DNA of 64,000 nucleotides from an uncultured Victivallales bacterium (GTDB lineage Bacteria; Verrucomicrobiota; Lentisphaeria; Victivallales; UBA1829), in the NCBI GenBank assembly GCA_944390735.1, contig CALXRL010000007.1, positions 124,001-188,000 on the forward strand. The letters run 5' to 3'. The notes under the pieces are model-generated. The model ran no database searches. It saw nothing but the letters and a program-made list of their open reading frames with translations, and was not told the origin of the DNA. Position numbers and translations under genes: made by a program. This document shows positions 1 through 64,000 of this stretch, piece by piece (positions within the stretch are counted from its first letter, which is position 1; every line of letters begins with the position of its first letter).

Positions 1-722
1 CATCCATGCTGCTTCCGGCTTTGAATCGCGGAATGGAGAAGGCCCGGCAGGTTTCCTGTATCAGCAATATGAAGAGCATTGGACTTGGATTTATCTCCTA
101 CATGAACGATTTCGATTCCTATCTGCCGGGACAGAGCAATGGAACCAACTGTCATATCTGGTGGGGAATTGCGATCCGGGATTACGTCGGCAATTCCGGT
201 CGAAAGGACAATTCCACGACCGCCATGGAGGAGGTCATGCCGGAAACGAGCGCGGTGAAAGGAATCTGGAAATGCCCTTCCTCCGGTTCGGATCAGGGCG
301 GAATTCCTTATCGGACCAGCTACGGGGTGACGACCTGTCGCTGGACGGCCGCCCATGCGGAAGATCCGGCACGAACCGGCGGATTTGTCTATCACAGCGA
401 TGGCGGCAGCGGAGCCGTCGGACGCAGTACGCCGCATAAGATGGTGAAATGTCCTCCGCCATCGGTCATGCTGATTGAAAAACGAGTCAAATCAAACAAA
501 ATGGTCGGCAATATGAATTATCCCACGTATGCTTCGAACCGGACGCTGGGAGAGGGGGAAGTGACGGACTACTGTCCCTGGGGACGCCATCTGCTCAACC
601 GGGGGAACTTTCTGAGTCTGGATGGTCGCGTTGTCTCCTATCCGACGACGTTCTGGCCCATTCCGAAACTCGGATTGGCGGCCTTCAAAATGGAAACATG
701 GGTGTTCATTGGAATTCGATGA
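1..722 (+). CDS. Pseudopilin-like protein, 5' end outside window
   Basis: The reading frame is already open at the left edge, and the first visible residues (SMLLPALNRGMEKARQ) match the end of a type IV prepilin/type II secretion pseudopilin N-terminal helix, so the FTLIELL-type start lies upstream. Family knowledge: these proteins have a processed hydrophobic helix followed by a soluble domain carrying an H-X9-DG-like motif near the C-terminus. Here a HLLNRGNFLSLDG stretch (H-X10-DG) fills that role at about 594-632. It is followed closely by a small secreted protein and a giant GH2 enzyme. It probably assembles in, or is handled by, a T2SS-like pseudopilus. The call is solid at family level; a specific role is unknown. 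Confidence 0.85.
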   Translation, partial: SMLLPALNRGMEKARQVSCISNMKSIGLGFISYMNDFDSYLPGQSNGTNCHIWWGIAIRDYVGNSGRKDNSTTAMEEVMPETSAVKGIWKCPSSGSDQGGIPYRTSYGVTTCRWTAAHAEDPARTGGFVYHSDGGSGAVGRSTPHKMVKCPPPSVMLIEKRVKSNKMVGNMNYPTYASNRTLGEGEVTDYCPWGRHLLNRGNFLSLDGRVVSYPTTFWPIPKLGLAAFKMETWVFIGIR

Positions 723-763
723 CAGAATAAAAACGAAAGAATAGATGGAAGGAGAAGGAAAGT

Positions 764-1315
764 ATGAAAAAAATCTTTTTGGCGGCTCTCTGTTTCGCTC
801 TCACCCTCGCTGCGGCGGCGGACATCAAAATGCAGATGGAATTCAGTACCGATGGCGGAAAAACCTGGAACGAGGATTTCCCCATCCTGAAAAAAGCAAA
901 TCCGCATTGCAAGGTGAAAGTGAAATTTCAGGTCGATGAACCAAAGGAGATCAGCGGAAAAATCGTCACAAGCATGCTGTTTTCCAAAGAACGGGATTTC
1001 GCCAGCGCCAACCGCGGTCTGAATCATTTTGAAGGGCGCGGATGGTATCAGCAGTTGAAAGTCTCCTGGAAGAATGCGCGCACGGGCTCCCCGTATGTTT
1101 ATGATCTCGACCTTGGTCCCCGCAAGGAGGGAGTCATGGGACAGGAGAACAAATGGGACGGGAAAAAGAAGAAGTTTGTTTCGACGCCGCTGTCCGCCTG
1201 TCCGGCGCTCGTTCCCGGAAGCTACAAGTTCCATGTCCGGATCGGCTACACCACAAAAGAGGACAGGAAATACCACAAGAGCATTCAAAGTTTTGATATC
1301 GTAATTGAGGAATAA
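764..1315 (+). CDS. Small secreted hypothetical protein
   Basis: 183 residues with a clear Sec signal peptide (MKKIFLAALCFALTLAAAA, cleavage near AAA-D). The mature part is rich in Lys and beta-prone segments (QMEFSTDGGKTWNEDFP, KFHVRIGYTT), suggesting an all-beta periplasmic or extracellular domain. The phrase STDGGKTW resembles sequence found in beta-sandwich and BNR-type carbohydrate-associated proteins, but no family is recognised. A purine-rich ribosome-binding site (GAAGGAGAAGG) precedes the ATG. It sits 41 nt after the upstream pseudopilin and 6 nt before the giant GH2 gene, so it is almost certainly co-transcribed with them and may be an accessory to the secreted enzyme. Confidence 0.7.
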   Translation: MKKIFLAALCFALTLAAAADIKMQMEFSTDGGKTWNEDFPILKKANPHCKVKVKFQVDEPKEISGKIVTSMLFSKERDFASANRGLNHFEGRGWYQQLKVSWKNARTGSPYVYDLDLGPRKEGVMGQENKWDGKKKKFVSTPLSACPALVPGSYKFHVRIGYTTKEDRKYHKSIQSFDIVIEE

Positions 1316-1321
1316 AGTGTC

Positions 1322-4300
1322 ATGGTGAGAACAGTCTTTTATGTGTTTCTGGGGGTGTTCGGCTTTTCCGTCGCGGCCGGAACGGTTTATCCGCCCTCGG
1401 CTCTGATGGAAAATGGAAAGAATGCCGGAATCCGGGGCGCTTCATTCCGTCCCGGAAACCGGGAAAGATACTGGAAGGTATCCGGATTTCCCGAGGGAAA
1501 ATATTCTGTCCGTCTGGAGATGTCCGGAATCCCGGGCAACTGCCTGTACCGCAACGGAGTCCGGCTGGAGTTCGATTCCGCCTCGCCGACTGTCAACGGC
1601 ATGTGTACCGCGCAGACAGCGTTTCTTGACGTGAAAAACGGAGATGAGTTCCTCGTCCGTTCCTCCTCCGGCACCGTGGGAACTTTGACGCTGGCGAAGG
1701 AGCGTCTTCCCTTCGCCCCTCAGAAGCATGTGGAGAAGAAAGCATGGGTGCGCGATATTCGCTACTCCTTTGAAAAAACGGTGTTCGGGGAGGAGCTGAA
1801 GCTTCATTTGAAAAACCGGACCGGTTCAAAGCAGACGTTGAATCTGGAGGTGAAAATCGTGGATTTCTTCCGCATTCCCGTGGCGGAATTCCGGGAGAAA
1901 ATCGAGGCAGGACGCTCGTTTGCAAAGACGTTCCATTATCCGAGGGGAACGTCGGACCAGTATCGTGCCATTCTGAAAGTGACCGATTCCGACGGCAATT
2001 CCCAGGAGAAGGTTTTTCCGTATCTGCGGGACTGGACCGGCGCTTTCCGTTCAAAACTATGGCTCAACGACAACTGGCAGACTGCGAGCGTCAAGGATGA
2101 CGGAACCCGGAAAACCCGGACTCTTCAGCCGCTTCCGCCTGCGGACAGCGTATGGAAGTTGACCTCTCTTCCTGTGGATTTCCCGAATCATATTGCGTGG
2201 TTCAAACGTGAATTCACCGTGCCGGAGAATTTTGCCGGAACGCGCTGGTTCCTGCATTTCGACCGCATTGCGTATGAAGCGGATCTTTACCTTAACGGAA
2301 AGAAAATTCATCATTACGGAACGGAAGTCTCTCTGGCTCCGTTCGATGTGGAGATCACCGGCAGATTCAACCGGAAAGGCCCGAATACGCTTCTGCTTGC
2401 CGTCCGGGGGAAAATCGCAAGTCTTGTCGATTCGGAACTGGATAAAAAGAATCCCAACTGGAACAGGAAGAATTTTCATGCGTATCTGTATCAGGGGGTC
2501 AGCGAGATCTCCCTGCTTGGACTTCCGGAGAAATTCATCGGAGACGTGAAGGTGACGACCTCCTGCCGCAACCGGACCATCGAGGCGCAGGTCGATGCCC
2601 CGGAAGGGTTTACCGTGGAAAACCGTGTCCTGCACCTTGGGCGCGAGGTCCTGAAACTCAAAGGGCGGACAAAATGGAACCATCCGATTTGCTGGGGTCC
2701 GGTGGAGTTCCCGCTTCTTCAGCTGGAAACGGTCCTGAAGAAAGACGGGAAAACGGTGGATATCCAAAATACCCGTTTCGGTTTCCGTGAAATCTGGACC
2801 GAAGGGATGAATCTGGTCTGGAACGGCAAAGTCTTCCGTTCTCCCGCGCGGCCGTTTATGAGTTCCTGGGGATGGTTTCTGCATGTCGGAGGCGCGCGGC
2901 GCAAGGCGGTGCTGGATCGGATCCGGATGGTCAAATCGCTGGGAAACAACATGCTGCGGCATATTTATGATGGCGGTTATTTTGCGGAACTCGCAGATGA
3001 GGAAGGCCTGATCTATGCGCAGGGGAATATCACTCCCGCGGGTCCGTCCGCGGAGATGCTGGCGAATGAGGAACTGTGGCGTCATAAAACGGCATCCGAC
3101 CTGGCCGCGATCCGGGCGCGCATCAATCATCCGTCGATCTTCACCTGGTATCTGTCCAACGAGATGTTCGCGTTTTCCAACAAGCCGAACTTCAAACGGA
3201 TCCGCGACGCGGTCCGGGCGGTCCGGAAGGCCGATCCGACTCGGTTTGCCGAGGCCGGATGCGATCTGGATGTGCATGGGGAGACGGCGATCATTTCCAC
3301 TCATTATCCCGTGGAGGGACAGGTGTTCCGGGAAGAGACGACTTATCTGCCGGGCATGGTTTACTGGCGCGATATTGGCCGTCCGTTTCAGGCTGGGGAC
3401 CGGGTGCCTTCCGGACAGGGGAAAAATGTCTGCAATGTGCTGGAAAAGTCGCCGATTGTCTGGGGCGGCAAGCCGATCATTGTCAACGAGACCGGCTGGA
3501 TCACGTTCTACCGTTCTCCGCTTGGTCTGACCCGCGTGATGGGGGATTCTGTTTTTCAGTCGTTTGCCCATGCGGATTTCGGCCATCAGCTCCTGATGAA
3601 GCTGGCGTTTCAGGGGGCGCGCGATGCGGGCGTCTCCGCGATTACGCCCTGGCGCTGGCTGACAATTGACGACAACGAGTTTACGATTCCCGCACTGGAT
3701 CTGGTTGTTGTTCAGCGGTATCACACCTTCCCGGTCGGGGCAAGGCCGGTGTTCGACGTCAATCTCTTCCACGATGTGCTGAAGAAGGAGACCCTTGATT
3801 TCTACTGGACCTTGGCGGAAAACGGGAAAACGGTTCAGCATGGGGGAAAACGCATCCCGTTCGACTTCTGCCGGACCGCGCGTGAGAAAATCGTGCTGAA
3901 TCTGGACAAGCCCGGAACGTATGAACTGACGGTCGGACTGCGCGGACATCTGGAGCGGAAAATGCCTGTCATCGTGGAACCCGGGGCCGAGTTTCTCCGG
4001 CCGTCCAATATGATTCCGGCCTCCGCCGCCTTGGACAAGGAGGTGCTGCTCAAACGCGCCGGAAACGGGGAAACCATCATTCTTCTGCCTCGAAAAGACT
4101 ATCCCGCGTGGCTTCCGGGTGGAATCATGGTCACATCCAGAAAGCCGGCGGTGAATTTCACATTCCGTCCGGATCATCCGCTTCTGGAAGGGATCCGGGA
4201 ACGGGATCTCTCCTTCTGGTATCCGGAGCACTGGACCGGAGAACATTATTTTGCCAAGCCGCACGCTGGAAACGCAAAGACCATCATCGAGGCCGGCGGT

Positions 4301-5911
4301 CCCGAAGGGCTGAAATATGCGGGTCTGGTCGAAGTGCCCTACGGAAAGGGCGGATTCCTCTACTGTGCTCTGCATCTTGATCCGGAGAAAAATCCGATTG
4401 CAGCGCGTCTGCTTCGGAACATGAGACGTTATCGGATCGCGCCGCCGCACAAACCGGCCGGTCTGATTGCACGTCCGGAATCAAAGTTCTCAATGTTTCT
4501 TCAGAAATACGGGATACGATCGGAGGCGGCCGCGTTTGGTTCCCTGGAAAAATATTCCGTGCTTCTGGTCGATGGAGGAATGCGGTTTTCCGCTTCACAG
4601 ATTGCGGAATTGAAGGCGTTTCGAGGAACGGTTTTTGTTCAGAATCCGGGTTCGGCGTTCGGTGTGGGAACGCGTCCGGTGAAGCAGCCCGAGTGGAAGG
4701 GTCGTGCAATCCGCGTCGGATTTTTCCCGGAGCTTGCGGGAGTGACCAATCAGGATCTCTTCTTCCGGACGGAACCGCCGACGGAGAATATCCGGGAAAG
4801 TTACTATTCGGCAAAGTGCCTGATTGATACGGTCGGCGATGCGGAAATTCTCGACGGCACTCCGATGCTGTATCCGGTCTTTCTGGCGAAGAGAGGAAAC
4901 ATGCTGTTCTGCAATTTGAACTGGATGACGTCGAAATCGCAGTTGCAGCGTCAGGCCCAGTCCCTGATTTCCACTCTTCTGACAAATCTCGGGGTGGAGA
5001 TTCATCCCGGATTCCGCCCGGAAATTCCGAAGGATCTGCACTATCGTTTTCTTGATTTGAAACCGTATCTTGACCGCTCCATGGCGGATGATGTTCCGAA
5101 TGACGGCAAAGGCGGTTTTTCCGATCAGGGGCCGGATTCCGATATGCGGGAATTTCAGCTTCGTGGCGTTCAGACGCTGGCCGGGATTCCGTTCCGGATC
5201 GAGTCTCCGAAAAGCTGTTTTGTTCTGAAAAGCCGTTACCGCAAGGGCGGATATGAAAGTGTGACCATTCCTGTCGGGTCGAAATTTACGGTTCTTGCCT
5301 GGCTTCATACACATGCTTACACATCCGGAACGCATCATTACAGTGTCTTTGTCAACTATTCCGACGGTTCGAAATATGAGATTGTCATGAATGGGAAATT
5401 GAATCTGCGGGACTGGGCGGCTCCGGCGGAGGCAATTACCACGGAAATGGACACTCTGACGGAAGTTGCTCATACGGTTCCGCAGAAAACCTTCGGTCAT
5501 GCATCCGTCTATCGAACGGCGTGGATCAATCCGGCGCCGGGGAAACCGGTGACGTCGATCACGCTGAAGTCCATGAATCGCGGGGTTCCGGTGATTCTGG
5601 CATTTTCCATCGGTTCTCCGCGGGAGGCCACGCGGATAACGCCGGAACTGGAGGCCGCCTATGACAAGCTCCTGAAGCAGGCATATGAACAAGAGAAAAA
5701 ACAGGATTACCGGGGAGCGATACTCCTTTACAAGCGGGCGTTGGAGATGATTCCGGAGCGTCTTCAGCCGTATCGGAGCATCGGGTCCTGTTATGAATCG
5801 CTTGGCGATTACAGGAAAGCCGCGGAAACCTATCGCCGTTCTCTGGACGCGGATATCAACCAGCCGGATATTCTGCAGCGATGGAATCTGGTCAAACAGA
5901 AGTTGAAATGA
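1322..5911 (+). CDS. Giant secreted GH2-type glycosidase with C-terminal TPR
   Basis: 1529 residues with a signal peptide (MVRTVFYVFLGVFGFSVAAG). Order of parts: N-terminal beta region, a GH2 sugar-binding domain around 290-370 (WFKREFTVPENFAGTRW, LYLNGKKIHHYG), immunoglobulin-like domain, TIM barrel with the GH2/clan A acid-base glutamate E614 in WYLSNEM and nucleophile E723 in IIVNETGW, a long C-terminal region with a glutamine-amidotransferase-like or trimerisation-like domain, a carbohydrate-binding-like module (about 1245-1430), and two TPR-like helix pairs at about 1450-1525 (KQDYRGAILLYKRALEMIP, LGDYRKAAETYRRSL). It should hydrolyse a beta-linked glycan outside the cytoplasm; substrate cannot be read from sequence. 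The C-terminal TPR on a secreted hydrolase is unusual and suggests a protein partner. A pseudopilin follows after 16 nt. Confidence 0.85.
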   Translation: MVRTVFYVFLGVFGFSVAAGTVYPPSALMENGKNAGIRGASFRPGNRERYWKVSGFPEGKYSVRLEMSGIPGNCLYRNGVRLEFDSASPTVNGMCTAQTAFLDVKNGDEFLVRSSSGTVGTLTLAKERLPFAPQKHVEKKAWVRDIRYSFEKTVFGEELKLHLKNRTGSKQTLNLEVKIVDFFRIPVAEFREKIEAGRSFAKTFHYPRGTSDQYRAILKVTDSDGNSQEKVFPYLRDWTGAFRSKLWLNDNWQTASVKDDGTRKTRTLQPLPPADSVWKLTSLPVDFPNHIAWFKREFTVPENFAGTRWFLHFDRIAYEADLYLNGKKIHHYGTEVSLAPFDVEITGRFNRKGPNTLLLAVRGKIASLVDSELDKKNPNWNRKNFHAYLYQGVSEISLLGLPEKFIGDVKVTTSCRNRTIEAQVDAPEGFTVENRVLHLGREVLKLKGRTKWNHPICWGPVEFPLLQLETVLKKDGKTVDIQNTRFGFREIWTEGMNLVWNGKVFRSPARPFMSSWGWFLHVGGARRKAVLDRIRMVKSLGNNMLRHIYDGGYFAELADEEGLIYAQGNITPAGPSAEMLANEELWRHKTASDLAAIRARINHPSIFTWYLSNEMFAFSNKPNFKRIRDAVRAVRKADPTRFAEAGCDLDVHGETAIISTHYPVEGQVFREETTYLPGMVYWRDIGRPFQAGDRVPSGQGKNVCNVLEKSPIVWGGKPIIVNETGWITFYRSPLGLTRVMGDSVFQSFAHADFGHQLLMKLAFQGARDAGVSAITPWRWLTIDDNEFTIPALDLVVVQRYHTFPVGARPVFDVNLFHDVLKKETLDFYWTLAENGKTVQHGGKRIPFDFCRTAREKIVLNLDKPGTYELTVGLRGHLERKMPVIVEPGAEFLRPSNMIPASAALDKEVLLKRAGNGETIILLPRKDYPAWLPGGIMVTSRKPAVNFTFRPDHPLLEGIRERDLSFWYPEHWTGEHYFAKPHAGNAKTIIEAGGPEGLKYAGLVEVPYGKGGFLYCALHLDPEKNPIAARLLRNMRRYRIAPPHKPAGLIARPESKFSMFLQKYGIRSEAAAFGSLEKYSVLLVDGGMRFSASQIAELKAFRGTVFVQNPGSAFGVGTRPVKQPEWKGRAIRVGFFPELAGVTNQDLFFRTEPPTENIRESYYSAKCLIDTVGDAEILDGTPMLYPVFLAKRGNMLFCNLNWMTSKSQLQRQAQSLISTLLTNLGVEIHPGFRPEIPKDLHYRFLDLKPYLDRSMADDVPNDGKGGFSDQGPDSDMREFQLRGVQTLAGIPFRIESPKSCFVLKSRYRKGGYESVTIPVGSKFTVLAWLHTHAYTSGTHHYSVFVNYSDGSKYEIVMNGKLNLRDWAAPAEAITTEMDTLTEVAHTVPQKTFGHASVYRTAWINPAPGKPVTSITLKSMNRGVPVILAFSIGSPREATRITPELEAAYDKLLKQAYEQEKKQDYRGAILLYKRALEMIPERLQPYRSIGSCYESLGDYRKAAETYRRSLDADINQPDILQRWNLVKQKLK

Positions 5912-5927
5912 ACGAAGGAGGGATCTT

Positions 5928-6653
5928 GTGAAACATATTCCGGAACAGAAATTCTCCTTGATAGAATTGCTTGTCACGATTGCGATCATTGCAATTCTAA
6001 CATCTTTGCTCCTCCCGGCATTGAACAGTGCAAGAAGCAAGGCCAGGGCGATGACCTGCCTTGCTTCCCAGCGTTCCATCGGACAGTATTTTGCCATGTA
6101 CACCTTAGGGTATGACGACTTCTGGCCGGCTAGTATGGATCCGGGCGGGCGTGCGTGGATCTCTCAGCTGATAAATGGGGGAATCATAAAAAGAAGTTCA
6201 GACGCGGGAGCCTACGCCTATAACTCCGGAGGCAAGTGGGTGCGGTATCCTGGAAATGCAAATGTTTGTCCGGAGCTGGGAATCGCGGCGGAGCAGAGAG
6301 TCCGCTGTTATGCGTATCCGGTTTCCAATAACGAAAAATATCCGGGAGTCGGTGGAGTTGTCAGTGATGATTATACTTCCATAAACAAACCAATGAAAAC
6401 CGTCCGGATCAAAACTCCCGCCTCCGTGGTTGCCCTCTTTGAGAACCGTCTCGACAAGGCTTCCGGACAGCAGGTAATGAACGCATGGCATGGACTGACC
6501 TGGTTCAATTTCATGAATCATTCCGGACGGGCCAATTTCCTTTTTGCCGACGGGCATGCCGCATCTCAGATACCGGCCTTTATGGGAGCTCCCCAGGGAG
6601 CGGTTCCCTACTGGAGTTTCTTTTATCGTCGAATCAGTGCCATCGGATTCTGA
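5928..6653 (+). CDS. Pseudopilin-like protein (prepilin N-terminus, H-X9-DG)
   Basis: 241 residues, GTG start preceded by AAGGAGGG (5915-5922). The N-terminus KFSLIELLVTIAIIAILTS is the type IV prepilin/pseudopilin helix with the conserved Glu at +5. The residue before the cleavage point is Lys rather than the usual Gly. The C-terminal part has HSGRANFLFADG, a perfect H-X9-DG motif, followed by an ASQIP-type tail. Family knowledge: prepilin peptidase cleaves before Phe and the helix packs in a T2SS-like pseudopilus. It lies between two giant secreted glycosidase genes (16 nt after one, 27 nt before the other) and is clearly in their operon. Confidence 0.92.
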   Translation: MKHIPEQKFSLIELLVTIAIIAILTSLLLPALNSARSKARAMTCLASQRSIGQYFAMYTLGYDDFWPASMDPGGRAWISQLINGGIIKRSSDAGAYAYNSGGKWVRYPGNANVCPELGIAAEQRVRCYAYPVSNNEKYPGVGGVVSDDYTSINKPMKTVRIKTPASVVALFENRLDKASGQQVMNAWHGLTWFNFMNHSGRANFLFADGHAASQIPAFMGAPQGAVPYWSFFYRRISAIGF

Positions 6654-6680
6654 TAACCCGGATCGTTTGAAAGGAGAAAA

Positions 6681-9600
6681 ATGAAAGCTGTTACGGAATT
6701 TTTTCTGCTGATTTTTGCTGTTTTCAGCGGATTCGCCGCCGGGAGTATTCCTTTCCGGGAATGGAGTGTCCGGATTCCGGATCATCTGACTCTGAATCCA
6801 TCGAAGAGCGATGCCCCGTTCCTGCCTGTGAAGGAGTTTCTGACCCGTTCTTGCCAGGAGAAGCTTCCCCGTATAAAAGGAGGGGTGATTCGCTATCGGA
6901 TCGTGCCGGCAATGATTTCGTCGGAGGAACAGATTCTGGAATTTGAATATCCGATGACGGTCAGGGCCGTGTATGGCGACGGAAGAGTTCTGAAAGATCT
7001 TTCTTCCGGAAATCCGGGCCGTCTCTGGCCGATGGCGGAATCCGGACGCTGCTTCCTTCTCCCTCCCGGGACACGGAAAATTGAATATGATGTGTATGAT
7101 TTTCCTGTCCGGTTCCGGAATCATACCGGGGAGGTGAAGATCCGTCCGGTCCGATTCCCGGATACGTTTTCGCTGTCGCAGAAAATCACAGATCTTCCGG
7201 ACGAGTACCGTGTGGATGTGACAATCGCTCCACGGACAGGAAAACGAGTATCCGGAATTCTGCTCCTGCGGATCTACGATTATTTCGGCGTTCTTCTCCG
7301 GGAACAGAAAGAAAAAGTGAATCTCGCTTCCGGTTCCCTGACGGTGAAAATGAAACCCGCTTCTCCGGAAGAGTATAAACTGGTAACGGAATTTCATTCC
7401 TCCTCAGGGGAACGGAGTCTGCCGTTCTGGAGCTATTTTCGGACAGCAGGTCGCGATTCCATGCTTCTGGACTGGGGATGGAGTGCGAAATGGGTCCCGG
7501 GAAACAAAGGGTTTTCTCTGCCGGCGGGAGAGAAGGACTGGTTCTCCGATTTTCCGAAAAATCCCCGGCATGTCCCTCCCGGACTGCCCTATTTTCGATC
7601 AAACAGTCTGAAAACACATCGGGTCTGGCTGAGAAAACGCTTTGTTCTTCCGGAGGATTGGCGCGGCAGCCGGGTTGTGCTTGCTCTGAACAGCATCGGA
7701 TCGCATGGGAGATTTTTTGTAAACGGACAGTTCGTCGGCGAAAAGTTCAATCGAGAGCTTCCCGGCGAACTGGATATTACTCCGGCTCTCAAACCCGGAA
7801 CAAATGAGCTCCTGATCGCCGTGACGGATTATATCGTCCTGAAGGAGTCCGCGGAGGGGCCGATTCCTGACGGCGTTTATCCCGATACCGGGAATGTGGA
7901 TGCCGGGCCTTTTCAGAAACGTTTTGTCATTCTCGGATTGACGGATGTTCCCCGTTTGAGAAAAATCGGGCCGTTCCGTTTCGATTCGGTCGTCCTTCAT
8001 ACGCAGCTTTCCGGCGGACGGAAGATTCTGAAAGGCTCTTTCCACTTGAAGAACGGTTCCGGAAAACCGGAACGAGTTCCGGTTTCCTGTGAGGTTTTCG
8101 AACGGGGGAAAAAGGTTCTGGAAGTGTTTCGTGGAACCCTTCTCTGCGACGCTTCGGGGAATGCCGTTCAGAGTTTTGAAACGGAGTTTCCAAATGTGAA
8201 ACTGTGGGATTTCCGGTCTCCGAATCTGTATGAATTCCGTCTGACCGCGTCTGGCGGAACATGTCCTCCTGTTCAAAAAAGAGTCCGGTTCGGATTCCGG
8301 GAATGGAAAACAGAAGGGCGGGATTTTTATCTGAATGGACGCAAGGTTTCCCTGTTCGGCGACAGTGCATCGACCTTGAATTCATGGAGTCCATATGCTT
8401 TCATCTGGCCGGTGCGTCAGACAAACTGCCGGATTGCAAGAGGGGGAAAGCTGGATCGGCCCTGGACCGGTCATGAACTCAGTCTCTGTGATGAGATCGG
8501 AATGGCGACTACATTGGAGATGGATGTCAGTCCTTACGGCAGGGCGAATGCGTTCCGTATGGGAAATCCTCTGCTGTATCGGAATCTTTCGGAAAAATGG
8601 ACGCATGTGATCCCGATGTATGGAAATCACCCGTCGGTTTTTGCGAATGTCCTCGGCAACGAGCCCCCGACCGTGAATCCGGAGTGGTGCCGCCGGATGA
8701 CCGATCTGGAACAGTTTGTTCGGACGCTGGATCCGATGCGCTTTGCCTTTTTCAGCAGGGGAAATGATCTGGGCGGACTTTCTCCCCTGTATGTCCCGCA
8801 CTATCTCTATCATATTCATATTTTCCCGACCGATTTGAATCTTTTCGATTCCAAGGCGGCGGAAGAGCGCCTGAAGAGACAGCACCTTCATAAGGATTCC
8901 TATGAAACGATCCATTTGAGACGCGACAATTCCAAACCTGTTTTTGATTCGGAGGGCGCTTCTGTGACGGATGGTCGGACATTCGCCTGGAAGTTCGGGG
9001 AATCCATTCTTGTCCGCTATTCCGTCGATCGTTGGGAGTCAACCGGGTACCGTCTCAGTATGGAGGCCATGCGGGCGTATCTTTACGAATGCTACCGGAA
9101 AAATGATCTTTCCGTTCTGGCTCATGTCGGTGGACGCATCGGCGAAGATGCGCTCAGTGATGTCGCCGCCTTTCTGTTCGAGGAGGAGTATCATCTCTTT
9201 TCCGGAAAAAAATCCACCCGGACCGTCAAGGTGATCAACGATTCCTCCGTGGAGGATGAGATCACCGTGAATTTCCGTATGATCCGGGAAAATAAGAGTG
9301 TGGTGCAGAATCTTTCCCGGACCTTTCCGCTGCCGCCCGGAGGCCGTGCCGACTGGAAGGTGGAACTGCCGGGAATTCCGGTTTCGAGAGCCGAATTCGT
9401 GAGTGTTCTTCTCTCCGCCTCCGGGAAACGTTCCTCTTCGGAGTATCGGAAAAGGATTTCCTTCACGGTTTATCCGGAGACGAAAATGAGTTTCCCGAAA
9501 GTACAGCTTTTTGATCCCGCAGGAGAGTCGGCTTCAGCCCTTGCCGCGTCCGGGATCCGGCTCCCCGTCATTGGTTCTCTGAAGGACGCCGGAAAGGGGA

Positions 9601-12035
9601 ACGTTCTGGTGATCGGACGAAACGCGCTGGCAAAGGCGGAGTCGGAAACATTGAATGCGCTGGTTGCCGGAGGGTTGCGCGTGCTTGTTCTGCAGCAGAA
9701 TGATTTTACATGGGGATTCCCGTTTGAAGTCGCCGATGGCAATTCCATCGCGAATGGGTGCGGTGCCGTCATTGCTGCGCCGGGTCATCCCATTTTCCGC
9801 GGAATTCTGGAGGAGGATCTGCGGTACTGGCAGAATAAGGATCGTGTTCCTGTGGTATTTGAAAATGCTCCTTTGACGCCTTCCAGTCCGCTGGTGAAAC
9901 CGCTCCTGACCGGTTCCAAAACGGCATTCACAGGAGATATGAATTATTCTCCGTTATTTGAGGGGACTCATGGCAAAGGGATGTATGTGGTTTCTTCCCT
10001 TGCCTTTACGGATTCGCTGCCGTTTGATCCGGCGGCGAGGTTGTTTTTCCGGAATCTTCTGCAGTATCTTTCGTCTCCGCCGGAAACACCGAAGAGGGGA
10101 GCGATTGCCGCAGATCCCGTGGACTGGAACCGTCTTCGCAACCGTTTCGGAGTGAACGTCCCGGATCATTCCTTCCGGAGCGGAAGAACGGAGAACATGA
10201 TTCTCTGGAGTCCCTCCGAGCCCGTTACTCCGGAAATGGTAAGGATGGTGAGGAATGGCGGTACACTCTATCTACGTGTTTCGGATGCTTCCCGTCTGAA
10301 GGATGTGGAACGGTTCTTCGGTTTCCGGATCGGTTTTTCCGATCATCGCTCGGAGTTTGCCGCAATGACTGTTCGTGATCCGCTCTTCGAAGGACTGACC
10401 CAGCAGGATTTCATCTGGGGAAAAAATGTTCAGAACGGGGGACGTCCTCCCGATCCGAAACATCTGCTGGGGACCCGCGTGTTTGTTTCAGAACAGAAAG
10501 GGGTGATTCCTCTGTTGGAACCGGTGTATCTGGCGTCGTTTGCTTATGGAAAGGGACGGGTCATTCTCGACAGTACCCGTCTGAATGAAATGAATTCCCG
10601 CGAGGCTCATGCCGTGACGGCAGCCTTCTTCCGGAATCTCGGACTGGACCTTTCCTGGAAACCGAAACCGGAAAAAGCCTTTCATGTGCCCGATGGCGTT
10701 TTCGAGTTTTATCCGTTGAATCTGTCCTCTTGTGCGAATCTTCCCTTTTCGGATGATTTCCCCGGCGACAGGAAAGGTGGCTGGGTGGATGGCGGAAGTT
10801 CCAATGATCTCCGTATGCTGCCGCGTGGCGGGAACCGTTTTTGCGGCATTCCCGTTTCTATTCCGCCCGAAGCCGTGAGCGTGAAGGGAAAAATCTGGAA
10901 ACAGCTTCCGGAGAAGTCCGCGGAGATTCCTGTTCATCGAACCCTGGACAAGATTTATTTCTTTCATACCTGCGGGTATGCTTCCCTGAAAAAAGGAGAG
11001 CCGATGGCGCAGTATGTCATTTATTACGAGGATCGCGCCGACTGGATTCCGGGGAAACCGGATCCTTTTGTCAAAGTTCCTGTCCGGAATCATCTGCAGG
11101 TACAGGACTGGTGGTTCTATGACCGGATCGCAAAAGGGGAGATCGCCATGCCGGATGCCCGGATCGGATGGCGGGGTGAGAAAGGGAATGCGAACCGGGG
11201 AATTGCAGTTATGGAATGGGAAAATCCATTTCCGGAACGGAAAATCGCGTCGGTTCAGCTGGAGTCTTTGTCCGACAAGGCTCAATTCTTTCTGGTAGCC
11301 GCAACAGGGGCGGTTTTCCGGAAAGAGAAGGTAATTCCGCTGGAAGAGATCCGGGATTCGGATGTTCCGGCTCCTCTGCGGTCCGACCGGCGTCTTTTCC
11401 TTTTGCGGTCCGGAGATCTGCTGTGCTATCTGGATGGCGCTGCCATTATCCGGGGAATTTTCCGGAAGGATGGGACGCAGCTGTTTGGAGAGTTCGGGTC
11501 CTGGCTGCTGCAGTATCGGACGGACCGCTTTTACAATGTGCAGGAGTATGGAAATATTCCCTCTCTGCGCTGTATTCGTGATGGTAACGGTACGATTCTG
11601 AAGTTGAAACCGCAATCTGGCAAGCTGCTGGATTGGTCGAGAACGATCCACATTCATCCGGATCGAATTCTGGCGGAGTATTCTTTCCGTTTCCAGAAAG
11701 CGTTTTCCGGGATTGCCGCGTCGGCGGGATTCGTCGGATTGAACGGCAGTTTCTTCCTTCCATCCGGGAGTCCGGTCCGTTTCGGAAAAACGGAGCTCGG
11801 GTATGTGGAACTCCGGGGAGAAAAGACGGATTACCAGTTTTTCTTCGATCCCGATTCTCTCCGGATGACACGGGAATGGCATTTCGACCGGAAGAAGAAT
11901 TTCATAAGAATTGCTCCCGAAAACTTTTCCGGACAAAAAGTCGTTCCGGAGAAGGAATACAGACTGCGAGTGGAAGTCCGGTTCGCTTCCGAGAGAGAAG
12001 CCGATCCGGGGATAAAGAGTCCGCCCCGCTCCTGA
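6681..12035 (+). CDS. Giant secreted GH2-like glycosidase
   Basis: 1784 residues with a signal peptide (MKAVTEFFLLIFAVFSGFAAG) and an AAAGGAG ribosome-binding site. GH2 sugar-binding domain about 305-390 (THRVWLRKRFVLPEDW, GRFFVNGQFVG, LKPGTNELLIAV), immunoglobulin-like domain about 425-540, TIM barrel about 545-830. The likely acid/base is E661 in VLGNEPP and the likely nucleophile E758 in PVFDSEG. The remaining 900 residues contain two Rossmann-like segments (about 930-1130 and 1150-1330) resembling amidotransferase or beta-galactosidase trimerisation domains, then beta-rich domains that may bind carbohydrate. It is organised like the GH2 protein upstream but is not a simple duplicate. It has no TPR. 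Last gene of the locus; a new promoter starts 60 nt downstream. Confidence 0.82.
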   Translation: MKAVTEFFLLIFAVFSGFAAGSIPFREWSVRIPDHLTLNPSKSDAPFLPVKEFLTRSCQEKLPRIKGGVIRYRIVPAMISSEEQILEFEYPMTVRAVYGDGRVLKDLSSGNPGRLWPMAESGRCFLLPPGTRKIEYDVYDFPVRFRNHTGEVKIRPVRFPDTFSLSQKITDLPDEYRVDVTIAPRTGKRVSGILLLRIYDYFGVLLREQKEKVNLASGSLTVKMKPASPEEYKLVTEFHSSSGERSLPFWSYFRTAGRDSMLLDWGWSAKWVPGNKGFSLPAGEKDWFSDFPKNPRHVPPGLPYFRSNSLKTHRVWLRKRFVLPEDWRGSRVVLALNSIGSHGRFFVNGQFVGEKFNRELPGELDITPALKPGTNELLIAVTDYIVLKESAEGPIPDGVYPDTGNVDAGPFQKRFVILGLTDVPRLRKIGPFRFDSVVLHTQLSGGRKILKGSFHLKNGSGKPERVPVSCEVFERGKKVLEVFRGTLLCDASGNAVQSFETEFPNVKLWDFRSPNLYEFRLTASGGTCPPVQKRVRFGFREWKTEGRDFYLNGRKVSLFGDSASTLNSWSPYAFIWPVRQTNCRIARGGKLDRPWTGHELSLCDEIGMATTLEMDVSPYGRANAFRMGNPLLYRNLSEKWTHVIPMYGNHPSVFANVLGNEPPTVNPEWCRRMTDLEQFVRTLDPMRFAFFSRGNDLGGLSPLYVPHYLYHIHIFPTDLNLFDSKAAEERLKRQHLHKDSYETIHLRRDNSKPVFDSEGASVTDGRTFAWKFGESILVRYSVDRWESTGYRLSMEAMRAYLYECYRKNDLSVLAHVGGRIGEDALSDVAAFLFEEEYHLFSGKKSTRTVKVINDSSVEDEITVNFRMIRENKSVVQNLSRTFPLPPGGRADWKVELPGIPVSRAEFVSVLLSASGKRSSSEYRKRISFTVYPETKMSFPKVQLFDPAGESASALAASGIRLPVIGSLKDAGKGNVLVIGRNALAKAESETLNALVAGGLRVLVLQQNDFTWGFPFEVADGNSIANGCGAVIAAPGHPIFRGILEEDLRYWQNKDRVPVVFENAPLTPSSPLVKPLLTGSKTAFTGDMNYSPLFEGTHGKGMYVVSSLAFTDSLPFDPAARLFFRNLLQYLSSPPETPKRGAIAADPVDWNRLRNRFGVNVPDHSFRSGRTENMILWSPSEPVTPEMVRMVRNGGTLYLRVSDASRLKDVERFFGFRIGFSDHRSEFAAMTVRDPLFEGLTQQDFIWGKNVQNGGRPPDPKHLLGTRVFVSEQKGVIPLLEPVYLASFAYGKGRVILDSTRLNEMNSREAHAVTAAFFRNLGLDLSWKPKPEKAFHVPDGVFEFYPLNLSSCANLPFSDDFPGDRKGGWVDGGSSNDLRMLPRGGNRFCGIPVSIPPEAVSVKGKIWKQLPEKSAEIPVHRTLDKIYFFHTCGYASLKKGEPMAQYVIYYEDRADWIPGKPDPFVKVPVRNHLQVQDWWFYDRIAKGEIAMPDARIGWRGEKGNANRGIAVMEWENPFPERKIASVQLESLSDKAQFFLVAATGAVFRKEKVIPLEEIRDSDVPAPLRSDRRLFLLRSGDLLCYLDGAAIIRGIFRKDGTQLFGEFGSWLLQYRTDRFYNVQEYGNIPSLRCIRDGNGTILKLKPQSGKLLDWSRTIHIHPDRILAEYSFRFQKAFSGIAASAGFVGLNGSFFLPSGSPVRFGKTELGYVELRGEKTDYQFFFDPDSLRMTREWHFDRKKNFIRIAPENFSGQKVVPEKEYRLRVEVRFASEREADPGIKSPPRS

Positions 12036-12094
12036 GAAGTGCGGAAAGAGGAGGCTGCATCGAATCTTTTTTTTCAGTTTTTTCCGTTTCCCGG

Positions 12095-12123
12095 ATGACA
12101 AATTCCCGGAGGTGTGCTATTAT
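12095..12123 (+). promoter_or_regulatory. Sigma70-type promoter for GHL10/dnaE-like operon
   Basis: ATGACA (12095-12100), 17-nt spacer, TATTAT (12118-12123). Transcription would begin near 12130, leaving a leader of only about 20 nt before the ATG at 12151. This argues against the longer GTG reading at 12112, which would overlap the -10 box. Confidence 0.7.
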
Positions 12124-12150
12124 TTGAAAAATGGTATTTCGGGAATGATT

Positions 12151-13464
12151 ATGATACGTCTTTTCTTGACTCTTGTTTTGGTTGTCTCCGTCTGTCGGCT
12201 GGAAGCGCAGTACGATGTCCTCAAGGATCCCCGCAGGGGCGGAGCTGTTCGCTATGCCGGGGATTTCGCTTCAAAAACCGCAGTCCTCGTGCCGAAACAG
12301 CTCCTGGTCAGAAAACATGATTTCCGTGGAGTCTGGGTGGCCACGGTGGAAAACATTGATTTTCCCGTCACTCGAAGCGTGGAGGAGTTCAAACGCAAGT
12401 ATCTTCAGGTCATCGGCAATCTGCGCTCCATCGGGGCCAATGCGATTCTCTTTCAGGTGCGTCCGATGAACGATGCGTTCTACCGTTCGAACCTGAATCC
12501 CTGGTCGCGATGTCTGACCGGGACCGAGGGAACCGGACTGCCCGGCGGTTTCGATCCGCTTCCCTTCATGATTCAGGAGGCCAGAAAACAGGGGCTCCGC
12601 TTCCATGCCTGGCTGAATCCCTATCGGCTCACGGGGGGAACGGGACTCGGAAAAAGTGCTTATCTCAAAACATTGAGTCCCAACAACTTCGCCCGGAAGA
12701 ACCCCTCTCTGGTCCTCTCCGTGCCGCGCCGGGACGGGAAAAATCTGATGATTCTGGACCCCGGTCATCCGAACACAATCCGCTTCCTCTGCGATACCGT
12801 GCGCGAAATCCTTTCCCGCTATGATGTCGACGGCATTCACATGGATGATTATTTTTATCCCTATGAAGGGGTGGGGTCGCTGGACAGCCGGACCTATCGG
12901 ACGTATAACAAGCGCGGACTGGGGCTGGAAGACTGGAGAAGAGAAAATGTCGACACCCTGATCGGTACGCTATCCAATCTCATCCGTTCGCACAATGCCA
13001 GATATCGGAAACGTGTGGAGTTCGGCATCAGTCCCTTCGGAATCTGGGCGAACCGCAAGACCCATCCGGCCGGATCGCTGACCGGCGGTTCCGAATCCTA
13101 CACCCTTCAGCATGCCGATACAAGAAAATGGGTTCGCAACGGCTGGATCGACTACATCGTTCCGCAGCTTTACTGGACCTTCGGACACAATACCGCGGCT
13201 TATGCCGCACTGGCCGACTGGTGGGCGTTTACGGTCAAAAACACTCGGACGCGTCTTTACATCGGCCATTCGCCGGCCCGTCTTGGCACAACGAGCGAAT
13301 GGAGCGATCCCAATGAGATTTTCAATCAGTTCCGCTACAATTCCAGACGGGGAGAGATCAGCGGGTCCGTTCTTTTTTCCTACCGCAGTCTGTTTTCCCC
13401 CTCCAACCGCGTGATGAAGCAGGGCGTCCGGAAAGCGGTTTCCGCCTGGAAGGCCGCGAAATAA
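12151..13464 (+). CDS. Secreted GHL10-family (DUF187/YngK-type) glycosidase
   Basis: 437 residues from the ATG at 12151, chosen because it follows the promoter and has GGGA six nt upstream. The N-terminus (MIRLFLTLVLVVSVCRLEAQ) is a signal peptide. Family signatures: FRGVWVATVENIDFP near the start, RPMNDAFYRS, WLNPYRL, ILDPGHPNTIRF, DGIHMDDYFYP, EFGISPFGIW and IDYIVPQLYW, all diagnostic of the GHL10 TIM barrel. The Asp pair in HMDDYFYP is the expected active-site region. Family knowledge: members act on bacterial or other glycans in the envelope, often peptidoglycan-related, but substrates are poorly defined. First gene of an apparent four-gene unit ending in a PP2C phosphatase. Confidence 0.92.
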   Translation: MIRLFLTLVLVVSVCRLEAQYDVLKDPRRGGAVRYAGDFASKTAVLVPKQLLVRKHDFRGVWVATVENIDFPVTRSVEEFKRKYLQVIGNLRSIGANAILFQVRPMNDAFYRSNLNPWSRCLTGTEGTGLPGGFDPLPFMIQEARKQGLRFHAWLNPYRLTGGTGLGKSAYLKTLSPNNFARKNPSLVLSVPRRDGKNLMILDPGHPNTIRFLCDTVREILSRYDVDGIHMDDYFYPYEGVGSLDSRTYRTYNKRGLGLEDWRRENVDTLIGTLSNLIRSHNARYRKRVEFGISPFGIWANRKTHPAGSLTGGSESYTLQHADTRKWVRNGWIDYIVPQLYWTFGHNTAAYAALADWWAFTVKNTRTRLYIGHSPARLGTTSEWSDPNEIFNQFRYNSRRGEISGSVLFSYRSLFSPSNRVMKQGVRKAVSAWKAAK

Positions 13465-13497
13465 CCGGGTCCGGATGGACGGAAAAGGAGCTGCGCC

Positions 13498-16400
13498 ATG
13501 AAAGGAGAATTTGTTCATCTTCATCTTCATTCGGACTATTCCCCGGACGGGATCTGTCCTCTGGTTTCCGACAACAGAGCTCCGGAGGCGCCGCGCCGAA
13601 GCGGGGAGCTGCTTGCAATGGCTCTGGAACAGCATTCCCCTGCGCTTGCCGTAACGGACGATCATTCCATCAGCGGGGCGGTGGAGCTGTTTGATGAGCT
13701 GGAGACCGGAGATGTCAAACCGATCATCGGCTGTGAAATGACACTGCTTCCGCAGGAGTGCGGAACTGTTCCGCGGGAAGGAGCTTCCGTTTCCGGAACT
13801 TCTCTGGTTCTGCTGGCACAGGATTCGGCCGGATATGAAAATCTCTGCCGGATTGTTTCCCGGGTGCAGCGGCTCGGAGAAACCGGGGTGGAAGGAATCC
13901 GCAGGGAGTGTCTGGCGGAGCACTGCCGGGGGGTGATCGCGTTGAGCGGGGGGCTGCGGGGGGAACTCGCCGTCTCCATTTTGAAAGGGGACGGCAAGGC
14001 GGCGGAAAAGGCTCTCGGGGAATTTCTGGAGCTTTTCGGGAAGGAGAATTTCTTCCTGGAGGTTATGGATCACGGGCTGGAGGAGGAGAAAACGGTAAAT
14101 CGCGGCCTCGTCGCTCTTTCCCGCAAATTCGGGATTCCGATGGTGGCGACGAATGAGGTCCGTTATCTGCGGAAGGATCAGGCTGTCGCCGCGGAGGTTC
14201 TTGCCTGTCTCCGGAACCGGACCGTTTTGGCGGATCCGAACCGGATTGCTCCGCCTCCCGAATATTATTTCAAGAGTTATGAGGAGATGGCGTCTCTGTT
14301 CGGAACGGAGATTCCGGAAGCGCTTTCGAATACGGTGAGGATCGCGGACCGCTGTAATTTCCGGTTCGATTTTCAGCAGAAGCATTATCCGGCTCTTCCG
14401 GTGCCGGACGGCATGACGGAGTCGGAATTTCTTCGGGAGATCTGTCTCCGGAACGTTCCGGAGCGGTTCGGATTTGCGCTGGACAATCCGCCGCCGGACC
14501 GCCGCGAGACGGCCGGGGAGATCCGACGTCGTCTGGACAGGGAACTGACGACGATCGACCGCATCAGGAATGCCGGTTTTTATCTGCGTCTCCACACATT
14601 GCTGCGCGAGATGCGAAAACAGGGGATTCCCGTGGGGGACGGACGTGGAGCCGAGGCGGGATCTCTGGTGGCATATCTGACTGGAATCACCGGAGTGGAT
14701 CCGCTTCGTTATCATTTTTCATTTGAACGGTTTCTGAATCCGGAGCGGCCGCGTCCTTCTAATATTATTGAGATCGAGGTCGGGGATCGTTTTCGAGAGG
14801 CGGTTTTCGAGACGGTCAGCCGTACATTCGGTGCCGGTTCCGTGGCATGGACCGCAACTCGCGAGGTTCGATCGTCAAAAGCCGCGCTTCGAGAGACCGC
14901 GCGTGTGTTCGGCGTTTCGCCTTCGATCTGTTCCCGGATCGAGAAGCTGGTTTTGTGCGGATCCAGATTTTCCGCTCCCGGCTTGTACCGGGAGAATCCG
15001 AAATTTCAGGAGCTTCTTGAAAAGGACGGCCGGATGGAAACGCTGATTCAAGCGGCTTTTCTGATTTCCGGCCTGAAATCTTCCAGCGGCGTCTCCGACA
15101 GCAGGATCGTCGCGGGGGACCGGGAACTGGGGTCCATCCTTCCCGTGATCAGAGAATCGGACGGGAAGAGGGTTGCCCTGTATGATGACGCTTCCTGTAA
15201 ACGGCTCGGTCTTCTGAATCTGACGTTTGTTGAACAGCGTGTGCTGACCTTCATTCCCGATGTTCAGAAGCAGATCCGGCGCAACCGCGGAATTGAACTC
15301 GACATGAAAGCGATACCTCCGGACGATTCGAAGACGTTTGATTTGCTCAGTCGCGGCGATACGCTTGGCGTTTTTCAGATGGAAGGCGGAGGGATGCAGT
15401 CTCTCTGCCGTCAGCTCGGAGTGGAATCCCTGGAACACATCATTGCCCTGATCACTCTTTACCGCCCCGGTCCGATGGAGTACATTCCGAGTTTCATAGC
15501 CCGGAAACGGGGGGAAGAGAAAATCGAATACGATCATCCGAAGCTGGAGCCGATTCTCCGGGAAACCTATGGGCTCATGCTTTATCAGGAACAGATTCTG
15601 GACGTGTTCCATCAGCTGGCCGGCGTTCCTGTCGGACGGGCGGAGCTTTTCCGACGTGCGGTTGGAAAACGGAAAATGACGGATCAGGAGCGATATCGGG
15701 AAGAATTCATTCAAGGCTGTGCCGCGACAAGCGGAATTCCGCGGGAACGCGCGGAGGAACTCTGGGAGAAAATCTGCCGCTTTGTCATTTCCGCATTCCT
15801 GAAGGCGCACAGCACGATATACGCGCTGCTTGTGTATCGGACGGCGTACCTCAAGGCCAATTATCCGGAGGAGTTTTTCGCTGCACTTCTCGCCGGAGAA
15901 GAGAAAAATTCCGACCGGATTCCTCTGATTCTGAAGGAGTGTCATGATCGGGGAATCGCGATTCTTCCTCCGGATGTGAATGCCGGACAGGATTCTTTTG
16001 CCGCGGAAGGAACGGCGATCCGATGCGGTCTTCATGCGATTCGCGGTTTGAGAAAGAATGTTTGCGAGGCGATCTTCGAGGCGCGTCGCACGGGCGGACC
16101 GTTTGTCTCACTGGTCGATTTTCTGGAACGGACGCAGGGAACCTCCTCCCCGAAGACGCTGGAATCGCTGATTCGCGCCGGGGCGTTCGATTCTCTGGGA
16201 GTGGAACGTTCCCGGTTGTTCGCCGGGATGACGGAAGCCATCGCCTGTGCCGCCGACCGGCGGAATCGACGGATGAGCGGTCAGGGCGGACTGTTTGATT
16301 TTGCCGGAGACGGCAGGGATGAATCCGACGCATGTCTGCCGCAGATCCCGGAATGGGAGGAACGGGAACTGCGGAAAAATGAAAGAGAGATTCTCGGGTT

Positions 16401-16947
16401 TGAGTGCCGGAGCGTTCCGGTTTCGGCCCCCCGGGTAGGAGGCTCTCCGGATGAGAGAGGATCGGAGACCGACACCCTTTCGGGGGCATCGGGGAAAGAA
16501 GCTCCCGCTCCGGTTTCGGTCCCCCGGGCGGAGCGCTCTTCGGATGAGAGAGGATCGGAGACTGACGCCCTTTCGGGGGCATCGGGGAAAGATGCTCCCG
16601 CGCCGGCTGCGATTCCGGAGAGCCGGGTAGGGCGGATGGAACTTCATCTCTCGGAACCACAATGCAAAGGTTCGGTTTTTGAGGATTTAAAGGTGCTTTT
16701 CCGGAACCATTCCGGAGAAGTGCCTGTCTTATTCTGTGTAAAAACGGAGAAGGGGCCGGTTGTGCGGATTGAGGCGGCGCGGGAATACCGGGTTGCGCCT
16801 TCGCAGGAGCTGACCGCTGCTCTGGCGGCACTGTTCGGGGAGGGGTGCTGCCGGATGGCGGAAGATTCCGCCGGGGATTCGGAGTGTCCGGATTCCGGAA
16901 CAAGGCCTTTCGCCGATGGCAGCAAGGAAGGAGTCGATTTGCCATGA
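13498..16947 (+). CDS. DnaE-like protein with degenerate polymerase active site
   Basis: 1149 residues, clearly homologous to the bacterial replicase DnaE: N-terminal PHP domain (FVHLHLHSDYS, KPIIGCEM), palm (RGAEAGSLVAYLTGIT, FERFLNPER), fingers (LLSRGDTLGVFQMEGGGM, YRPGPMEYIPSFIARK, YGLMLYQEQI, KAHSTIYALLVYRTAYLKANYP), helix-hairpin-helix region (LKECHDRGIAILPPDVNAG) and C-terminal domain (RMELHLSE to REYRVAPSQEL). The catalytic PDxDxDF motif is replaced by NIIEIEV (E425, E427), and the KxDFLGL motif carrying the third catalytic Asp reads NLTFVEQ (T576). The HAxGVV motif is also lost, and PHP metal ligands are altered (TDDHS for TDHGN). The OB-fold expected between the LGF motif (about 965) and the C-terminal domain is replaced by a 31-residue tandem repeat. 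The frame is intact. It is probably a non-catalytic paralogue; the true replicase should be elsewhere. It overlaps the next gene by 4 bp. Confidence 0.85.
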   Translation: MKGEFVHLHLHSDYSPDGICPLVSDNRAPEAPRRSGELLAMALEQHSPALAVTDDHSISGAVELFDELETGDVKPIIGCEMTLLPQECGTVPREGASVSGTSLVLLAQDSAGYENLCRIVSRVQRLGETGVEGIRRECLAEHCRGVIALSGGLRGELAVSILKGDGKAAEKALGEFLELFGKENFFLEVMDHGLEEEKTVNRGLVALSRKFGIPMVATNEVRYLRKDQAVAAEVLACLRNRTVLADPNRIAPPPEYYFKSYEEMASLFGTEIPEALSNTVRIADRCNFRFDFQQKHYPALPVPDGMTESEFLREICLRNVPERFGFALDNPPPDRRETAGEIRRRLDRELTTIDRIRNAGFYLRLHTLLREMRKQGIPVGDGRGAEAGSLVAYLTGITGVDPLRYHFSFERFLNPERPRPSNIIEIEVGDRFREAVFETVSRTFGAGSVAWTATREVRSSKAALRETARVFGVSPSICSRIEKLVLCGSRFSAPGLYRENPKFQELLEKDGRMETLIQAAFLISGLKSSSGVSDSRIVAGDRELGSILPVIRESDGKRVALYDDASCKRLGLLNLTFVEQRVLTFIPDVQKQIRRNRGIELDMKAIPPDDSKTFDLLSRGDTLGVFQMEGGGMQSLCRQLGVESLEHIIALITLYRPGPMEYIPSFIARKRGEEKIEYDHPKLEPILRETYGLMLYQEQILDVFHQLAGVPVGRAELFRRAVGKRKMTDQERYREEFIQGCAATSGIPRERAEELWEKICRFVISAFLKAHSTIYALLVYRTAYLKANYPEEFFAALLAGEEKNSDRIPLILKECHDRGIAILPPDVNAGQDSFAAEGTAIRCGLHAIRGLRKNVCEAIFEARRTGGPFVSLVDFLERTQGTSSPKTLESLIRAGAFDSLGVERSRLFAGMTEAIACAADRRNRRMSGQGGLFDFAGDGRDESDACLPQIPEWEERELRKNEREILGFECRSVPVSAPRVGGSPDERGSETDTLSGASGKEAPAPVSVPRAERSSDERGSETDALSGASGKDAPAPAAIPESRVGRMELHLSEPQCKGSVFEDLKVLFRNHSGEVPVLFCVKTEKGPVVRIEAAREYRVAPSQELTAALAALFGEGCCRMAEDSAGDSECPDSGTRPFADGSKEGVDLP
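16417..16602 (+). repeat. 93-bp tandem duplication inside the dnaE-like gene
   Basis: Two adjacent 93-bp copies (16417-16509 and 16510-16602) encode PVSAPRVGGSPDERGSETD... and PVSVPRAERSSDERGSETD..., residues 974-1004 and 1005-1035. A partial third copy (PAAIPESRVG) follows. The unit is a multiple of three, so the frame is kept. It is Ser/Pro/Ala-rich and probably disordered, and it stands where DnaE normally has its OB-fold. Confidence 0.9.
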
Positions 16948-18353
16948 AAATGTCTGTTCTGCTGATTTTGGTTCTGTCGGTCTGGATGAGCGGGATTTCC
17001 GCAGCGCCGCCGTTTTCCTCGCCGCTGCCGCCGCAGGTGCGCAATACGCTCCGGGCGATTGAAAACAGCATGAAGGTGTGGACCGTTGCCAATGTGGATC
17101 CTCTGACGAAAACTCTGCGCTCGCCCGTCGCGGAGGGCGGATGGCGGATCGTTCTGGAACGCCCCTTTGAGACCGCTCCCGTGGAGGGACTGCCGGATCC
17201 CCTGAACAAACGCGCCATGAAGAACAATGCGGAAATTGTTCTGTTGAAGAACTCTCCCGGAATGGATCTTCAGAGCGTGCGTCGGCAGATTTTGTGGAAA
17301 GTCGTTCACAATGAACTTTTTACGACGATTGCATATCTCGGGGAGCGCGGCGGCTTCCACTACTTTGCCAAGGCGGACATTGTGACGCTCGACTGGCTGA
17401 AAACTCATCTGCGGCTGGCAAAGGGAGACAATCTCGGAGAGGTGATCGCGGAGGCGCTGAACGTCGAGGATGAGAACAACTTCTCCCGGAAAAGCGCCGT
17501 CTCCATCATCGGGCACTACGGCGACGCGGCCATTCCGTTTGTGAAGCGCGCCCTGGGGGTGGCGCTTGCGGAGCATGAGGAGTATCGTCATCATTTTGTC
17601 GCACTGAAGAACATCGGCACCGCCCGCGCCGCGCAGGAGCTGAAGGCGGCGTTCCGCGCGGGAAATGCCGATGTGCAGGTCGCCATTCTGGATGCGCTGA
17701 GTTCCCCGCCGTATCTGAAGGATGCGCGGGAGCTCTATTTTCAGATGGTGGAGCGCCATTACTATATTGCCTCCGCGATCGAAGCGGCCATTCAGTTCCG
17801 CTGGGAGAAGGAGATGCTTCCGTCTCTTCAGCGCGCTTCGCTTCGGCCGATCTCCTTTGCGGAGTACGTGATTGTGATGACGACCATTGACCAGTTTGTC
17901 ACAGGCAACAAAGTCAATTCTCCGGAGCTGGACTGTGTGGAACAGATCAAAATTCTGCTGACCCGGAGCGGTGACATTGCGGGCTCTCCACGCATCCTGT
18001 CCCTGAGCGACAAGGCCTCGGCGCTGAGTGTGAAACTGGACAGCGAGGACCGGAAACGGGTGCGTCCGTTTGAAGATGCGCTGGTGAAGTCGAAGAATAC
18101 CGGTATGGCGATTGTCGCGGCGCTGGCACTGGCAATTTACGATCCTGAACTGAGCGGTCCGACGCCGGGGCGCGGTCCGCAGATTCTCTCCCGGGATTAT
18201 GTCCGGCGGGTGCGCCTGAGCGGAATGCGGGTGCTCACCCGTCTGGACCGGTCCAGAGTGCGGGAGGTGCTGCTGAATCTGAAGAACAGTGTCGAATCGG
18301 AGGAGGAATCCAACCGTTTCTCCTCGCTAGCCGCCCGTCTGAGCCGTCTGTGA
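16944..18353 (+). CDS. Secreted alpha-helical (HEAT-like) hypothetical protein
   Basis: 469 residues from the ATG at 16944, which overlaps the dnaE-like stop as ATGA, indicating translational coupling. N-terminal signal peptide (MKMSVLLILVLSVWMSGISAAP). The rest is alpha-helical with HEAT-like or scaffold-like pairs around residues 170-300 (KSAVSIIGHYGDAAIPFVKRAL, VALKNIGTARAAQELKAAF, VQVAILDALSSPPYLKDARELY). No catalytic motif is visible. Such repeats usually mediate protein contacts, here in the periplasm or outside. It sits between a DnaE-like gene and a PP2C phosphatase; the reason for that grouping is not obvious. Confidence 0.72.
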   Translation: MKMSVLLILVLSVWMSGISAAPPFSSPLPPQVRNTLRAIENSMKVWTVANVDPLTKTLRSPVAEGGWRIVLERPFETAPVEGLPDPLNKRAMKNNAEIVLLKNSPGMDLQSVRRQILWKVVHNELFTTIAYLGERGGFHYFAKADIVTLDWLKTHLRLAKGDNLGEVIAEALNVEDENNFSRKSAVSIIGHYGDAAIPFVKRALGVALAEHEEYRHHFVALKNIGTARAAQELKAAFRAGNADVQVAILDALSSPPYLKDARELYFQMVERHYYIASAIEAAIQFRWEKEMLPSLQRASLRPISFAEYVIVMTTIDQFVTGNKVNSPELDCVEQIKILLTRSGDIAGSPRILSLSDKASALSVKLDSEDRKRVRPFEDALVKSKNTGMAIVAALALAIYDPELSGPTPGRGPQILSRDYVRRVRLSGMRVLTRLDRSRVREVLLNLKNSVESEEESNRFSSLAARLSRL

Positions 18354-18362
18354 GGTGCCGGA

Positions 18363-19232
18363 ATGAACGACGGAAGCAAGACATGCAAGCTGAATTTCAG
18401 CTATCTGGACCGGTTTGTGGAAAATTCCAGATCGGCGACTCCCCCGCAGTCCACCGCCACAGCGAAAGTGGATCTCTATGCGGTGAATGCCGATGACATC
18501 GCCTGCGATTCCCATCCGGGGTTCGTCCGCGCGGAAAACGAGGACAGTTTCCTGTACTGCACCCGTGCCGACGGACATGGTTCGCTTGCCGCGGTCGCGG
18601 ACGGTGTCGGCGGACAGATGAAAGGCGCGGAAGCCTCCCGGTTCTGTCTCTCTCTTCTGCTCCGGGAATGGGGCGCGTTCCTGCATAAGGAGTCCTCCCC
18701 CGATCCGGAAACGGTGCGGACGTTTCTTGAGGAAGCCGCGGAACGGATCAACCGCGCCGTTTTTCAGCGCGCCATTGATCAGAAGCTCCCGGAACATATG
18801 TGCACCACGCTGGCGCTGGTCATGTTCGCCGGGAAAAGCGCGGTGCTCCTCCACGCGGGCGACAGCAGAATTTATCGGCTGCGGGAGGACCGGATGGAAC
18901 GTCTGACCCGCGATCACACCTTTGTCAATGATCTGGTCTCCGCCGGGCTCCTGAACGGGGAGGAGGCAGAATCGCATCCGTATTCGCATGTGCTGTCCCG
19001 CTCGATCGGAGCGACGGAGACGCTGGAGCCGGATGTGCAGATCTGCGACCATCAGCCCGGCGACCGCTTCCTTCTCTGCTCCGATGGACTGACCTGTCAT
19101 GTCTCCGATTCGGAAATTCAGAACGCGCTGGCCTCCAGTTATGAACCCTCCCAGACGGTTCGGATTCTCATGGATCTTGCGCTTCAGCGGGGAGGGCGGG
19201 ACAATATCACAATCGTCTGCGTCTTCGCCTGA
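18363..19232 (+). CDS. PP2C-family Ser/Thr protein phosphatase
   Basis: 289 residues, ATG preceded by GAGGTG. All PP2C metal-binding motifs are present: GFVRAENEDSF (motif 1), VADGVGGQMKGAEAS (motif 2), MCTTLALVMF, LLHAGDSRIYRL, LTRDHTFVNDLV, SHVLSRSIGA, RFLLCSDGLT and the terminal GGRDNITIV. This is the bacterial Stp/PrpC type, which removes phosphate from Ser/Thr of kinase substrates using two Mn/Mg ions. There is no signal peptide or membrane segment, so it is cytoplasmic. A non-catalytic N-terminal stretch of about 45 residues precedes the domain. No partner kinase is in the window. Nine nt separate it from the secreted helical protein upstream. Confidence 0.94.
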   Translation: MNDGSKTCKLNFSYLDRFVENSRSATPPQSTATAKVDLYAVNADDIACDSHPGFVRAENEDSFLYCTRADGHGSLAAVADGVGGQMKGAEASRFCLSLLLREWGAFLHKESSPDPETVRTFLEEAAERINRAVFQRAIDQKLPEHMCTTLALVMFAGKSAVLLHAGDSRIYRLREDRMERLTRDHTFVNDLVSAGLLNGEEAESHPYSHVLSRSIGATETLEPDVQICDHQPGDRFLLCSDGLTCHVSDSEIQNALASSYEPSQTVRILMDLALQRGGRDNITIVCVFA

Positions 19233-19245
19233 AAGACGCTCTTTT
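19219..19245 (+). terminator. Probable intrinsic terminator overlapping the PP2C stop
   Basis: GCGTCTT (19219-19225) pairs with AAGACGC (19233-19239), with a 7-nt loop containing the stop codon, followed by TCTTTT. The stem is short but well placed at the end of the operon. Confidence 0.5.
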
Positions 19246-19280
19246 CCGGGATTTCCCCTCCGTCCGGAAAGCACTTCCGT

Positions 19281-19372
19281 CGAGTCCGGCTCCGTTGGTG
19301 CGAAGAGCTTCCGGCTGCGGAAGTTCCTTCCCCCCCTCCGTCCGCCAGGGAGCCCTCCGAGTCCGGCTCCGT
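19281..19372. repeat. Imperfect direct repeat in convergent intergenic region
   Basis: CGAGTCCGGCTCCGT occurs at 19281-19295 and again at 19358-19372, each preceded by a related CCTCCGTCCG segment, giving a decayed direct repeat of about 77 bp. No coding capacity or clear terminator is visible here. Confidence 0.6.
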
Positions 19373-19408
19373 GGCCGCGGTGGTGTTCCGATCACGGAAA
19401 TTTCTTTT

Positions 19409-22400
19409 TCAGATCAGGGAAACGGAGGCGAGAGCCCCCTGGAAGGGGCCGCTTCCGCCGCGCAGAAGTTCCTGCGCGGTCAGCGGGGTCGAAGCCATCG
19501 CGGACACGGATTCTTCCGGAAGCGGACTGCGTTTCCAGGAGAGGGTCAGCGATGTGCCCGAGGAGTTCAGTTCCAGCTTCCAGTCGAATTCGTTCCAGCG
19601 GAAACTTCCGCCGTCGACGGTCAGTTCGAACGCCGCTTCGTCCGATCCGGATTCGCGGACGGTGAAGGTCTTGTCGCGAAGCGCGGTCATCGCCTCCTGA
19701 TTGGTGAGCAGGACAAACGATCCGCTGTTCCCGATCTTCGTCTCGTCGACGATGATGGTGCGTCCGGAGGCCGCCGCCAGGTCGAACAGAAGATTGTCCT
19801 GAAGGGTCATCATCGCGGAGGAGGCCAGCGAGGAGCTCCGGCCGGACACGTCAAACAGGAATTCCGTTGCGCCGCTCTGCGAGGAGGCCGCGTAAAAGGA
19901 GACCTTGCTGTCGCCGCGAAGCTCCAGACAGGTGATCGTTTTCAGATTGCCGGTGAATTTTCCGGTATAATCTTCAAAAGCGAGCGTGTTGGAGGCGGCG
20001 TTTTCGTCGCCGTAAAGCTGTCCTTCCAGCGAGAATCGGCTTCCGTCGCCGGAGAAGACCACTTTGCTTTCGCCGCTTGTTTCGCCGAGGAAAAGATCCT
20101 TTTTGATGGTCGTCGTCTTGGAACTTGTGAGTTCGAAACGAAGCACGAGATCTTCCGTTGTTTCGACGTTGGAGCCCAGGTTGATGCCCGCGAAGGTCCC
20201 CTCGGTAATGCGGATGTTCCGGTTGTTGGTGTAGAGGACTGCGTCCTCGGAGAAGGAGCCTTTCACAGCGGTTCCCTTTTCCGCGGTGTCGCCATCGAGA
20301 ACAATGTTGCCGCTGCCGCCAAGAGCAACCGAATCCGAGAGTTTCGATTTCAGAATCAGGGTTGCTTTTTCCCCGGTTTCCGTTCCGGAGACGGTCTTTA
20401 TGCCCGCATGGATGGTCCCCGTGAGTTTTTCGATGCTGCTGTCGAATGTCATATCGGTGAGGAACTGAAGCGAACCTTCTCCGGAGAACGAGGCGGCGGT
20501 GCCGTCCAGAGCGTGAATGGAGGAGCCGCTCCCGGAAAAGATCAGGGAACTGTTTTTGTCGATGGTGACGGTGTCGGCCCGGAAGGCTTTGTTTTCCCCT
20601 TTCAGCGTCACGGTGGAGCTTTTCAGTTCGACGGTGGAGAAGCCGATGAATGTTCCGTTGAAATGGTTGTCATAGGAGCTGAAGGTGAGAATCCGTTCCC
20701 CGGTTCCGGCCGCTTCTTCGACGCCTTCGGAGGGGGCCGCTTTGGGGCGGTAGCCGCCGTCAATGGTTCCCGTGAGCTTGGCAAGTCCGGTTTCCTCGTC
20801 CTCCCCGGCCTCGTCGTCGCGGGATCCGGAGAGGGTGACGGTTCCCTTGCCGGAGGTCTGGTCCAGGACGATGTCGCCTGTGACCGCGGTGTCGTCGCCT
20901 GAAATGGCGATCGTGACGTCTCCTTTGACGGAAAATTCCCCGGTGCCTCCCGCATGGATGCTCCCCACTTCTCCTCCGGAAATCTGGATGCTCACATTTT
21001 TCACCGCTCCGGAATTCGCCGCGCCTCCGTAGATTGTTCCGATCTTCGTCTCTTCTCCGCTCACTTTGATTCCCGTGTTGTAATACACTGTGGATTCTTC
21101 CCCGGATTCCTCCTCTTTCACGGTTCCGGAAAGGGTGCAGTTTTCCCCGGCAGCGAAGAGGGTTCCGATTTCGCCGGAGGTGATGGTCAGCTGAATCTCT
21201 CCGTTGACCGTTCCGCCGCTGGAGCCGCCGTACAGGGTTCCGATTCTGCCGTCGAAGTCCGAGACCGAAACGGAAATCGCGGTCCCGGAACTCCCGGAAG
21301 ACTGGCCTTCTCCGATGACGCTTCCGGCTCCGCCGCCCGCAAAGAACTCGGCGGATTCCTCCGCCGGAATGAAATCTCCGTCGATTGCAAGTGTATGTTT
21401 TTCCGCCGTGTAGTCGCCGGTTCCGCCGTAGAAGACTCTTCCGCTGTTCTCCCGGATGGCCAGTTCCTTCCGGTTCAGAAAGACGGAGGCCCCTTTGTTG
21501 ACCAGTTCCGTGATCTCTTCCGCGTCGTAGGAGCTTCCGGTGATGTCGAACCGGTTTGCCAGCGTTCCGGAAACGGTCGTAACAGGACCGTACTTGCCGG
21601 AAAGTTCGGCATGCGTGTTTTCTCCGAGTTCAAACGTGCCGCTGAAGTCCTTCAAATTGGTGTTGATGGTCGCAGTGAAGGATGCTCCGCCCGAGGCGTT
21701 TTCAAACCGGAGAACGCCGTTCCCGGAGAGGGAATTGGTGATCGAGCAGGAATCTCTGCCGTTCAGCGCATAAACCAGCGTCCCGTCGTGAAAAGAGAGA
21801 AGTGCATTGGCAAAGTTTGATCCGTTTCCGGTCAGGTTCAGGGTTCCGCCGGAGAGCTCCAGTGTGCCGGAGAAGCCGGAGGTTTCTCCGGAGAGGGTGC
21901 CCGTGCCGGAGGAGACGGCGATCGTGCCCGTTCCCGTGACCGTCTGTGCGTCGATCCGGAGGACGGTTCCTTCCTCCGCTGCAATGCGGAAGACGCCGCC
22001 CGCGATGGAGAGCGTGCCGCAGTCGGTAAATCCGCCGGAGGTCATGGTGACGGAACTGCTGCCGATCCGAATCTCTCCCACGCCGTTGAACGCGGAGGCC
22101 AGCGCCTCATAATTCCGCTGGAAGAGAACGATCGTGGAATCCGTTCCGTCAAGCCGGGAGGCGAAGGCTCCGTCAAAATAAATCCGCGTTTCCCCCGCGA
22201 CATTTTTGCCCACGTGGAGGGTTCCCACATTTCCCTCCGCTTCCAGTGAGAGCCAGGCGTAACCGCTGATCGCATTGCCGCTCTCTCCGATCCGCACGGC
22301 ATCCCATGCGCCGGCGATTCGGAGATTGACATCATGGACCGTGCCGTTTTCCGGAGCCACGGAAAGCGTTCCGCCGCTGCCTGTGACATTGAGCCAGAGA

Positions 22401-25400
22401 TCGCCGTCGATTCCGGAAGCATTCGCCGTGAAATCGGCAAACGGGCCGTCCAGTTCGACTTTCAGGGAGCGGTCGCCGTCGGCGTCGATGTATCCGTAAT
22501 CGGTAAAGCTGAGCTTGCTTCCCGCCGTGTACCGCTTGGCGGAGAGGGGGGCGGCGCGATCCAGAAACTCGCCGGACCAGGTCAGGGATACCTGATCCGC
22601 GCTGCCGATGACGTAGTGAAGCTGGAGAACTCCGTCGTTGAGAAGCAGCTGATAGCGTTCGTCATTCAGAAGAAGTTCTCCTCCGATGGCCAGTTCGTAT
22701 GTACGGCTTCCGTTGAGCCCGGCGATCCGGAAGGTTTTGGCCGGATCGTAGACGACTCCGTCGGAAAGCGTGTAACTCTGCTGCGCACCCGGATCCCGAT
22801 GATGGAGGGTTCCCCGGTCAATGGTCAGCTGGATCAGGTCCGCGCCGGTGAAGTGAAATGGATCTTCGCCGGAAACGGTGAGCATGGCGCCAAGACCCTC
22901 GTCGCGCCCGGAAAGGTCGAAAATAAACTGCGTGATGCTCCCGGCTCCGGTCTGCGCCTGCGAAAAGGAGAGTTCCGTGTCGCCCTTGACGCAGAAGGAG
23001 AGGAAATCGTGCATCCTGCCGTGGAACATCCCGGTGTAATCCTCAAAGGTGATTCTGCGGTCGCCTTCAACCGTGGCGGCGGATTTTGAATCGGAGAAAC
23101 CGCTCCCGTAAACATCGCCGCTGAATTGAGCGCCCGGCCCGAAGATGATCTCCGCACTGCCGACCGTGACCGTTGCCCCTTTGAGTGCATATCCCCCGGC
23201 ATAAATACTGCCGCCGACCGTTGCGTTTTCAATGCGGATGACGGCGTGTCCGACCGTATTGGTCCCTTTTCCGCTGAGGAAGCCTCCGCCATAAAGATTG
23301 CCGATCGTTCCTCCCTGAACCAGAAGTTCGGAGGTGCCGTTGACCGCCGCATTTCTGCCGTCGCCTCCGCCGAAGAGCTCGTCGATGTTTCCGGATTCCA
23401 CGGTGAGCGAGGCGCTGCCTTCGACTTCGGATTTGCTTCCTCCGGCAAAGACTCTGGCAAATGAGGTCGTTCCGCCGGAAGAAACGGTGAAGTCCGTTTT
23501 GCCGACCTTTTCCTCCTGTCCGCCGCCGTAGATCACCGATTCCGTCGAGTTGTTGTTTTCCACGTTGACTTCATTGCCGTAGAGGAAATACATTCCTTTA
23601 TATCCTGTCGTGGAAATGGTGCCGGATCCCGCGGTGATTTTGACCGTTTCATACCAGGATTTATTTCCCTGCACTTCAAAATTCAGGTTGTCCCACCGGG
23701 TGGTGGCGATTTCGATGACGGCCTTTTTGGAGTTCAGAAGCTGAACGGTTCCGTCGAATCCTGTCAGATCTCCATGAAAGACCAGATTCAGATTGCTGCG
23801 CTTCTCCACCGTGATGACCGATTCTTCCGTTCCGACAACAGCCGCTCCGAATGTTGCCGAAAGCGAAAACTGAAGTTTTGCTCCGTCCCGCAGATCGACC
23901 GTCGCAATGCGCTTGGGATCGTTGTCGGTCAGAACGGCGTTCCTGTGCTTCACCAGCATGACCGCTCCGCTGCCGACCTGAACGGTGCCGTAAAATCGGG
24001 AAAGATCGCCGGTGAACTCATACAGCTGCGCGGAGGAGAGAAGTACAGTTCCCGCACCGGAAAGATTCAGATTCATCTTCGCCTTCCGGGTCGCGGTAAA
24101 GGAAAGCGAGCTTTCCTCGTCGATCCGGTAAATTCCGATGTTTTTGCAGCGTCGGGAGGCCTGATCCCAGTTCAGCGTCAAATTGGAGCGATCGGTGACC
24201 GTGAGCTGTTCGAATCCGTCGATGCGGCCGAGAAACTCCACCTGGTAATCGGAAAAAACAAGGTTCCCCTTATGACTTTTCCCATCGGAGGATCTGTAAT
24301 TTCCCTTCAGAAGACCGGTGAAGCCCGCGAGCGCGCTGGTCGGAACGGTCTGATTTCCCTCTTCCGGTTTTTCCGGATCGACGGGCTCCCCGTGTTCGTA
24401 GTAGACCTTGGAAAGTTTGATGAAGTTGTCATTTCCGTCGATATACGTTTTCCCCTGTCCGGCGGACCCGTTGAGGTAGATGTTGCCGAATGCGTTTGCT
24501 CCGCCTTCGAGTGTGATCTGCACATTGCCGGAAACGGACGAGGTCGCAACCGAGGAGCTCTCCCGAATCGTCCCCGTATCATAATCCTTGTAATAAACGG
24601 TGTAGGAGGGATGAACTCTGCCGCCGCCGTAGATGTTGCCGCAGACCGTTCCGGCGGTGAAGAGAATCGTGACCGAGGCCGCGGATGCGGACATTCCGTT
24701 GGTGCAGACATAGCCTCCGCCGTAGACATCCTTGTTGACCGTTGCTCCCGAAAGATTCAGCGTCACATCTCCCGCCGCCGCGGACCCGACAAACCCTTTG
24801 TTCCCGCCGTAGACGTAGTTGATGATTCCGCCTTCGAGTTCCAGCGTGGAACTGACGGCTCCGCTCCACGCCACCTGCAGGGATTCCCCGCCGCCGTAAA
24901 TGTTGTTGATGATGCCGTTTTTCACTACGGTTTTGTAGGAGCTCATGTCGAGGGAGCGGCTGTCGGTTCCGCCGATGACGTTTTCAATCATGACATTGGA
25001 CGCCGGATCGAAATCAAGAACCAGATTCGTGCCTCCGCCGTAGACGGTGAGCCGTTCCGCTGAATTGGTTTTGATGTTGTAGAGATGCCCCTGCAGATAG
25101 AGCTTCCCGGCGGTTCCGCTGATGTGAAGATCGACGGCTTCTTCCGGATCGGAAGCCAGAATGATGGAACCGGTCTTTTTTCCGTCAAAGTGCAGATTCA
25201 GCGCGGGGATGGATTCGGCATCCAGATCGGATTTCAAGGTCAGCGAGCCCTTGCCGGAGGCGGAGAAGGTGCCGTGGAACCCTGTGATGTCGCCGGAGAT
25301 GGTCAGCGCGACGTCCCTGGCCGAGACGATGGATCCGGCCTCTCCGGAGAGTTTCGATTTCAGTTCCGCCGTCTTTTTGCTGAACTGGAACGTTCCGCCC

Positions 25401-26305
25401 GATTCGACGGTGACGCCCGCCTTGTCGGTCGTCGTGGAAAGGAAAGACCCCTGCATGTCGAGCGTCGTTCCCGAAGTGATGCGGAGATTTCCTTCGAATC
25501 CGGACGATCCGGCTTTGACCGAATGAATGGCGTTTCCGGTGAACACCAGGGTTCCGCTGCCCGAAAATGAAGCGGAAACCGTATATTTGCCCGTTGCATC
25601 CAACGTCAGGGTGCCGCCGGAGCCAATGGTGTATTTGCCGATGTTTTTGTAATTCCCTGTCCGGTTGAATTGATGCAGCGTGACGCTGGAGTTCTCCAGC
25701 GAAAGTTCGGAAAAATGGCTCAGCTTGCCGTTGAATTCGACGGACGCATCGGAAAAGGTCAGCGTTCCGGCGTTTTTTTTCCCGGTTTCCGCATCATAAT
25801 AGAGTCCGTTGAGAAGTCCGGTGAATCCTGCGAGGGCGTTTTCGCCGGAGATGGTCAGATTCGCCGATTCCGCCTTTGCTCCGGTTCCTGTTCCGACAAG
25901 ATAGACATTTCCCGTGATTGCCGCCCCAGGCGCAATCTGAATGCTGACCGCTCCGACCTTTCCTCTTCCTCTGGCTCCTCCGTAAACGTTTTTGAGCGTT
26001 CCCCCCGCAAGAAAAAGGAAGATATCGCCCTCCACCGAAGCGTTTTCCCCGCCGCCGTAGATCGTCAGATTGTCCGCCCCGGAGACATGCAGATAGATGT
26101 CCGCCGCAACCTCTGTTTTCCTCTTTCCGCCCAGCAGGGTTCCCGCGGCTCCGTCGAGAACCGCCGCGGCAACGGTCGTTCCCGATGTATATTCGGAGGA
26201 TCCGGCCAGAAAAAATTTCTGCTTTGCATTGGTTTGATCATAGATTTCCGCTTCGGCCGGCGCGTTCTTCCAGAGTTCCGGCCAGGTCAAATTCAGTGTC
26301 GGCAT
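19409..26305 (-). CDS. Giant YGGG-repeat beta-helix surface-type protein
   Basis: 2298 residues from the ATG at 26305, chosen over the ATG nine nt upstream because AAAGGA lies eight nt before it. The protein is a long array of beta-solenoid repeats of the form x-V-x-x-G-T-x-x-x-x-YGGG (for example LKNVYGGARG, INYVYGGNKG, IGNLYGGGFL), mixed with autotransporter-type strand repeats (FSGTLELSGGTLNLTGNG). Larger modules recur: GFTGLLNGLY, GFTGLLKGNY and LTGTIDGGY blocks, and two YTGxFxGxx-to-FDxSGR blocks. Family knowledge: such proteins are adhesin-like or autotransported. Oddly there is no recognisable signal peptide, no beta-barrel and no sorting tail; the C-terminus is GPFQGALASVSLI. It may be exported by an unknown route or be a truncated relic. 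Function not assigned. Confidence 0.75.
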   Translation of the reverse strand: MPTLNLTWPELWKNAPAEAEIYDQTNAKQKFFLAGSSEYTSGTTVAAAVLDGAAGTLLGGKRKTEVAADIYLHVSGADNLTIYGGGENASVEGDIFLFLAGGTLKNVYGGARGRGKVGAVSIQIAPGAAITGNVYLVGTGTGAKAESANLTISGENALAGFTGLLNGLYYDAETGKKNAGTLTFSDASVEFNGKLSHFSELSLENSSVTLHQFNRTGNYKNIGKYTIGSGGTLTLDATGKYTVSASFSGSGTLVFTGNAIHSVKAGSSGFEGNLRITSGTTLDMQGSFLSTTTDKAGVTVESGGTFQFSKKTAELKSKLSGEAGSIVSARDVALTISGDITGFHGTFSASGKGSLTLKSDLDAESIPALNLHFDGKKTGSIILASDPEEAVDLHISGTAGKLYLQGHLYNIKTNSAERLTVYGGGTNLVLDFDPASNVMIENVIGGTDSRSLDMSSYKTVVKNGIINNIYGGGESLQVAWSGAVSSTLELEGGIINYVYGGNKGFVGSAAAGDVTLNLSGATVNKDVYGGGYVCTNGMSASAASVTILFTAGTVCGNIYGGGRVHPSYTVYYKDYDTGTIRESSSVATSSVSGNVQITLEGGANAFGNIYLNGSAGQGKTYIDGNDNFIKLSKVYYEHGEPVDPEKPEEGNQTVPTSALAGFTGLLKGNYRSSDGKSHKGNLVFSDYQVEFLGRIDGFEQLTVTDRSNLTLNWDQASRRCKNIGIYRIDEESSLSFTATRKAKMNLNLSGAGTVLLSSAQLYEFTGDLSRFYGTVQVGSGAVMLVKHRNAVLTDNDPKRIATVDLRDGAKLQFSLSATFGAAVVGTEESVITVEKRSNLNLVFHGDLTGFDGTVQLLNSKKAVIEIATTRWDNLNFEVQGNKSWYETVKITAGSGTISTTGYKGMYFLYGNEVNVENNNSTESVIYGGGQEEKVGKTDFTVSSGGTTSFARVFAGGSKSEVEGSASLTVESGNIDELFGGGDGRNAAVNGTSELLVQGGTIGNLYGGGFLSGKGTNTVGHAVIRIENATVGGSIYAGGYALKGATVTVGSAEIIFGPGAQFSGDVYGSGFSDSKSAATVEGDRRITFEDYTGMFHGRMHDFLSFCVKGDTELSFSQAQTGAGSITQFIFDLSGRDEGLGAMLTVSGEDPFHFTGADLIQLTIDRGTLHHRDPGAQQSYTLSDGVVYDPAKTFRIAGLNGSRTYELAIGGELLLNDERYQLLLNDGVLQLHYVIGSADQVSLTWSGEFLDRAAPLSAKRYTAGSKLSFTDYGYIDADGDRSLKVELDGPFADFTANASGIDGDLWLNVTGSGGTLSVAPENGTVHDVNLRIAGAWDAVRIGESGNAISGYAWLSLEAEGNVGTLHVGKNVAGETRIYFDGAFASRLDGTDSTIVLFQRNYEALASAFNGVGEIRIGSSSVTMTSGGFTDCGTLSIAGGVFRIAAEEGTVLRIDAQTVTGTGTIAVSSGTGTLSGETSGFSGTLELSGGTLNLTGNGSNFANALLSFHDGTLVYALNGRDSCSITNSLSGNGVLRFENASGGASFTATINTNLKDFSGTFELGENTHAELSGKYGPVTTVSGTLANRFDITGSSYDAEEITELVNKGASVFLNRKELAIRENSGRVFYGGTGDYTAEKHTLAIDGDFIPAEESAEFFAGGGAGSVIGEGQSSGSSGTAISVSVSDFDGRIGTLYGGSSGGTVNGEIQLTITSGEIGTLFAAGENCTLSGTVKEEESGEESTVYYNTGIKVSGEETKIGTIYGGAANSGAVKNVSIQISGGEVGSIHAGGTGEFSVKGDVTIAISGDDTAVTGDIVLDQTSGKGTVTLSGSRDDEAGEDEETGLAKLTGTIDGGYRPKAAPSEGVEEAAGTGERILTFSSYDNHFNGTFIGFSTVELKSSTVTLKGENKAFRADTVTIDKNSSLIFSGSGSSIHALDGTAASFSGEGSLQFLTDMTFDSSIEKLTGTIHAGIKTVSGTETGEKATLILKSKLSDSVALGGSGNIVLDGDTAEKGTAVKGSFSEDAVLYTNNRNIRITEGTFAGINLGSNVETTEDLVLRFELTSSKTTTIKKDLFLGETSGESKVVFSGDGSRFSLEGQLYGDENAASNTLAFEDYTGKFTGNLKTITCLELRGDSKVSFYAASSQSGATEFLFDVSGRSSSLASSAMMTLQDNLLFDLAAASGRTIIVDETKIGNSGSFVLLTNQEAMTALRDKTFTVRESGSDEAAFELTVDGGSFRWNEFDWKLELNSSGTSLTLSWKRSPLPEESVSAMASTPLTAQELLRGGSGPFQGALASVSLI

Positions 26306-26496
26306 GAAGAGCATCCTTTCCTGTCAGATTCCTGTGCAATTGAATGACAACCCGGATAACCTAGCCATCCTTTGCCGTTTTTGCAAATGATTTTCAGAAA
26401 AAAGAAAGGAGAATGCGGAAAATCCGGGGAAAACAGAAGGTCCGCCGAAGGGAAAAAACGGGAAGAAAAAAATCGGATTTCGATCCGTTTTCCCTG

Positions 26497-26525
26497 TTGA
26501 CATCATTTGAAACGCATGATATAGT
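26497..26525 (+). promoter_or_regulatory. Promoter of EF-G paralogue
   Basis: Perfect TTGACA (26497-26502), 17-nt spacer, TATAGT (26520-26525). It leaves a leader of about 78 nt before the ATG at 26611, which has GGAG at 26599-26602. Confidence 0.82.
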
Positions 26526-26610
26526 CAAGACGGAGCCAGCTCCCAGCGTTTCCGTGCGGTATGGAATTTTTTCCATTGACAATAACAAGAAAAAGAACGG
26601 AGATCCAGGT

Positions 26611-28638
26611 ATGAAATTCGAATCAGAAAAGATCAGGAATTTCGTTGTGGCGGGCCACAGCGGCAGTGGTAAAACCTCGCTTTGCGACCTTATGCTCTAC
26701 AAGGCGAAGGCGGTGGACAGGCTCGGATCAGTGGACAACAAGACCAGCGTGTCGGATTTCACTCCTGATGAGCAGGAAAAACGCTCCAGCATCTATACCG
26801 CCTATCTGAGCTGCGAATGGAATCATTTCCGTTTCTTTTTTTCCGATACGCCCGGATACGGTCCGTTTATCGGGGAAGTGATTCCCGCCTACCGCGCCAG
26901 CGGCGCCGCACTGGTGGTGCTCGACGGTGTGAACGGACTGGAAATGGGGGCGGTTCGCGCATTCAAGCTCGGCAAGAGCTTTGATATCCCGAAACTTGCG
27001 TTTGTGAACCGGCTGGACCGCGATGACGCCGATTATTTCAAAGTGGTGGAACAGCTGCAGGATGCCTATGGAAAAAATGTGTGCGTTCCCATGACGCTCC
27101 CGGTCGGGAAGGGGGCGAAGTTCGAGCGGGTGGTCAGCGTGCTGGAGGATCCCGCCACCATTCCGGATGAACTCAAGGAGTATGCCGCTCATTGCAGGGA
27201 AGTTCTCTTCGATACGGTTGCCGAGGCCGACGAGGCTCTGATGGAACGCTATCTCGGCGGTGAACAGCTGACGGAAGCGGAAGTCATGCACGGACTTCAC
27301 GATGCGCTCAAAAGCGGCGCCCTGATCCCGGTGTTCGCGGGAAGCGTGACAAAGGACATCGGGGTGTCGGAGGTCATGAACGGAATAGTCAATATCAGCC
27401 AGAGTCCGCTGGAGCGCACCCGGGTGGCGTCCGACGGAACCGTGATTCGGCCGCGGGAGGATGGCGATGCGGCGGCATTCGTCTTCAAATCCGTTCTGGA
27501 TCCGCATGTGGGGCAGTTCGCGTTCTTCCGCGTCCTGACCGGGAAGATCCGCTCCAACAGCGATATTCTGAATTTGAACAACGGAACCAAAGAGCATATC
27601 GGACAGCTGATATTCCTCAACGGGAAAACGCAGATTCCGATCGAAGAGGCCTGTCCCGGCTGCATCTGCGGCGTGGCGAAGCTGCGCGCGACCAAGACGG
27701 GCGACACGCTCGGGGAATCCCCAAAATGTCATGTGATGTCTCCGATGACGTTCCCCAGTCCCGTGTTTTCCTACGCCGTCAGCGCCGTCAAGAGCGGCGA
27801 CGAGGACAAGATCATGAACGGTCTTCAGAAACTCTGCGAATGCGATCCGACCCTTCACATCGAATTGAACAAGGAGACGCATGAAACCATTTTCAGCGGC
27901 ATGGGGGAACTGCATCTTCAGATTGCGCTGCGCCGTCTGAAGGAGATTGCCCGGGTGGAGGTCCAGGTCTCCGCGCCGAAGATTCCGTACCGCGAGGCGA
28001 TCAACGGCAGAGGCGAAGGCCATTACCGTCACAAGAAACAGTCCGGCGGACACGGTCAGTTCGCGGAGGTCTTCCTCCGGATCGAGCCTTCCGGGGAGCG
28101 CTTTGAGTTTGCCAATGCCGTGGTCGGCGGCGCCATCCCGAAAAATTTCATTCCCGCGGTGGAAAAGGGGGTCGTGGAGGCGATGGAGTGCGGCCCGCTG
28201 GCCGGATGCGTCGTCGAAAATGTGAAAGTCACGGTCTATGATGGAAAGTTCCATGATGTGGATTCCTCGGAAATGGCCTTCAAAATCGCCGCGCGCAAAG
28301 CCTTCCGCGAGGCAATGGAAAAGGCGAATCCGGTCTTGAAGGAGCCTGTGATGTCGGTGAAAATCTACACGCCGGCGGAGTTCATGGGCGACATCACGGG
28401 ACACCTGAACCACAAGCGCGGACGCATCATCGGAATGAGCGCCGAGGACGGAATGCAGGTGCTGGAGGCGGAAGTCCCGCTGGCCGAACTCTCCAAATAT
28501 GCAACCGAACTGCGTTCCATGACGCAGGGACGCGGCACGTTCGAGATGGAATTCGCCCGCTATGAGGTTGTCGCTCCCAATGTGGCCGCCGAGATCATCA
28601 ACAAGTTCAAGGCCTCGCATAAGGAGGAGGAAGACTGA
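26611..28638 (+). CDS. Elongation factor G-like GTPase (EF-G paralogue)
   Basis: 675 residues from the ATG at 26611; longer upstream readings would include the promoter. G1 is GHSGSGKT (residues 15-22) instead of the canonical GHIDAGKT, G3 is DTPGYGPF, and G4 is NRLD rather than NKMD. Domain II (GQFAFFRVLTGKI), domain III (SGMGELHLQIALRRLKE), domain IV (HKKQSGGHGQFAEVFLRIEP) and domain V (GRIIGMSAEDGMQVLEAEVPL) are all complete. The switch I GITI sequence is replaced by RSSIYTA. This fits the EF-G-like paralogue family rather than the main translocase, which is usually beside tuf and rps genes. Possible roles include ribosome recycling or translocation under special conditions. It is monocistronic, with its own promoter and strong terminator. 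Confidence 0.9.
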   Translation: MKFESEKIRNFVVAGHSGSGKTSLCDLMLYKAKAVDRLGSVDNKTSVSDFTPDEQEKRSSIYTAYLSCEWNHFRFFFSDTPGYGPFIGEVIPAYRASGAALVVLDGVNGLEMGAVRAFKLGKSFDIPKLAFVNRLDRDDADYFKVVEQLQDAYGKNVCVPMTLPVGKGAKFERVVSVLEDPATIPDELKEYAAHCREVLFDTVAEADEALMERYLGGEQLTEAEVMHGLHDALKSGALIPVFAGSVTKDIGVSEVMNGIVNISQSPLERTRVASDGTVIRPREDGDAAAFVFKSVLDPHVGQFAFFRVLTGKIRSNSDILNLNNGTKEHIGQLIFLNGKTQIPIEEACPGCICGVAKLRATKTGDTLGESPKCHVMSPMTFPSPVFSYAVSAVKSGDEDKIMNGLQKLCECDPTLHIELNKETHETIFSGMGELHLQIALRRLKEIARVEVQVSAPKIPYREAINGRGEGHYRHKKQSGGHGQFAEVFLRIEPSGERFEFANAVVGGAIPKNFIPAVEKGVVEAMECGPLAGCVVENVKVTVYDGKFHDVDSSEMAFKIAARKAFREAMEKANPVLKEPVMSVKIYTPAEFMGDITGHLNHKRGRIIGMSAEDGMQVLEAEVPLAELSKYATELRSMTQGRGTFEMEFARYEVVAPNVAAEIINKFKASHKEEED

Positions 28639-28668
28639 TCCGGTTCCGACCGGTCCGGCAGAACTCCC

Positions 28669-28714
28669 GGTCCCGCGCGAAGCCCTTGTCCGGCCCGGCG
28701 CGGGACCTTTTTTT
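28669..28714 (+). terminator. Strong intrinsic terminator after the EF-G paralogue
   Basis: GGTCCCGCGC (28669-28678) pairs perfectly with GCGCGGGACC (28698-28707), followed directly by seven T (28708-28714). Confidence 0.92.
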
Positions 28715-28773
28715 GGGGAAACCGGGCCGGAAATTTTTACGGGATCCTCCGGCGGATTTCGTTTCGCGCGGTC

Positions 28774-28801
28774 TTGATATTTCGATGTTTTCCGGTATAT
28801 T
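28774..28801 (+). promoter_or_regulatory. Promoter of TerB-BrxD-BrxHI cassette
   Basis: TTGATA (28774-28779), 16-nt spacer, TATATT (28796-28801). Only one such promoter was found for the three overlapping or closely spaced genes downstream. Confidence 0.7.
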
Positions 28802-28912
28802 AGCTGCGGGAGGGGAGCGCCCGTTCCGAGGTTGATCCTTCGATGGCTTTTCCATGGGAGGCCGCAGGACGGTGCGGAACGCAGAAGAAGGAAAACGCGG
28901 GGCTGTCGGACG

Positions 28913-30403
28913 ATGATCGAATCGAAAGTGTATCAGGATGAGCCTCTGCCGGAACGGAGAGGGGACGAGGCGTTTTTTCTTCCCGAAGCCTGTCGCGAGA
29001 TGCGGCGTCTGGCATATGCGCACAGCCGGCTTGTCCGTTCGGATGCGGAGATCTTCTTCCGCCAGGGAAAGCGGATGGAGACGTTCGAGGATTCCTTCGA
29101 ATACCGGGGCGGATTCTTCCGCTATTTTCCGACCTATCAGGCGATGGATGATCGGCAGCTGCGCGGATATTTTTCCTGGCGGACACAGGTGCGAAAGGGG
29201 AGAATCGAAGCAACGTCGCTCTCCTTTGCCTTTGTTTATCTGTATGAGCTGCTGAACGGGATCGGCGTCCGGACTCCGGAGGAGGGATTCCGGATGCTGA
29301 AGACATTCTGGATGGCATATCGGCAGTTCGAACCGGGAATCGACCGCTATCTGAAGCAGTGGCTCCGGGATTATGTGGTCTATCACAATCTGGAGAAATC
29401 CCTGCTGGATGGATTCCTGGAGACCGGATATGAAAAGGCGGTTCGGATTCTGCTGCATTTCCGTTCTCATACGGAGGAAGAGGTGTTTGACGCCTTGTGT
29501 GAACTGTCAAGTTATGATTTGAAGGCGTCCCGGTTTTATCATCTTCATCCGGAGGCGGTGCGGCTTGTGACGTGCCGCGTGTTCGCCGGATTGTCCGACT
29601 GGTTCGCCAGACGATCCCGGAATGGAGGAATCAGGACGTTTTTCGGCGAGATGCGCACCTTTGATTATCCGATGTTTTCCTCCGCGGTCTTCTATGAGGA
29701 AAAACGGCATCCGGACGCGGTGTTCGATCTGACGGAGCTCTGCCGTTATTCCTGCCGCGACGGAGCATGGTCGTGCGAACGTTTCTTCTGCCGCAGGGAC
29801 AAACTGCACCGGATCGGCGGACTGCTCCGGAACATTGATTTTCTGATGCGGCGGAGAGAGCAGTTCAAATCGACGCTGCGGCCGGAAAAATCGACGAAGA
29901 CGGCGCTGACGCTCATCACGCGGGAGATTGACCGCTGGAAGGAGGAGGAACGGAAACGGACCCTTCCCGGACTCCGGATCGACCTCTCCCGACTGCCGGG
30001 AATTCGCGAGGATGCGCGTGCGACGCAGAGGCAGCTGATCGTGCCGGGATCGGAGGAGGCAATGGTGCCGGAGGAGTCTTTTGAACGGGAGTCTTCCGGC
30101 CCGGGCGCGTCTCTTCCGGCGGCGGAAGAGACGCTGGGGAAGGCGGTTCCGGAAACTCCGTCCCCCGCAGCGGAGACGGAGCTGGGACTGACCGGGACGG
30201 AAGTGGAATTTCTCCGCCGTCTGCTGCGGAACGAACCGTATGAGCCCTTTCTCCGTTCGCACGGGCTGATGGCGTCGATTCTCGCCGATGCGGTCAACGA
30301 GAAGCTGTTCGGGCGGTTCGGTGATGTGGTGATCGACTCCTCCGATGACCGTCCCCATGTGCTGAAGGAGTATGAGGAGGAGCTGAAAGGAGTGATCGGA
30401 TGA
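28913..30403 (+). CDS. TerB_N/TerB_C domain protein
   Basis: 496 residues from the ATG at 28913. An alternative TTG at 28832 would add 27 basic residues; ribosome-binding sites are weak for both. The N-terminal TerB_N domain is recognisable from SWRTQVRKGRIEATSLSFAF followed by VYLYELLNGIG. The C-terminal TerB_C-like domain shows LTGTEVEFLRRLLRNEPYEP to DAVNEKLFGRFGDVVIDS. A low-complexity Ser/Glu/Ala linker lies at about 380-430. Family knowledge: these domains flank TerB-type metal-binding modules in tellurite-resistance-associated stress systems, and they travel with ATPases and helicases. It overlaps the next gene by 4 bp (ATGA), so the cassette should be produced as one unit. Confidence 0.8.
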   Translation: MIESKVYQDEPLPERRGDEAFFLPEACREMRRLAYAHSRLVRSDAEIFFRQGKRMETFEDSFEYRGGFFRYFPTYQAMDDRQLRGYFSWRTQVRKGRIEATSLSFAFVYLYELLNGIGVRTPEEGFRMLKTFWMAYRQFEPGIDRYLKQWLRDYVVYHNLEKSLLDGFLETGYEKAVRILLHFRSHTEEEVFDALCELSSYDLKASRFYHLHPEAVRLVTCRVFAGLSDWFARRSRNGGIRTFFGEMRTFDYPMFSSAVFYEEKRHPDAVFDLTELCRYSCRDGAWSCERFFCRRDKLHRIGGLLRNIDFLMRRREQFKSTLRPEKSTKTALTLITREIDRWKEEERKRTLPGLRIDLSRLPGIREDARATQRQLIVPGSEEAMVPEESFERESSGPGASLPAAEETLGKAVPETPSPAAETELGLTGTEVEFLRRLLRNEPYEPFLRSHGLMASILADAVNEKLFGRFGDVVIDSSDDRPHVLKEYEEELKGVIG

Positions 30404-31719
30404 CAAAAATTCCAAAAAGAATCGCCTCGGCGATCATTCAGTCTTTGAAGGGCGGAGTGGTGCCGAGAATCGGACTGCCGTACATCACGGTGGGGCGGAA
30501 ACTCGAGATCGAGGCCCTGCTGCGGGATGTGGAGGTGATTGCGGAGGGAGGCGCCTCGTTCCGCTTTCTGGTCGGGAGATACGGCAGCGGGAAAAGTTTT
30601 CTGCTTCAGACGATCCGGAACTATGCGATGGACCGGAATTTTGTCGTCGCGGATGCCGACCTCTCTCCGGAGCGGCGGCTTCAGGGGACTCGCGGACAGG
30701 GACTTGCCACCTACAAGGAGCTGATCCGGAACATGGCGACCCGGACGCGTCCCGAAGGAGGAGCTCTGACCCTGATCCTGGACCGCTGGATCAGCAGCGT
30801 GCAGATGGAGGTTGTGACGGAAAGCGGATTGTCTTCCGACGATCCCGCGTTTCCCCGTCTGGTGGAGCGGAAAATCGCATCGGTGATCGCTTCGCTGAAC
30901 GAGATGGTCCACGGATTTGATTTCGCCCGTCTTCTGTCGCTCTACTACCGTTCCCATCTGGAGGGGAATGAGGAGATCAAGGCCCGTGTCGTCAAATGGT
31001 TCCGCGGAGAGTACGGAACGCGGACGGAGGCGAGAAAGGTGCTCGGAGTCGGCATCATCATCACCGATGACGACTGGTATGAATACCTCAAACTGTTTGC
31101 GATCTTTCTGAAGCGGGCCGGGTACAGCGGTCTTCTGATCCTGATCGACGAACTGGTCAATCTCTACAAGATTCCGAACAGCGTCACGCGCCAGAGCAAT
31201 TATGAAAAGATCCTCACCATGTACAACGACACGCTGCAGGGCCGGGCGCGCTATCTGGGCATTCTCATGGGAGGGACTCCGCAGTGTATCGAGGATCCGA
31301 GGCGGGGAGTGTTCAGCTATGAGGCCCTGCGGTCGCGTCTGGAGGAGGGACGGTTCAGCGGGGAGAAGCTCCGGGACATGCTGGCTCCTGTGATCCGTCT
31401 CTCTCCGCTGACCGCGGAGGAGATGCTGGTGCTGGTCGAGAAACTTGCCGGGATTCATGCGGAGCTCTTCGGATATCAGCAGATCCTGACGCAGGAGGCG
31501 CTGGTTCGTTTTCTTCAGCTGGAATTCCATCGGATCGGGTCGGACTCCCACATCACGCCGCGTGAAGTGATCCGGGATTTCATCGAACTGTTGAATCTGG
31601 TCTGGCAGAATCCGGAACTTTCGGTCGATTCCCTGCTGGGATCGGATCAGTTCCAGTTTGCGGAAAGTCCGCTGGAGGAGCCTCCCGTCCAGAAGGAATT
31701 CGAGGAATTTGAACTGTGA
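30400..31719 (+). CDS. BrxD-like (DUF2791) P-loop ATPase
   Basis: 439 residues. Walker A GRYGSGKS (59-66), Walker B LLILIDE ending at D250-E251, and an arginine-rich C-terminal half. The opening RIASAIIQSLKGGVVP and the GLATYKELIRNMATRTRP segment match the BREX ATP-binding domain family, BrxD in type 2 BREX. Family knowledge: BrxD is an AAA-type ATPase of unknown mechanism needed in some BREX systems. Here none of the usual partners (PglX methyltransferase, PglZ phosphatase, BrxC/PglY) are present. Start overlaps the TerB gene stop (ATGA), and the helicase gene begins 7 nt after this stop. Confidence 0.85.
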   Translation: MTKIPKRIASAIIQSLKGGVVPRIGLPYITVGRKLEIEALLRDVEVIAEGGASFRFLVGRYGSGKSFLLQTIRNYAMDRNFVVADADLSPERRLQGTRGQGLATYKELIRNMATRTRPEGGALTLILDRWISSVQMEVVTESGLSSDDPAFPRLVERKIASVIASLNEMVHGFDFARLLSLYYRSHLEGNEEIKARVVKWFRGEYGTRTEARKVLGVGIIITDDDWYEYLKLFAIFLKRAGYSGLLILIDELVNLYKIPNSVTRQSNYEKILTMYNDTLQGRARYLGILMGGTPQCIEDPRRGVFSYEALRSRLEEGRFSGEKLRDMLAPVIRLSPLTAEEMLVLVEKLAGIHAELFGYQQILTQEALVRFLQLEFHRIGSDSHITPREVIRDFIELLNLVWQNPELSVDSLLGSDQFQFAESPLEEPPVQKEFEEFEL

Positions 31720-31726
31720 GGGTGTG

Positions 31727-33994
31727 ATGAGTCTGTTCAAGCGCTATGCGCCGTTCATTCAGGATTTCATCTACCGGAACCACTGGGAGTCGCTGCGGGC
31801 GATCCAGGTGGCGGCCGGGGAGGTGATTTTTGATTCGGATGACAATCTTCTGCTCTCCGCCTCCACGGCGTCGGGGAAGACGGAGGCCGCGTTTTTCCCG
31901 ATTCTGACGCTCTTTCAGGAGGAGATGCCCAGATCCGTCGGAGCTCTCTACATCGGGCCGCTGAAGGCGCTGATCAACGATCAGTTTCTGCGCTTGAACG
32001 AGCTCTGCCGGGAGGCGGGGATTCCGGTCTGGCACTGGCACGGGGATGTGGCGCGTTCGCAGAAGAGCCGTCTTCTGAAGAATCCCTCCGGCATTCTCCA
32101 GATCACGCCGGAATCGCTGGAGGCGCTTCTGCTGCGCAGGCATTCGGAGATTCCGCATCTGTTCGGCGATCTGCGGTTCGTGGTGATCGACGAGGTGCAT
32201 TCCCTGCTGCGCGGGGACCGGGGTGGACAGACGCTCTGTCTGATGGAACGCCTTTCCCGTCTGGCGGGCGTGAATCCGCGCCGGATCGGGTTGTCCGCGA
32301 CGATCGGCGATCCGGAACGCACGGGCCGCTTTCTTTCGATGGGGACCGGCCGCCGAACCGCGATTCCGGTCATCCGGAGCGCCGGGACCCGCTGGCGGCT
32401 CTCCATGGAGCATTTCTATCTGCGGGAGCGCCAGGCCGCGGACGACTGCGGAGAGGCCGAAATCCCCGAAGCCCAGCCCGTTCTGGACGGAAAAACCGAC
32501 ACCGCGCCGGAGCATGCCGATCCGGGACTGGGATATCTTTTCGAGCATACAAGGGGGAAAAAGTGTCTGGTGTTCGTGAATTCCCGCGAGGAGTGCGAGG
32601 CGGTCACCACCACGCTGCGGCAGTATTGCGAGGCGAAACACGAGCCGGACCGGTTCCTGATTCATCACGGCAATCTCTCCGCCTCCTACCGGGAGACGGC
32701 GGAGGAGGCGATGAAGGACGATTCCACCTTCCTGACCACGGTCACAACCGCGACGCTGGAACTGGGGATCGACATCGGCCGTCTGGAACGCGCGTTTCAG
32801 ATCGACGCGCCCTTTACGGTCTCCTCCTTCCTGCAGCGGATGGGACGGACCGGAAGGAGAGAGCTGCCGCCGGAGATGTGGTTCGTCATTCGGGAGGAGC
32901 CTCCGGAGGAGCGGGCGATGCTTCCGGCGACCATTCCCTGGAAGCTCCTTCAGGGAACAGCTCTGGTGCAGACCTATCTGGAGGAGCGGTGGGTCGAGCC
33001 GCCGAATCTGGAGCGTCTGCCGTATAGTCTGCTGTATCATCAGACGATGTGCACGCTGGCTTCGTGCGGGGAGATGTCGCCTGCCGCTCTGGCGGAGCGC
33101 GTGCTGACGCTCTCGTATTTTCATCGGATCAGCCAGGACGACTTCCGGATGCTGCTGCGTCATCTCCTTGCGCGGGAACAGATTCAGAAGACGGAACGCG
33201 GCGGGTTGATCGTCGGGCTTGCCGGGGAGCGGCAGCTCGGCTCCTTCCGGTTTTACGCGGTCTTCAAGGAGAACGAGGAGTTCACGGTCCGGACCCGTTC
33301 GCAGGAGCTCGGTACGATCGTGAGGCCCCCGCCGGTCGGAGAGAAGATCGCGCTGGCCGGACACGTCTGGATCGTCGAGGAGATCGACTACAAACGCCAT
33401 CAGATCTACTGCGAACAGGTCGCAGGAAAGGTGCCCGCGTTTTTCGGTCTCTGCCCGGGCGACATGCACACTAAAATTCTCGAAACGATGCGCGAGGTCC
33501 TGCGCAGCGACCGGATCTATCCGTATCTGATGAAAAATGCCGTCGTGCGGCTCGGCGAGGCAAGACATGCGGCGGCAATGTCCGGAATGCTGGAAAAGCC
33601 GCTGATCGGGCTGGGCGGAAGCATGTGGTGTCTTTTCCCGTGGCTCGGAACCTATGCGTTTCTGGCGCTGGAACGCTTTTTGAAACTCCGCTGCGCGGCC
33701 CGTCTGGGGTTGAGTGCGCTGGATTCTTCCAGACCCTATTTCCTTCAGTTCAAAATGAAGGCTTCCGAAGCGGAGTTCTTCCGGATCCTGGCCGAAGCCG
33801 CGGAGGAGCCGCTTGATCCGATGGAGCTTCTGTATCCGGGCGAGATCCCGCTGTTTGAAAAATATGATGAGTTCCTTCCTCCGGAACTGGTCCGGAAAGG
33901 TTTTGCCTGCGGCGTGCTGGGAATCGCGGAGATGAAGCAGCGGATCCGCTCATGGAACACCCGCATCACCGGAATGCCGCCCGAACGCGGATGA
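31727..33994 (+). CDS. Lhr-like superfamily 2 helicase (BrxHI type)
   Basis: 755 residues from the ATG at 31727, which has a GAGGG ribosome-binding site. Helicase motifs: ASTASGKTEAA (K51), VVIDEVHSLLRG (DEVH 155-158), GLSATIGDPER, CLVFVNSREE, ELGIDIG and FLQRMGRTGRR. The C-terminal half is Lhr-like (KRHQIYCEQVAGKVPAFF). Family knowledge: BrxHI is the Lhr-type helicase that accompanies BrxD in type 2 BREX; Lhr proteins are 3'-5' helicases. Length is shorter than the 1500-residue full Lhr and fits the core. Probably unwinds or remodels nucleic acid together with the BrxD-like ATPase. Confidence 0.9.
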   Translation: MSLFKRYAPFIQDFIYRNHWESLRAIQVAAGEVIFDSDDNLLLSASTASGKTEAAFFPILTLFQEEMPRSVGALYIGPLKALINDQFLRLNELCREAGIPVWHWHGDVARSQKSRLLKNPSGILQITPESLEALLLRRHSEIPHLFGDLRFVVIDEVHSLLRGDRGGQTLCLMERLSRLAGVNPRRIGLSATIGDPERTGRFLSMGTGRRTAIPVIRSAGTRWRLSMEHFYLRERQAADDCGEAEIPEAQPVLDGKTDTAPEHADPGLGYLFEHTRGKKCLVFVNSREECEAVTTTLRQYCEAKHEPDRFLIHHGNLSASYRETAEEAMKDDSTFLTTVTTATLELGIDIGRLERAFQIDAPFTVSSFLQRMGRTGRRELPPEMWFVIREEPPEERAMLPATIPWKLLQGTALVQTYLEERWVEPPNLERLPYSLLYHQTMCTLASCGEMSPAALAERVLTLSYFHRISQDDFRMLLRHLLAREQIQKTERGGLIVGLAGERQLGSFRFYAVFKENEEFTVRTRSQELGTIVRPPPVGEKIALAGHVWIVEEIDYKRHQIYCEQVAGKVPAFFGLCPGDMHTKILETMREVLRSDRIYPYLMKNAVVRLGEARHAAAMSGMLEKPLIGLGGSMWCLFPWLGTYAFLALERFLKLRCAARLGLSALDSSRPYFLQFKMKASEAEFFRILAEAAEEPLDPMELLYPGEIPLFEKYDEFLPPELVRKGFACGVLGIAEMKQRIRSWNTRITGMPPERG

Positions 33995-34038
33995 GAACGG
34001 CGGACCGTTTTCCCGCTCCCCGGCGGAGAGCGCATGCG

Positions 34039-34746
34039 TCATTTCCCGCGGAGCGCCCGGAGACGGCGTCTCCAGCCGACAAGCTGACGTCTCGGCGTTA
34101 TGAGAAGAAAGACCGTAAGAAGTCCCAGCGGAATCAGCAGGAAAATGAGATGTCCCGCCCAGTGGAGCAGAACCGCTCCCGCCGCCGCGCCGAAAATAAA
34201 GCAGAGAATGATTCCGTAATAGTGCATCGCCTTGGCCAGATCGCCCGTCCCGCGATGTTTCCAGCTGTGGAACAGCGCTTCGGTCCCGCTTCGCAGATTG
34301 CCGGTGCACATGGTGGAGGCGAACGGAAGTCCGTGAACCTTCCGGAAGGTCTGCACCTGAAGCGCGCAGACAAAGGAGATCAGACAGTTCACAATGAAGT
34401 CCAGTTCCCCGTAGGGGATGAAGCAGACCGGAAGAAGACAGAGCATTTCCAGAAGAATCACCGTCTGATTCCAGGAGATCTTCCGTCCGTTTGACAGCCT
34501 CCCGTGAATGACCTCCGCCAGAAAGACGCCGAGTGCATAGGAGAGAATCGCCAGAAGATAGCGGGCGCTTCCCGTCCAGTTCCGTTCCGCCAGATGAAAG
34601 CCGAAAAGCACCATGTTTCCCGTGACCGCGTTGGCGAACACCTTGCCCCGGTAAAGATAGGTGTAGATGTCGAGAAATCCCCCGATGACACTCAAAACAC
34701 AGGCTGCTGTCAGCCGTTCCGGATCGGACTGAATTCCGCCTTTCAT
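34039..34746 (-). CDS. DUF1275/YoaK-family membrane protein
   Basis: 235 residues from the ATG at 34746. Six or so hydrophobic helices, with the family signature AVTGNMVLFGFHL near the N-terminus and MCTGNLRSGTEAL in the second half. Ends with a basic tail (RRQLVGWRRRLRALRGK), expected in the cytoplasm. Family knowledge: DUF1275 proteins are inner-membrane proteins of unknown function. It converges on the helicase gene and is separated from it by 44 nt. Confidence 0.88.
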   Translation of the reverse strand: MKGGIQSDPERLTAACVLSVIGGFLDIYTYLYRGKVFANAVTGNMVLFGFHLAERNWTGSARYLLAILSYALGVFLAEVIHGRLSNGRKISWNQTVILLEMLCLLPVCFIPYGELDFIVNCLISFVCALQVQTFRKVHGLPFASTMCTGNLRSGTEALFHSWKHRGTGDLAKAMHYYGIILCFIFGAAAGAVLLHWAGHLIFLLIPLGLLTVFLLITPRRQLVGWRRRLRALRGK

Positions 34747-34786
34747 ACCCCGTTCTCCCGTTTCGTTTCCGTTGCGAAGGAGCGGT

Positions 34787-34815
34787 AATATATCATGGAA
34801 AATATTGAAAATCAA
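34787..34815 (-). promoter_or_regulatory. Promoter of DUF1275 gene
   Basis: On the minus strand TTGATT (34815-34810), 17-nt spacer, TATATT (34792-34787). The -35 box overlaps the stop codon of the upstream glycyl radical enzyme gene, so the two can be expressed separately. Confidence 0.65.
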
Positions 34816-37064
34816 TAGCGTTTCCGCTTCAGAATCTCCTCCTGCCATTCGGGTTCGAGTGCGACGAAGCGGGCGGAGAATCCGCAGACTTTCACAATCA
34901 GATTCGGATGCTTCTCCGGATGTTTCTGCGCATCCAGCAGTTCTTCCCGGGAGCAGCAGTTCGGCTGGAGAAGCGGAAGGCCTTTTGCGGCAAAGGTCCG
35001 GAATACCGCCTCCAGCAGTTCCGGCGTGGTGTGTTCCCGGTCGAAGGTCAGATTCGTGTTGGTGGAAAGGAATTTGCCGGAATCGAGTCGCCCGAGGGCG
35101 TTCAGCGTTGTTGTGATCTCCTCCCTGTTGCGGAAATGCGACGGATTGAGCGCCTGCGAGAGGGTGTCCCCGTCGAATCGCCCGTCCGGGAGGGCGCGCA
35201 TCCGTTCGCCCCAGTAGCGGTATTCGCGGTAGATCCAGATGGAGAAGGTGTAGGGACCGCCGCGTTCATTTTTCAAATCGCCGGTATCGCGGAGAATTCC
35301 ATCGAGAAAGAAGCGGGCAAGAGAGGTCGTCGTTTCGGAATCGTCGCCCCAGTACGGCGCGGACAGAACCGCGCTCCGGAGCGCTTCCGCATCCTTCCAG
35401 TTGTTCCGGACGGCGGTCAGAAGCTCCTGAAGCGTGCAGGTCTTCCGCTCGAAACAGAGGGTTTTGATCGCCGAGAGCGAATCAATCAGATTCGCCAGAA
35501 ACGCCAGGACAATGACCCGCTGCTTGTACTTGCTGCCTCCCTCGGATTCGTCCTTCCGGCTTGCAAGACACCCCTCCAGACAGGCGGAGTAGGTCGGATG
35601 GGGCGAGATCCGCGAATAGAGCGCTCCGTACTTCGTGTAGTCATTCAGGACGGTGCGGAGAAGATGGAGGATGTTGCGGTAGATGGTGTCGCGGACCTCC
35701 TCAAACGTTGTGCAGCGGTCGATGCGTTCGAATGAAATCTGCGCCTCTTTTTCCTGTTCGGGATCGGGATAAAGGGTCGCTTCGAGAATCCGCGCCAGAC
35801 TGAAATAGTTGGCGGTGTCGACATTTTCCACGCTGTCGACAAAGCCGTCCCAGCAGCCTGTGCAGAGATAACGCCTTGCTTCCCGCAGAGTCTTGCCCTG
35901 CCGGGTCAGACTGCGAATGACCGCGTCGTCGTTGAACAGCGAGTAGACCCCTCTGCCGTTGTGGAGATCCTCCGCAATGAAGCGCAGATACCCGGATGAC
36001 GAACGCTCCGAATAGCGGCAGTGAAGTTTGGGAAAAACCAGATTGCATTCCCGGTGCGCTTTCAGAAATTCAAAGGTCAGTTCGTTGCAGATTTCCTTTC
36101 CGTCCCCGTCGCATCCGCCGAGGGTCAGGGGAATTTCCAGTTCGTGATCGCAGTACTCGTGGACCAGGGAGAAACTGTCGTAATGACAGTCGGCGATCAG
36201 GAGAAACTGGCGGATCAGTTCCGAAGCCTCCTCTCCGGTCAGACGCCCTTCCGCCAGGTCCTTCCGGTAGAGATCAATCAGCATGGCATCCGGATGTCCG
36301 ATCGAAAATGCCGACAGTCCGTCGAGCAGCGCCGGTATTTCCCGCAGGAACCAGAAGGTGTTGAGTCCTTCATAGAACGTTTCGGGCGGTTCCCAGGGGC
36401 ATCGTTTTGCGGAGTCGGCGATCATGCGCAGGAATCTTGTTTCCCGCCGGCTCCGTTTCCCGGAGGTCAGGAGCTCCTCCGCGCGTCGCGCGAATTTCCG
36501 CTGGATGGTCCGGACCGCTTCCAGACCGGCCAGAGCGGTTTCGACAAATTCGCGTTCTTCCGCATTTTCGCATCGGGGGAGGGCGGCAAGCGCCTCCTCG
36601 TAAACGCTCCGGAAGCCGTCTTCCAGAATCCGTGTGACCGGCGGAAGATGATGGATGGCATCGACATAGGGTCCGCAGCAGAGAATGTATTTCTGATTCT
36701 GACGGGCGTGAAAGCGTTCGAGATCCTTCGCGGGAATCTCCTGGCGGAAGATCTTCTCCCGGAAATGGTTCTGGAGCCAGTTCTTCCCCGGATAGTTTCC
36801 CCAGCCGCCGTTGATTCCGGCTTCAAAGTAGAACGGGGTGTTCCGGAAGATCACGGGACGGAAGTGATCGGTGATGATCCGGTACGTCTCCTTCCGCATC
36901 CGCAGGGCGGAGTACTCCGGATGCGCCGCGGTGACGGATTGAAACTCCTCCAGCATCCGAGTGTAACTTGCGGTCTGTTCGGCGTCCCTGCATGGACCGT
37001 TCTGCCTGCCGCCCTCCTGATAGAAGGCGCGCAGTTCCTCTCTGAGTTCGGTGTCATTCATCAT
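34812..37064 (-). CDS. Glycyl radical enzyme (pyruvate formate-lyase-like), atypical
   Basis: 750 residues, ATG at 37064 with GGGGAG six nt upstream. The PFL-like barrel is recognised by LTLGGCDGDGKEICNELTF, PKLHCRYSE, FNDDAVIRSLTRQGKTLREARRY and the catalytic-cysteine loop CTGCWDGF (C404; canonical enzymes have GCVE). The glycyl radical loop is VKVCGFSARF with G728, 22 residues from the C-terminus, as expected for the stored radical; canonical is RVSGY. The enzyme should use a Gly-to-Cys thiyl radical relay. The substrate is not one I recognise, because the Glu after the catalytic Cys, present in lyases and eliminases, is replaced by Trp-Asp. No radical-SAM activating enzyme is visible nearby. 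A divergent AraC regulator starts 96 nt upstream. Confidence 0.85.
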   Translation of the reverse strand: MMNDTELREELRAFYQEGGRQNGPCRDAEQTASYTRMLEEFQSVTAAHPEYSALRMRKETYRIITDHFRPVIFRNTPFYFEAGINGGWGNYPGKNWLQNHFREKIFRQEIPAKDLERFHARQNQKYILCCGPYVDAIHHLPPVTRILEDGFRSVYEEALAALPRCENAEEREFVETALAGLEAVRTIQRKFARRAEELLTSGKRSRRETRFLRMIADSAKRCPWEPPETFYEGLNTFWFLREIPALLDGLSAFSIGHPDAMLIDLYRKDLAEGRLTGEEASELIRQFLLIADCHYDSFSLVHEYCDHELEIPLTLGGCDGDGKEICNELTFEFLKAHRECNLVFPKLHCRYSERSSSGYLRFIAEDLHNGRGVYSLFNDDAVIRSLTRQGKTLREARRYLCTGCWDGFVDSVENVDTANYFSLARILEATLYPDPEQEKEAQISFERIDRCTTFEEVRDTIYRNILHLLRTVLNDYTKYGALYSRISPHPTYSACLEGCLASRKDESEGGSKYKQRVIVLAFLANLIDSLSAIKTLCFERKTCTLQELLTAVRNNWKDAEALRSAVLSAPYWGDDSETTTSLARFFLDGILRDTGDLKNERGGPYTFSIWIYREYRYWGERMRALPDGRFDGDTLSQALNPSHFRNREEITTTLNALGRLDSGKFLSTNTNLTFDREHTTPELLEAVFRTFAAKGLPLLQPNCCSREELLDAQKHPEKHPNLIVKVCGFSARFVALEPEWQEEILKRKRY

Positions 37065-37078
37065 TTCGGTCTCCCCGG

Positions 37079-37107
37079 TTGTATTTTTTGTTCTGATGTG
37101 ATAATTT
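37079..37107 (+). promoter_or_regulatory. Possible promoter of AraC regulator
   Basis: TTGTAT (37079-37084), 17-nt spacer, TAATTT (37102-37107) in the 96-nt divergent region. The match is modest. No convincing box was found for the opposite-strand glycyl radical enzyme gene. Confidence 0.35.
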
Positions 37108-37160
37108 AATCAGAGAGGAATCAAAGGAAATGGAAATTTTGAAGGAAAGGATGTAATTTT

Positions 37161-37997
37161 ATGATATCATTCTTCCGGAGACATCCCGCATGCGGAGTCG
37201 GCGCGGAATTCCGTTTCGTCAATCTTTTTGAGGAGGTGACGGAATATGATCGGACGTTTCAGCTTCCGTTCAATATTCTCTCCTGTGTTGTCGACAGCGA
37301 TCCGGGAGCGGAGTCCTATATCCGCAGCAATATCACGGGAGAGATCTATCCGCATCGGGACGGGGAGATCATCTTCATCCCCCGGGGACTTCCCATTTTC
37401 ATTCACCGCAAACCGGATTTTCGGATTCTGAGTCTTCATTTTACCTGGGAGGCGTTTCCGGGAATGGATCTGTTCGCCGGATCGGAAACCATTCATCGTC
37501 TGGAGGTTCCGGAAACGGGGAAACGGATCGAACGGTATTTTGCCGAGCCGGACCCGGTAATCGCCTGTTATGGATTGCAGGCAATTGTTCTTGAGCTCTG
37601 TCTGCCGCTGATTCCGGCCAACCGGAATCATGCTGAAAAATGGCGTTTTGCAGAGATTCCGAAGATGGTGCGCCGGTCCGTTTCCGCGCAGATGAGCGTC
37701 GCCGATCTGGCGCAGATGGCCCATTTGTGCGTGCCGGCCTTCTCCCGCGAATTTTCCTCCGTGATGCACTGTTCCGCAAAGGAGTTCCTTCAGAATGAAC
37801 TCCTTGCCAGAGCGTTGCACCTCATGCACGATCCGAAGAAAAAAATCCGGGAGATTTCGGAGGAACTCGGATTCTCCTCGCCGTATTATTTTTCCAAATT
37901 TTTCAAGCGGAGATATGGAATTTCTCCGTCGTTTCACCGGGAGCGGGAGAGAAAACGGTGTTCCGCCCTCTCTCCGGACTCCTTCGGAAAATTCTGA
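37161..37997 (+). CDS. AraC-family transcriptional regulator
   Basis: 278 residues. The N-terminal cupin-like sensing half includes PHRDGEIIFIPRGLPIFIH, and the C-terminal two helix-turn-helix units cover about 175-270: MSVADLAQMAHLCVPAFSRE and KIREISEELGFSSPYYFSKF followed by FKRRYGISPSFHR. This is a typical sugar or catabolite-responsive activator. The divergent arrangement suggests it controls the glycyl radical enzyme and perhaps itself. Start follows GGAAAGG at ten nt spacing. Confidence 0.92.
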   Translation: MISFFRRHPACGVGAEFRFVNLFEEVTEYDRTFQLPFNILSCVVDSDPGAESYIRSNITGEIYPHRDGEIIFIPRGLPIFIHRKPDFRILSLHFTWEAFPGMDLFAGSETIHRLEVPETGKRIERYFAEPDPVIACYGLQAIVLELCLPLIPANRNHAEKWRFAEIPKMVRRSVSAQMSVADLAQMAHLCVPAFSREFSSVMHCSAKEFLQNELLARALHLMHDPKKKIREISEELGFSSPYYFSKFFKRRYGISPSFHRERERKRCSALSPDSFGKF

Positions 37998-38009
37998 ATC
38001 TCGCTTTTT

Positions 38010-38026
38010 CAGAATGGTTCTGTTTT
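38010..38026 (+). terminator. Weak terminator between AraC gene and GH29-like gene
   Basis: CAGAA (38010-38014) pairs with TTCTG (38018-38022), followed by TTTT. An overlapping longer stem, ATTCTGAA with TTCAGAAT (37991-38016), spans the AraC stop. Weak, but correctly placed between convergent genes. Confidence 0.35.
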
Positions 38027-39779
38027 ACGGAACAAGGGCCGTTGCAAATTCGGAGATGTTTCCTCCGCCGCTTCCGCAGAAAACTCCCCGGAGCACTCTG
38101 CCGCATTCCATGACGCTCTGCTGGAAATCAAAGGAAAACGCATGGGGCTCCTCGCGACAGCCTTCGATCAGGGAAAGCGGAATTTCCGCCCGGAAGCGGA
38201 ACGATTCCGCATTCCGTCCGCCGGGAACGATCTTCACGGAGGAACACTCTTCCGCAACGCCGTTCTTCACTTGGAAGACAACGCCGTCGTGCCGGATGCA
38301 GAGCTGCTGTTTTTCCGTTCCGCCGTCCGACAGGAACACCTCCAGACAGGAACATTCCCACGGCAAGGCCCGGATCTCCGGCTTCTCCTCAAAAATCTCC
38401 GCATCGACCAGGAATTTTCCGTTGTCCACCGCGCAGCGGTATCTGCCGAGAAGACGGCTTCCGTCTGCGGTTTTCAGCTCCATCGGTGCGGAGGGCGTCT
38501 TCGAAAAAAGGAATTCCCTTCCGATGTGCACCGGGATCTCCCGGGAGAATCCGCCGCAGGTCAGTTTCAGGCGGCACTCCTTCGCGTTCGCCGGAGGCAG
38601 TTCGATCGCCGCTTCCTGCTTTCCGCTGTTTGTGAGAATGGAATTGTTCCACTCCAGTTTGATTTCCGCAGGGGAGGCGGATCGGAGCTCCACTCTGCCG
38701 GGGACCGCCTTTCCTTCCGCGTTCCAGCGGGGAGAGAGGATTTTGACGTCCGTTTTCGGAAAGACTTTTCTGCTGCGGGCATACTCCCGGGCGAACTCTT
38801 TCAGAACGGAGAAGAGTTCCTCGTCGATTCCCTTCGGCGAAAAGGGGAGGTCCCAGCTGACGACGCCGCCGTTGTCGGTAATGTTTCTGGTCATGGCGGC
38901 GAGCGTTTTTCCATCGCCGCGGAGTGGTCCCTTTCCCCAGTACTGGCCGACGAATGTCAGAACATGATACTGCATTCCGTCGATCAGGGGGCCGTTGAGC
39001 AGTCCGTATTCGGGCTCATTGATCTCTCCTGCGAGGTAGTCCTGATTCGGGTCGACCGCGCGCGGGGGGTAGACCACTCCCGGATTGAAGGCGATGATCG
39101 CATCCGGATTGCCGGTCCGCAGGGCATCGGCGAAGGATTTTCCGTTGGGTTCGTCGGGGAAATGGTACATTTTGTCGGCGAAATAGCAGCCGTCGACCCA
39201 CCAGCCTCTGACTTTCTTTCCCCACCGGCTCATCCATTCCGCGTGGATGGCGTTCCACATGGTCTGGAACTCCCGCAGACGGGGATCGGTTCCGGCAAAC
39301 TGTTTCACCTCCTGATAATTCCCGCAGTTGGAGTTGCAGTTCCAGGGCGGGATGGATTTCAGCTTCCGGACCGCGTCGAAGTCGTAGCCGGGGGCAAGAG
39401 TGGTGGTGTAGGCCAGCAGCGGAATGTCGTAGTTCGCCAGCGCGTCTGCGAAATCGCGGATCAGGTCGCGCCGGGAACATTTGGAATGAGGACCGCTCAG
39501 TCCCATGATCCGGTCATAGGTCGCGTTGGGAGCGCAGTAGTAGCCGGAGTTCTGACCGACGGTCAGAAACGCATAGCCCGCATGCAGTTCATGAAGCTGT
39601 TTTGCGATGGCGTCCGCATCGAAGCTGTCCACCATCCGGTTCCACTCGTCGGGAGGCGCGGGAATGCGCTGGCTGCGATTCTCCGGCGGATGGAGCGCAC
39701 TGCCCGAATTGAGAAAGTGGAAAAAAAATCCGTATTCCGCTTTCCGGAACCATTCTGTTTTTTCAAAGACTGTTTTCAT
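38025..39779 (-). CDS. GH29 alpha-L-fucosidase-like enzyme with CBM9-like tail
   Basis: 584 residues, no signal peptide, so probably cytoplasmic. The GH29-type barrel shows GFFFHFLNSGS near the N-terminus, YDIPLLAYTTTLAPG and GWWVDGCYF with the likely nucleophile D196, and NGGVVSWDLPFSP near the barrel end. A linker beta domain (about 365-440) is followed by a CBM9/DOMON-like beta sandwich (about 440-570: LEVFLSDGG, FRFRAEIPL). The acid/base residue cannot be fixed by eye. Last gene of the LacI-pseudopilin-glycosidase operon, ten nt after the secreted enzyme, so it probably finishes off oligosaccharides that the secreted enzyme releases. Related non-fucosidase activities are possible. Confidence 0.78.
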   Translation of the reverse strand: MKTVFEKTEWFRKAEYGFFFHFLNSGSALHPPENRSQRIPAPPDEWNRMVDSFDADAIAKQLHELHAGYAFLTVGQNSGYYCAPNATYDRIMGLSGPHSKCSRRDLIRDFADALANYDIPLLAYTTTLAPGYDFDAVRKLKSIPPWNCNSNCGNYQEVKQFAGTDPRLREFQTMWNAIHAEWMSRWGKKVRGWWVDGCYFADKMYHFPDEPNGKSFADALRTGNPDAIIAFNPGVVYPPRAVDPNQDYLAGEINEPEYGLLNGPLIDGMQYHVLTFVGQYWGKGPLRGDGKTLAAMTRNITDNGGVVSWDLPFSPKGIDEELFSVLKEFAREYARSRKVFPKTDVKILSPRWNAEGKAVPGRVELRSASPAEIKLEWNNSILTNSGKQEAAIELPPANAKECRLKLTCGGFSREIPVHIGREFLFSKTPSAPMELKTADGSRLLGRYRCAVDNGKFLVDAEIFEEKPEIRALPWECSCLEVFLSDGGTEKQQLCIRHDGVVFQVKNGVAEECSSVKIVPGGRNAESFRFRAEIPLSLIEGCREEPHAFSFDFQQSVMECGRVLRGVFCGSGGGNISEFATALVP

Positions 39780-39789
39780 TTCAGAATCC

Positions 39790-42700
39790 TTATTTTGTAT
39801 GGGGGGTGTCCCCGCTGCTCAGAATCATCAGCGGCCAGAGATGGGGATTGTAGTCGCAGGCCGCGCCGGATTCGGTCGCCATGGAGAGCGCCGAATATCT
39901 GCCTCCGCGATCCTGATTGTGGAGGAACAGGGCGAACCCGGCGGTGAATCCCGCCTCCAGACGGATCGGTTCGATGTATTTCGGTTCGAAGGTGATCTCG
40001 TAACAGTATCCATCGGCGCTACGATTGAAGATGCACCTGATTCCGGAATTGGCCTGTTCCTTCGTCGGCATGTCGAGTCCGCCGGCAAACTGCCAGTTGA
40101 CGGCGTGGAGGCGGTTGACAAAGCCGCGGCCGCTCTGTCCGTCGATGCGTCCATAGGAGAAGTCATACCGGTAGTCATCCTGATCGTAGCCGCGCCTGAC
40201 ATTGGAGCGTCCGTTGGCTCCGCAGTCAAAGTAGACTTCCAGTGCTCCGTCCAGAACATAGAGCTGGTTCCGGATGTTCGGGGCCGTGAATTTTTCCCGG
40301 TCCGCGACAAAATCGGCATCCTTTGCCTTGACGCGGAGATAGAATCCGGATTCGTTCCAGGCTGTCTGGAACTCGGCGGAGAGAACCTGAGCCTTCTTTT
40401 CCGGTTTCGCGTTCCGGTTGTAGAAAACGTTGCGGATCGGGATCGCGGGAATCTTTGACCAGTCGGGGTTTCCCTTGACATAGGGAACGTAGAAGTAATC
40501 CATGTTCCACTGCTTTTCCGCGACGGAGCCGTTGGCAAGCCGGACTGTGAACGCTTTGTTCCAGCGGAACATTTTTCCGAACTGGACGGGAGCATTCATC
40601 GGCAGCAGTTCCGTTTTCTGCGAGGCGGGGGCGACGGAGAAGGATCGTTTTGTTCCGTCGATTTCGAGGACTCCCTTCTGTTCGCGGCCGGTGAGATTGC
40701 GGATGAGGGCTTTCATGCGGCCGTCGGGAGCGGGCGCGAACGTCACAGCGGTGTTCGAGTCGCTGCCGATGACCTCGCACTGATTCAGCGCGCGGGCGAG
40801 TTTCGCCGGATCGCCGCCTTTCCCTTTCAGGAAGAGCGGGGCGGGAGTAAGCTGGATCAGACAGGTGCCGTCCGGTTCGGCTTTGAGTTCGCGGCGGTTG
40901 CCCATGAGGTCGATCAGTTCCGGGGGGGCGGAATCGAATTTCACCTTCAGGACGGGCCCGCGTTCAAAGCCGTCTTCGACCTTGTCGATCGCGCACCAGA
41001 GGGCGGTGACGACCGAGGAGTCCGTCCGGTTCCGGTAGGTGTAGCCGCGTACCCCGTTCGCGGGACGGATGTCGGCAAGATATGCCGGATCGTCAAGCAG
41101 ATGACCGAGCGTGTTGACCGCAAGGCACAACGCCTTGGGCGTCAGATACATATCAAAATAGAGACGGCTTTCCCAGATGTTGAAATGCCGGACCTGCGGC
41201 CAGTACTTCATGCAGATCAGGAAGGACCGCGCCGCCAGTGACGCCTGCACGAATTCCCGCAGACCCGTATCGTAGGTCGGCCGGTTTCCGCAGTAGGGAT
41301 CGTTCCACAGACCGGCGTTCCACTCCGGCACATGCACATTGGGTATGTTGAATCCTTCGGTGAGGAGTATCGGCGTTTCCTTTCCGTAGCCGAACTGTTT
41401 CATCAGGGCGATGAGCCGGGCAAGTTCGGTGTCAAGATCGTAAAACCCTTTTGTCCCGTCGAGATCCCAGTAGGGATGCACCGCGATGGCGTCCCATTTG
41501 ATTTTTCCCTGCGACGCTTTCAGGTAGCCGGTCATTTCGCGCAGTCCCCGCAGCTGCGACCATCCGGACGTTCCGCCGCACGGCATGAGTTTGACATTCG
41601 GATTGGCCCGTTTTGCGCCGCGGGCGAATGCCGCCTGCGCCTTGAACCATTCGTCGAATTTTCCGGCGCGGAGGATCGGCGAGCCTTCGGACTCGGTCAG
41701 AACCGCCCAGTATTTTCTCTGCGGCTGGTTCGAGACGGCCTCATAGGTGATCTCCTCGATTTTCCTTTCCGCTTCCGGCGTGATCGCTGTGAGCTTTTTC
41801 AGCTGAGAACCGAGGTATTCGCGTTTCTCCTTCTCCTCCTTGTTCGAGTAGGGGAGGGCGGCGGGCGGGAGCATCAGGAAATCTTCGATTCCGTATTTTT
41901 TCTGGATCCGGTACTCTTCCGGAAAGACCCTGGAGGAGATCGGATAGCTGGTGCCGCCGAAACCGGAACGCTGATAGAGTCGTCCGACATCGTCCTGCCG
42001 GGAGATGCGGAAGAAATCCGCAATCAGCGTGCTGAAGAGCGTTCGGGTCGCATGCTTTCCCGTCAGGGAACGGATGACCGTGAAGCGGAAGTAGTCGGAA
42101 TACGGTTTGCAGCCCGGAACCCGGTATTCCGCTTTGAGAATATAGATGCCGTTCGTGGAGCTCCATTTGTCGAAGGGGAGAGCGAACCGTTTTCCCGTTT
42201 CGCTCCGGAAGGTGCCTTTGTAGAGGACTTCGCGGTAGAAGTTGGTCAAGGTGAAGAGAACTTCCGCCCGGGTGCCCGGTTTCCCGTAGAGTTCGAAGGA
42301 GGCTTTGACCGGGGTGCCGGATTCGATGGTGTTGTCGGGATCGGAGGTGAAGAGTCGGCCTTCCACGGGCGGCGCGACGAACTCCGTGGCTTTTTCCGAC
42401 TGTTCCAGCTGGATGCCGTCGACCCGGACGTCGGAGCCTCCTCCGGCGTTCAGAACCAGCGCGGTTCCGGCTCCGTCGGCTGTGACGGAATAGGAGAAGC
42501 GCTGCCATTCGGGTGTCAGGGAAAAGCGTTTTTTCCAGGCGAAGTCGCGGGGGAATTTTCCTCCGTCGGTGACGCTGAAGAATCCGAGCGTGAGAGTGGC
42601 GCCCGGCTTTGCCGATTTCGCATAGAAACTGAGCGTATAGGTTTTCTTTTTCTCCATGGGGAGCGGAAAACTCTGCATGGCGGCGGCTCCGCCCTGCACC

Positions 42701-43797
42701 GGAGCAATTCGAAGAGAGGATTTTCCGAACCGGCTTTCTGCGGAATCGACGCTGTATCGCGGAGTGGCTGTGGCGCCTTTGTTGTCGGCACCGCCGTTCT
42801 GCCAGGTCCAGTAGCGGAGTCCCTGTTCGAAGCTCGGATTCGGCATCAGGTTGCGGACCGGAGAGAGGGGGACATGCATGGCGTCGCGTTTCCAGAAGTC
42901 GATCCCGCCGTTCGGGGGCGGCGCGGATTTGTCGTGGACCTTGCCTTTGCCGAAGTCGATGACAATCCGGTTCCGATCCTTCTGCTGAGTCGGGCTCGTG
43001 CGGACAAAGAGGCTGAACGATTCTCTGCCGGTGACGTGATTTTGTTTTCCGCTTTCCCGGATCAGCAGCGTATAGACGGGCATCTCCAGAGCGACCGTTT
43101 TTGCCGGATTGTCCGGATAGAGTTCCAGACGGCTTCCCTTCTCCCGGATGGTTTCCGGCTTGCAGTCGGGCTGGAGAAGTTCCTTTTTCGTTTTTCCGCG
43201 ATAAGGGACGTCGTCGATCGTCATTCCGGCATCCTTGTACACGCCCGATCCGAACCAGAAGGAGACTCCGAAATGCCTGCTGCGGAACTCGTGTTCCTTT
43301 TCCGGCGGAATGCCGAGATCCCATGAGAGTTCAACCCGGCTTTCCCCGATCGGCTTCAGACGATAGAAGAACGTGGCGCGTTTTCCATCGGGGAGCTGAT
43401 ATTCCTTGAACCATGTGATGGTCTTTTTCGTTTTGTCGATCCGGAGTTCCTTTTTTCCGTCGGGGAGGTCCGGGAAGGGATAACCGTACGTTCCTTTTCC
43501 GTCGTAGGAGCCCCAGAACTGGAGGTTCATGATCTCCTCATCGTCGACATAGATCCGCAGGTCGTGATCGCGGTCGGCGCGGAAGGTCCTGTTGACCTCG
43601 CGGACACTGACCCGTTTGTTTCCGACGGCAAAGCTCGGCTGGTCATAACTCTTTCCTTTTTGAAGAAAGGTGTTCACAACCAGTTCCGGCATCTGCTTCC
43701 GGAGTTTGCTCCCCGCAAAGACGGGAACGAAATCGGGCCCCGCGGCGAAAACCGGAAGCGCTGCGGCAATCAGCAATGCACAGGAAAGTCGTTTCAT
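39790..43797 (-). CDS. Giant secreted multidomain glycosidase (clan A-like)
   Basis: 1335 residues from the ATG at 43797 with AGGA eight nt upstream; the longer reading starts upstream of the signal peptide MKRLSCALLIAAALPVFAAG. N-terminal beta region, then a CBM4/9-like module at about 320-480 (NLMPNPSFEQGLRYW, SSLRIAPVQGG, TYTLSFYAKSA), an Ig-like domain, a TIM-barrel region at about 580-870 with VHPYWDLDGTKG and ILLTEGFNIP as a plausible nucleophile segment, and a CBM9/DOMON-like C-terminal domain (about 1150-1330: EVYFDCGANGRSN). The catalytic family is not certain; GH39 or GH5-like barrels are the nearest by eye. Thirteen nt downstream of a pseudopilin gene. Confidence 0.75.
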   Translation of the reverse strand: MKRLSCALLIAAALPVFAAGPDFVPVFAGSKLRKQMPELVVNTFLQKGKSYDQPSFAVGNKRVSVREVNRTFRADRDHDLRIYVDDEEIMNLQFWGSYDGKGTYGYPFPDLPDGKKELRIDKTKKTITWFKEYQLPDGKRATFFYRLKPIGESRVELSWDLGIPPEKEHEFRSRHFGVSFWFGSGVYKDAGMTIDDVPYRGKTKKELLQPDCKPETIREKGSRLELYPDNPAKTVALEMPVYTLLIRESGKQNHVTGRESFSLFVRTSPTQQKDRNRIVIDFGKGKVHDKSAPPPNGGIDFWKRDAMHVPLSPVRNLMPNPSFEQGLRYWTWQNGGADNKGATATPRYSVDSAESRFGKSSLRIAPVQGGAAAMQSFPLPMEKKKTYTLSFYAKSAKPGATLTLGFFSVTDGGKFPRDFAWKKRFSLTPEWQRFSYSVTADGAGTALVLNAGGGSDVRVDGIQLEQSEKATEFVAPPVEGRLFTSDPDNTIESGTPVKASFELYGKPGTRAEVLFTLTNFYREVLYKGTFRSETGKRFALPFDKWSSTNGIYILKAEYRVPGCKPYSDYFRFTVIRSLTGKHATRTLFSTLIADFFRISRQDDVGRLYQRSGFGGTSYPISSRVFPEEYRIQKKYGIEDFLMLPPAALPYSNKEEKEKREYLGSQLKKLTAITPEAERKIEEITYEAVSNQPQRKYWAVLTESEGSPILRAGKFDEWFKAQAAFARGAKRANPNVKLMPCGGTSGWSQLRGLREMTGYLKASQGKIKWDAIAVHPYWDLDGTKGFYDLDTELARLIALMKQFGYGKETPILLTEGFNIPNVHVPEWNAGLWNDPYCGNRPTYDTGLREFVQASLAARSFLICMKYWPQVRHFNIWESRLYFDMYLTPKALCLAVNTLGHLLDDPAYLADIRPANGVRGYTYRNRTDSSVVTALWCAIDKVEDGFERGPVLKVKFDSAPPELIDLMGNRRELKAEPDGTCLIQLTPAPLFLKGKGGDPAKLARALNQCEVIGSDSNTAVTFAPAPDGRMKALIRNLTGREQKGVLEIDGTKRSFSVAPASQKTELLPMNAPVQFGKMFRWNKAFTVRLANGSVAEKQWNMDYFYVPYVKGNPDWSKIPAIPIRNVFYNRNAKPEKKAQVLSAEFQTAWNESGFYLRVKAKDADFVADREKFTAPNIRNQLYVLDGALEVYFDCGANGRSNVRRGYDQDDYRYDFSYGRIDGQSGRGFVNRLHAVNWQFAGGLDMPTKEQANSGIRCIFNRSADGYCYEITFEPKYIEPIRLEAGFTAGFALFLHNQDRGGRYSALSMATESGAACDYNPHLWPLMILSSGDTPHTK

Positions 43798-43810
43798 AAA
43801 CAGATCCTTT

Positions 43811-44551
43811 TTATTTAATGACAAATTTGGTGTCCTTGTTCCGATACATCGTTTCCCAGGAAAGGGGTTCCACATGAAAATCCGCGAACAGCACGCTCCA
43901 TTTCCGGTTGTGGGAATGCGGATAGAGCAGTTCCCGCATTGTTTCCAGATTCGATTTGATGGAGAGATCGGAAGCGCTGACCGGTCCGAAAACCCCGTCA
44001 TGATTCACTCCTTCGAGCAGATAATAGGCATTGTATTTGACTTCCGAGGCCTTGCGCCCGTGCCAGAGTGTTTTGTCTCCGTTGATGTTGACGATGAAAC
44101 TGTTTTTCCCGGCAGGATCTTCGCTGTTTCCCATCATGGCGTAGCAGCCGCCCCAGTAGCGGTTGTAGGGGGCATAGCTGCAGGAGGGACAGCGATGAAC
44201 TTTCAGTCTCATCCGTTCCATGTATTTGCTCAGATAGGCATCCGTATTTTCCACCAGCATGTCCTCCGGCGGAAGCGACTGGTTCAGATAATAGGTGATC
44301 CAGTGTTTGAAGGAGTAGCCGGCCCGGTAATATTTGGAGGCGTCGCTCTGAACGGTGGTGAAGGGTATGTAGTAGCTGTCGAAATCCGCCATGTAGTTTC
44401 CCGCCGCCACCCCCATCTGCTTGAAGTTTCCGATGCAGGTCGCCTGTCTTGCCTTGTTCCGGGCGGAGTTCAGCGCGGGGAGAAGCATTCCGGCAAGAAT
44501 CGCAATGATTGCAATCACGACGAGAAGTTCTATCAATGTGAATTTTTTCAC
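43811..44551 (-). CDS. Pseudopilin-like protein coupled to LacI regulator
   Basis: 246 residues with a GTG start at 44551, chosen because AGGAG is eight nt upstream and the protein then begins [19 protein letters not shown], the prepilin-type helix with Glu at +5. Position -1 is Lys, not Gly. The helix is followed by [20 protein letters not shown] and a soluble domain with [12 protein letters not shown] (H-X9-DF) near the C-terminus. GTG overlaps the LacI stop as GTGA, so the two are translationally coupled. It stands 13 nt before the giant secreted glycosidase. Confidence 0.92.
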
Positions 44552-45594
44552 TCTTCCCTCTCCTGTTGTTTGATGCAATTGTATGGTTTTGTGGACATTC
44601 GTTCCACATAGACGGCCGGAAGTTTGACTTTTGCACTGCACGGGCGGTTGTGTTCGATGGCTTCGATCAGCAGATCCGCGGTTTTTTCGCCGATCTCCTC
44701 AAAAGGCGTGGTGAACGTGGAGAGCGGCGGATTGGAAAAATCGGTATAGTCCAGATTCGCATAGCCGATGACGGAGAAATCGTCGGGAATCCGGAATCCC
44801 GCCTGGGTGGCGTACTGAATGAAACGGAGAGCGAGCGGGTCGGCTTCGCAGAAGAAGGCGGTCGGACGATCGGGACGGCGGCAGAATTCCGCAACCTTTG
44901 CGGCGTCCTCCGGGTTCCACGACCCGTTTCCGGAAAGTCCCAGCCGGATGCTCTCTCCATCTTCCAGTCCGAGTTCCTTCAGGCGCCGGAGGAAGTTCCG
45001 CTGTTTGGTTTTGAGTCCGGACGAATGCTCGACATACACCAGTCCGAGTCTTCGATGACCGAGTTCATAGAGCTTGTCCGCCGCGGCCGCGGCTCCGGCG
45101 GCGTCGTCGGAACTGACCTCGATGATTGATTCGGAAACTTCCGCGAAAGTGGTCATTGCCGCTTTGACGTTCCACAATTTCAGCAGCCGAAGAAGCTCCC
45201 GGGAAAGATCCCTGTTCAGACTGATGATGACTCCGGGAATCATGTTCGAGATGATTTTATCCGCAAGAGGTTCCAGCGCATCTCCATCGTTGTGAATATA
45301 CATTCGCAGACTGTATCCGTTCCGGTTCAGCGAGTCGTTGATGCCTGCGATGATGCGCATGGTGTAGGAGGTCGAGAGTCTTCCGCTGACATACGCGATC
45401 ACTCTGGACTTGCCGCTCCGCACCGAGGATGCCAGTTCATTGCGCCGGTATCCCATTTCCTTTGCGGTTTGCAGAACCCTGCGGCAGAGCTCCTCCGAAA
45501 GACCGACGCTGGATGCCGTTCCGTTTAAAATAAACGAAACCGTGGATCGCCCGATCCCGCATCGCTCCGCAATGTCCTTCATTGTGACCCGCAT
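44548..45594 (-). CDS. LacI-family transcriptional regulator
   Basis: 348 residues. N-terminal LacI helix-turn-helix [20 protein letters not shown] with hinge helix [17 protein letters not shown], then a periplasmic-binding-protein-like sensor domain ([61 protein letters not shown]). GGAG lies ten nt before the ATG at 45594; an internal ATG at 45582 is the alternative. It is the first gene of its own operon and thus probably senses a sugar and controls the pseudopilin, the secreted glycosidase and the GH29-like enzyme behind it. Confidence 0.95.
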
Positions 45595-45629
45595 TCTGAA
45601 AAATCTCCATCTAGATCGTGTTAGTATTC

Positions 45630-45658
45630 ATTATACAACATTTTTCTTTTTTTGTCAA
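45630..45658 (-). promoter_or_regulatory. Perfect consensus promoter of LacI operon
   Basis: On the minus strand TTGACA (45658-45653), 17-nt spacer, TATAAT (45635-45630): exact sigma70 consensus in every position. Such strength implies need for repression, which suits a LacI-type first gene. The leader contains a palindrome ATCTAGAT (45609-45616), too short to call an operator. Confidence 0.93.
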
Positions 45659-45748
45659 GGGGAGTCGATGGGGAAAAAATGAAAAATTCGAGTTCTTCCC
45701 CGATTCGGGATTCTGAGGGGGACGGATGGAAAAAAGGGGAACTTTCGG

Positions 45749-45782
45749 AAAAACGATACGGGAGCGCGGGGGCTCCCGTATC
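45749..45782 (-). terminator. Terminator of the MarR fusion gene
   Basis: GATACGGGAGC (45782-45772 on the minus strand) pairs perfectly with GCTCCCGTATC (45765-45755) around a 6-nt loop, then GTTTTT on the minus strand. Confidence 0.88.
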
Positions 45783-45799
45783 AGGCATGCGCCTTCCGT

Positions 45800-46147
45800 T
45801 CAGGCGAGAAGGGAGGCGTTTTCGAGGATTTTCAGTCCGGCTGCGCAGGCGGGGCAGTCGCACCATTTTCCGCCGGCGGCTTTGACCTCGTGGGCATGAG
45901 CCGCCATGGCAGCGGCCTTTTCCGCGCCGAAGATGTCAGCGGCTCTGGAGGATTCGAAGAATTCGATGACGTGATCAATGGTGGCGATGTCTTCCCGGAT
46001 CTCCTGAAGCAGTTCGGCACCGGCGGCCTTTTCCTCTCCGGAGCCCATTGCCCTGAGATATTTTTCTCCGGCGGCTTTGAGTTCCTTGCAGCAGGAAGGG
46101 GCGGCGATCATGTTTCTGACGGTCTGAGCGAGTTCTGTTCTGTCCAT
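45800..46147 (-). CDS. Alternative product: small CDCPAC protein from internal start
   Basis: ATG at 46147 with AAGGAG at 46160-46155 and seven nt spacing gives a 115-residue protein (MDRTELAQTVRNMI onward) of the size of stand-alone homologues. The ribosome-binding site lies inside the coding sequence of the MarR linker, which would be pointless unless it is used or was recently separate. Lacks a signal peptide. The Cys pairs CC near residue 16 and CDCPAC near residue 98 could bind metal. Confidence 0.6.
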   Translation of the reverse strand: MDRTELAQTVRNMIAAPSCCKELKAAGEKYLRAMGSGEEKAAGAELLQEIREDIATIDHVIEFFESSRAADIFGAEKAAAMAAHAHEVKAAGGKWCDCPACAAGLKILENASLLA

Positions 46148-46636
46148 GTTCCATCTCCTTTTGTTATGATGGTTCCAGTTGTCGGGACTGGAGTTGTTCC
46201 ATTGTGCTTCCGCGCGGCGCAGATTCTCGAGCACGCGTTCCAGATCGTGCTCAAGGCGTTCCGCTTCTTCTCCGGTGAATCCCTGATAGGTCAGGTCGTT
46301 CATCCGTCTGGAGACCTCCTGATATTCCCGTTCAAGTGCGCGGGCTTTTCCGGTCAGGACGATCAGTGTTTTCCGGCGGTCGCCGGGCGCCGGCCGCCGC
46401 TGAATCAGTTCTTTGTGTTCCATGCGGTCCAGCATTCCGGTCAGGGTGGCGTTGGTCAGTCCGGTTCCGCAGGCAAGAGTCTGGATGGAGACGGCGTCGC
46501 GGTTCCAGAGCACATGCAGAATCCGTCCCTGCGGCCCGCTGAACTCGTCAATTCCATACTCCGCCAGCATTCTTTCCAGCAGACGGCCGATGTGCTGTTT
46601 GCACAAGGTAATCAGCATTCCGATCCTGCGGTTCAT
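45800..46636 (-). CDS. MarR regulator fused to small Cys-containing domain
   Basis: 278 residues in one uninterrupted frame. Residues 1-145 form a MarR winged helix (FSGPQGRILHVLWNRDAVSI, GLTNATLTGMLDRMEHKELI, GDRRKTLIVLT). A hydrophilic linker (NNSSPDNWNHHNKRRWN) leads to residues 164-278, which look like a small free-standing protein known from Clostridia and often labelled as Hsp90-like: PSCCKELKAAGEKYL, DIATIDHVIEFFESS, HAHEVKAAGGKWCDCPACAAGL. The CDCPAC motif may bind metal or sense redox. A strong AAGGAG lies seven nt before the internal Met164 codon, so a separate C-terminal protein is probably also made. What the regulator senses is unknown. Confidence 0.82.
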   Translation of the reverse strand: MNRRIGMLITLCKQHIGRLLERMLAEYGIDEFSGPQGRILHVLWNRDAVSIQTLACGTGLTNATLTGMLDRMEHKELIQRRPAPGDRRKTLIVLTGKARALEREYQEVSRRMNDLTYQGFTGEEAERLEHDLERVLENLRRAEAQWNNSSPDNWNHHNKRRWNMDRTELAQTVRNMIAAPSCCKELKAAGEKYLRAMGSGEEKAAGAELLQEIREDIATIDHVIEFFESSRAADIFGAEKAAAMAAHAHEVKAAGGKWCDCPACAAGLKILENASLLA

Positions 46637-46693
46637 GAGTCGAAGGCCTCCTGCTTTCCGGTTTTTGTTGTTCGGATCCGGAAATTATGGAAA

Positions 46694-46722
46694 AATATAT
46701 TATGGTAGCGAAATAATTTCAA
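46694..46722 (-). promoter_or_regulatory. Promoter of MarR fusion gene
   Basis: On the minus strand TTGAAA (46722-46717), 17-nt spacer, TATATT (46699-46694). ATTATGG occurs as a direct repeat at 46684-46690 and 46699-46705 on the plus strand around the -10 box, a possible autoregulatory site. Confidence 0.75.
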
Positions 46723-46811
46723 GCCTTTTCTGAAAAAAAGTCGTTTTCCCCGGATGGGGAGGAGGGGAATGAGCAGCCGCACCGGCGATCCGGGGAAGAG
46801 GGGGGGAAAAG

Positions 46812-46839
46812 TTGAAATTTAGGGGAGAACGTGTATATT
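46812..46839 (+). promoter_or_regulatory. Promoter of mnmA-hydE
   Basis: TTGAAA (46812-46817), 16-nt spacer, TATATT (46834-46839). The leader runs about 70 nt to the ATG at 46914, which follows AGGAGG. Confidence 0.75.
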
Positions 46840-46913
46840 TCCCAATTCCGGGAGCTGCGTGACATTGCAGTCGCGCGGAGAGGGAAAACCGGTTTGAACA
46901 GGAGGAAAAGAAC

Positions 46914-47981
46914 ATGAAAATACTGGTCGGATTGAGCGGCGGAGTGGATTCCGCAGTAGCGGCCATGCTCCTGAAGCGGGCCGGACATGAGGTTTCCGGA
47001 GCCATTATGCGCATCTGGAGCGGGAACCACTCGTTCCGGGGCGGTACCGGCAAAGGGTGTTACAGTGCGGACAAGCAGGAGGATATGGATTGCGCGTCGC
47101 AGGTTGCGGAGCGGATCGGAATTCCGTTCCGGATCGTGGATGTCTCCCGGGAATATGAGGAAGTGGTCATTGAGAATTTCCGCAGGGAGTATCAGTCTGC
47201 GCGCACGCCGAATCCCTGCATCCGCTGCAACAGCTACATCAAATTCGGCGCGTTTCCGGCGGCGGCGCGGAAACTGGGACTGGAATTCGATTGTTTTGCC
47301 ACGGGTCATTATGTGCGTCTGCGGAAGGAAAACGGACGTTTTCAGCTTCTTCGCGCATCCGATCCGGCCAAGGACCAGTCCTATTTTCTCTATCGGCTGA
47401 CGCAGGAGCAGCTGTCTTGTGTGCTGTTTCCGCTGGGCGGATACCGGAAGTCGGAGATCCGCGCGATGGCGGCCGAATTCGGGCTTCCCGTCTCGGACCG
47501 TCCGGACAGTCAGGACTTCTATTCCGGCGACTACCGGGATATTCTTCAGCGGGCGGAAGAGCCCGGGAAAATCGTGGATGAAACCGGAAAAGTGGTGGGA
47601 CATCACAACGGGTTCTGGGGCTATACCATCGGTCAGCGGCGCGGTCTCGGCGTGGCGGCGAAGCATCCGCTCTACGTGACCGGACTGGACCCGGAGAACA
47701 ACGTGGTTCATGTGGGACCCGTGGAGATGCTGAAAAAAACGAAAATGCGCGTGACCGATCTGAACTGGAGCGGCATTCCCGTTCCGGACGGCCCGCGCGA
47801 TGTCCGCATCAAGGTGCGATCCATGGGAATGGGCACTGCGGGATCCATCCGCCCGCTGTCGGATGGCAGCGTCGCGGTGGAGTTTTATGAAGAACAGAAA
47901 TCGCCGACTCCCGGGCAGTCCGCCGTGTTCTACGATGGCGACCTGCTGCTCGGCGGCGGCCTGATCGGGGAGGTCGACTGA
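46914..47981 (+). CDS. mnmA: tRNA 2-thiouridylase MnmA, variant lacking one catalytic Cys
   Basis: 355 residues. N-terminal PP-loop GLSGGVDSAVAAMLL, acceptor loop GCYSADKQEDMDCAS, NPCIRCNSYIKFGAF with C102 and C105, DQSYFLYRLTQEQL, and the C-terminal beta barrel with YTIGQRRGLGV. MnmA adds sulphur to U34 of Lys, Glu and Gln tRNAs. The second catalytic cysteine, normally in a GICF or QDICF context, is missing: the site reads SQDFYSGDY with Y203 in its place. This variant probably uses another Cys or a cluster for sulphur transfer. HydE follows after 1 nt. Confidence 0.88.
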   Translation: MKILVGLSGGVDSAVAAMLLKRAGHEVSGAIMRIWSGNHSFRGGTGKGCYSADKQEDMDCASQVAERIGIPFRIVDVSREYEEVVIENFRREYQSARTPNPCIRCNSYIKFGAFPAAARKLGLEFDCFATGHYVRLRKENGRFQLLRASDPAKDQSYFLYRLTQEQLSCVLFPLGGYRKSEIRAMAAEFGLPVSDRPDSQDFYSGDYRDILQRAEEPGKIVDETGKVVGHHNGFWGYTIGQRRGLGVAAKHPLYVTGLDPENNVVHVGPVEMLKKTKMRVTDLNWSGIPVPDGPRDVRIKVRSMGMGTAGSIRPLSDGSVAVEFYEEQKSPTPGQSAVFYDGDLLLGGGLIGEVD

Positions 47982-47982
47982 A

Positions 47983-49038
47983 ATGATGCTTACGGATCGT
48001 GAACTTGCCGCTTATCTGGAACTGACGGATCCGGCGGAACAGCAGGCGCTGTACCGCAAAGCGTATGAGGTGAAGCTCCGCAGGATCGGCGCGAAGGTCA
48101 GTCTGCGGGGACTCATTGAGATCAGCAACATCTGCCGGAAGAACTGCTACTACTGCGGCATCCGCAGCGGCAACGCCACCGTCCGACGGTATCGGATTGA
48201 GGCGGAGGATATCATTCATTCGGCGCTGTGGGCGCTGGACCATCACTACGGCTCCGTGGTGCTTCAGTCCGGAGAGGTGGTTTCCGAGGAGTTCTCCTCC
48301 TTTGTCGAGAGGGTGGTTCGCGAGATCCGCAGCCGGAGCGACGGCCGGCTCGGAATCACGCTCTGCTGCGGTGAACAGACCCCGGAGGTCTATGAGCGCT
48401 GGCGCAAAGCGGGAGCTCATCGCTATCTGCTCCGTCTGGAGACCTCCGATCCGGAATTCTATGCGAAGCTGCATCCGGCGGATCACAATTTTGAAGCGCG
48501 CAGGCAGTGTCTCCGGGAACTGCGCAGACTGGATTACCAGGTCGGTTCCGGCGTGATGAGCGGACTGCCCGGTCAGACGACGGAACAGCTTGTCCATGAT
48601 CTGCGTTTCTTTCAGGAGTTCGATCTGGACATGATTGGAATGGGTCCCTACATTCCGCATCCCGACACCCCGCTGGGACGGGGAATCGTCCTGACGCCGG
48701 AATACCGGCGCAGACAGCTGGAAATCGGACTGAAAATGATCGCCTGCACGCGTCTTCTGCTGGAGGATGTGAACATCGCCTCCACGACGGCGCTTCAGGC
48801 GCTCAGCGAGACCGGCCGCGAACAGGGGCTTCTCGCCGGAGCCAACGTCATCATGCCGAACGTGACCGACACCTCCTACCGCCGCGGCTATCAGCTCTAT
48901 GCCGACAAGCCCGCGCTGGATGAGAACTCCGAGCAGAGCTCTTCCGCCCTTACGGCCAAAATCCTTTCCGTCGGCGAGCAGATCCTCTGGGACGAATACG
49001 GCGATTCCCGTCACTACTTCCAGCGGAAACAGAAGTGA
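47983..49038 (+). CDS. hydE: [FeFe]-hydrogenase maturase HydE (radical SAM)
   Basis: 351 residues. Radical-SAM CX3CX2C motif CRKNCYYCG following ISN, then VVLQSGEVVSEEF, CCGEQTPEVYERWRKAGAHRY, LRLETSDPEFYAKLHP, SGVMSGLPGQTTEQLV, MIGMGPYIPHPDTPLG and ANVIMPNVTDTSYRRGYQLY, all HydE signatures. It acts in building the H-cluster dithiolate bridge together with HydF and HydG. Neither they nor a hydrogenase is in this window. One nt separates it from mnmA, so expression of the two is linked. Implies anaerobic hydrogen metabolism. Confidence 0.95.
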   Translation: MMLTDRELAAYLELTDPAEQQALYRKAYEVKLRRIGAKVSLRGLIEISNICRKNCYYCGIRSGNATVRRYRIEAEDIIHSALWALDHHYGSVVLQSGEVVSEEFSSFVERVVREIRSRSDGRLGITLCCGEQTPEVYERWRKAGAHRYLLRLETSDPEFYAKLHPADHNFEARRQCLRELRRLDYQVGSGVMSGLPGQTTEQLVHDLRFFQEFDLDMIGMGPYIPHPDTPLGRGIVLTPEYRRRQLEIGLKMIACTRLLLEDVNIASTTALQALSETGREQGLLAGANVIMPNVTDTSYRRGYQLYADKPALDENSEQSSSALTAKILSVGEQILWDEYGDSRHYFQRKQK

Positions 49039-49065
49039 TTCGGGGGAACGGAGCCGGTTTTTCTT

Positions 49066-49091
49066 CTACCGGTCCGGTAGAGATTTATTTT
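49066..49091 (+). terminator. Possible terminator after hydE
   Basis: CTACCGGTCCGGTAG (49066-49080) is a perfect palindrome that can fold into a five-pair hairpin, followed by AGATTTATTTT. The T-rich tail is imperfect. Confidence 0.4.
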
Positions 49092-49102
49092 CCAGCCATG
49101 GT

Positions 49103-49131
49103 TTGACAAGGCTTCCCGCGTCTGTTATATT
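49103..49131 (+). promoter_or_regulatory. Promoter of cysK
   Basis: Perfect TTGACA (49103-49108), 17-nt spacer, TATATT (49126-49131), about 40 nt before the ATG. Confidence 0.85.
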
Positions 49132-49176
49132 ACAAACAACGACCGGAACGGTCGAGTAGGAAAGGGAAGCTGCGAA

Positions 49177-50097
49177 ATGACGAAAATTGCTGACTGCATT
49201 ACGGATCGGATCGGCGGGACTCCGCTGGTCAGGATCCACCGTCTCAACGACGGCGGGGCGGAGATCCTCGCCAAAGTGGAATATTTCAATCCCGGGGGCA
49301 GCGTCAAGGACCGCATCGCGCTGGCGATGATTGAGGACGCCGAACAGCGGGGATTGCTCCGGCCCGGAGGGCTGATTATCGAACCAACGTCCGGCAATAC
49401 GGGTATCGGTCTTGCGCTGGTTGCCGCGGTCAAGGGGTACCGGCTGATTCTGACCATGCCGGAGACCATGAGCATGGAACGGCGGAAACTTCTCCAGGCC
49501 TACGGAGCGGAACTGGTCCTCACCGACGGCGCCGCCGGAATGAAGGGCGCCATCGCCCGAGCCGAGGAGATTCATGCGGAAAATCCGGGATCGTTCATCC
49601 CGCAGCAGTTTGAAAATCCCTCGAATCCTGCATGTCATCGTGCGACGACCGCGGAGGAGATCTGGAGCGATACGGATGGCAAGGTCGACGCCTTTGTCGC
49701 CGGAGTCGGAACGGGCGGAACCCTCACGGGAATCGGAGAAGTGCTGAAACAGCGGAATCCGGATCTGAAACTGGTGGCGGTCGAGCCGGACACCTCCGCC
49801 GTTCTGAGCGGCGGCAAAGCCGGTCCGCATAAAATTCAGGGAATCGGTGCGGGGTTTGTCCCCGGCGTGCTGAAAACCGAACTGATCGACCGGATCATTC
49901 CGGTCTCCGCCGAAGATGCCGGACGAACCGCCCGGGAAGCGGCAAAACGGGAAGGTCTGCTGATCGGAATCTCCTCGGGAGCGGCGCTGTTTGCGGCACT
50001 CACGCTGAGCCGGGAGCCGCAGTGGAAGGGGAAACGCATCGTTGTTCTTCTGCCGGACAGCGGGGAACGGTATCTTTCCACCTGGCTTTTCCAGTAA
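49177..50097 (+). CDS. cysK: Cysteine synthase (O-acetylserine sulfhydrylase)
   Basis: 306 residues. PLP lysine in [13 protein letters not shown], substrate loop [11 protein letters not shown], phosphate-binding [11 protein letters not shown], and C-terminal [12 protein letters not shown], all standard for CysK/CysM. Converts O-acetylserine and sulphide to cysteine. Length is normal and no regulatory domain is attached. Monocistronic, flanked by its own promoter and a strong bidirectional terminator. Confidence 0.96.
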
Positions 50098-50154
50098 GAG
50101 CCTCCGGCGGGGCGCGGAGGGGAAGTTCGGATGCGGGGGACGCGTTCCGGAAAT

Positions 50155-50205
50155 CAGAAAAAAACGGATCGGAGCAGAAGGAGATCTTCTGCTCCGATCT
50201 TTTTT
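50155..50205. terminator. Bidirectional terminator between cysK and phoU
   Basis: GATCGGAGCAGAAG (50167-50180) pairs perfectly with CTTCTGCTCCGATC (50186-50199) around a 5-nt loop. T6 follows on the plus strand (50200-50205), and a run of seven A precedes it, giving T7 on the minus strand. Serves both converging operons. Confidence 0.96.
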
Positions 50206-50263
50206 CCCCGGATTCCCGATCCGGCGGACGCAAACGGAGAAAAACGGAGGGAAGGGAAGGAAA

Positions 50264-50953
50264 TCAGGAGCTTTTCTTCCGTTTGAATTCGCCGTCGATT
50301 CCGGTGCGGTGACGGACGATGGCGCCTTTGACCATGTAGATGACATCTTCGTCGATGTTGGTGGCGCAGTCGCCGATTCGTTCGAGATGTTTGGAAACGT
50401 TGAGAATATTGAGATACCGCTCCACATTTTCCGGATGCCGGTGCATGAGTTCGAGCAGTTTTGCATGGTTTTCGCGGTTCATTTCATCAATGACGTCATC
50501 ATAGGCGATGCCTTCGGAGGCGAGATCGGCGTCGAGTTTGATGAGCGCTTCGAGACTTTTGCTCAGGGCGTTTTTGGTGCATTCGGTGAGGGGGCGCAGA
50601 TCGACGGGGATCTCCTCGGTGGACATGGAATAGTAGGAGAGGGCCCGTTTGGCGATGTTGACGGCGAGGTCGCCGATCCGTTCCAGATCGTTGTTCATTT
50701 TCAGGCAGGCGATGACGTAGCGCAGATCGCCGGCGACCGGCTGGTGCAAGGCAAGGATTTTCAGACACTCCTCTTCGACGTCGAGTTCGAAATGGTCGAT
50801 TTCGATATCGTTTTCAATGACGCGTTCGGCTTTTTTCCGGTCGTTGGACATGACGGAGTCGACGGCGTCGACGACGGCCTCCTCCACCATGCCGCAGAGG
50901 ATCAGGATGCTCTTTTTGAGCTTGGAGATTTCATTGTCGAGAATGACAGACAT
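50264..50953 (-). CDS. phoU: Phosphate transport regulator PhoU
   Basis: 229 residues, all alpha-helical, with the tandem PhoU motifs: EVVIENDIEIDHFELDVEEE-like metal-binding repeat in the first half, RYVIACLKMNNDLERIGDLA, and in the second half NVSKHLERIGDCATNI. PhoU binds metal and links the Pst transporter with the PhoR kinase to keep Pho genes off when phosphate is ample. Last gene of the pst operon, 34 nt after pstB. Confidence 0.95.
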   Translation of the reverse strand: MSVILDNEISKLKKSILILCGMVEEAVVDAVDSVMSNDRKKAERVIENDIEIDHFELDVEEECLKILALHQPVAGDLRYVIACLKMNNDLERIGDLAVNIAKRALSYYSMSTEEIPVDLRPLTECTKNALSKSLEALIKLDADLASEGIAYDDVIDEMNRENHAKLLELMHRHPENVERYLNILNVSKHLERIGDCATNIDEDVIYMVKGAIVRHRTGIDGEFKRKKSS

Positions 50954-50987
50954 TGTCGGGTTCCTTTTCTGAAAGATTCCGGGCGGA

Positions 50988-51767
50988 TCAGCCGAAGCGT
51001 CCGGTGATGTAGTCTTCGGTTTTTTTCTGTTTCGGTTTTGTGAAGAGTTCGGAGGTTTTTCCGTATTCCACGATTACGCCTTTGTAGAAGAATCCGGTGT
51101 AATCGGAGACGCGGGCCGCCTGCTGCATGTTGTGCGTGACGATCACGATGGTGAACTCCTTTTTGAGTTCTCCGATCAGATCCTCGACCTTGGAGGTTCC
51201 GATGGGGTCGATGGCGGAGGTCGGTTCGTCCATGAGCAGGACCTCGGGGCGGATGGCGATGGCGCGTGCGATGCAGAGTCGCTGCTGCTGTCCGCCGGAG
51301 AGGGCGGTGCCCGGTTTCCGGAGCTTGTCCTTGACCTCGTCCCAGAGGGCGGCGCCGCGGAGACTTTCCTCGACACGGTCGGCGATTTCGCTGCGCCGGA
51401 GCTTGTAGTGGAGCTTGAGTCCGTAGGCGATGTTGTCAAAGACGGACATCGGAAACGGCGTCGGTTTCTGGAAAATCATGCCGACCTTGCGCCGGAGTTC
51501 GAGCAGATCCATGGACGGATCCAGAATGTTCTGTCCGTCGATCCGGATCTCCCCTTCCGCGCGCTGGTCCCGGTAGAGCTGGTAGATGCGGTTGTAGATC
51601 CGCAGGTGAGTCGACTTGCCGCAGCCGGAGGGCCCGATCACCGCGGTGACGCGGTTCCGGTAGATTTCAATGTTGTTGTCGAAGAGCGCCTGATGGTTCC
51701 CGTAGTAGAAATTCAGGTGCCGGACGGAAATTTTCACTTGTTCGTCGATGGGCGAGTCCGTTGTCAT
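50988..51767 (-). CDS. pstB: Phosphate ABC transporter ATPase PstB
   Basis: 259 residues from the ATG at 51767, which overlaps the pstA stop as ATGA; a longer reading begins inside pstA. Walker [11 protein letters not shown]-loop [20 protein letters not shown], signature [16 protein letters not shown], Walker [14 protein letters not shown] and H-loop [11 protein letters not shown] are all intact. Energises phosphate import on the cytoplasmic face. Confidence 0.97.
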
Positions 51768-52645
51768 GCTTTTTTCTCCCTGAATGCCGTTCTGCAGATG
51801 ATGTTGAGCGCGAGAACGGCAAATGTGATGATGAGTGCCGCGCCCCATGCGCGCACATGCATGGTTTCAAACGGCGAATTGGTTGCGTATTCCGTCATGG
51901 TGACGGTGAGGTTCGCCGTCGGCTGGGTGAAGAATCCGGTGGGCCAGGCGTCGCTGGTGAGCGCCGTGAAGAGCAGGGGCGCCGTTTCCCCGGCGACGCG
52001 CGCCACGGCAAGCAGAACACCCGTGATGAGTCCGCTGCGCGCGGAGCGGAAGACCACCGCCAGCGTGATTCTCCAGCGGGGGGCTCCGATCGCCAGTGCC
52101 GATTCCCGCAGGGCGTTCGGAACCATGCAGAGCATATCCTCCGTCGTCCGGAGAATGACGGGGAACATGATGATCGCCAGCGCCACCGAACCGGCGAATC
52201 CCGAAAAGTTTCCGGTGGTCATGACCAGCAGCGTGTAGACAAAGAGTCCCACGATGATCGACGGCATGCCCATCATGACGTTCGCGGAAAAGCGGATCGC
52301 ATTGCCGAATCTGGAATCCCGCGAGAATTCCGAAAGACAGATCCCGCCGAGCAGTCCCGCCGGAACCGCCATGATCGTGGCCGCCAGCGTGATGACGGCG
52401 GTTCCGAGGATGGCGTTGAGCATTCCGCCGTCCGGGATGCCGTAGGGCTTTGTCGGCTGCGTCAGAAAGGAGAGGGAGAGCGAATGCATTCCGTTGCGGA
52501 GAATCGTCCAGAGAATCCAGAGGAGAAACACCGCGGCAATCAGCGTCCCGGCCGCCGAGATTGCAATGACAAACCAGTTTGTCAGTTTGCGGCGGAAGAG
52601 TCCGCGTCGTCTGCATTTGAGGGGGGATGGGGAAGAGCTTGTCAT
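51764..52645 (-). CDS. pstA: Phosphate ABC transporter permease PstA
   Basis: 293 residues with six transmembrane segments and the binding-protein-dependent transport loop ([20 protein letters not shown], the EAA-type motif that contacts PstB). [17 protein letters not shown] and [18 protein letters not shown] are typical. Overlaps pstC and pstB by 4 bp at either end. Confidence 0.96.
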
Positions 52646-53616
52646 AGTCCGCCTCCGGAGTTTTTCCGGATCTTCCGCAGCCAGAGCTGTCCGAAGATCT
52701 GGATGGCAAATGTGATGCAGAGCAGAATCAGCCCGAGGGCAAAGAGCGAGCTTTTCGCAAGGCCTTCCGCCTCCGCGAACTTGTTGGCGAGCACGGAGGC
52801 GATCGTTGCGCCCGAGTCGTACAGGGAGAGCGAAATGACTTCGCTGTTGCCGATGATGAAGAGAACGGCCATGGTTTCCCCCACGGCCCGTCCGAGTCCG
52901 AGGAAGACGGCTCCGAGCAGTCCCTGCATGCCGTAGCGCATGGTGACGTCGCGGGCGACCTCCCAGGTGGTGGCGCCCGTTCCGTAGGCCGATTCCTTGA
53001 CCACCGCGGGCACCATGCGGAACACGTCGCGCATGATCGCCGACATGAACGGAAGCGACATCAGCGCAAGGACAAGTCCCGCCGTGAGGAATCCGAACCC
53101 CGTCATCGGCCCGTCAAAGAGAGGGATCACGGAGAGTCCGAGCGTATCCGAAAGAAACGGCTGCACATGCGTCTGCATGAACGGCACGAAGACGAAGAGT
53201 CCCCACATTCCGTAGATGACGCTCGGAATCGCGGCCAGAAGATCCAGCGCGCATCCGAAGACCCGGGAGAGAAGCGGAGGAGCGATTTCCACTAGAAAAA
53301 GCGCGGTCAGAAAGGCGGCGGGAACGGCGATCAGCAGAGCAATCGCCGTCGTGACCAGCGTTCCGTAAATGGCGAATGCCGCACCGAATTTCTGCTCCGC
53401 CGTGTCCCACTGCGTCGAGCAGAGGAATCCCGGGCCGAATTCCCGGAACGCCGGATAGGAATGCCACGCCAGCTGAAGAAAAAAGGCGATCGTCAGAAGA
53501 CCCGCGAGGGCGGCCGCGCCAATGGCCAGCCACCGGAAGATCTTGTCGGAAAGGGGGGTCCCGCCGGGACCTCCCTTCGCGGGACCGCTTTGGGGAAAGA
53601 CGGCCGGTTTGTTCAT
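52642..53616 (-). CDS. pstC: Phosphate ABC transporter permease PstC
   Basis: 324 residues from the ATG at 53616. Six or more membrane helices with AIPSVIYGMWGLFVFVPF and the EAA-type loop ESAYGTGATTWEVARDV, both PstC-typical. The N-terminal 30 residues are polar and Pro/Gly-rich, in the cytoplasm. It begins 10 nt after the pstS stop. Confidence 0.95.
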   Translation of the reverse strand: MNKPAVFPQSGPAKGGPGGTPLSDKIFRWLAIGAAALAGLLTIAFFLQLAWHSYPAFREFGPGFLCSTQWDTAEQKFGAAFAIYGTLVTTAIALLIAVPAAFLTALFLVEIAPPLLSRVFGCALDLLAAIPSVIYGMWGLFVFVPFMQTHVQPFLSDTLGLSVIPLFDGPMTGFGFLTAGLVLALMSLPFMSAIMRDVFRMVPAVVKESAYGTGATTWEVARDVTMRYGMQGLLGAVFLGLGRAVGETMAVLFIIGNSEVISLSLYDSGATIASVLANKFAEAEGLAKSSLFALGLILLCITFAIQIFGQLWLRKIRKNSGGGL

Positions 53617-53626
53617 CGCAATCGCC

Positions 53627-54646
53627 TCACTTGACTTCTTTCCAGGAGGCCTTGACAAGGGCGACAACTTCCGCAGGCATCGGAACGTAGTGCATGGCGG
53701 AGGCGGTCTTTCCGCCTTCCCGGAAGCACCAGTCGAAATACTGGAGCATTCTGCCGGCAAGATCTTTGTTCTTCTGCTCCTTTTTCAGGACGATGTAGGT
53801 CACACCGGTGATCGGCCAGGCGCGCGCCCCCTTCTGATTGGTGAGTTCCACCCGGAAGTTCGGAGCGTTTTTCCAGTCGGCGCCGGAGGCGGAGGCGGCA
53901 AAACTTGCCACCTCGGGAGCTACGAATTTCCCGTCCGCGTTTTTCAGCTGCACCGTGGACAGGTTCGCCTCTTTCGCATAGGCGTATTCGACATAGCCGA
54001 TGGATCCGCGGGTTTTCGCCACGTTGTTGGCAATGCCGGGATTGCCTTTTGCGCCGATGGAGCCGCGGAACCATTTGACATCCTTGGCGTTGCCGGGGCC
54101 TTTCGCCCATTTTTCAGAGATTTTGCTCAGATAGTTCGTGAAGATCCAGGTGGTGCCGGAACCGTCGGAGCGGCGGACCACTGTGATCCGCAGATTCGGA
54201 AGCCGGACTCCGGGATTGCTTCTGGCAATTGCCGGATCGTTCCATTTCCGGATCTCCCCCAGGAAAATCGAGGCAAGAGTGGCTCCGTCCAGTTTCAGCT
54301 GTCCTTTCGGGACGCCGGGAAGATTGACCACGGGAACCACGCCTCCGATCAGCATCGGAAACTGAAGAAGCTGATATTTCTTCAGATCCTCTTCCCGGAC
54401 CGGATCGTCGGACCCGGCAAACTGGATCGTTCCCGATTTCAGCTGCGAGACTCCCGCGCCGGAACCGATCGACTGATAGTTGAACTGATCCTTTCCCGGA
54501 TTCGTTTTGTTGTACGTGTAGGTCCATGCCGCATAGACCGGCGCGGGGAAACTGGCTCCCGCTCCGTTGATGGTGGCCGCTGTTCCCGCTCCCCCCGCAC
54601 ATAAGATTGCTGCCGTGACCGCCAGTTTTCCGAAAAGGCTTTTCAT
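53627..54646 (-). CDS. pstS: Phosphate-binding periplasmic protein PstS
   Basis: 339 residues with a signal peptide (MKSLFGKLAVTAAILCAGGAGTAA). The phosphate-binding segments are recognisable: INGAGASFPAPVYAAW, YQSIGSGAGVSQLKSGTIQFAGSDDP, VVRRSDGSGTTWIFTNYLSK and KTRGSIGYVEYAYAKE. There is no lipobox Cys, so it is a soluble periplasmic protein as in E. coli. First gene of the operon, AGGAG upstream. Confidence 0.96.
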   Translation of the reverse strand: MKSLFGKLAVTAAILCAGGAGTAATINGAGASFPAPVYAAWTYTYNKTNPGKDQFNYQSIGSGAGVSQLKSGTIQFAGSDDPVREEDLKKYQLLQFPMLIGGVVPVVNLPGVPKGQLKLDGATLASIFLGEIRKWNDPAIARSNPGVRLPNLRITVVRRSDGSGTTWIFTNYLSKISEKWAKGPGNAKDVKWFRGSIGAKGNPGIANNVAKTRGSIGYVEYAYAKEANLSTVQLKNADGKFVAPEVASFAASASGADWKNAPNFRVELTNQKGARAWPITGVTYIVLKKEQKNKDLAGRMLQYFDWCFREGGKTASAMHYVPMPAEVVALVKASWKEVK

Positions 54647-54703
54647 ATATGTTCTCCTGTGTTTGGTTGTTCCGCTTCTGCGGATTTTTTCCGTTTACCA
54701 GGT

Positions 54704-54735
54704 ACTATGCCATCGGTTTGTTAAATCTCTGTTAG
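54704..54735 (-). promoter_or_regulatory. Pho-box-like repeat and -10 box of the pst operon
   Basis: On the minus strand CTAACAG (54735-54729) and TTAACAA (54724-54718) form a direct repeat with the 11-bp period of PhoB/PhoP sites, followed after 8 nt by CATAGT (54709-54704) as a -10 box. There is no good separate -35, as expected for an activator-dependent Pho promoter. The leader to pstS would be about 50 nt. Confidence 0.6.
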
Positions 54736-54780
54736 GCCGGTAATAGAAGTCCGTGAATTCGGATCGGCATCTTTCGAGGG

Positions 54781-54880
54781 GAAAAAGGCGCCCCGTACCG
54801 AAGAGGGGGTCGGTACGGGGCTGCAACAAAGGAGAGAGTGTGACAAACGATTTGTTGCATTGGAGAGTCGCTTGTCACAG
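54781..54880 (-). ncRNA. Structured RNA element B (proximal tandem copy)
   Basis: On the minus strand: a hairpin with arms 54879-54868 and 54850-54839 (12 pairs, one G-U), an 18-nt linker CUCUCUCCUUUGUUGCAG (54838-54821), then a terminator hairpin with 10-pair stem GCCCCGTACC/GGTACGGGGC (54821-54812 with 54799-54790), GCC and U5 (54786-54782). The linker and terminator are nearly identical to copy A 174 nt away while the first hairpin differs. No own promoter was found, so it may be read from the copy A promoter by read-through or be a relic. The linker is complementary to an AAAGGAG ribosome-binding site. No RNA family recognised. Confidence 0.65.
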
Positions 54881-54954
54881 TTTTTTTGACACCCCTTTTT
54901 CAGAAAGGTTCCCGCTCCTCCAAAAAAAAATCAGTTTTTTTTCTCCCTTCTCCG

Positions 54955-55058
54955 GAAAAAAAGGTGCCCCGTACCAAGTGGGGTCGGTACGGGGCTGCAA
55001 CAAAGGAGAGAGCATAACAGACAATGTTTGTCGGAACATCGTCCGTTATTGTGTCTGA
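54955..55058 (-). ncRNA. Structured RNA element A (distal tandem copy), promoter-bearing
   Basis: On the minus strand: start near 55058, then a 15-pair hairpin with arms 55049-55035 and 55028-55014 around a 6-nt loop, in which the only two imperfections are G-U pairs. The linker CUCUCUCCUUUGUUGCAG (55012-54995) leads to a terminator hairpin with a perfect 10-pair stem (54995-54986 with 54975-54966), then ACC and U7 (54962-54956). Length about 104 nt. Hairpin mismatches are A-C on the plus strand and G-U on the minus strand, which fixes the transcribed strand. It lies between an upstream gene and the pst promoter and encodes no plausible peptide. Likely a trans-acting small RNA, but function is inferred only. 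Confidence 0.72.
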
Positions 55059-55064
55059 CAACAT

Positions 55065-55092
55065 AATATAATTAATGTTCCGAAAAATACAA
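55065..55092 (-). promoter_or_regulatory. Promoter of RNA element A
   Basis: On the minus strand TTGTAT (55092-55087), 16-nt spacer, TATATT (55070-55065), within an AT-rich stretch. The predicted start at about 55058 is only nine nt before the first hairpin, as expected for a compact small RNA. Confidence 0.65.
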
Positions 55093-55441
55093 TAAAAAAA
55101 TAAAAAATTTTTTTGTTGTGAATGAAATCACATATTATTTTGAGTCTTCTTCTTTTTTCTGCGGATGGACCGGGAGTCCTGGGAGGGGAGATCATTGAAT
55201 TTTTTCTTCCGGAAAGGTTCGTTCCGGAAGAGAGGGGGACGGGGATGGGCGCTTGTCCGGGGGGCTCCGCGAAAAGGACGGGGGGCCGGAGGATCAATGC
55301 CACGCGGGGGCGCCGCAAACGATCCTTCCGATGATGATTCCGTTCCCGGAACCGAATTGCCGCGGGAGAGGGGGGGCTGTTCCTCCCGGGAACGCGAATT
55401 TCCAATGGCGAAAAGGGGGCTGACGCGTCCGGAAAAGGGGC
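55093..55441. other. Non-coding gap: AT-rich part then G-run-rich part
   Basis: 55093-55145 is AT-rich with A and T runs. From about 55160 the plus strand is GC-rich with several G runs (55235-55265 and 55363-55377), and CTTCCGGAA (55206-55214) is repeated inverted at 55222-55230 without a T tract. No reading frame here looks coding, and no clear terminator for the minus-strand gene ending at 55442 was found. Confidence 0.6.
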
Positions 55442-56239
55442 TTACTTTCCGTTTCCGTAGGGATAGGGAAGAAAGAGAATGTTTTCCGTTCCGTCAAGAA
55501 GACAGTTGCCGATGGTGTAGATGTATCGGAAGCTGTCGGTTGCCACCGCGCAGGTGAAAAGCGTCGAAGCCACCAGCGTGAGCAGTTCTTCCGTGGTCCA
55601 TGCGTGAATTCCGGGATGGATGTTCGGAATGCTGTCCCACTGTTTGGCCGGATAATAGAGCGTTCCTCCGCAGAGAACGGCGAACTCCCCGCCGGTCTGC
55701 ACGACCTCCATGCGCGTATGCCACGCTTCCGCGAGAAGTTTGGCGAGGATGCAGCACATGAAGTCGATGGCGGCTCCGTCTTCCAGAATGGTTCCCAGAC
55801 AGATGGTATCCGCATTCAGATCATCCTTGGAGAATCCGACGCAGCGGATTTTCTCCCCGAGGAAGGCAAACAGTTTTTCAATCCGGCACCCCTGCAGCAC
55901 CGAGGAATCCTGCAGAAAATCCTGCCACTGCTGAAGCACTTCCGCGCGCGTGTCGTTGTCAAACCAGAGCAGATGCAGCCGCACGATGCCCTCCAGCAGG
56001 GAATATTCGCCTTTCCGGAGGGAGTCCGCCATGGTTTTCCGGTTTCTCCGTTTAATCAGAGCGGACTGCATCTGATGGATGCGGCGGCGCAGTTTTGCAT
56101 CCGGGGTCTCCTGAAGACTCCGCAGAACACGCTCCAGACGCGGATCGTCGTTCTGGATGAGCTCCGCCATGGCGAGACTTGCCGCCTGTTCGTTGTCATC
56201 ATCCAGAAGTTTGAGAAGATGTTTGAAGTCGCTGTTCAT
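55442..56239 (-). CDS. SirB1/transglutaminase-like domain protein
   Basis: 265 residues. The opening KHLLKLLDDDNEQAASLAMAEL is a helical HEAT-like repeat. Residues 60-240 resemble the SirB1-type transglutaminase-like fold: ICLGTILEDGAAIDFMCCILAKLL aligns with the GIPITLSLLY region, and the segment GGEFAVLCGGTLYYPAKQWD with the GHFLV region. The usual His of that motif is not obvious, so catalysis is doubtful. No signal peptide. It begins 4 nt after the exonuclease gene stop, so it is in its operon. Function unknown. Confidence 0.6.
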   Translation of the reverse strand: MNSDFKHLLKLLDDDNEQAASLAMAELIQNDDPRLERVLRSLQETPDAKLRRRIHQMQSALIKRRNRKTMADSLRKGEYSLLEGIVRLHLLWFDNDTRAEVLQQWQDFLQDSSVLQGCRIEKLFAFLGEKIRCVGFSKDDLNADTICLGTILEDGAAIDFMCCILAKLLAEAWHTRMEVVQTGGEFAVLCGGTLYYPAKQWDSIPNIHPGIHAWTTEELLTLVASTLFTCAVATDSFRYIYTIGNCLLDGTENILFLPYPYGNGK

Positions 56240-56243
56240 CGGC

Positions 56244-57056
56244 TCACTGCTTTTCCGGGAAGTATCCTTTGAGGGCGTCGGAGGCGATTTTCTTGACCTC
56301 CTGCGAGAAATCCGCCTTGAGGATCCAGCGGAGGAAATCGGGATTTTCGACGGCGATGGTTTTGAGCTTCTGACCGGCGTTGCGGCCGAATGCCACGACG
56401 ACTTCGCCCTCTTTCCAGCGGAAGCGGCCGTCGGGATCGACGGCGTCCTGGATCTTCGGGTTGCAGAGGTTGTGGATCACATCCAGATCCTCCGAGAATT
56501 CGACGTCTTCCGGCAGCTCCTCCGAGGTCCAGGCCGCATATTTCTTCAGCTCCGCCTCAAAGACCTCGACCGTTGCGAGAGTGTCCGCCTCCGCGGAATG
56601 CGCGTCATCCAGATTTTTCCCGCAGAAGGTCTTGTAGGCCGCCTTCAGGGTGCGCGGTTCCATTTTGCAGTAGAGGTAATAGGCGTCGACAATGCGTCTC
56701 TGCTTGATCTCGAACTGCAGTCCCGCGCGCTGGAACTCCCGCACCAGAACCGGAACGTCGAATTTGACAATGTTGTATCCTCCGAGGTCGCAGTCCTCCA
56801 GATAGAGATAGAGACTCTGGGCGATCCGGCGGAAGGTCGGCGCATCCTTGACGTCCTCGTCATAGATTCCGTGAACCTCCGACGCCTCCAGCGGGATGTG
56901 CATCTCCGGATTGATTCTGCGTGTCTTGACCTCTTTTGTCCCGTCGGGAAAGAGTTTCACAACCGAGATCTCCACGATCCGGTCCGTCAGAATATTGGTT
57001 CCGGTTGTTTCGAGGTCGAAAAACACCAGCGGTCTCTCTTTGATAACGGAAAGCAT
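56244..57056 (-). CDS. DnaQ-like DEDDh 3'-5' exonuclease
   Basis: 270 residues with AAGGAG seven nt before the ATG. ExoI motif FFDLETTGTN (D, E), ExoII GGYNIVKFDVPVL (D), ExoIII HSAEADTLATVEV (H, D). This is a free-standing DEDDh nuclease like DNA polymerase III epsilon or exonuclease X. The extra C-terminal domain (about 180-270: RFRWKEGEVVVAFGRNAGQKL to FLRWILKADFS) matches the small motif found at the end of many such proteins in Bacteroidetes. Could proofread, degrade single-stranded DNA or act on RNA; role not decidable from sequence. Confidence 0.9.
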   Translation of the reverse strand: MLSVIKERPLVFFDLETTGTNILTDRIVEISVVKLFPDGTKEVKTRRINPEMHIPLEASEVHGIYDEDVKDAPTFRRIAQSLYLYLEDCDLGGYNIVKFDVPVLVREFQRAGLQFEIKQRRIVDAYYLYCKMEPRTLKAAYKTFCGKNLDDAHSAEADTLATVEVFEAELKKYAAWTSEELPEDVEFSEDLDVIHNLCNPKIQDAVDPDGRFRWKEGEVVVAFGRNAGQKLKTIAVENPDFLRWILKADFSQEVKKIASDALKGYFPEKQ

Positions 57057-57142
57057 GGCAAGACTCCTTCACTCATCATCGGTCTGTATCGGAAACGGGC
57101 TTTTCCGGAAAAGCATTGTTTTTGTTTGACTGCAATATTGTT

Positions 57143-57171
57143 ACTATACATCCGGGAAATCCGTTTCGCAA
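57143..57171 (-). promoter_or_regulatory. Promoter of exonuclease-SirB1-like operon
   Basis: On the minus strand TTGCGA (57171-57166), 17-nt spacer, TATAGT (57148-57143). Leader of about 80 nt to the ATG at 57056. Confidence 0.7.
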
Positions 57172-57262
57172 CACATCGTTTGAGAAAAAAGAGAGATTTG
57201 TTCCGAGGGGAAACGGAAGCGGCGGTCGCCCGACCGCCGCTCCGGAAACCTGCGGTTTCCGT

Positions 57263-58984
57263 TCAGAGCCGCGTGCAGGAGAGCGGGGGAAGAACGCGCC
57301 CGTCCAGAGAAAAGGCGGTGTCCCGGTAATTCACAAGAAGACGGGAACCGTCGGAATAGCTGCTGCAGCTGACGCCTTCTGCGATTTCCTCGTGTTCCTC
57401 CATGAATTCGAACTGGAGATCGCGGATTGTCCGGTAGAAGTCATACTCCTCCTTCAGTTTGGCGACGCCGTTCCGGAGTTCCTCGTCGGTTTCGCATCCG
57501 AGATCCTCGTTGCCCATCCAGTTCCGTCCCGCGTGCATGAATTTAGCGTAGAAATAGGCGAGGGGGCGGCCGCCGTATTCCAGATTCATAAGACGGATGC
57601 GCGGATCGGATTTGATCGCTTCATTGACGCTGTCGCAGAAGGAGTTGTAGAGAAGAATCCCGTGATAGACCAGATGCCAGAACGGAATGAAACGATCGCA
57701 GATTTCCGGCCGTCCGGGCGCCCGGTTGAATACGGTGTAGAGGGCGTAGTCGTAGGAGCCGATGCAGAAATCCCAGGCGCCCTCCGATCCGCTGGCGCCG
57801 ACCGATTCCCGGGCGAGTTCCAGGGTTTTTCCGCGCCATTCGCCGGCGGCTTTGCGGGTCAGCGGGTGGTCCGGATGGTAGCAGGGATCGGGAATGACGA
57901 TGCTCATGACGTCCAGATAATGGGTGCCGCGGAAGCCGAGGCGTTTCATGTCCTTGAAATCCTGAACGGCGATTTTCTCATGGGCCTCCCTGGGGCAGAG
58001 ACGGTAGGACTGTCCTCCCCCCCACTGTCCCTCCTTGTGGAGTTCCCCGTTTTTGTCGCGGATCACATACTCCCTGTTCCAGCGTTTGGCAATGGTGTAG
58101 GAGTCGAGAACGTTGGTGTGGCCGCAGATGAGATACCCGTAATCCTTCGCTTTCCGGATGAGGCGGAGCAGCGCCTCCTCTCCGCCGAGCAGGGGTTCGA
58201 CGGGGAAGAGATCGGGAAAGCGTCCGTCGTGTCCGGATTTGTTCCAGCCGACCAGACAGAATTCGGCGTCGCGGATTCCCTGTCTGTGAAATTCATCAAG
58301 AATCTGTTCTGCGCGTTCGAATGTGATGGCCACATGGATCGGCGGCTCGTTTTCCTCGGTCTGTTCCAGAACGGGGGGCGGGACCGGTTTCCAGGCAAGG
58401 CGGATGCGCACCTCCGGCCCGCGCGCGGCCTCCGCGAGAACCGGATAGCGTTTGGAACGTTCCTTCAGCGGAATGCAGGCTCCGCGTTCCAGCTGATAGG
58501 CCCGATAGCGTCTGGCGGCTCCGGAGTAGTTCGCATCCTTTCCCGTCAGTTCGAAAAAGCGGATCACGATGTCTTCATACGCCTTTCCGTCCTCGAGAAG
58601 GAAGCGCGGATAGAGATAATACGCATTCTCCCGGACACCGACCACCAGAGCGTATTCCAGCGACATGCCGGCGACGACGGCCAGACACCCCTTTTCTCCA
58701 TGCCTGACCGCGTAGACCGGCATGGTGTTCCGATCGAATACGGATTCCGTATCCGGACGTTCCCGGAAGGTTGTCAGGGCGGCGTGACCGTTGTTTTCGA
58801 TGCTGGGAATTACGAAATATCCATCCTCCCCGGCGGAGGCGGTGAAAGGCTCGGAGTGTATTTCGACGAACTGGGCGCCCTGCGGTATTTCCGAAGCGGG
58901 AATGCGGAGTTCTCCGGAGGAGGGGATGTCAAGGAGACGTTCCCCGGTTCTTCCGCCGGGAAAGAGAAATCGGACCGTTGTCAT
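57263..58984 (-). CDS. Putative TIM-barrel glycoside hydrolase, no signal peptide
   Basis: 573 residues. N-terminal beta-sandwich (about 1-190), then a (beta/alpha)8-type region with AEFCLVGWNKSGHDGRFPD, LICGHTNVLD, GTHYLDVMSIVIPDPCYHPDHPLT with a candidate catalytic Asp, DFCIGSYDYALYTVFN, and a C-terminal beta domain. The order resembles the DUF5696 / GH101-GH129-like enzymes, which act on alpha-linked N-acetylgalactosamine, but assignment by eye is tentative. It is probably cytoplasmic. Monocistronic, with its own strong promoter. Confidence 0.62.
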   Translation of the reverse strand: MTTVRFLFPGGRTGERLLDIPSSGELRIPASEIPQGAQFVEIHSEPFTASAGEDGYFVIPSIENNGHAALTTFRERPDTESVFDRNTMPVYAVRHGEKGCLAVVAGMSLEYALVVGVRENAYYLYPRFLLEDGKAYEDIVIRFFELTGKDANYSGAARRYRAYQLERGACIPLKERSKRYPVLAEAARGPEVRIRLAWKPVPPPVLEQTEENEPPIHVAITFERAEQILDEFHRQGIRDAEFCLVGWNKSGHDGRFPDLFPVEPLLGGEEALLRLIRKAKDYGYLICGHTNVLDSYTIAKRWNREYVIRDKNGELHKEGQWGGGQSYRLCPREAHEKIAVQDFKDMKRLGFRGTHYLDVMSIVIPDPCYHPDHPLTRKAAGEWRGKTLELARESVGASGSEGAWDFCIGSYDYALYTVFNRAPGRPEICDRFIPFWHLVYHGILLYNSFCDSVNEAIKSDPRIRLMNLEYGGRPLAYFYAKFMHAGRNWMGNEDLGCETDEELRNGVAKLKEEYDFYRTIRDLQFEFMEEHEEIAEGVSCSSYSDGSRLLVNYRDTAFSLDGRVLPPLSCTRL

Positions 58985-59068
58985 GACGGGAAATCCTTTA
59001 TATTAATGAAGTTGGGATTCAGTCGCAAGGAATGAATCGTTCGAGGAAGACAACTGTCTTCGGTGATA

Positions 59069-59097
59069 CTTATAGACGGAAAAAGAGATTTTGTCAA
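59069..59097 (-). promoter_or_regulatory. Promoter of putative glycosidase
   Basis: On the minus strand TTGACA (59097-59092), 17-nt spacer, TATAAG (59074-59069), with a leader of about 78 nt. Confidence 0.85.
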
Positions 59098-59239
59098 GTT
59101 TGATATAAAAAATATTCCGGGAAATTGAAGAGCCCTCTCTTCTGGAAATTGACGGAGGGGGACTTGAAAATCCGCCATACGGAATTACTGTATTGCCGGA
59201 CCGGATTTTACAATCAGACAGAAAATGAGGAGATGAATC

Positions 59240-59719
59240 ATGAAAAAAATTCTGCTGCTTTCCGCTGTTCTTGTCTTTGGCGGATTCTCCGCTTCCGCCG
59301 CGGACGCCACGCCCGCGAACCTGAAACTCTGCTATGAACTGTTCGATGCGATGCGGATGGAAAAACAGCTTTCCGAAACCTCCACCCAGATGCTGGCGCT
59401 TCAGCTGCAGGGCAATCCGATGCTGATGCCGTTCAAGGCGGAGCTGGAGGCGTTTTACAAGGATTGTCTTCAGTTCAACAATCTGAAGGAGGGAATTGCG
59501 AAGATTTACCTGGAGCTGTTCACGCCGGACCAGATCCGCGATTTCATCCGCTTCTACCGGACGCCGTCCGGAGCGGCGTTTGCGGAGAAATCCTCTCAGC
59601 TTTCGACCAAGGTGGCCGCGTTCAGCCAGCAGATTGTGCTGAAAAACATGCCGTCGCTTCAGAAGGCGATTCAGGAGAAAGCCGCGAAACTTCAGCAGCA
59701 GAAAAACAGCGCAAAATAA
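59240..59719 (+). CDS. Secreted DUF2059-family protein
   Basis: 159 residues with a signal peptide (MKKILLLSAVLVFGGFSASAA). The helical mature part contains IAKIYLELFTPDQIRDFIRF and YRTPSGAAFAEKSSQL, the diagnostic DUF2059 signature. Family members are small periplasmic proteins of unknown function. The C-terminal tail is Gln/Lys-rich. A ribosome-binding site GAGGAG precedes the ATG. Confidence 0.85.
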   Translation: MKKILLLSAVLVFGGFSASAADATPANLKLCYELFDAMRMEKQLSETSTQMLALQLQGNPMLMPFKAELEAFYKDCLQFNNLKEGIAKIYLELFTPDQIRDFIRFYRTPSGAAFAEKSSQLSTKVAAFSQQIVLKNMPSLQKAIQEKAAKLQQQKNSAK

Positions 59720-59759
59720 GAAAGAGGGCATTCCGGAACAACTTCCGGAGGGAGTGTGA

Positions 59760-59788
59760 TTGACAAATCGTCTCTCTCGTGCTAAATT
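59760..59788 (+). promoter_or_regulatory. Promoter of yebC-ruvC-psd-pssA operon
   Basis: Perfect TTGACA (59760-59765), 17-nt spacer, TAAATT (59783-59788), about 50 nt before yebC. Confidence 0.8.
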
Positions 59789-59836
59789 ATACGCCAACAT
59801 TTCTCGGAAAAGAAACAGAAACAAAAGGTAACAATT

Positions 59837-60598
59837 ATGTCCGGACATAGCAAGTGGGCTAATATCAAGCACAAAAAAGGCGCGGCCGACGCAAAGAAGG
59901 GCCGTATTTTCTCGAAATTCGCGAAGGAAATCATGGTGGCTGTCAAGACCAGCGGAAAGGATCCGGATGCCAATCCGCGTCTCCGTCTTGCCCTGGCCGG
60001 AGCACGGGCCGCCAACATGCCCCGCGAAAATATCGACCGGGCAATCAAAAAAGGCGCCGGGGAACTTGGCGATGTGACCTTTGAAGAGGTGACGTACGAA
60101 GGCTACGGCCCCGCGGGAACCGCTTTGATTATCGAATGCCTGACCGACAACCGCAACCGCACGCTCAGCGATGTGCGGCTGGTCCTGGATCGTTCCGGCG
60201 GAAATATGGCGAACTCCGGAGCCGTCTCCTGGATGTTCCAGCGCAAGGCTCATTTCGTCGTGGAAGGGGAGAACGCCGACGAGGAAAAACTGATGGATGT
60301 CGTCCTTGACGCGGGCGCGGAAGATATTGAAGTCGATGAGGATACCGCGGAAATCTGGGGAGCGCCGGAAGCGTTCGAGCCGATCTCCAAGGCGCTGGAA
60401 GCCGCCGGAATTGCCACCACGGAGGCCGGAGTGACCAGAAAGCCGGACAATCTGGTGGGAATCAACGATCTTTCCGTCGCCCAGCAGGTGCTGCGCCTGA
60501 TCGACAAGCTGGAGGATCTCGATGACGTTCAGTCGGTTCACTCAAATGCCGACATCGCAAGCGAGGTGCTCGATCAGATCTCCGAACAGGAAGACTGA
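59837..60598 (+). CDS. YebC/PmpR-family protein
   Basis: 253 residues. The N-terminus SGHSKWANIKHKKGAADAKKG is the family hallmark, followed by NPRLRLALAGARAANMPREN and YEGYGPAGTALIIECLTDNRNRT. Length is normal. The family has been described as transcriptional regulators and, more recently, as factors that relieve ribosome stalling. Neighbour of ruvC, a conserved pairing in many bacteria. Confidence 0.97.
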   Translation: MSGHSKWANIKHKKGAADAKKGRIFSKFAKEIMVAVKTSGKDPDANPRLRLALAGARAANMPRENIDRAIKKGAGELGDVTFEEVTYEGYGPAGTALIIECLTDNRNRTLSDVRLVLDRSGGNMANSGAVSWMFQRKAHFVVEGENADEEKLMDVVLDAGAEDIEVDEDTAEIWGAPEAFEPISKALEAAGIATTEAGVTRKPDNLVGINDLSVAQQVLRLIDKLEDLDDVQSVHSNADIASEVLDQISEQED

Positions 60599-60608
60599 GT
60601 GACCGAAA

Positions 60609-61136
60609 GTGCCTGGGGAATTTCCGTTTACCGTACTGGGAGTTGATACGGCGATCCGGAAAACCGGATATGCCGTTCTCCAGGTGACCGCTCCGGGGAG
60701 ATATCGGGTCGTGGACTGCGGACTGATCCGCAATGGAAAGGATCTGCCGCACAGCGAGTGTCTGCGCCGCCTCTCCGGGGGAATCCGGGAAATCGTACAG
60801 ACCTTTCATCCGGATTCCGCATCCATTGAAGTAGCATTTGTACATAAAAATATCAGGACGGCCATGATCCTGAGTCTGGCGAGAGGAGCCGTGATTGCTT
60901 CGCTTGCCGAACATGCCGTTCCGGTTTACGAGTATTCGCCGAAGACGGCGAAGCGGGCCGCGGTGGGACGCGGGGACGCATCCAAGGAACAGGTTGCCGC
61001 AATGATGGCGGCGATCTGCGGCATCGACATCTCCGGAGTCCCGGACGATGCGACCGATGCCCTTGCCCTGGCTCTGTGTCATGCCAATGTTTCGACCAGA
61101 AAGGAACTGCTGTCTCTGACAGGTGTTCGGGTCTAG
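60609..61136 (+). CDS. ruvC: Crossover junction endodeoxyribonuclease RuvC
   Basis: 175 residues, GTG start at 60609, the only start available after an in-frame stop. VLGVDTAIRKTGYAVL supplies the first catalytic Asp (canonical GIDPG is GVDTA here), SIEVAFVHKN the Glu, and PDDATDALALALCH the last two Asp. Resolves Holliday junctions by symmetric cutting. The context behind yebC supports it; ruvA and ruvB are not adjacent. Weak ribosome-binding site. Confidence 0.93.
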   Translation: MPGEFPFTVLGVDTAIRKTGYAVLQVTAPGRYRVVDCGLIRNGKDLPHSECLRRLSGGIREIVQTFHPDSASIEVAFVHKNIRTAMILSLARGAVIASLAEHAVPVYEYSPKTAKRAAVGRGDASKEQVAAMMAAICGIDISGVPDDATDALALALCHANVSTRKELLSLTGVRV

Positions 61137-61178
61137 TCCCAGCGGAACGCGGTGAAACAGGAGGAGAGTTGCGTTGAT

Positions 61179-61892
61179 ATGAAGCTGACAAAATATGGAA
61201 AACGGGAGTGGGGGATTGCAACGGCGGTGGCCGTGGTGCTGCTGGCCGGAACGATTGCCTGTGGAATTTTCCTGTCGCACAGTGCGGGTCTTTATCTTTC
61301 GATTCTGGTGATTGCCCTCTGGGTTGCGTTTGTCGGTTTTTTCCGGGATCCCAGCCGGGCGATTACTCTTCAGGATGATCTGCTGCTCTCTCCCGCCGAC
61401 GGCGTCGTCAAGGATATTGAGCTGATCCGGGCGTCCGATTATCCGCAGCTGGCCGAGGTTTTCGAGGGGCGCGACATGCTGCGGGTCGGCATTTTTCTTT
61501 CGGTTTTCAATGTGCATCTGAACCGGGCTCCGGCCGATCTGGTCGTGAAGTTCCGGGAGTATAAGGAGGGGTGCTATTACGATGCCCGCGACAGCAGGGC
61601 GGTCAAGGAGAACGAGTCTCTGATTATCGCCGGGACAGCAACGGTGGGCGGCCGGGAATATCCGATTGCCGTCAAACAGATTTCCGGTGCGATTGCCCGC
61701 CGCATTGTCTGCGAGGCGCAGCCGGGAATGACGCTCAAGCGCGGCGAGCGGTACGGAATGATTAAATTCGGTTCCAGAACGGAACTTTACATTCCCGCAA
61801 AAAGTGATCTGGAGATCATGGTCCGCCTCGGGGACAAGGTGCAGGGCGGTCTGACCGTCATGGCCCGCCTGAACAGAGACAACAAAGCGTAA
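61179..61892 (+). CDS. psd: Phosphatidylserine decarboxylase proenzyme, short type
   Basis: 237 residues from the ATG at 61179; AGGAGGAG lies 12 nt upstream. Two N-terminal membrane helices (ATAVAVVLLAGTIACGIFL, SILVIALWVAFVGFF), then FFRDPSR, SPADGVVKDIE, FLSVFNVHLNRAP and the self-cleavage site KFGSRTELY where the Ser becomes the pyruvoyl group. This is the short type also found in PVC and archaeal-like lineages. Makes phosphatidylethanolamine; directly followed by the synthase gene for its substrate. Confidence 0.94.
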   Translation: MKLTKYGKREWGIATAVAVVLLAGTIACGIFLSHSAGLYLSILVIALWVAFVGFFRDPSRAITLQDDLLLSPADGVVKDIELIRASDYPQLAEVFEGRDMLRVGIFLSVFNVHLNRAPADLVVKFREYKEGCYYDARDSRAVKENESLIIAGTATVGGREYPIAVKQISGAIARRIVCEAQPGMTLKRGERYGMIKFGSRTELYIPAKSDLEIMVRLGDKVQGGLTVMARLNRDNKA

Positions 61893-61919
61893 TTTTTTTA
61901 CCGGAAGGCGGTTCGGCAA

Positions 61920-62744
61920 ATGAAAAAGAATGTCAGGGCCTTTCTTGAGCGGAACCGATGGCTCAAGGCGGTTCCCAATTCGTTGACGATCTGCAATTCG
62001 CTCTGCGGATTTGCCGCGATCATCAACACGCTGCGCGTGTATGAGGTGATGCACACGTCGGACGGTTCCATCGACTCCGCGGAAATTCTTGCCGTGAGCG
62101 CCATGATGATCCTCTTTGCAATGGTTTTCGATGCGTTCGACGGGTTCGCCGCGCGGATTCTGAACGCCGCCAGCATGCACGGCATTCAGATGGACTCCCT
62201 GGCGGATATGGTGACATTCGGGGTGGCGCCTGCCACCTTGATCGTGGTGATAACGCACAGTCTGCCGAATTTCAATGAAAGCAATTTTCTGATTGTCTGG
62301 GCGCTTGCGGCGATCTATCTCGGGTGCGCGGCGCTGCGGCTTGCAACCTATAACGTGCATGCGATGATCGAAAAGAAAGGCAGCGACAAATTTTCCGGTC
62401 TGCCTTCCCCCGGCGCCGCGGCGGCGATCTGCACGACGGTCATCTATTACAATTCCCTGGGAATGGAGATCAAGCATCTTGCGGTGACCCTTCCCGTCTA
62501 CTGCGCGATTCTCGGACTTCTGATGGTCAGCCGGATTCCGTACACGCATTTTGCAAAATGGCTGCTGTCGCTGAAACGCAACCGGAAACGGATGCTGATT
62601 GTTGTGGCGGTGCTGATCTGTGCGTGCTTCCAGCTGGAGCTGACGGCGTTTGCCGTGGTCAACGCCTACATTCTGATCGGCATTCTGGCGGCGCTGTTTC
62701 GGAAGCTGGGATTCCTTTCCGGCGCGGGAGCAAAGGAGGCGTGA
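61920..62744 (+). CDS. pssA: Phosphatidylserine synthase (CDP-alcohol phosphotransferase)
   Basis: 274 residues with about seven membrane helices. The CDP-alcohol phosphotransferase motif is complete: DGFAARILNAASMHGIQMD then SLADMVTFG, fitting DGX2ARX8GX3DX3D. N-terminal AVPNSLTICNSLCGFAA is typical of PssA type II. Forms phosphatidylserine from CDP-diacylglycerol and serine. Its stop overlaps the next start (TGATG). Confidence 0.95.
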   Translation: MKKNVRAFLERNRWLKAVPNSLTICNSLCGFAAIINTLRVYEVMHTSDGSIDSAEILAVSAMMILFAMVFDAFDGFAARILNAASMHGIQMDSLADMVTFGVAPATLIVVITHSLPNFNESNFLIVWALAAIYLGCAALRLATYNVHAMIEKKGSDKFSGLPSPGAAAAICTTVIYYNSLGMEIKHLAVTLPVYCAILGLLMVSRIPYTHFAKWLLSLKRNRKRMLIVVAVLICACFQLELTAFAVVNAYILIGILAALFRKLGFLSGAGAKEA

Positions 62745-63706
62745 TGAAGATTCTGATTACCGGAGGGGCCGGGTTCATCGGCGGACATCTGACGGAGAAT
62801 CTCCTGAAGGATGGGCACGAGGTGTATTCCATTGATGATTTTTCCACCGGCTCCCGTTCAAACATCGAAGCGGTGAAGGACGATCCGCGCTTCCATTTCG
62901 AGGAAGGCAACATGATGGATTCCCCCGTTCTGGAATCCATGGTGAAGGAGTCGGATGTGATTTTCCATCTTGCCGCGGTGGTGGGGGTGGAACTGGTGGT
63001 GCGCGATCCCATCGGGACGATCATGACGAATGTGAACGGTTCGGAGCGGATTCTTGCGCTGGCCTCCGCCTGGAAGAAGAAAATCATTCTGGCCTCGACC
63101 AGCGAGGTGTACGGGAAATCGACAAAACTGCCCTTTTCGGAAAAGGATGATCTGATTATCGGGCCATCGACCCACTCGCGCTGGTCCTACGCGTGCAGCA
63201 AGCTGCTGGATGAGTTTCTGCTGATGGCGTATCACCGGAACCGGGGTCTCCGGGGGACGGTGGTGCGTTTTTTCAACACGGTCGGGCCGCGTCAGACCGG
63301 ACAGTTCGGCATGGTGCTGCCCCGGTTTGCGGCCGCGGCGCTGCGGAACGAACCGCTGAAGGTCTACGGAACGGGAAAGCAGACCCGCTGTTTCTGTCAT
63401 GTGTTCGATACGGTCCGCGCCCTGCGTCTGCTGATGGAACGCGAGGATATTTCCGGACGCATTTTCAATATCGGCGGAACCCGGAGCATCACCATGGAGA
63501 ATCTTGCGGAGCTGACGATCCGGCTTCTGCATTCGAAGTCGACCATGGAGCGCGTTCCGTACGACAAGGCCTACGAGAGCGGATTTGAAGACATGCTCCA
63601 TCGCGCCCCGGACTGCACCGCGATCGGCGACCTGACCGGATGGAAAGCCGAAATCCCTCTGGAACAGATCATTCTGGATGTTGCCGAAAGTCAGAAAAAA
63701 CTCTGA
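62744..63706 (+). CDS. NAD-dependent nucleotide-sugar epimerase/dehydratase
   Basis: 320 residues from the ATG at 62744 with AAAGGAGG upstream. Extended SDR family: GGAGFIGGHL for NAD binding, FHLAAVVGVELVV, catalytic STSEVYG and YACSK (Tyr and Lys), RFFNTVGPRQTG and GTGKQTRCFCHVFD. Closest by eye to UDP-glucuronate decarboxylase and UDP-glucose epimerase relatives. It probably supplies an activated sugar for envelope polysaccharide; the exact reaction is undetermined. Coupled to pssA by a stop-start overlap. Confidence 0.9.
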   Translation: MKILITGGAGFIGGHLTENLLKDGHEVYSIDDFSTGSRSNIEAVKDDPRFHFEEGNMMDSPVLESMVKESDVIFHLAAVVGVELVVRDPIGTIMTNVNGSERILALASAWKKKIILASTSEVYGKSTKLPFSEKDDLIIGPSTHSRWSYACSKLLDEFLLMAYHRNRGLRGTVVRFFNTVGPRQTGQFGMVLPRFAAAALRNEPLKVYGTGKQTRCFCHVFDTVRALRLLMEREDISGRIFNIGGTRSITMENLAELTIRLLHSKSTMERVPYDKAYESGFEDMLHRAPDCTAIGDLTGWKAEIPLEQIILDVAESQKKL

Positions 63707-63713
63707 ATCAAGG

Positions 63714-63741
63714 TTGAAAAACAACGAAATTGTGCTATATT
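63714..63741 (+). promoter_or_regulatory. Promoter of rpmF
   Basis: TTGAAA (63714-63719), 16-nt spacer, TATATT (63736-63741), with a leader of about 68 nt to the L32 start. Confidence 0.75.
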
Positions 63742-63814
63742 CCCTTTTCTATGCAATGCCGCAAGAATGCGCGGAACAGGGAAAAGAACTCAATCTTTAT
63801 ACAGGAGATAAAAA

Positions 63815-63994
63815 ATGGGCGTTCCAAAAAGAAAAATGTCGAAAATGAAAAGACGTCATCGTCAGGCGGCCAATGCCTACGAGGGAGTCCAGGCGAATTT
63901 CTGTGCGAACTGCGGTCAGCCCGCGGCTTCCCACACGGTCTGTAAACACTGCGGAACCTACAAGGGCAGACAGATCCTTACTGTGGAACAGTAA
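63815..63994 (+). CDS. rpmF: 50S ribosomal protein L32
   Basis: 59 residues, ATG preceded by AGGAG (63803-63807, seven nt spacing). MGVPKRKMSKMKRRHRQAA at the N-terminus is the L32 basic tail, and two CxxC pairs (CANCG, CKHCG) form its zinc ribbon. Full length, ending in LTVEQ. Followed by the window end, where the usual plsX-fab genes would be expected. Confidence 0.96.
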   Translation: MGVPKRKMSKMKRRHRQAANAYEGVQANFCANCGQPAASHTVCKHCGTYKGRQILTVEQ

Positions 63995-64000
63995 TTTTCA

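Follow-up and report, generated by a model that had tools for sequence, protein, structure and literature searches.

Two small RNA genes, A (about 55050–54956) and B (about 54879–54783), lie on the minus strand of the window, the 64,000-nt stretch of DNA analyzed here (contig C7, positions 124001–188000, of a 92%-complete, 4.29-Mb draft genome, G000). They belong to an sRNA family, apparently undescribed, whose members found here all come from a single bacterial family in the Lentisphaeria/Victivallales group. We consider it likely that A and B are siblings acting in trans, with an extracytoplasmic function (ECF) sigma factor driving their transcription, and that they mask Shine-Dalgarno (SD) sites. 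Gene anatomy, conservation, covariation, the promoter motif and independence from the neighboring pst operon can be read from the DNA itself; transcription, the sigma factor involved, mRNA pairing and repression are what we infer from them. A preliminary description of the locus had favored sibling sRNAs with an anti-ribosome-binding-site (RBS) linker over a protein or a pst attenuator, and the present analysis supports that reading, with base-pairing to mRNA as its putative part.

In the proposed mechanism, A and B would be independently transcribed and intrinsically terminated, giving RNAs of about 95 nt each. RNA polymerase with an RpoE-type ECF sigma factor would initiate each RNA at GGAAC-N17-GTC, immediately upstream of the 5′ hairpin (hairpin 1). 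This hairpin would protect the RNA 5′ end, and the terminator would end the transcript. The invariant linker, CUCUCUCCUUUGUUG, would stay exposed: it is predicted to be single-stranded in the window's genus, and in two other genera most of it would form the loop of a small hairpin of its own. It would pair with the SD regions of target mRNAs (complement CAACAAAGGAGAGAG), blocking ribosome binding. In copy B, a second UCUCC may be available in the hairpin-1 loop.

Anatomy and conservation of the RNA unit

A 46-nt block is present twice on the minus strand, with the 174-nt spacing given in the preliminary description. Both copies have the same layout: hairpin 1, an unpaired linker (CUCUCUCCUUUGUUGCA) that is identical between A and B, and a 12-bp hairpin with a U tract. 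In copy A, hairpin 1 (55013–55050, minus strand), which is supported by the fold and by compensatory changes and forms the predicted RNA 5′ end, is followed by the linker (54996–55012), a putative anti-SD seed whose first 15 nt are exact at 16 homologous sites, and by the terminator and U tract (54956–54995). The copy B counterparts, also on the minus strand, are hairpin 1 at 54839–54879, assigned from the fold and carrying a second CUCUCC in its loop, the linker at 54822–54838 and the terminator and U tract at 54783–54821. A terminator scan of the minus strand identified the 3′ hairpins of both copies as intrinsic terminators. Intrinsic terminators are a feature of sRNAs of the MicA/RybB type. 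This hairpin had been described as having 10 pairs and loops of 12 and 10 nt; it has 12 pairs, and the 2-nt difference between the loops is real but their sizes are 6 nt (A) and 8 nt (B).

The minus strand of the two copies folds far better than shuffled sequences (z = -5.3 and -8.4), and the plus-strand fold is weaker (z = -3.6 and -6.3), in agreement with the structured minus-strand RNA originally proposed. The first hairpins had been called unique to each copy, but they are not unrelated because those of A and B can be aligned to a single stem in which changes on one side are compensated on the other. UCUCC is present in the hairpin-1 loop of 3/3 aligned B copies. A pseudoknot between this loop and the linker (GCAACAAA/UUUGUUGC in copy B of G000) was rejected, since by eye it is absent from the B copies of G034 and G033.

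The covariance-model search of relatives suggested in the preliminary description, together with a pattern search, showed that each of the genus's four genomes has the unit. Both A and B are present in G000, G034 and G033, the last with an additional copy truncated at a contig end, and only an A-type copy was found in G035. Loss of both stems and linker in relatives had been named as evidence against the RNAs; the relatives keep the stem by compensation and the linker exactly. In the alignment of seven sequences, a small and related set, the linker and the greater part of the terminator do not change, while hairpin 1 varies, with 5 of its 11 pairs changed on both sides and 98.7% of cells pairing. 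The hairpin-1 covariation score is higher than in all 500 shuffles and all slid controls; the number of double-change pairs alone is less striking, as 47/500 shuffles reach the hairpin-1 value. A and B are paralogues that share a linker, and this linker is single-stranded in the consensus fold of the window's genus.

The exact 15-mer, CTCTCTCCTTTGTTG, was searched in 198 genomes of the class and was found in 11, all within the window organism's own family, whereas the reversed pattern, used as a control, gave four matches across the 198 genomes. The exact 15-nt linker marks sRNA units at 16 homologous sites in 10 genomes, and one further site is not an sRNA. Usually there are one or two units per genome. 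Outside the window's genus, four g9 genomes and two g8 genomes (g8 and g9 being the two other genera) carry units, with different hairpin and terminator sequences; in their predicted folds the 3′ part of the linker pairs with a preceding ACAAC-type stretch, and the CU-rich anti-SD core is the loop of its own hairpin. A linker match in G004 was rejected as an sRNA because it has no terminator or promoter motif and its other strand is the RBS of a putative lipoprotein gene. That RBS (G004:C286:29659–29673, L094) is a perfect 15-nt complement of the linker, and no sRNA copy was found in G004. A covariance-model match in G055 is without the linker and is probably false. An Rfam scan of the RNAs returned no family at gathering score, and MicA and RybB gave no match in a low-threshold scan; matches to F6 and the ClpQY promoter were discarded as sub-threshold and located on the terminators.

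Promoter motif and candidate regulators

GGAAC-N17-GTC is present in 7/7 genus copies with intact flanks, 69–74 nt before the linker and a few nucleotides before hairpin 1, and apart from it nothing obvious is common to the regions upstream of A and B. The predicted ECF/sigmaE-type promoter of copy A reads GGAAC-N17-GTCA (55056–55081, minus strand; conserved in four genomes), and that of copy B reads GGAAC-N17-GTCAAA (54885–54912, minus strand; conserved in three). Copy A had instead been credited with a sigma-70 promoter; its boxes (TTGTAT/TATATT) are weak and no site passes the scan, and the TATATT (55065–55070, minus strand) overlaps the shared motif.

The motif was first noticed in the window's genus and then tested on other genera, with shuffle P values computed for six loci. 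It scores 8/8 in G013, G015 and one G018 copy and 7/8 in the other G018 copy, all with unrelated flanks (P from 5e-5 to 2.5e-3 for these four copies), and is degraded, at 6/8, in G016, G017 and G019 (P about 0.045). A predicted promoter of the sigmaE (GGAACTT/GTCAAA) type stands directly before the RNA in the genus and in G013, G015 and G018. The published sigmaE consensus has GGAACTTTT at -35 and GTCAAA at -10 (PMC1804206), and the G033 copy B motif, GGAACTTTCCGGAAAAGCAGGTGTCAAA, matches it closely.

A stricter motif, GGGAACNTT-N14-GTC, occurs 7, 3, 7 and 3 times in the four genus genomes, which is not above controls. When the occurrences were compared all against all, only two orthologous sets emerged in the genus: sRNA B (three genomes) and the gene for an RpoE-like sigma factor (four genomes). 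This protein (G000:C39:77208–77828) matches E. coli sigmaE with an E value of 5e-30, its region 4, with a similar helix, being a close resemblance, and its gene is followed by an anti-sigma-like gene. Directly before the ATG of the sigma gene, GGGAACTTTTT...GGAATGTC is found in four genomes (L043, L044, L045 and L082; in G000 at C39:77831–77856) in the same layout as the sRNA promoter. With 2 nt between its end and the ATG, it cannot serve the full frame as a conventional promoter. It may be an autoregulatory ECF promoter, a candidate kept in four genomes but too close to the ATG for an ordinary one.

Copy A has a further upstream element. The four A copies share the palindrome TGTGA-N6-TCACA (CGTGA in G033), a candidate operator at 55117–55132 on the minus strand in the window, with its center fixed 54 nt from a conserved TATATTA. 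Exact sites occur genome-wide at chance (4 observed, where simple arithmetic predicts about 4). The conserved palindrome suggests a second regulatory input to copy A, and the siblings therefore probably respond to different signals while using the same seed. No clear CRP/FNR protein for the palindrome was found in the genome, and CRP was rejected as the activator of A because the best HTH_Crp matches look GntR/LacI- or Lrp-like or lie in unrelated frames, and the number of sites is at chance.

Genomic context and alternative readings

In three genus genomes pstS follows the units on the same strand, and they could accordingly form a tandem attenuator or leader controlling the pst operon. We regard this as very unlikely. 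Both units end in strong terminators, and these precede a separate conserved box, CTAACA-N5-TTAACA, at 54716–54735, between the copy B terminator and pstS. The box, which we take to be a Pho box from general knowledge of PhoB/PhoP sites, is conserved in the genus and also in L014, where no such sRNA precedes pstS; the likely pst promoter box falls after the last terminator, downstream of the RNAs as the preliminary description had it. The RNA also occurs away from pst in G035 and in the two other genera: copy A of G035 sits between thiG and an O-antigen-ligase-like gene, and the neighbors of the units in G013, G015 and G018 encode PEPCK, a tRNA methyltransferase with a TIM-barrel protein, a LacI-type protein with a META-domain protein, and a SurA-like PPIase. 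A functional link to phosphate is unsupported; judged from gene order, the sRNA genes are INDEPENDENCE from pst and the pst neighborhood is incidental. An even less credible reading is that the repeated block encodes a small protein or is a mobile DNA repeat. A 101-codon ORF on the plus strand does span both copies, and other genera carry copies at different places, but the compensatory stem changes, the frame-breaking indels and the invariant linker argue against it, as do the folding bias toward the minus strand and the rule of one or two units per genome.

The third reading accepts the RNAs and differs in what they do: the linker would mimic the 3′ end of 16S rRNA (the anti-SD), bind a protein or the ribosome, or titrate SD-like RNA, and would not repress specific mRNAs. 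It contains CUCUCCUUU, which resembles the anti-SD, and the RBSs of the window show no specificity above generic SD pairing. Against this, the linker is conserved past the SD core to UGUUG, which is more than mimicry needs, and in other bacteria siblings that carry motifs of this kind repress mRNAs (PMC12559287). We judge this alternative unlikely, though the strongest of the three, and prefer sibling sRNAs that would mask SD sites.

Two further observations concern these neighborhoods. In G018, the SurA-like PPIase gene (L099, 1616–2665), a typical envelope-stress function, is convergent to the sRNA. In the G033 draft, the sRNA precedes pstS at two different loci (L013 and L016, on contigs C17 and C66), whose products are 86% and 82% identical to the window protein; these represent either two pst loci or a strain mixture.

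Known sRNAs and linker targets

The closest parallels come from three systems. Like A and B, the enterobacterial sigmaE-dependent sRNAs MicA and RybB are short intergenic genes with GGAACTT/GTCAAA promoters (PMC1804206), but the present RNAs have no sequence or Rfam match to them and place an anti-SD linker between two hairpins, and Hfq was not detected in the draft genome. The SisA–D (alphaR8) siblings of Caulobacter likewise have an anti-SD motif in common (PMC12559287); unlike A and B, which have no Rfam match, they are Hfq-associated, alphaproteobacterial and without a conserved promoter motif. LhrC1–5 of Listeria are clustered multicopy sRNAs of about 111–114 nt that are induced by envelope stress and bind RBSs through CU-rich motifs (PMC12101431). 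A and B resemble them as clustered siblings sharing a CU-rich anti-SD motif, whereas LhrC answers to the LisRK two-component system, not to an ECF sigma factor, and has three CU motifs per RNA, and no sequence relation was found.

A literature search combining small RNAs with Lentisphaer- or Victivall- found no relevant description, and small RNAs of the Lentisphaeria/Victivallales seem to be undescribed. With its exact 15-nt seed, covarying stem and sigmaE-type promoter, the family provides a convenient way into the study of post-transcriptional control in this group. It also suggests that ECF sigma factors are paired with sRNAs in this distant phylum too, possibly without Hfq, for which a Pfam profile search of the 92%-complete draft genome found no candidate.

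AAAGGAG, previously said to precede many genes, is found before only 5 of the 33 predicted genes in the window, and the complementarity ascribed to the linker is no better than generic: its mean duplex energy with the predicted RBSs of the window is -11.1 kcal/mol, compared with -10.2 for shuffled linkers (lowest shuffle, -12.3). Specific targets are putative, as these RBSs pair no better with the linker than with shuffled linkers. In the genome as a whole, ACAAAGGAG-N3-10-ATG occurs at fourteen sites versus 2 for the reversed control. Most of the ACAAAGGAG sites head plausible genes, several with signal-peptide-like starts, and a few have very short frames only; these complementary sites reflect SDs in general.

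A broader possibility, which we think improbable, is that sibling sRNAs, independent of Hfq and equipped with a broad anti-SD seed, are the main effectors of an envelope-stress-type ECF regulon in the Lentisphaeria and maybe cover the RBS of the sigma gene too. If so, it would constitute a general translation brake wired as feedback. By reading of the sequences, CAACAAAGGA before the sigma gene of G034 is a possible pairing site for the linker; before the other sigma genes, pairing would involve wobbles or one mismatch.
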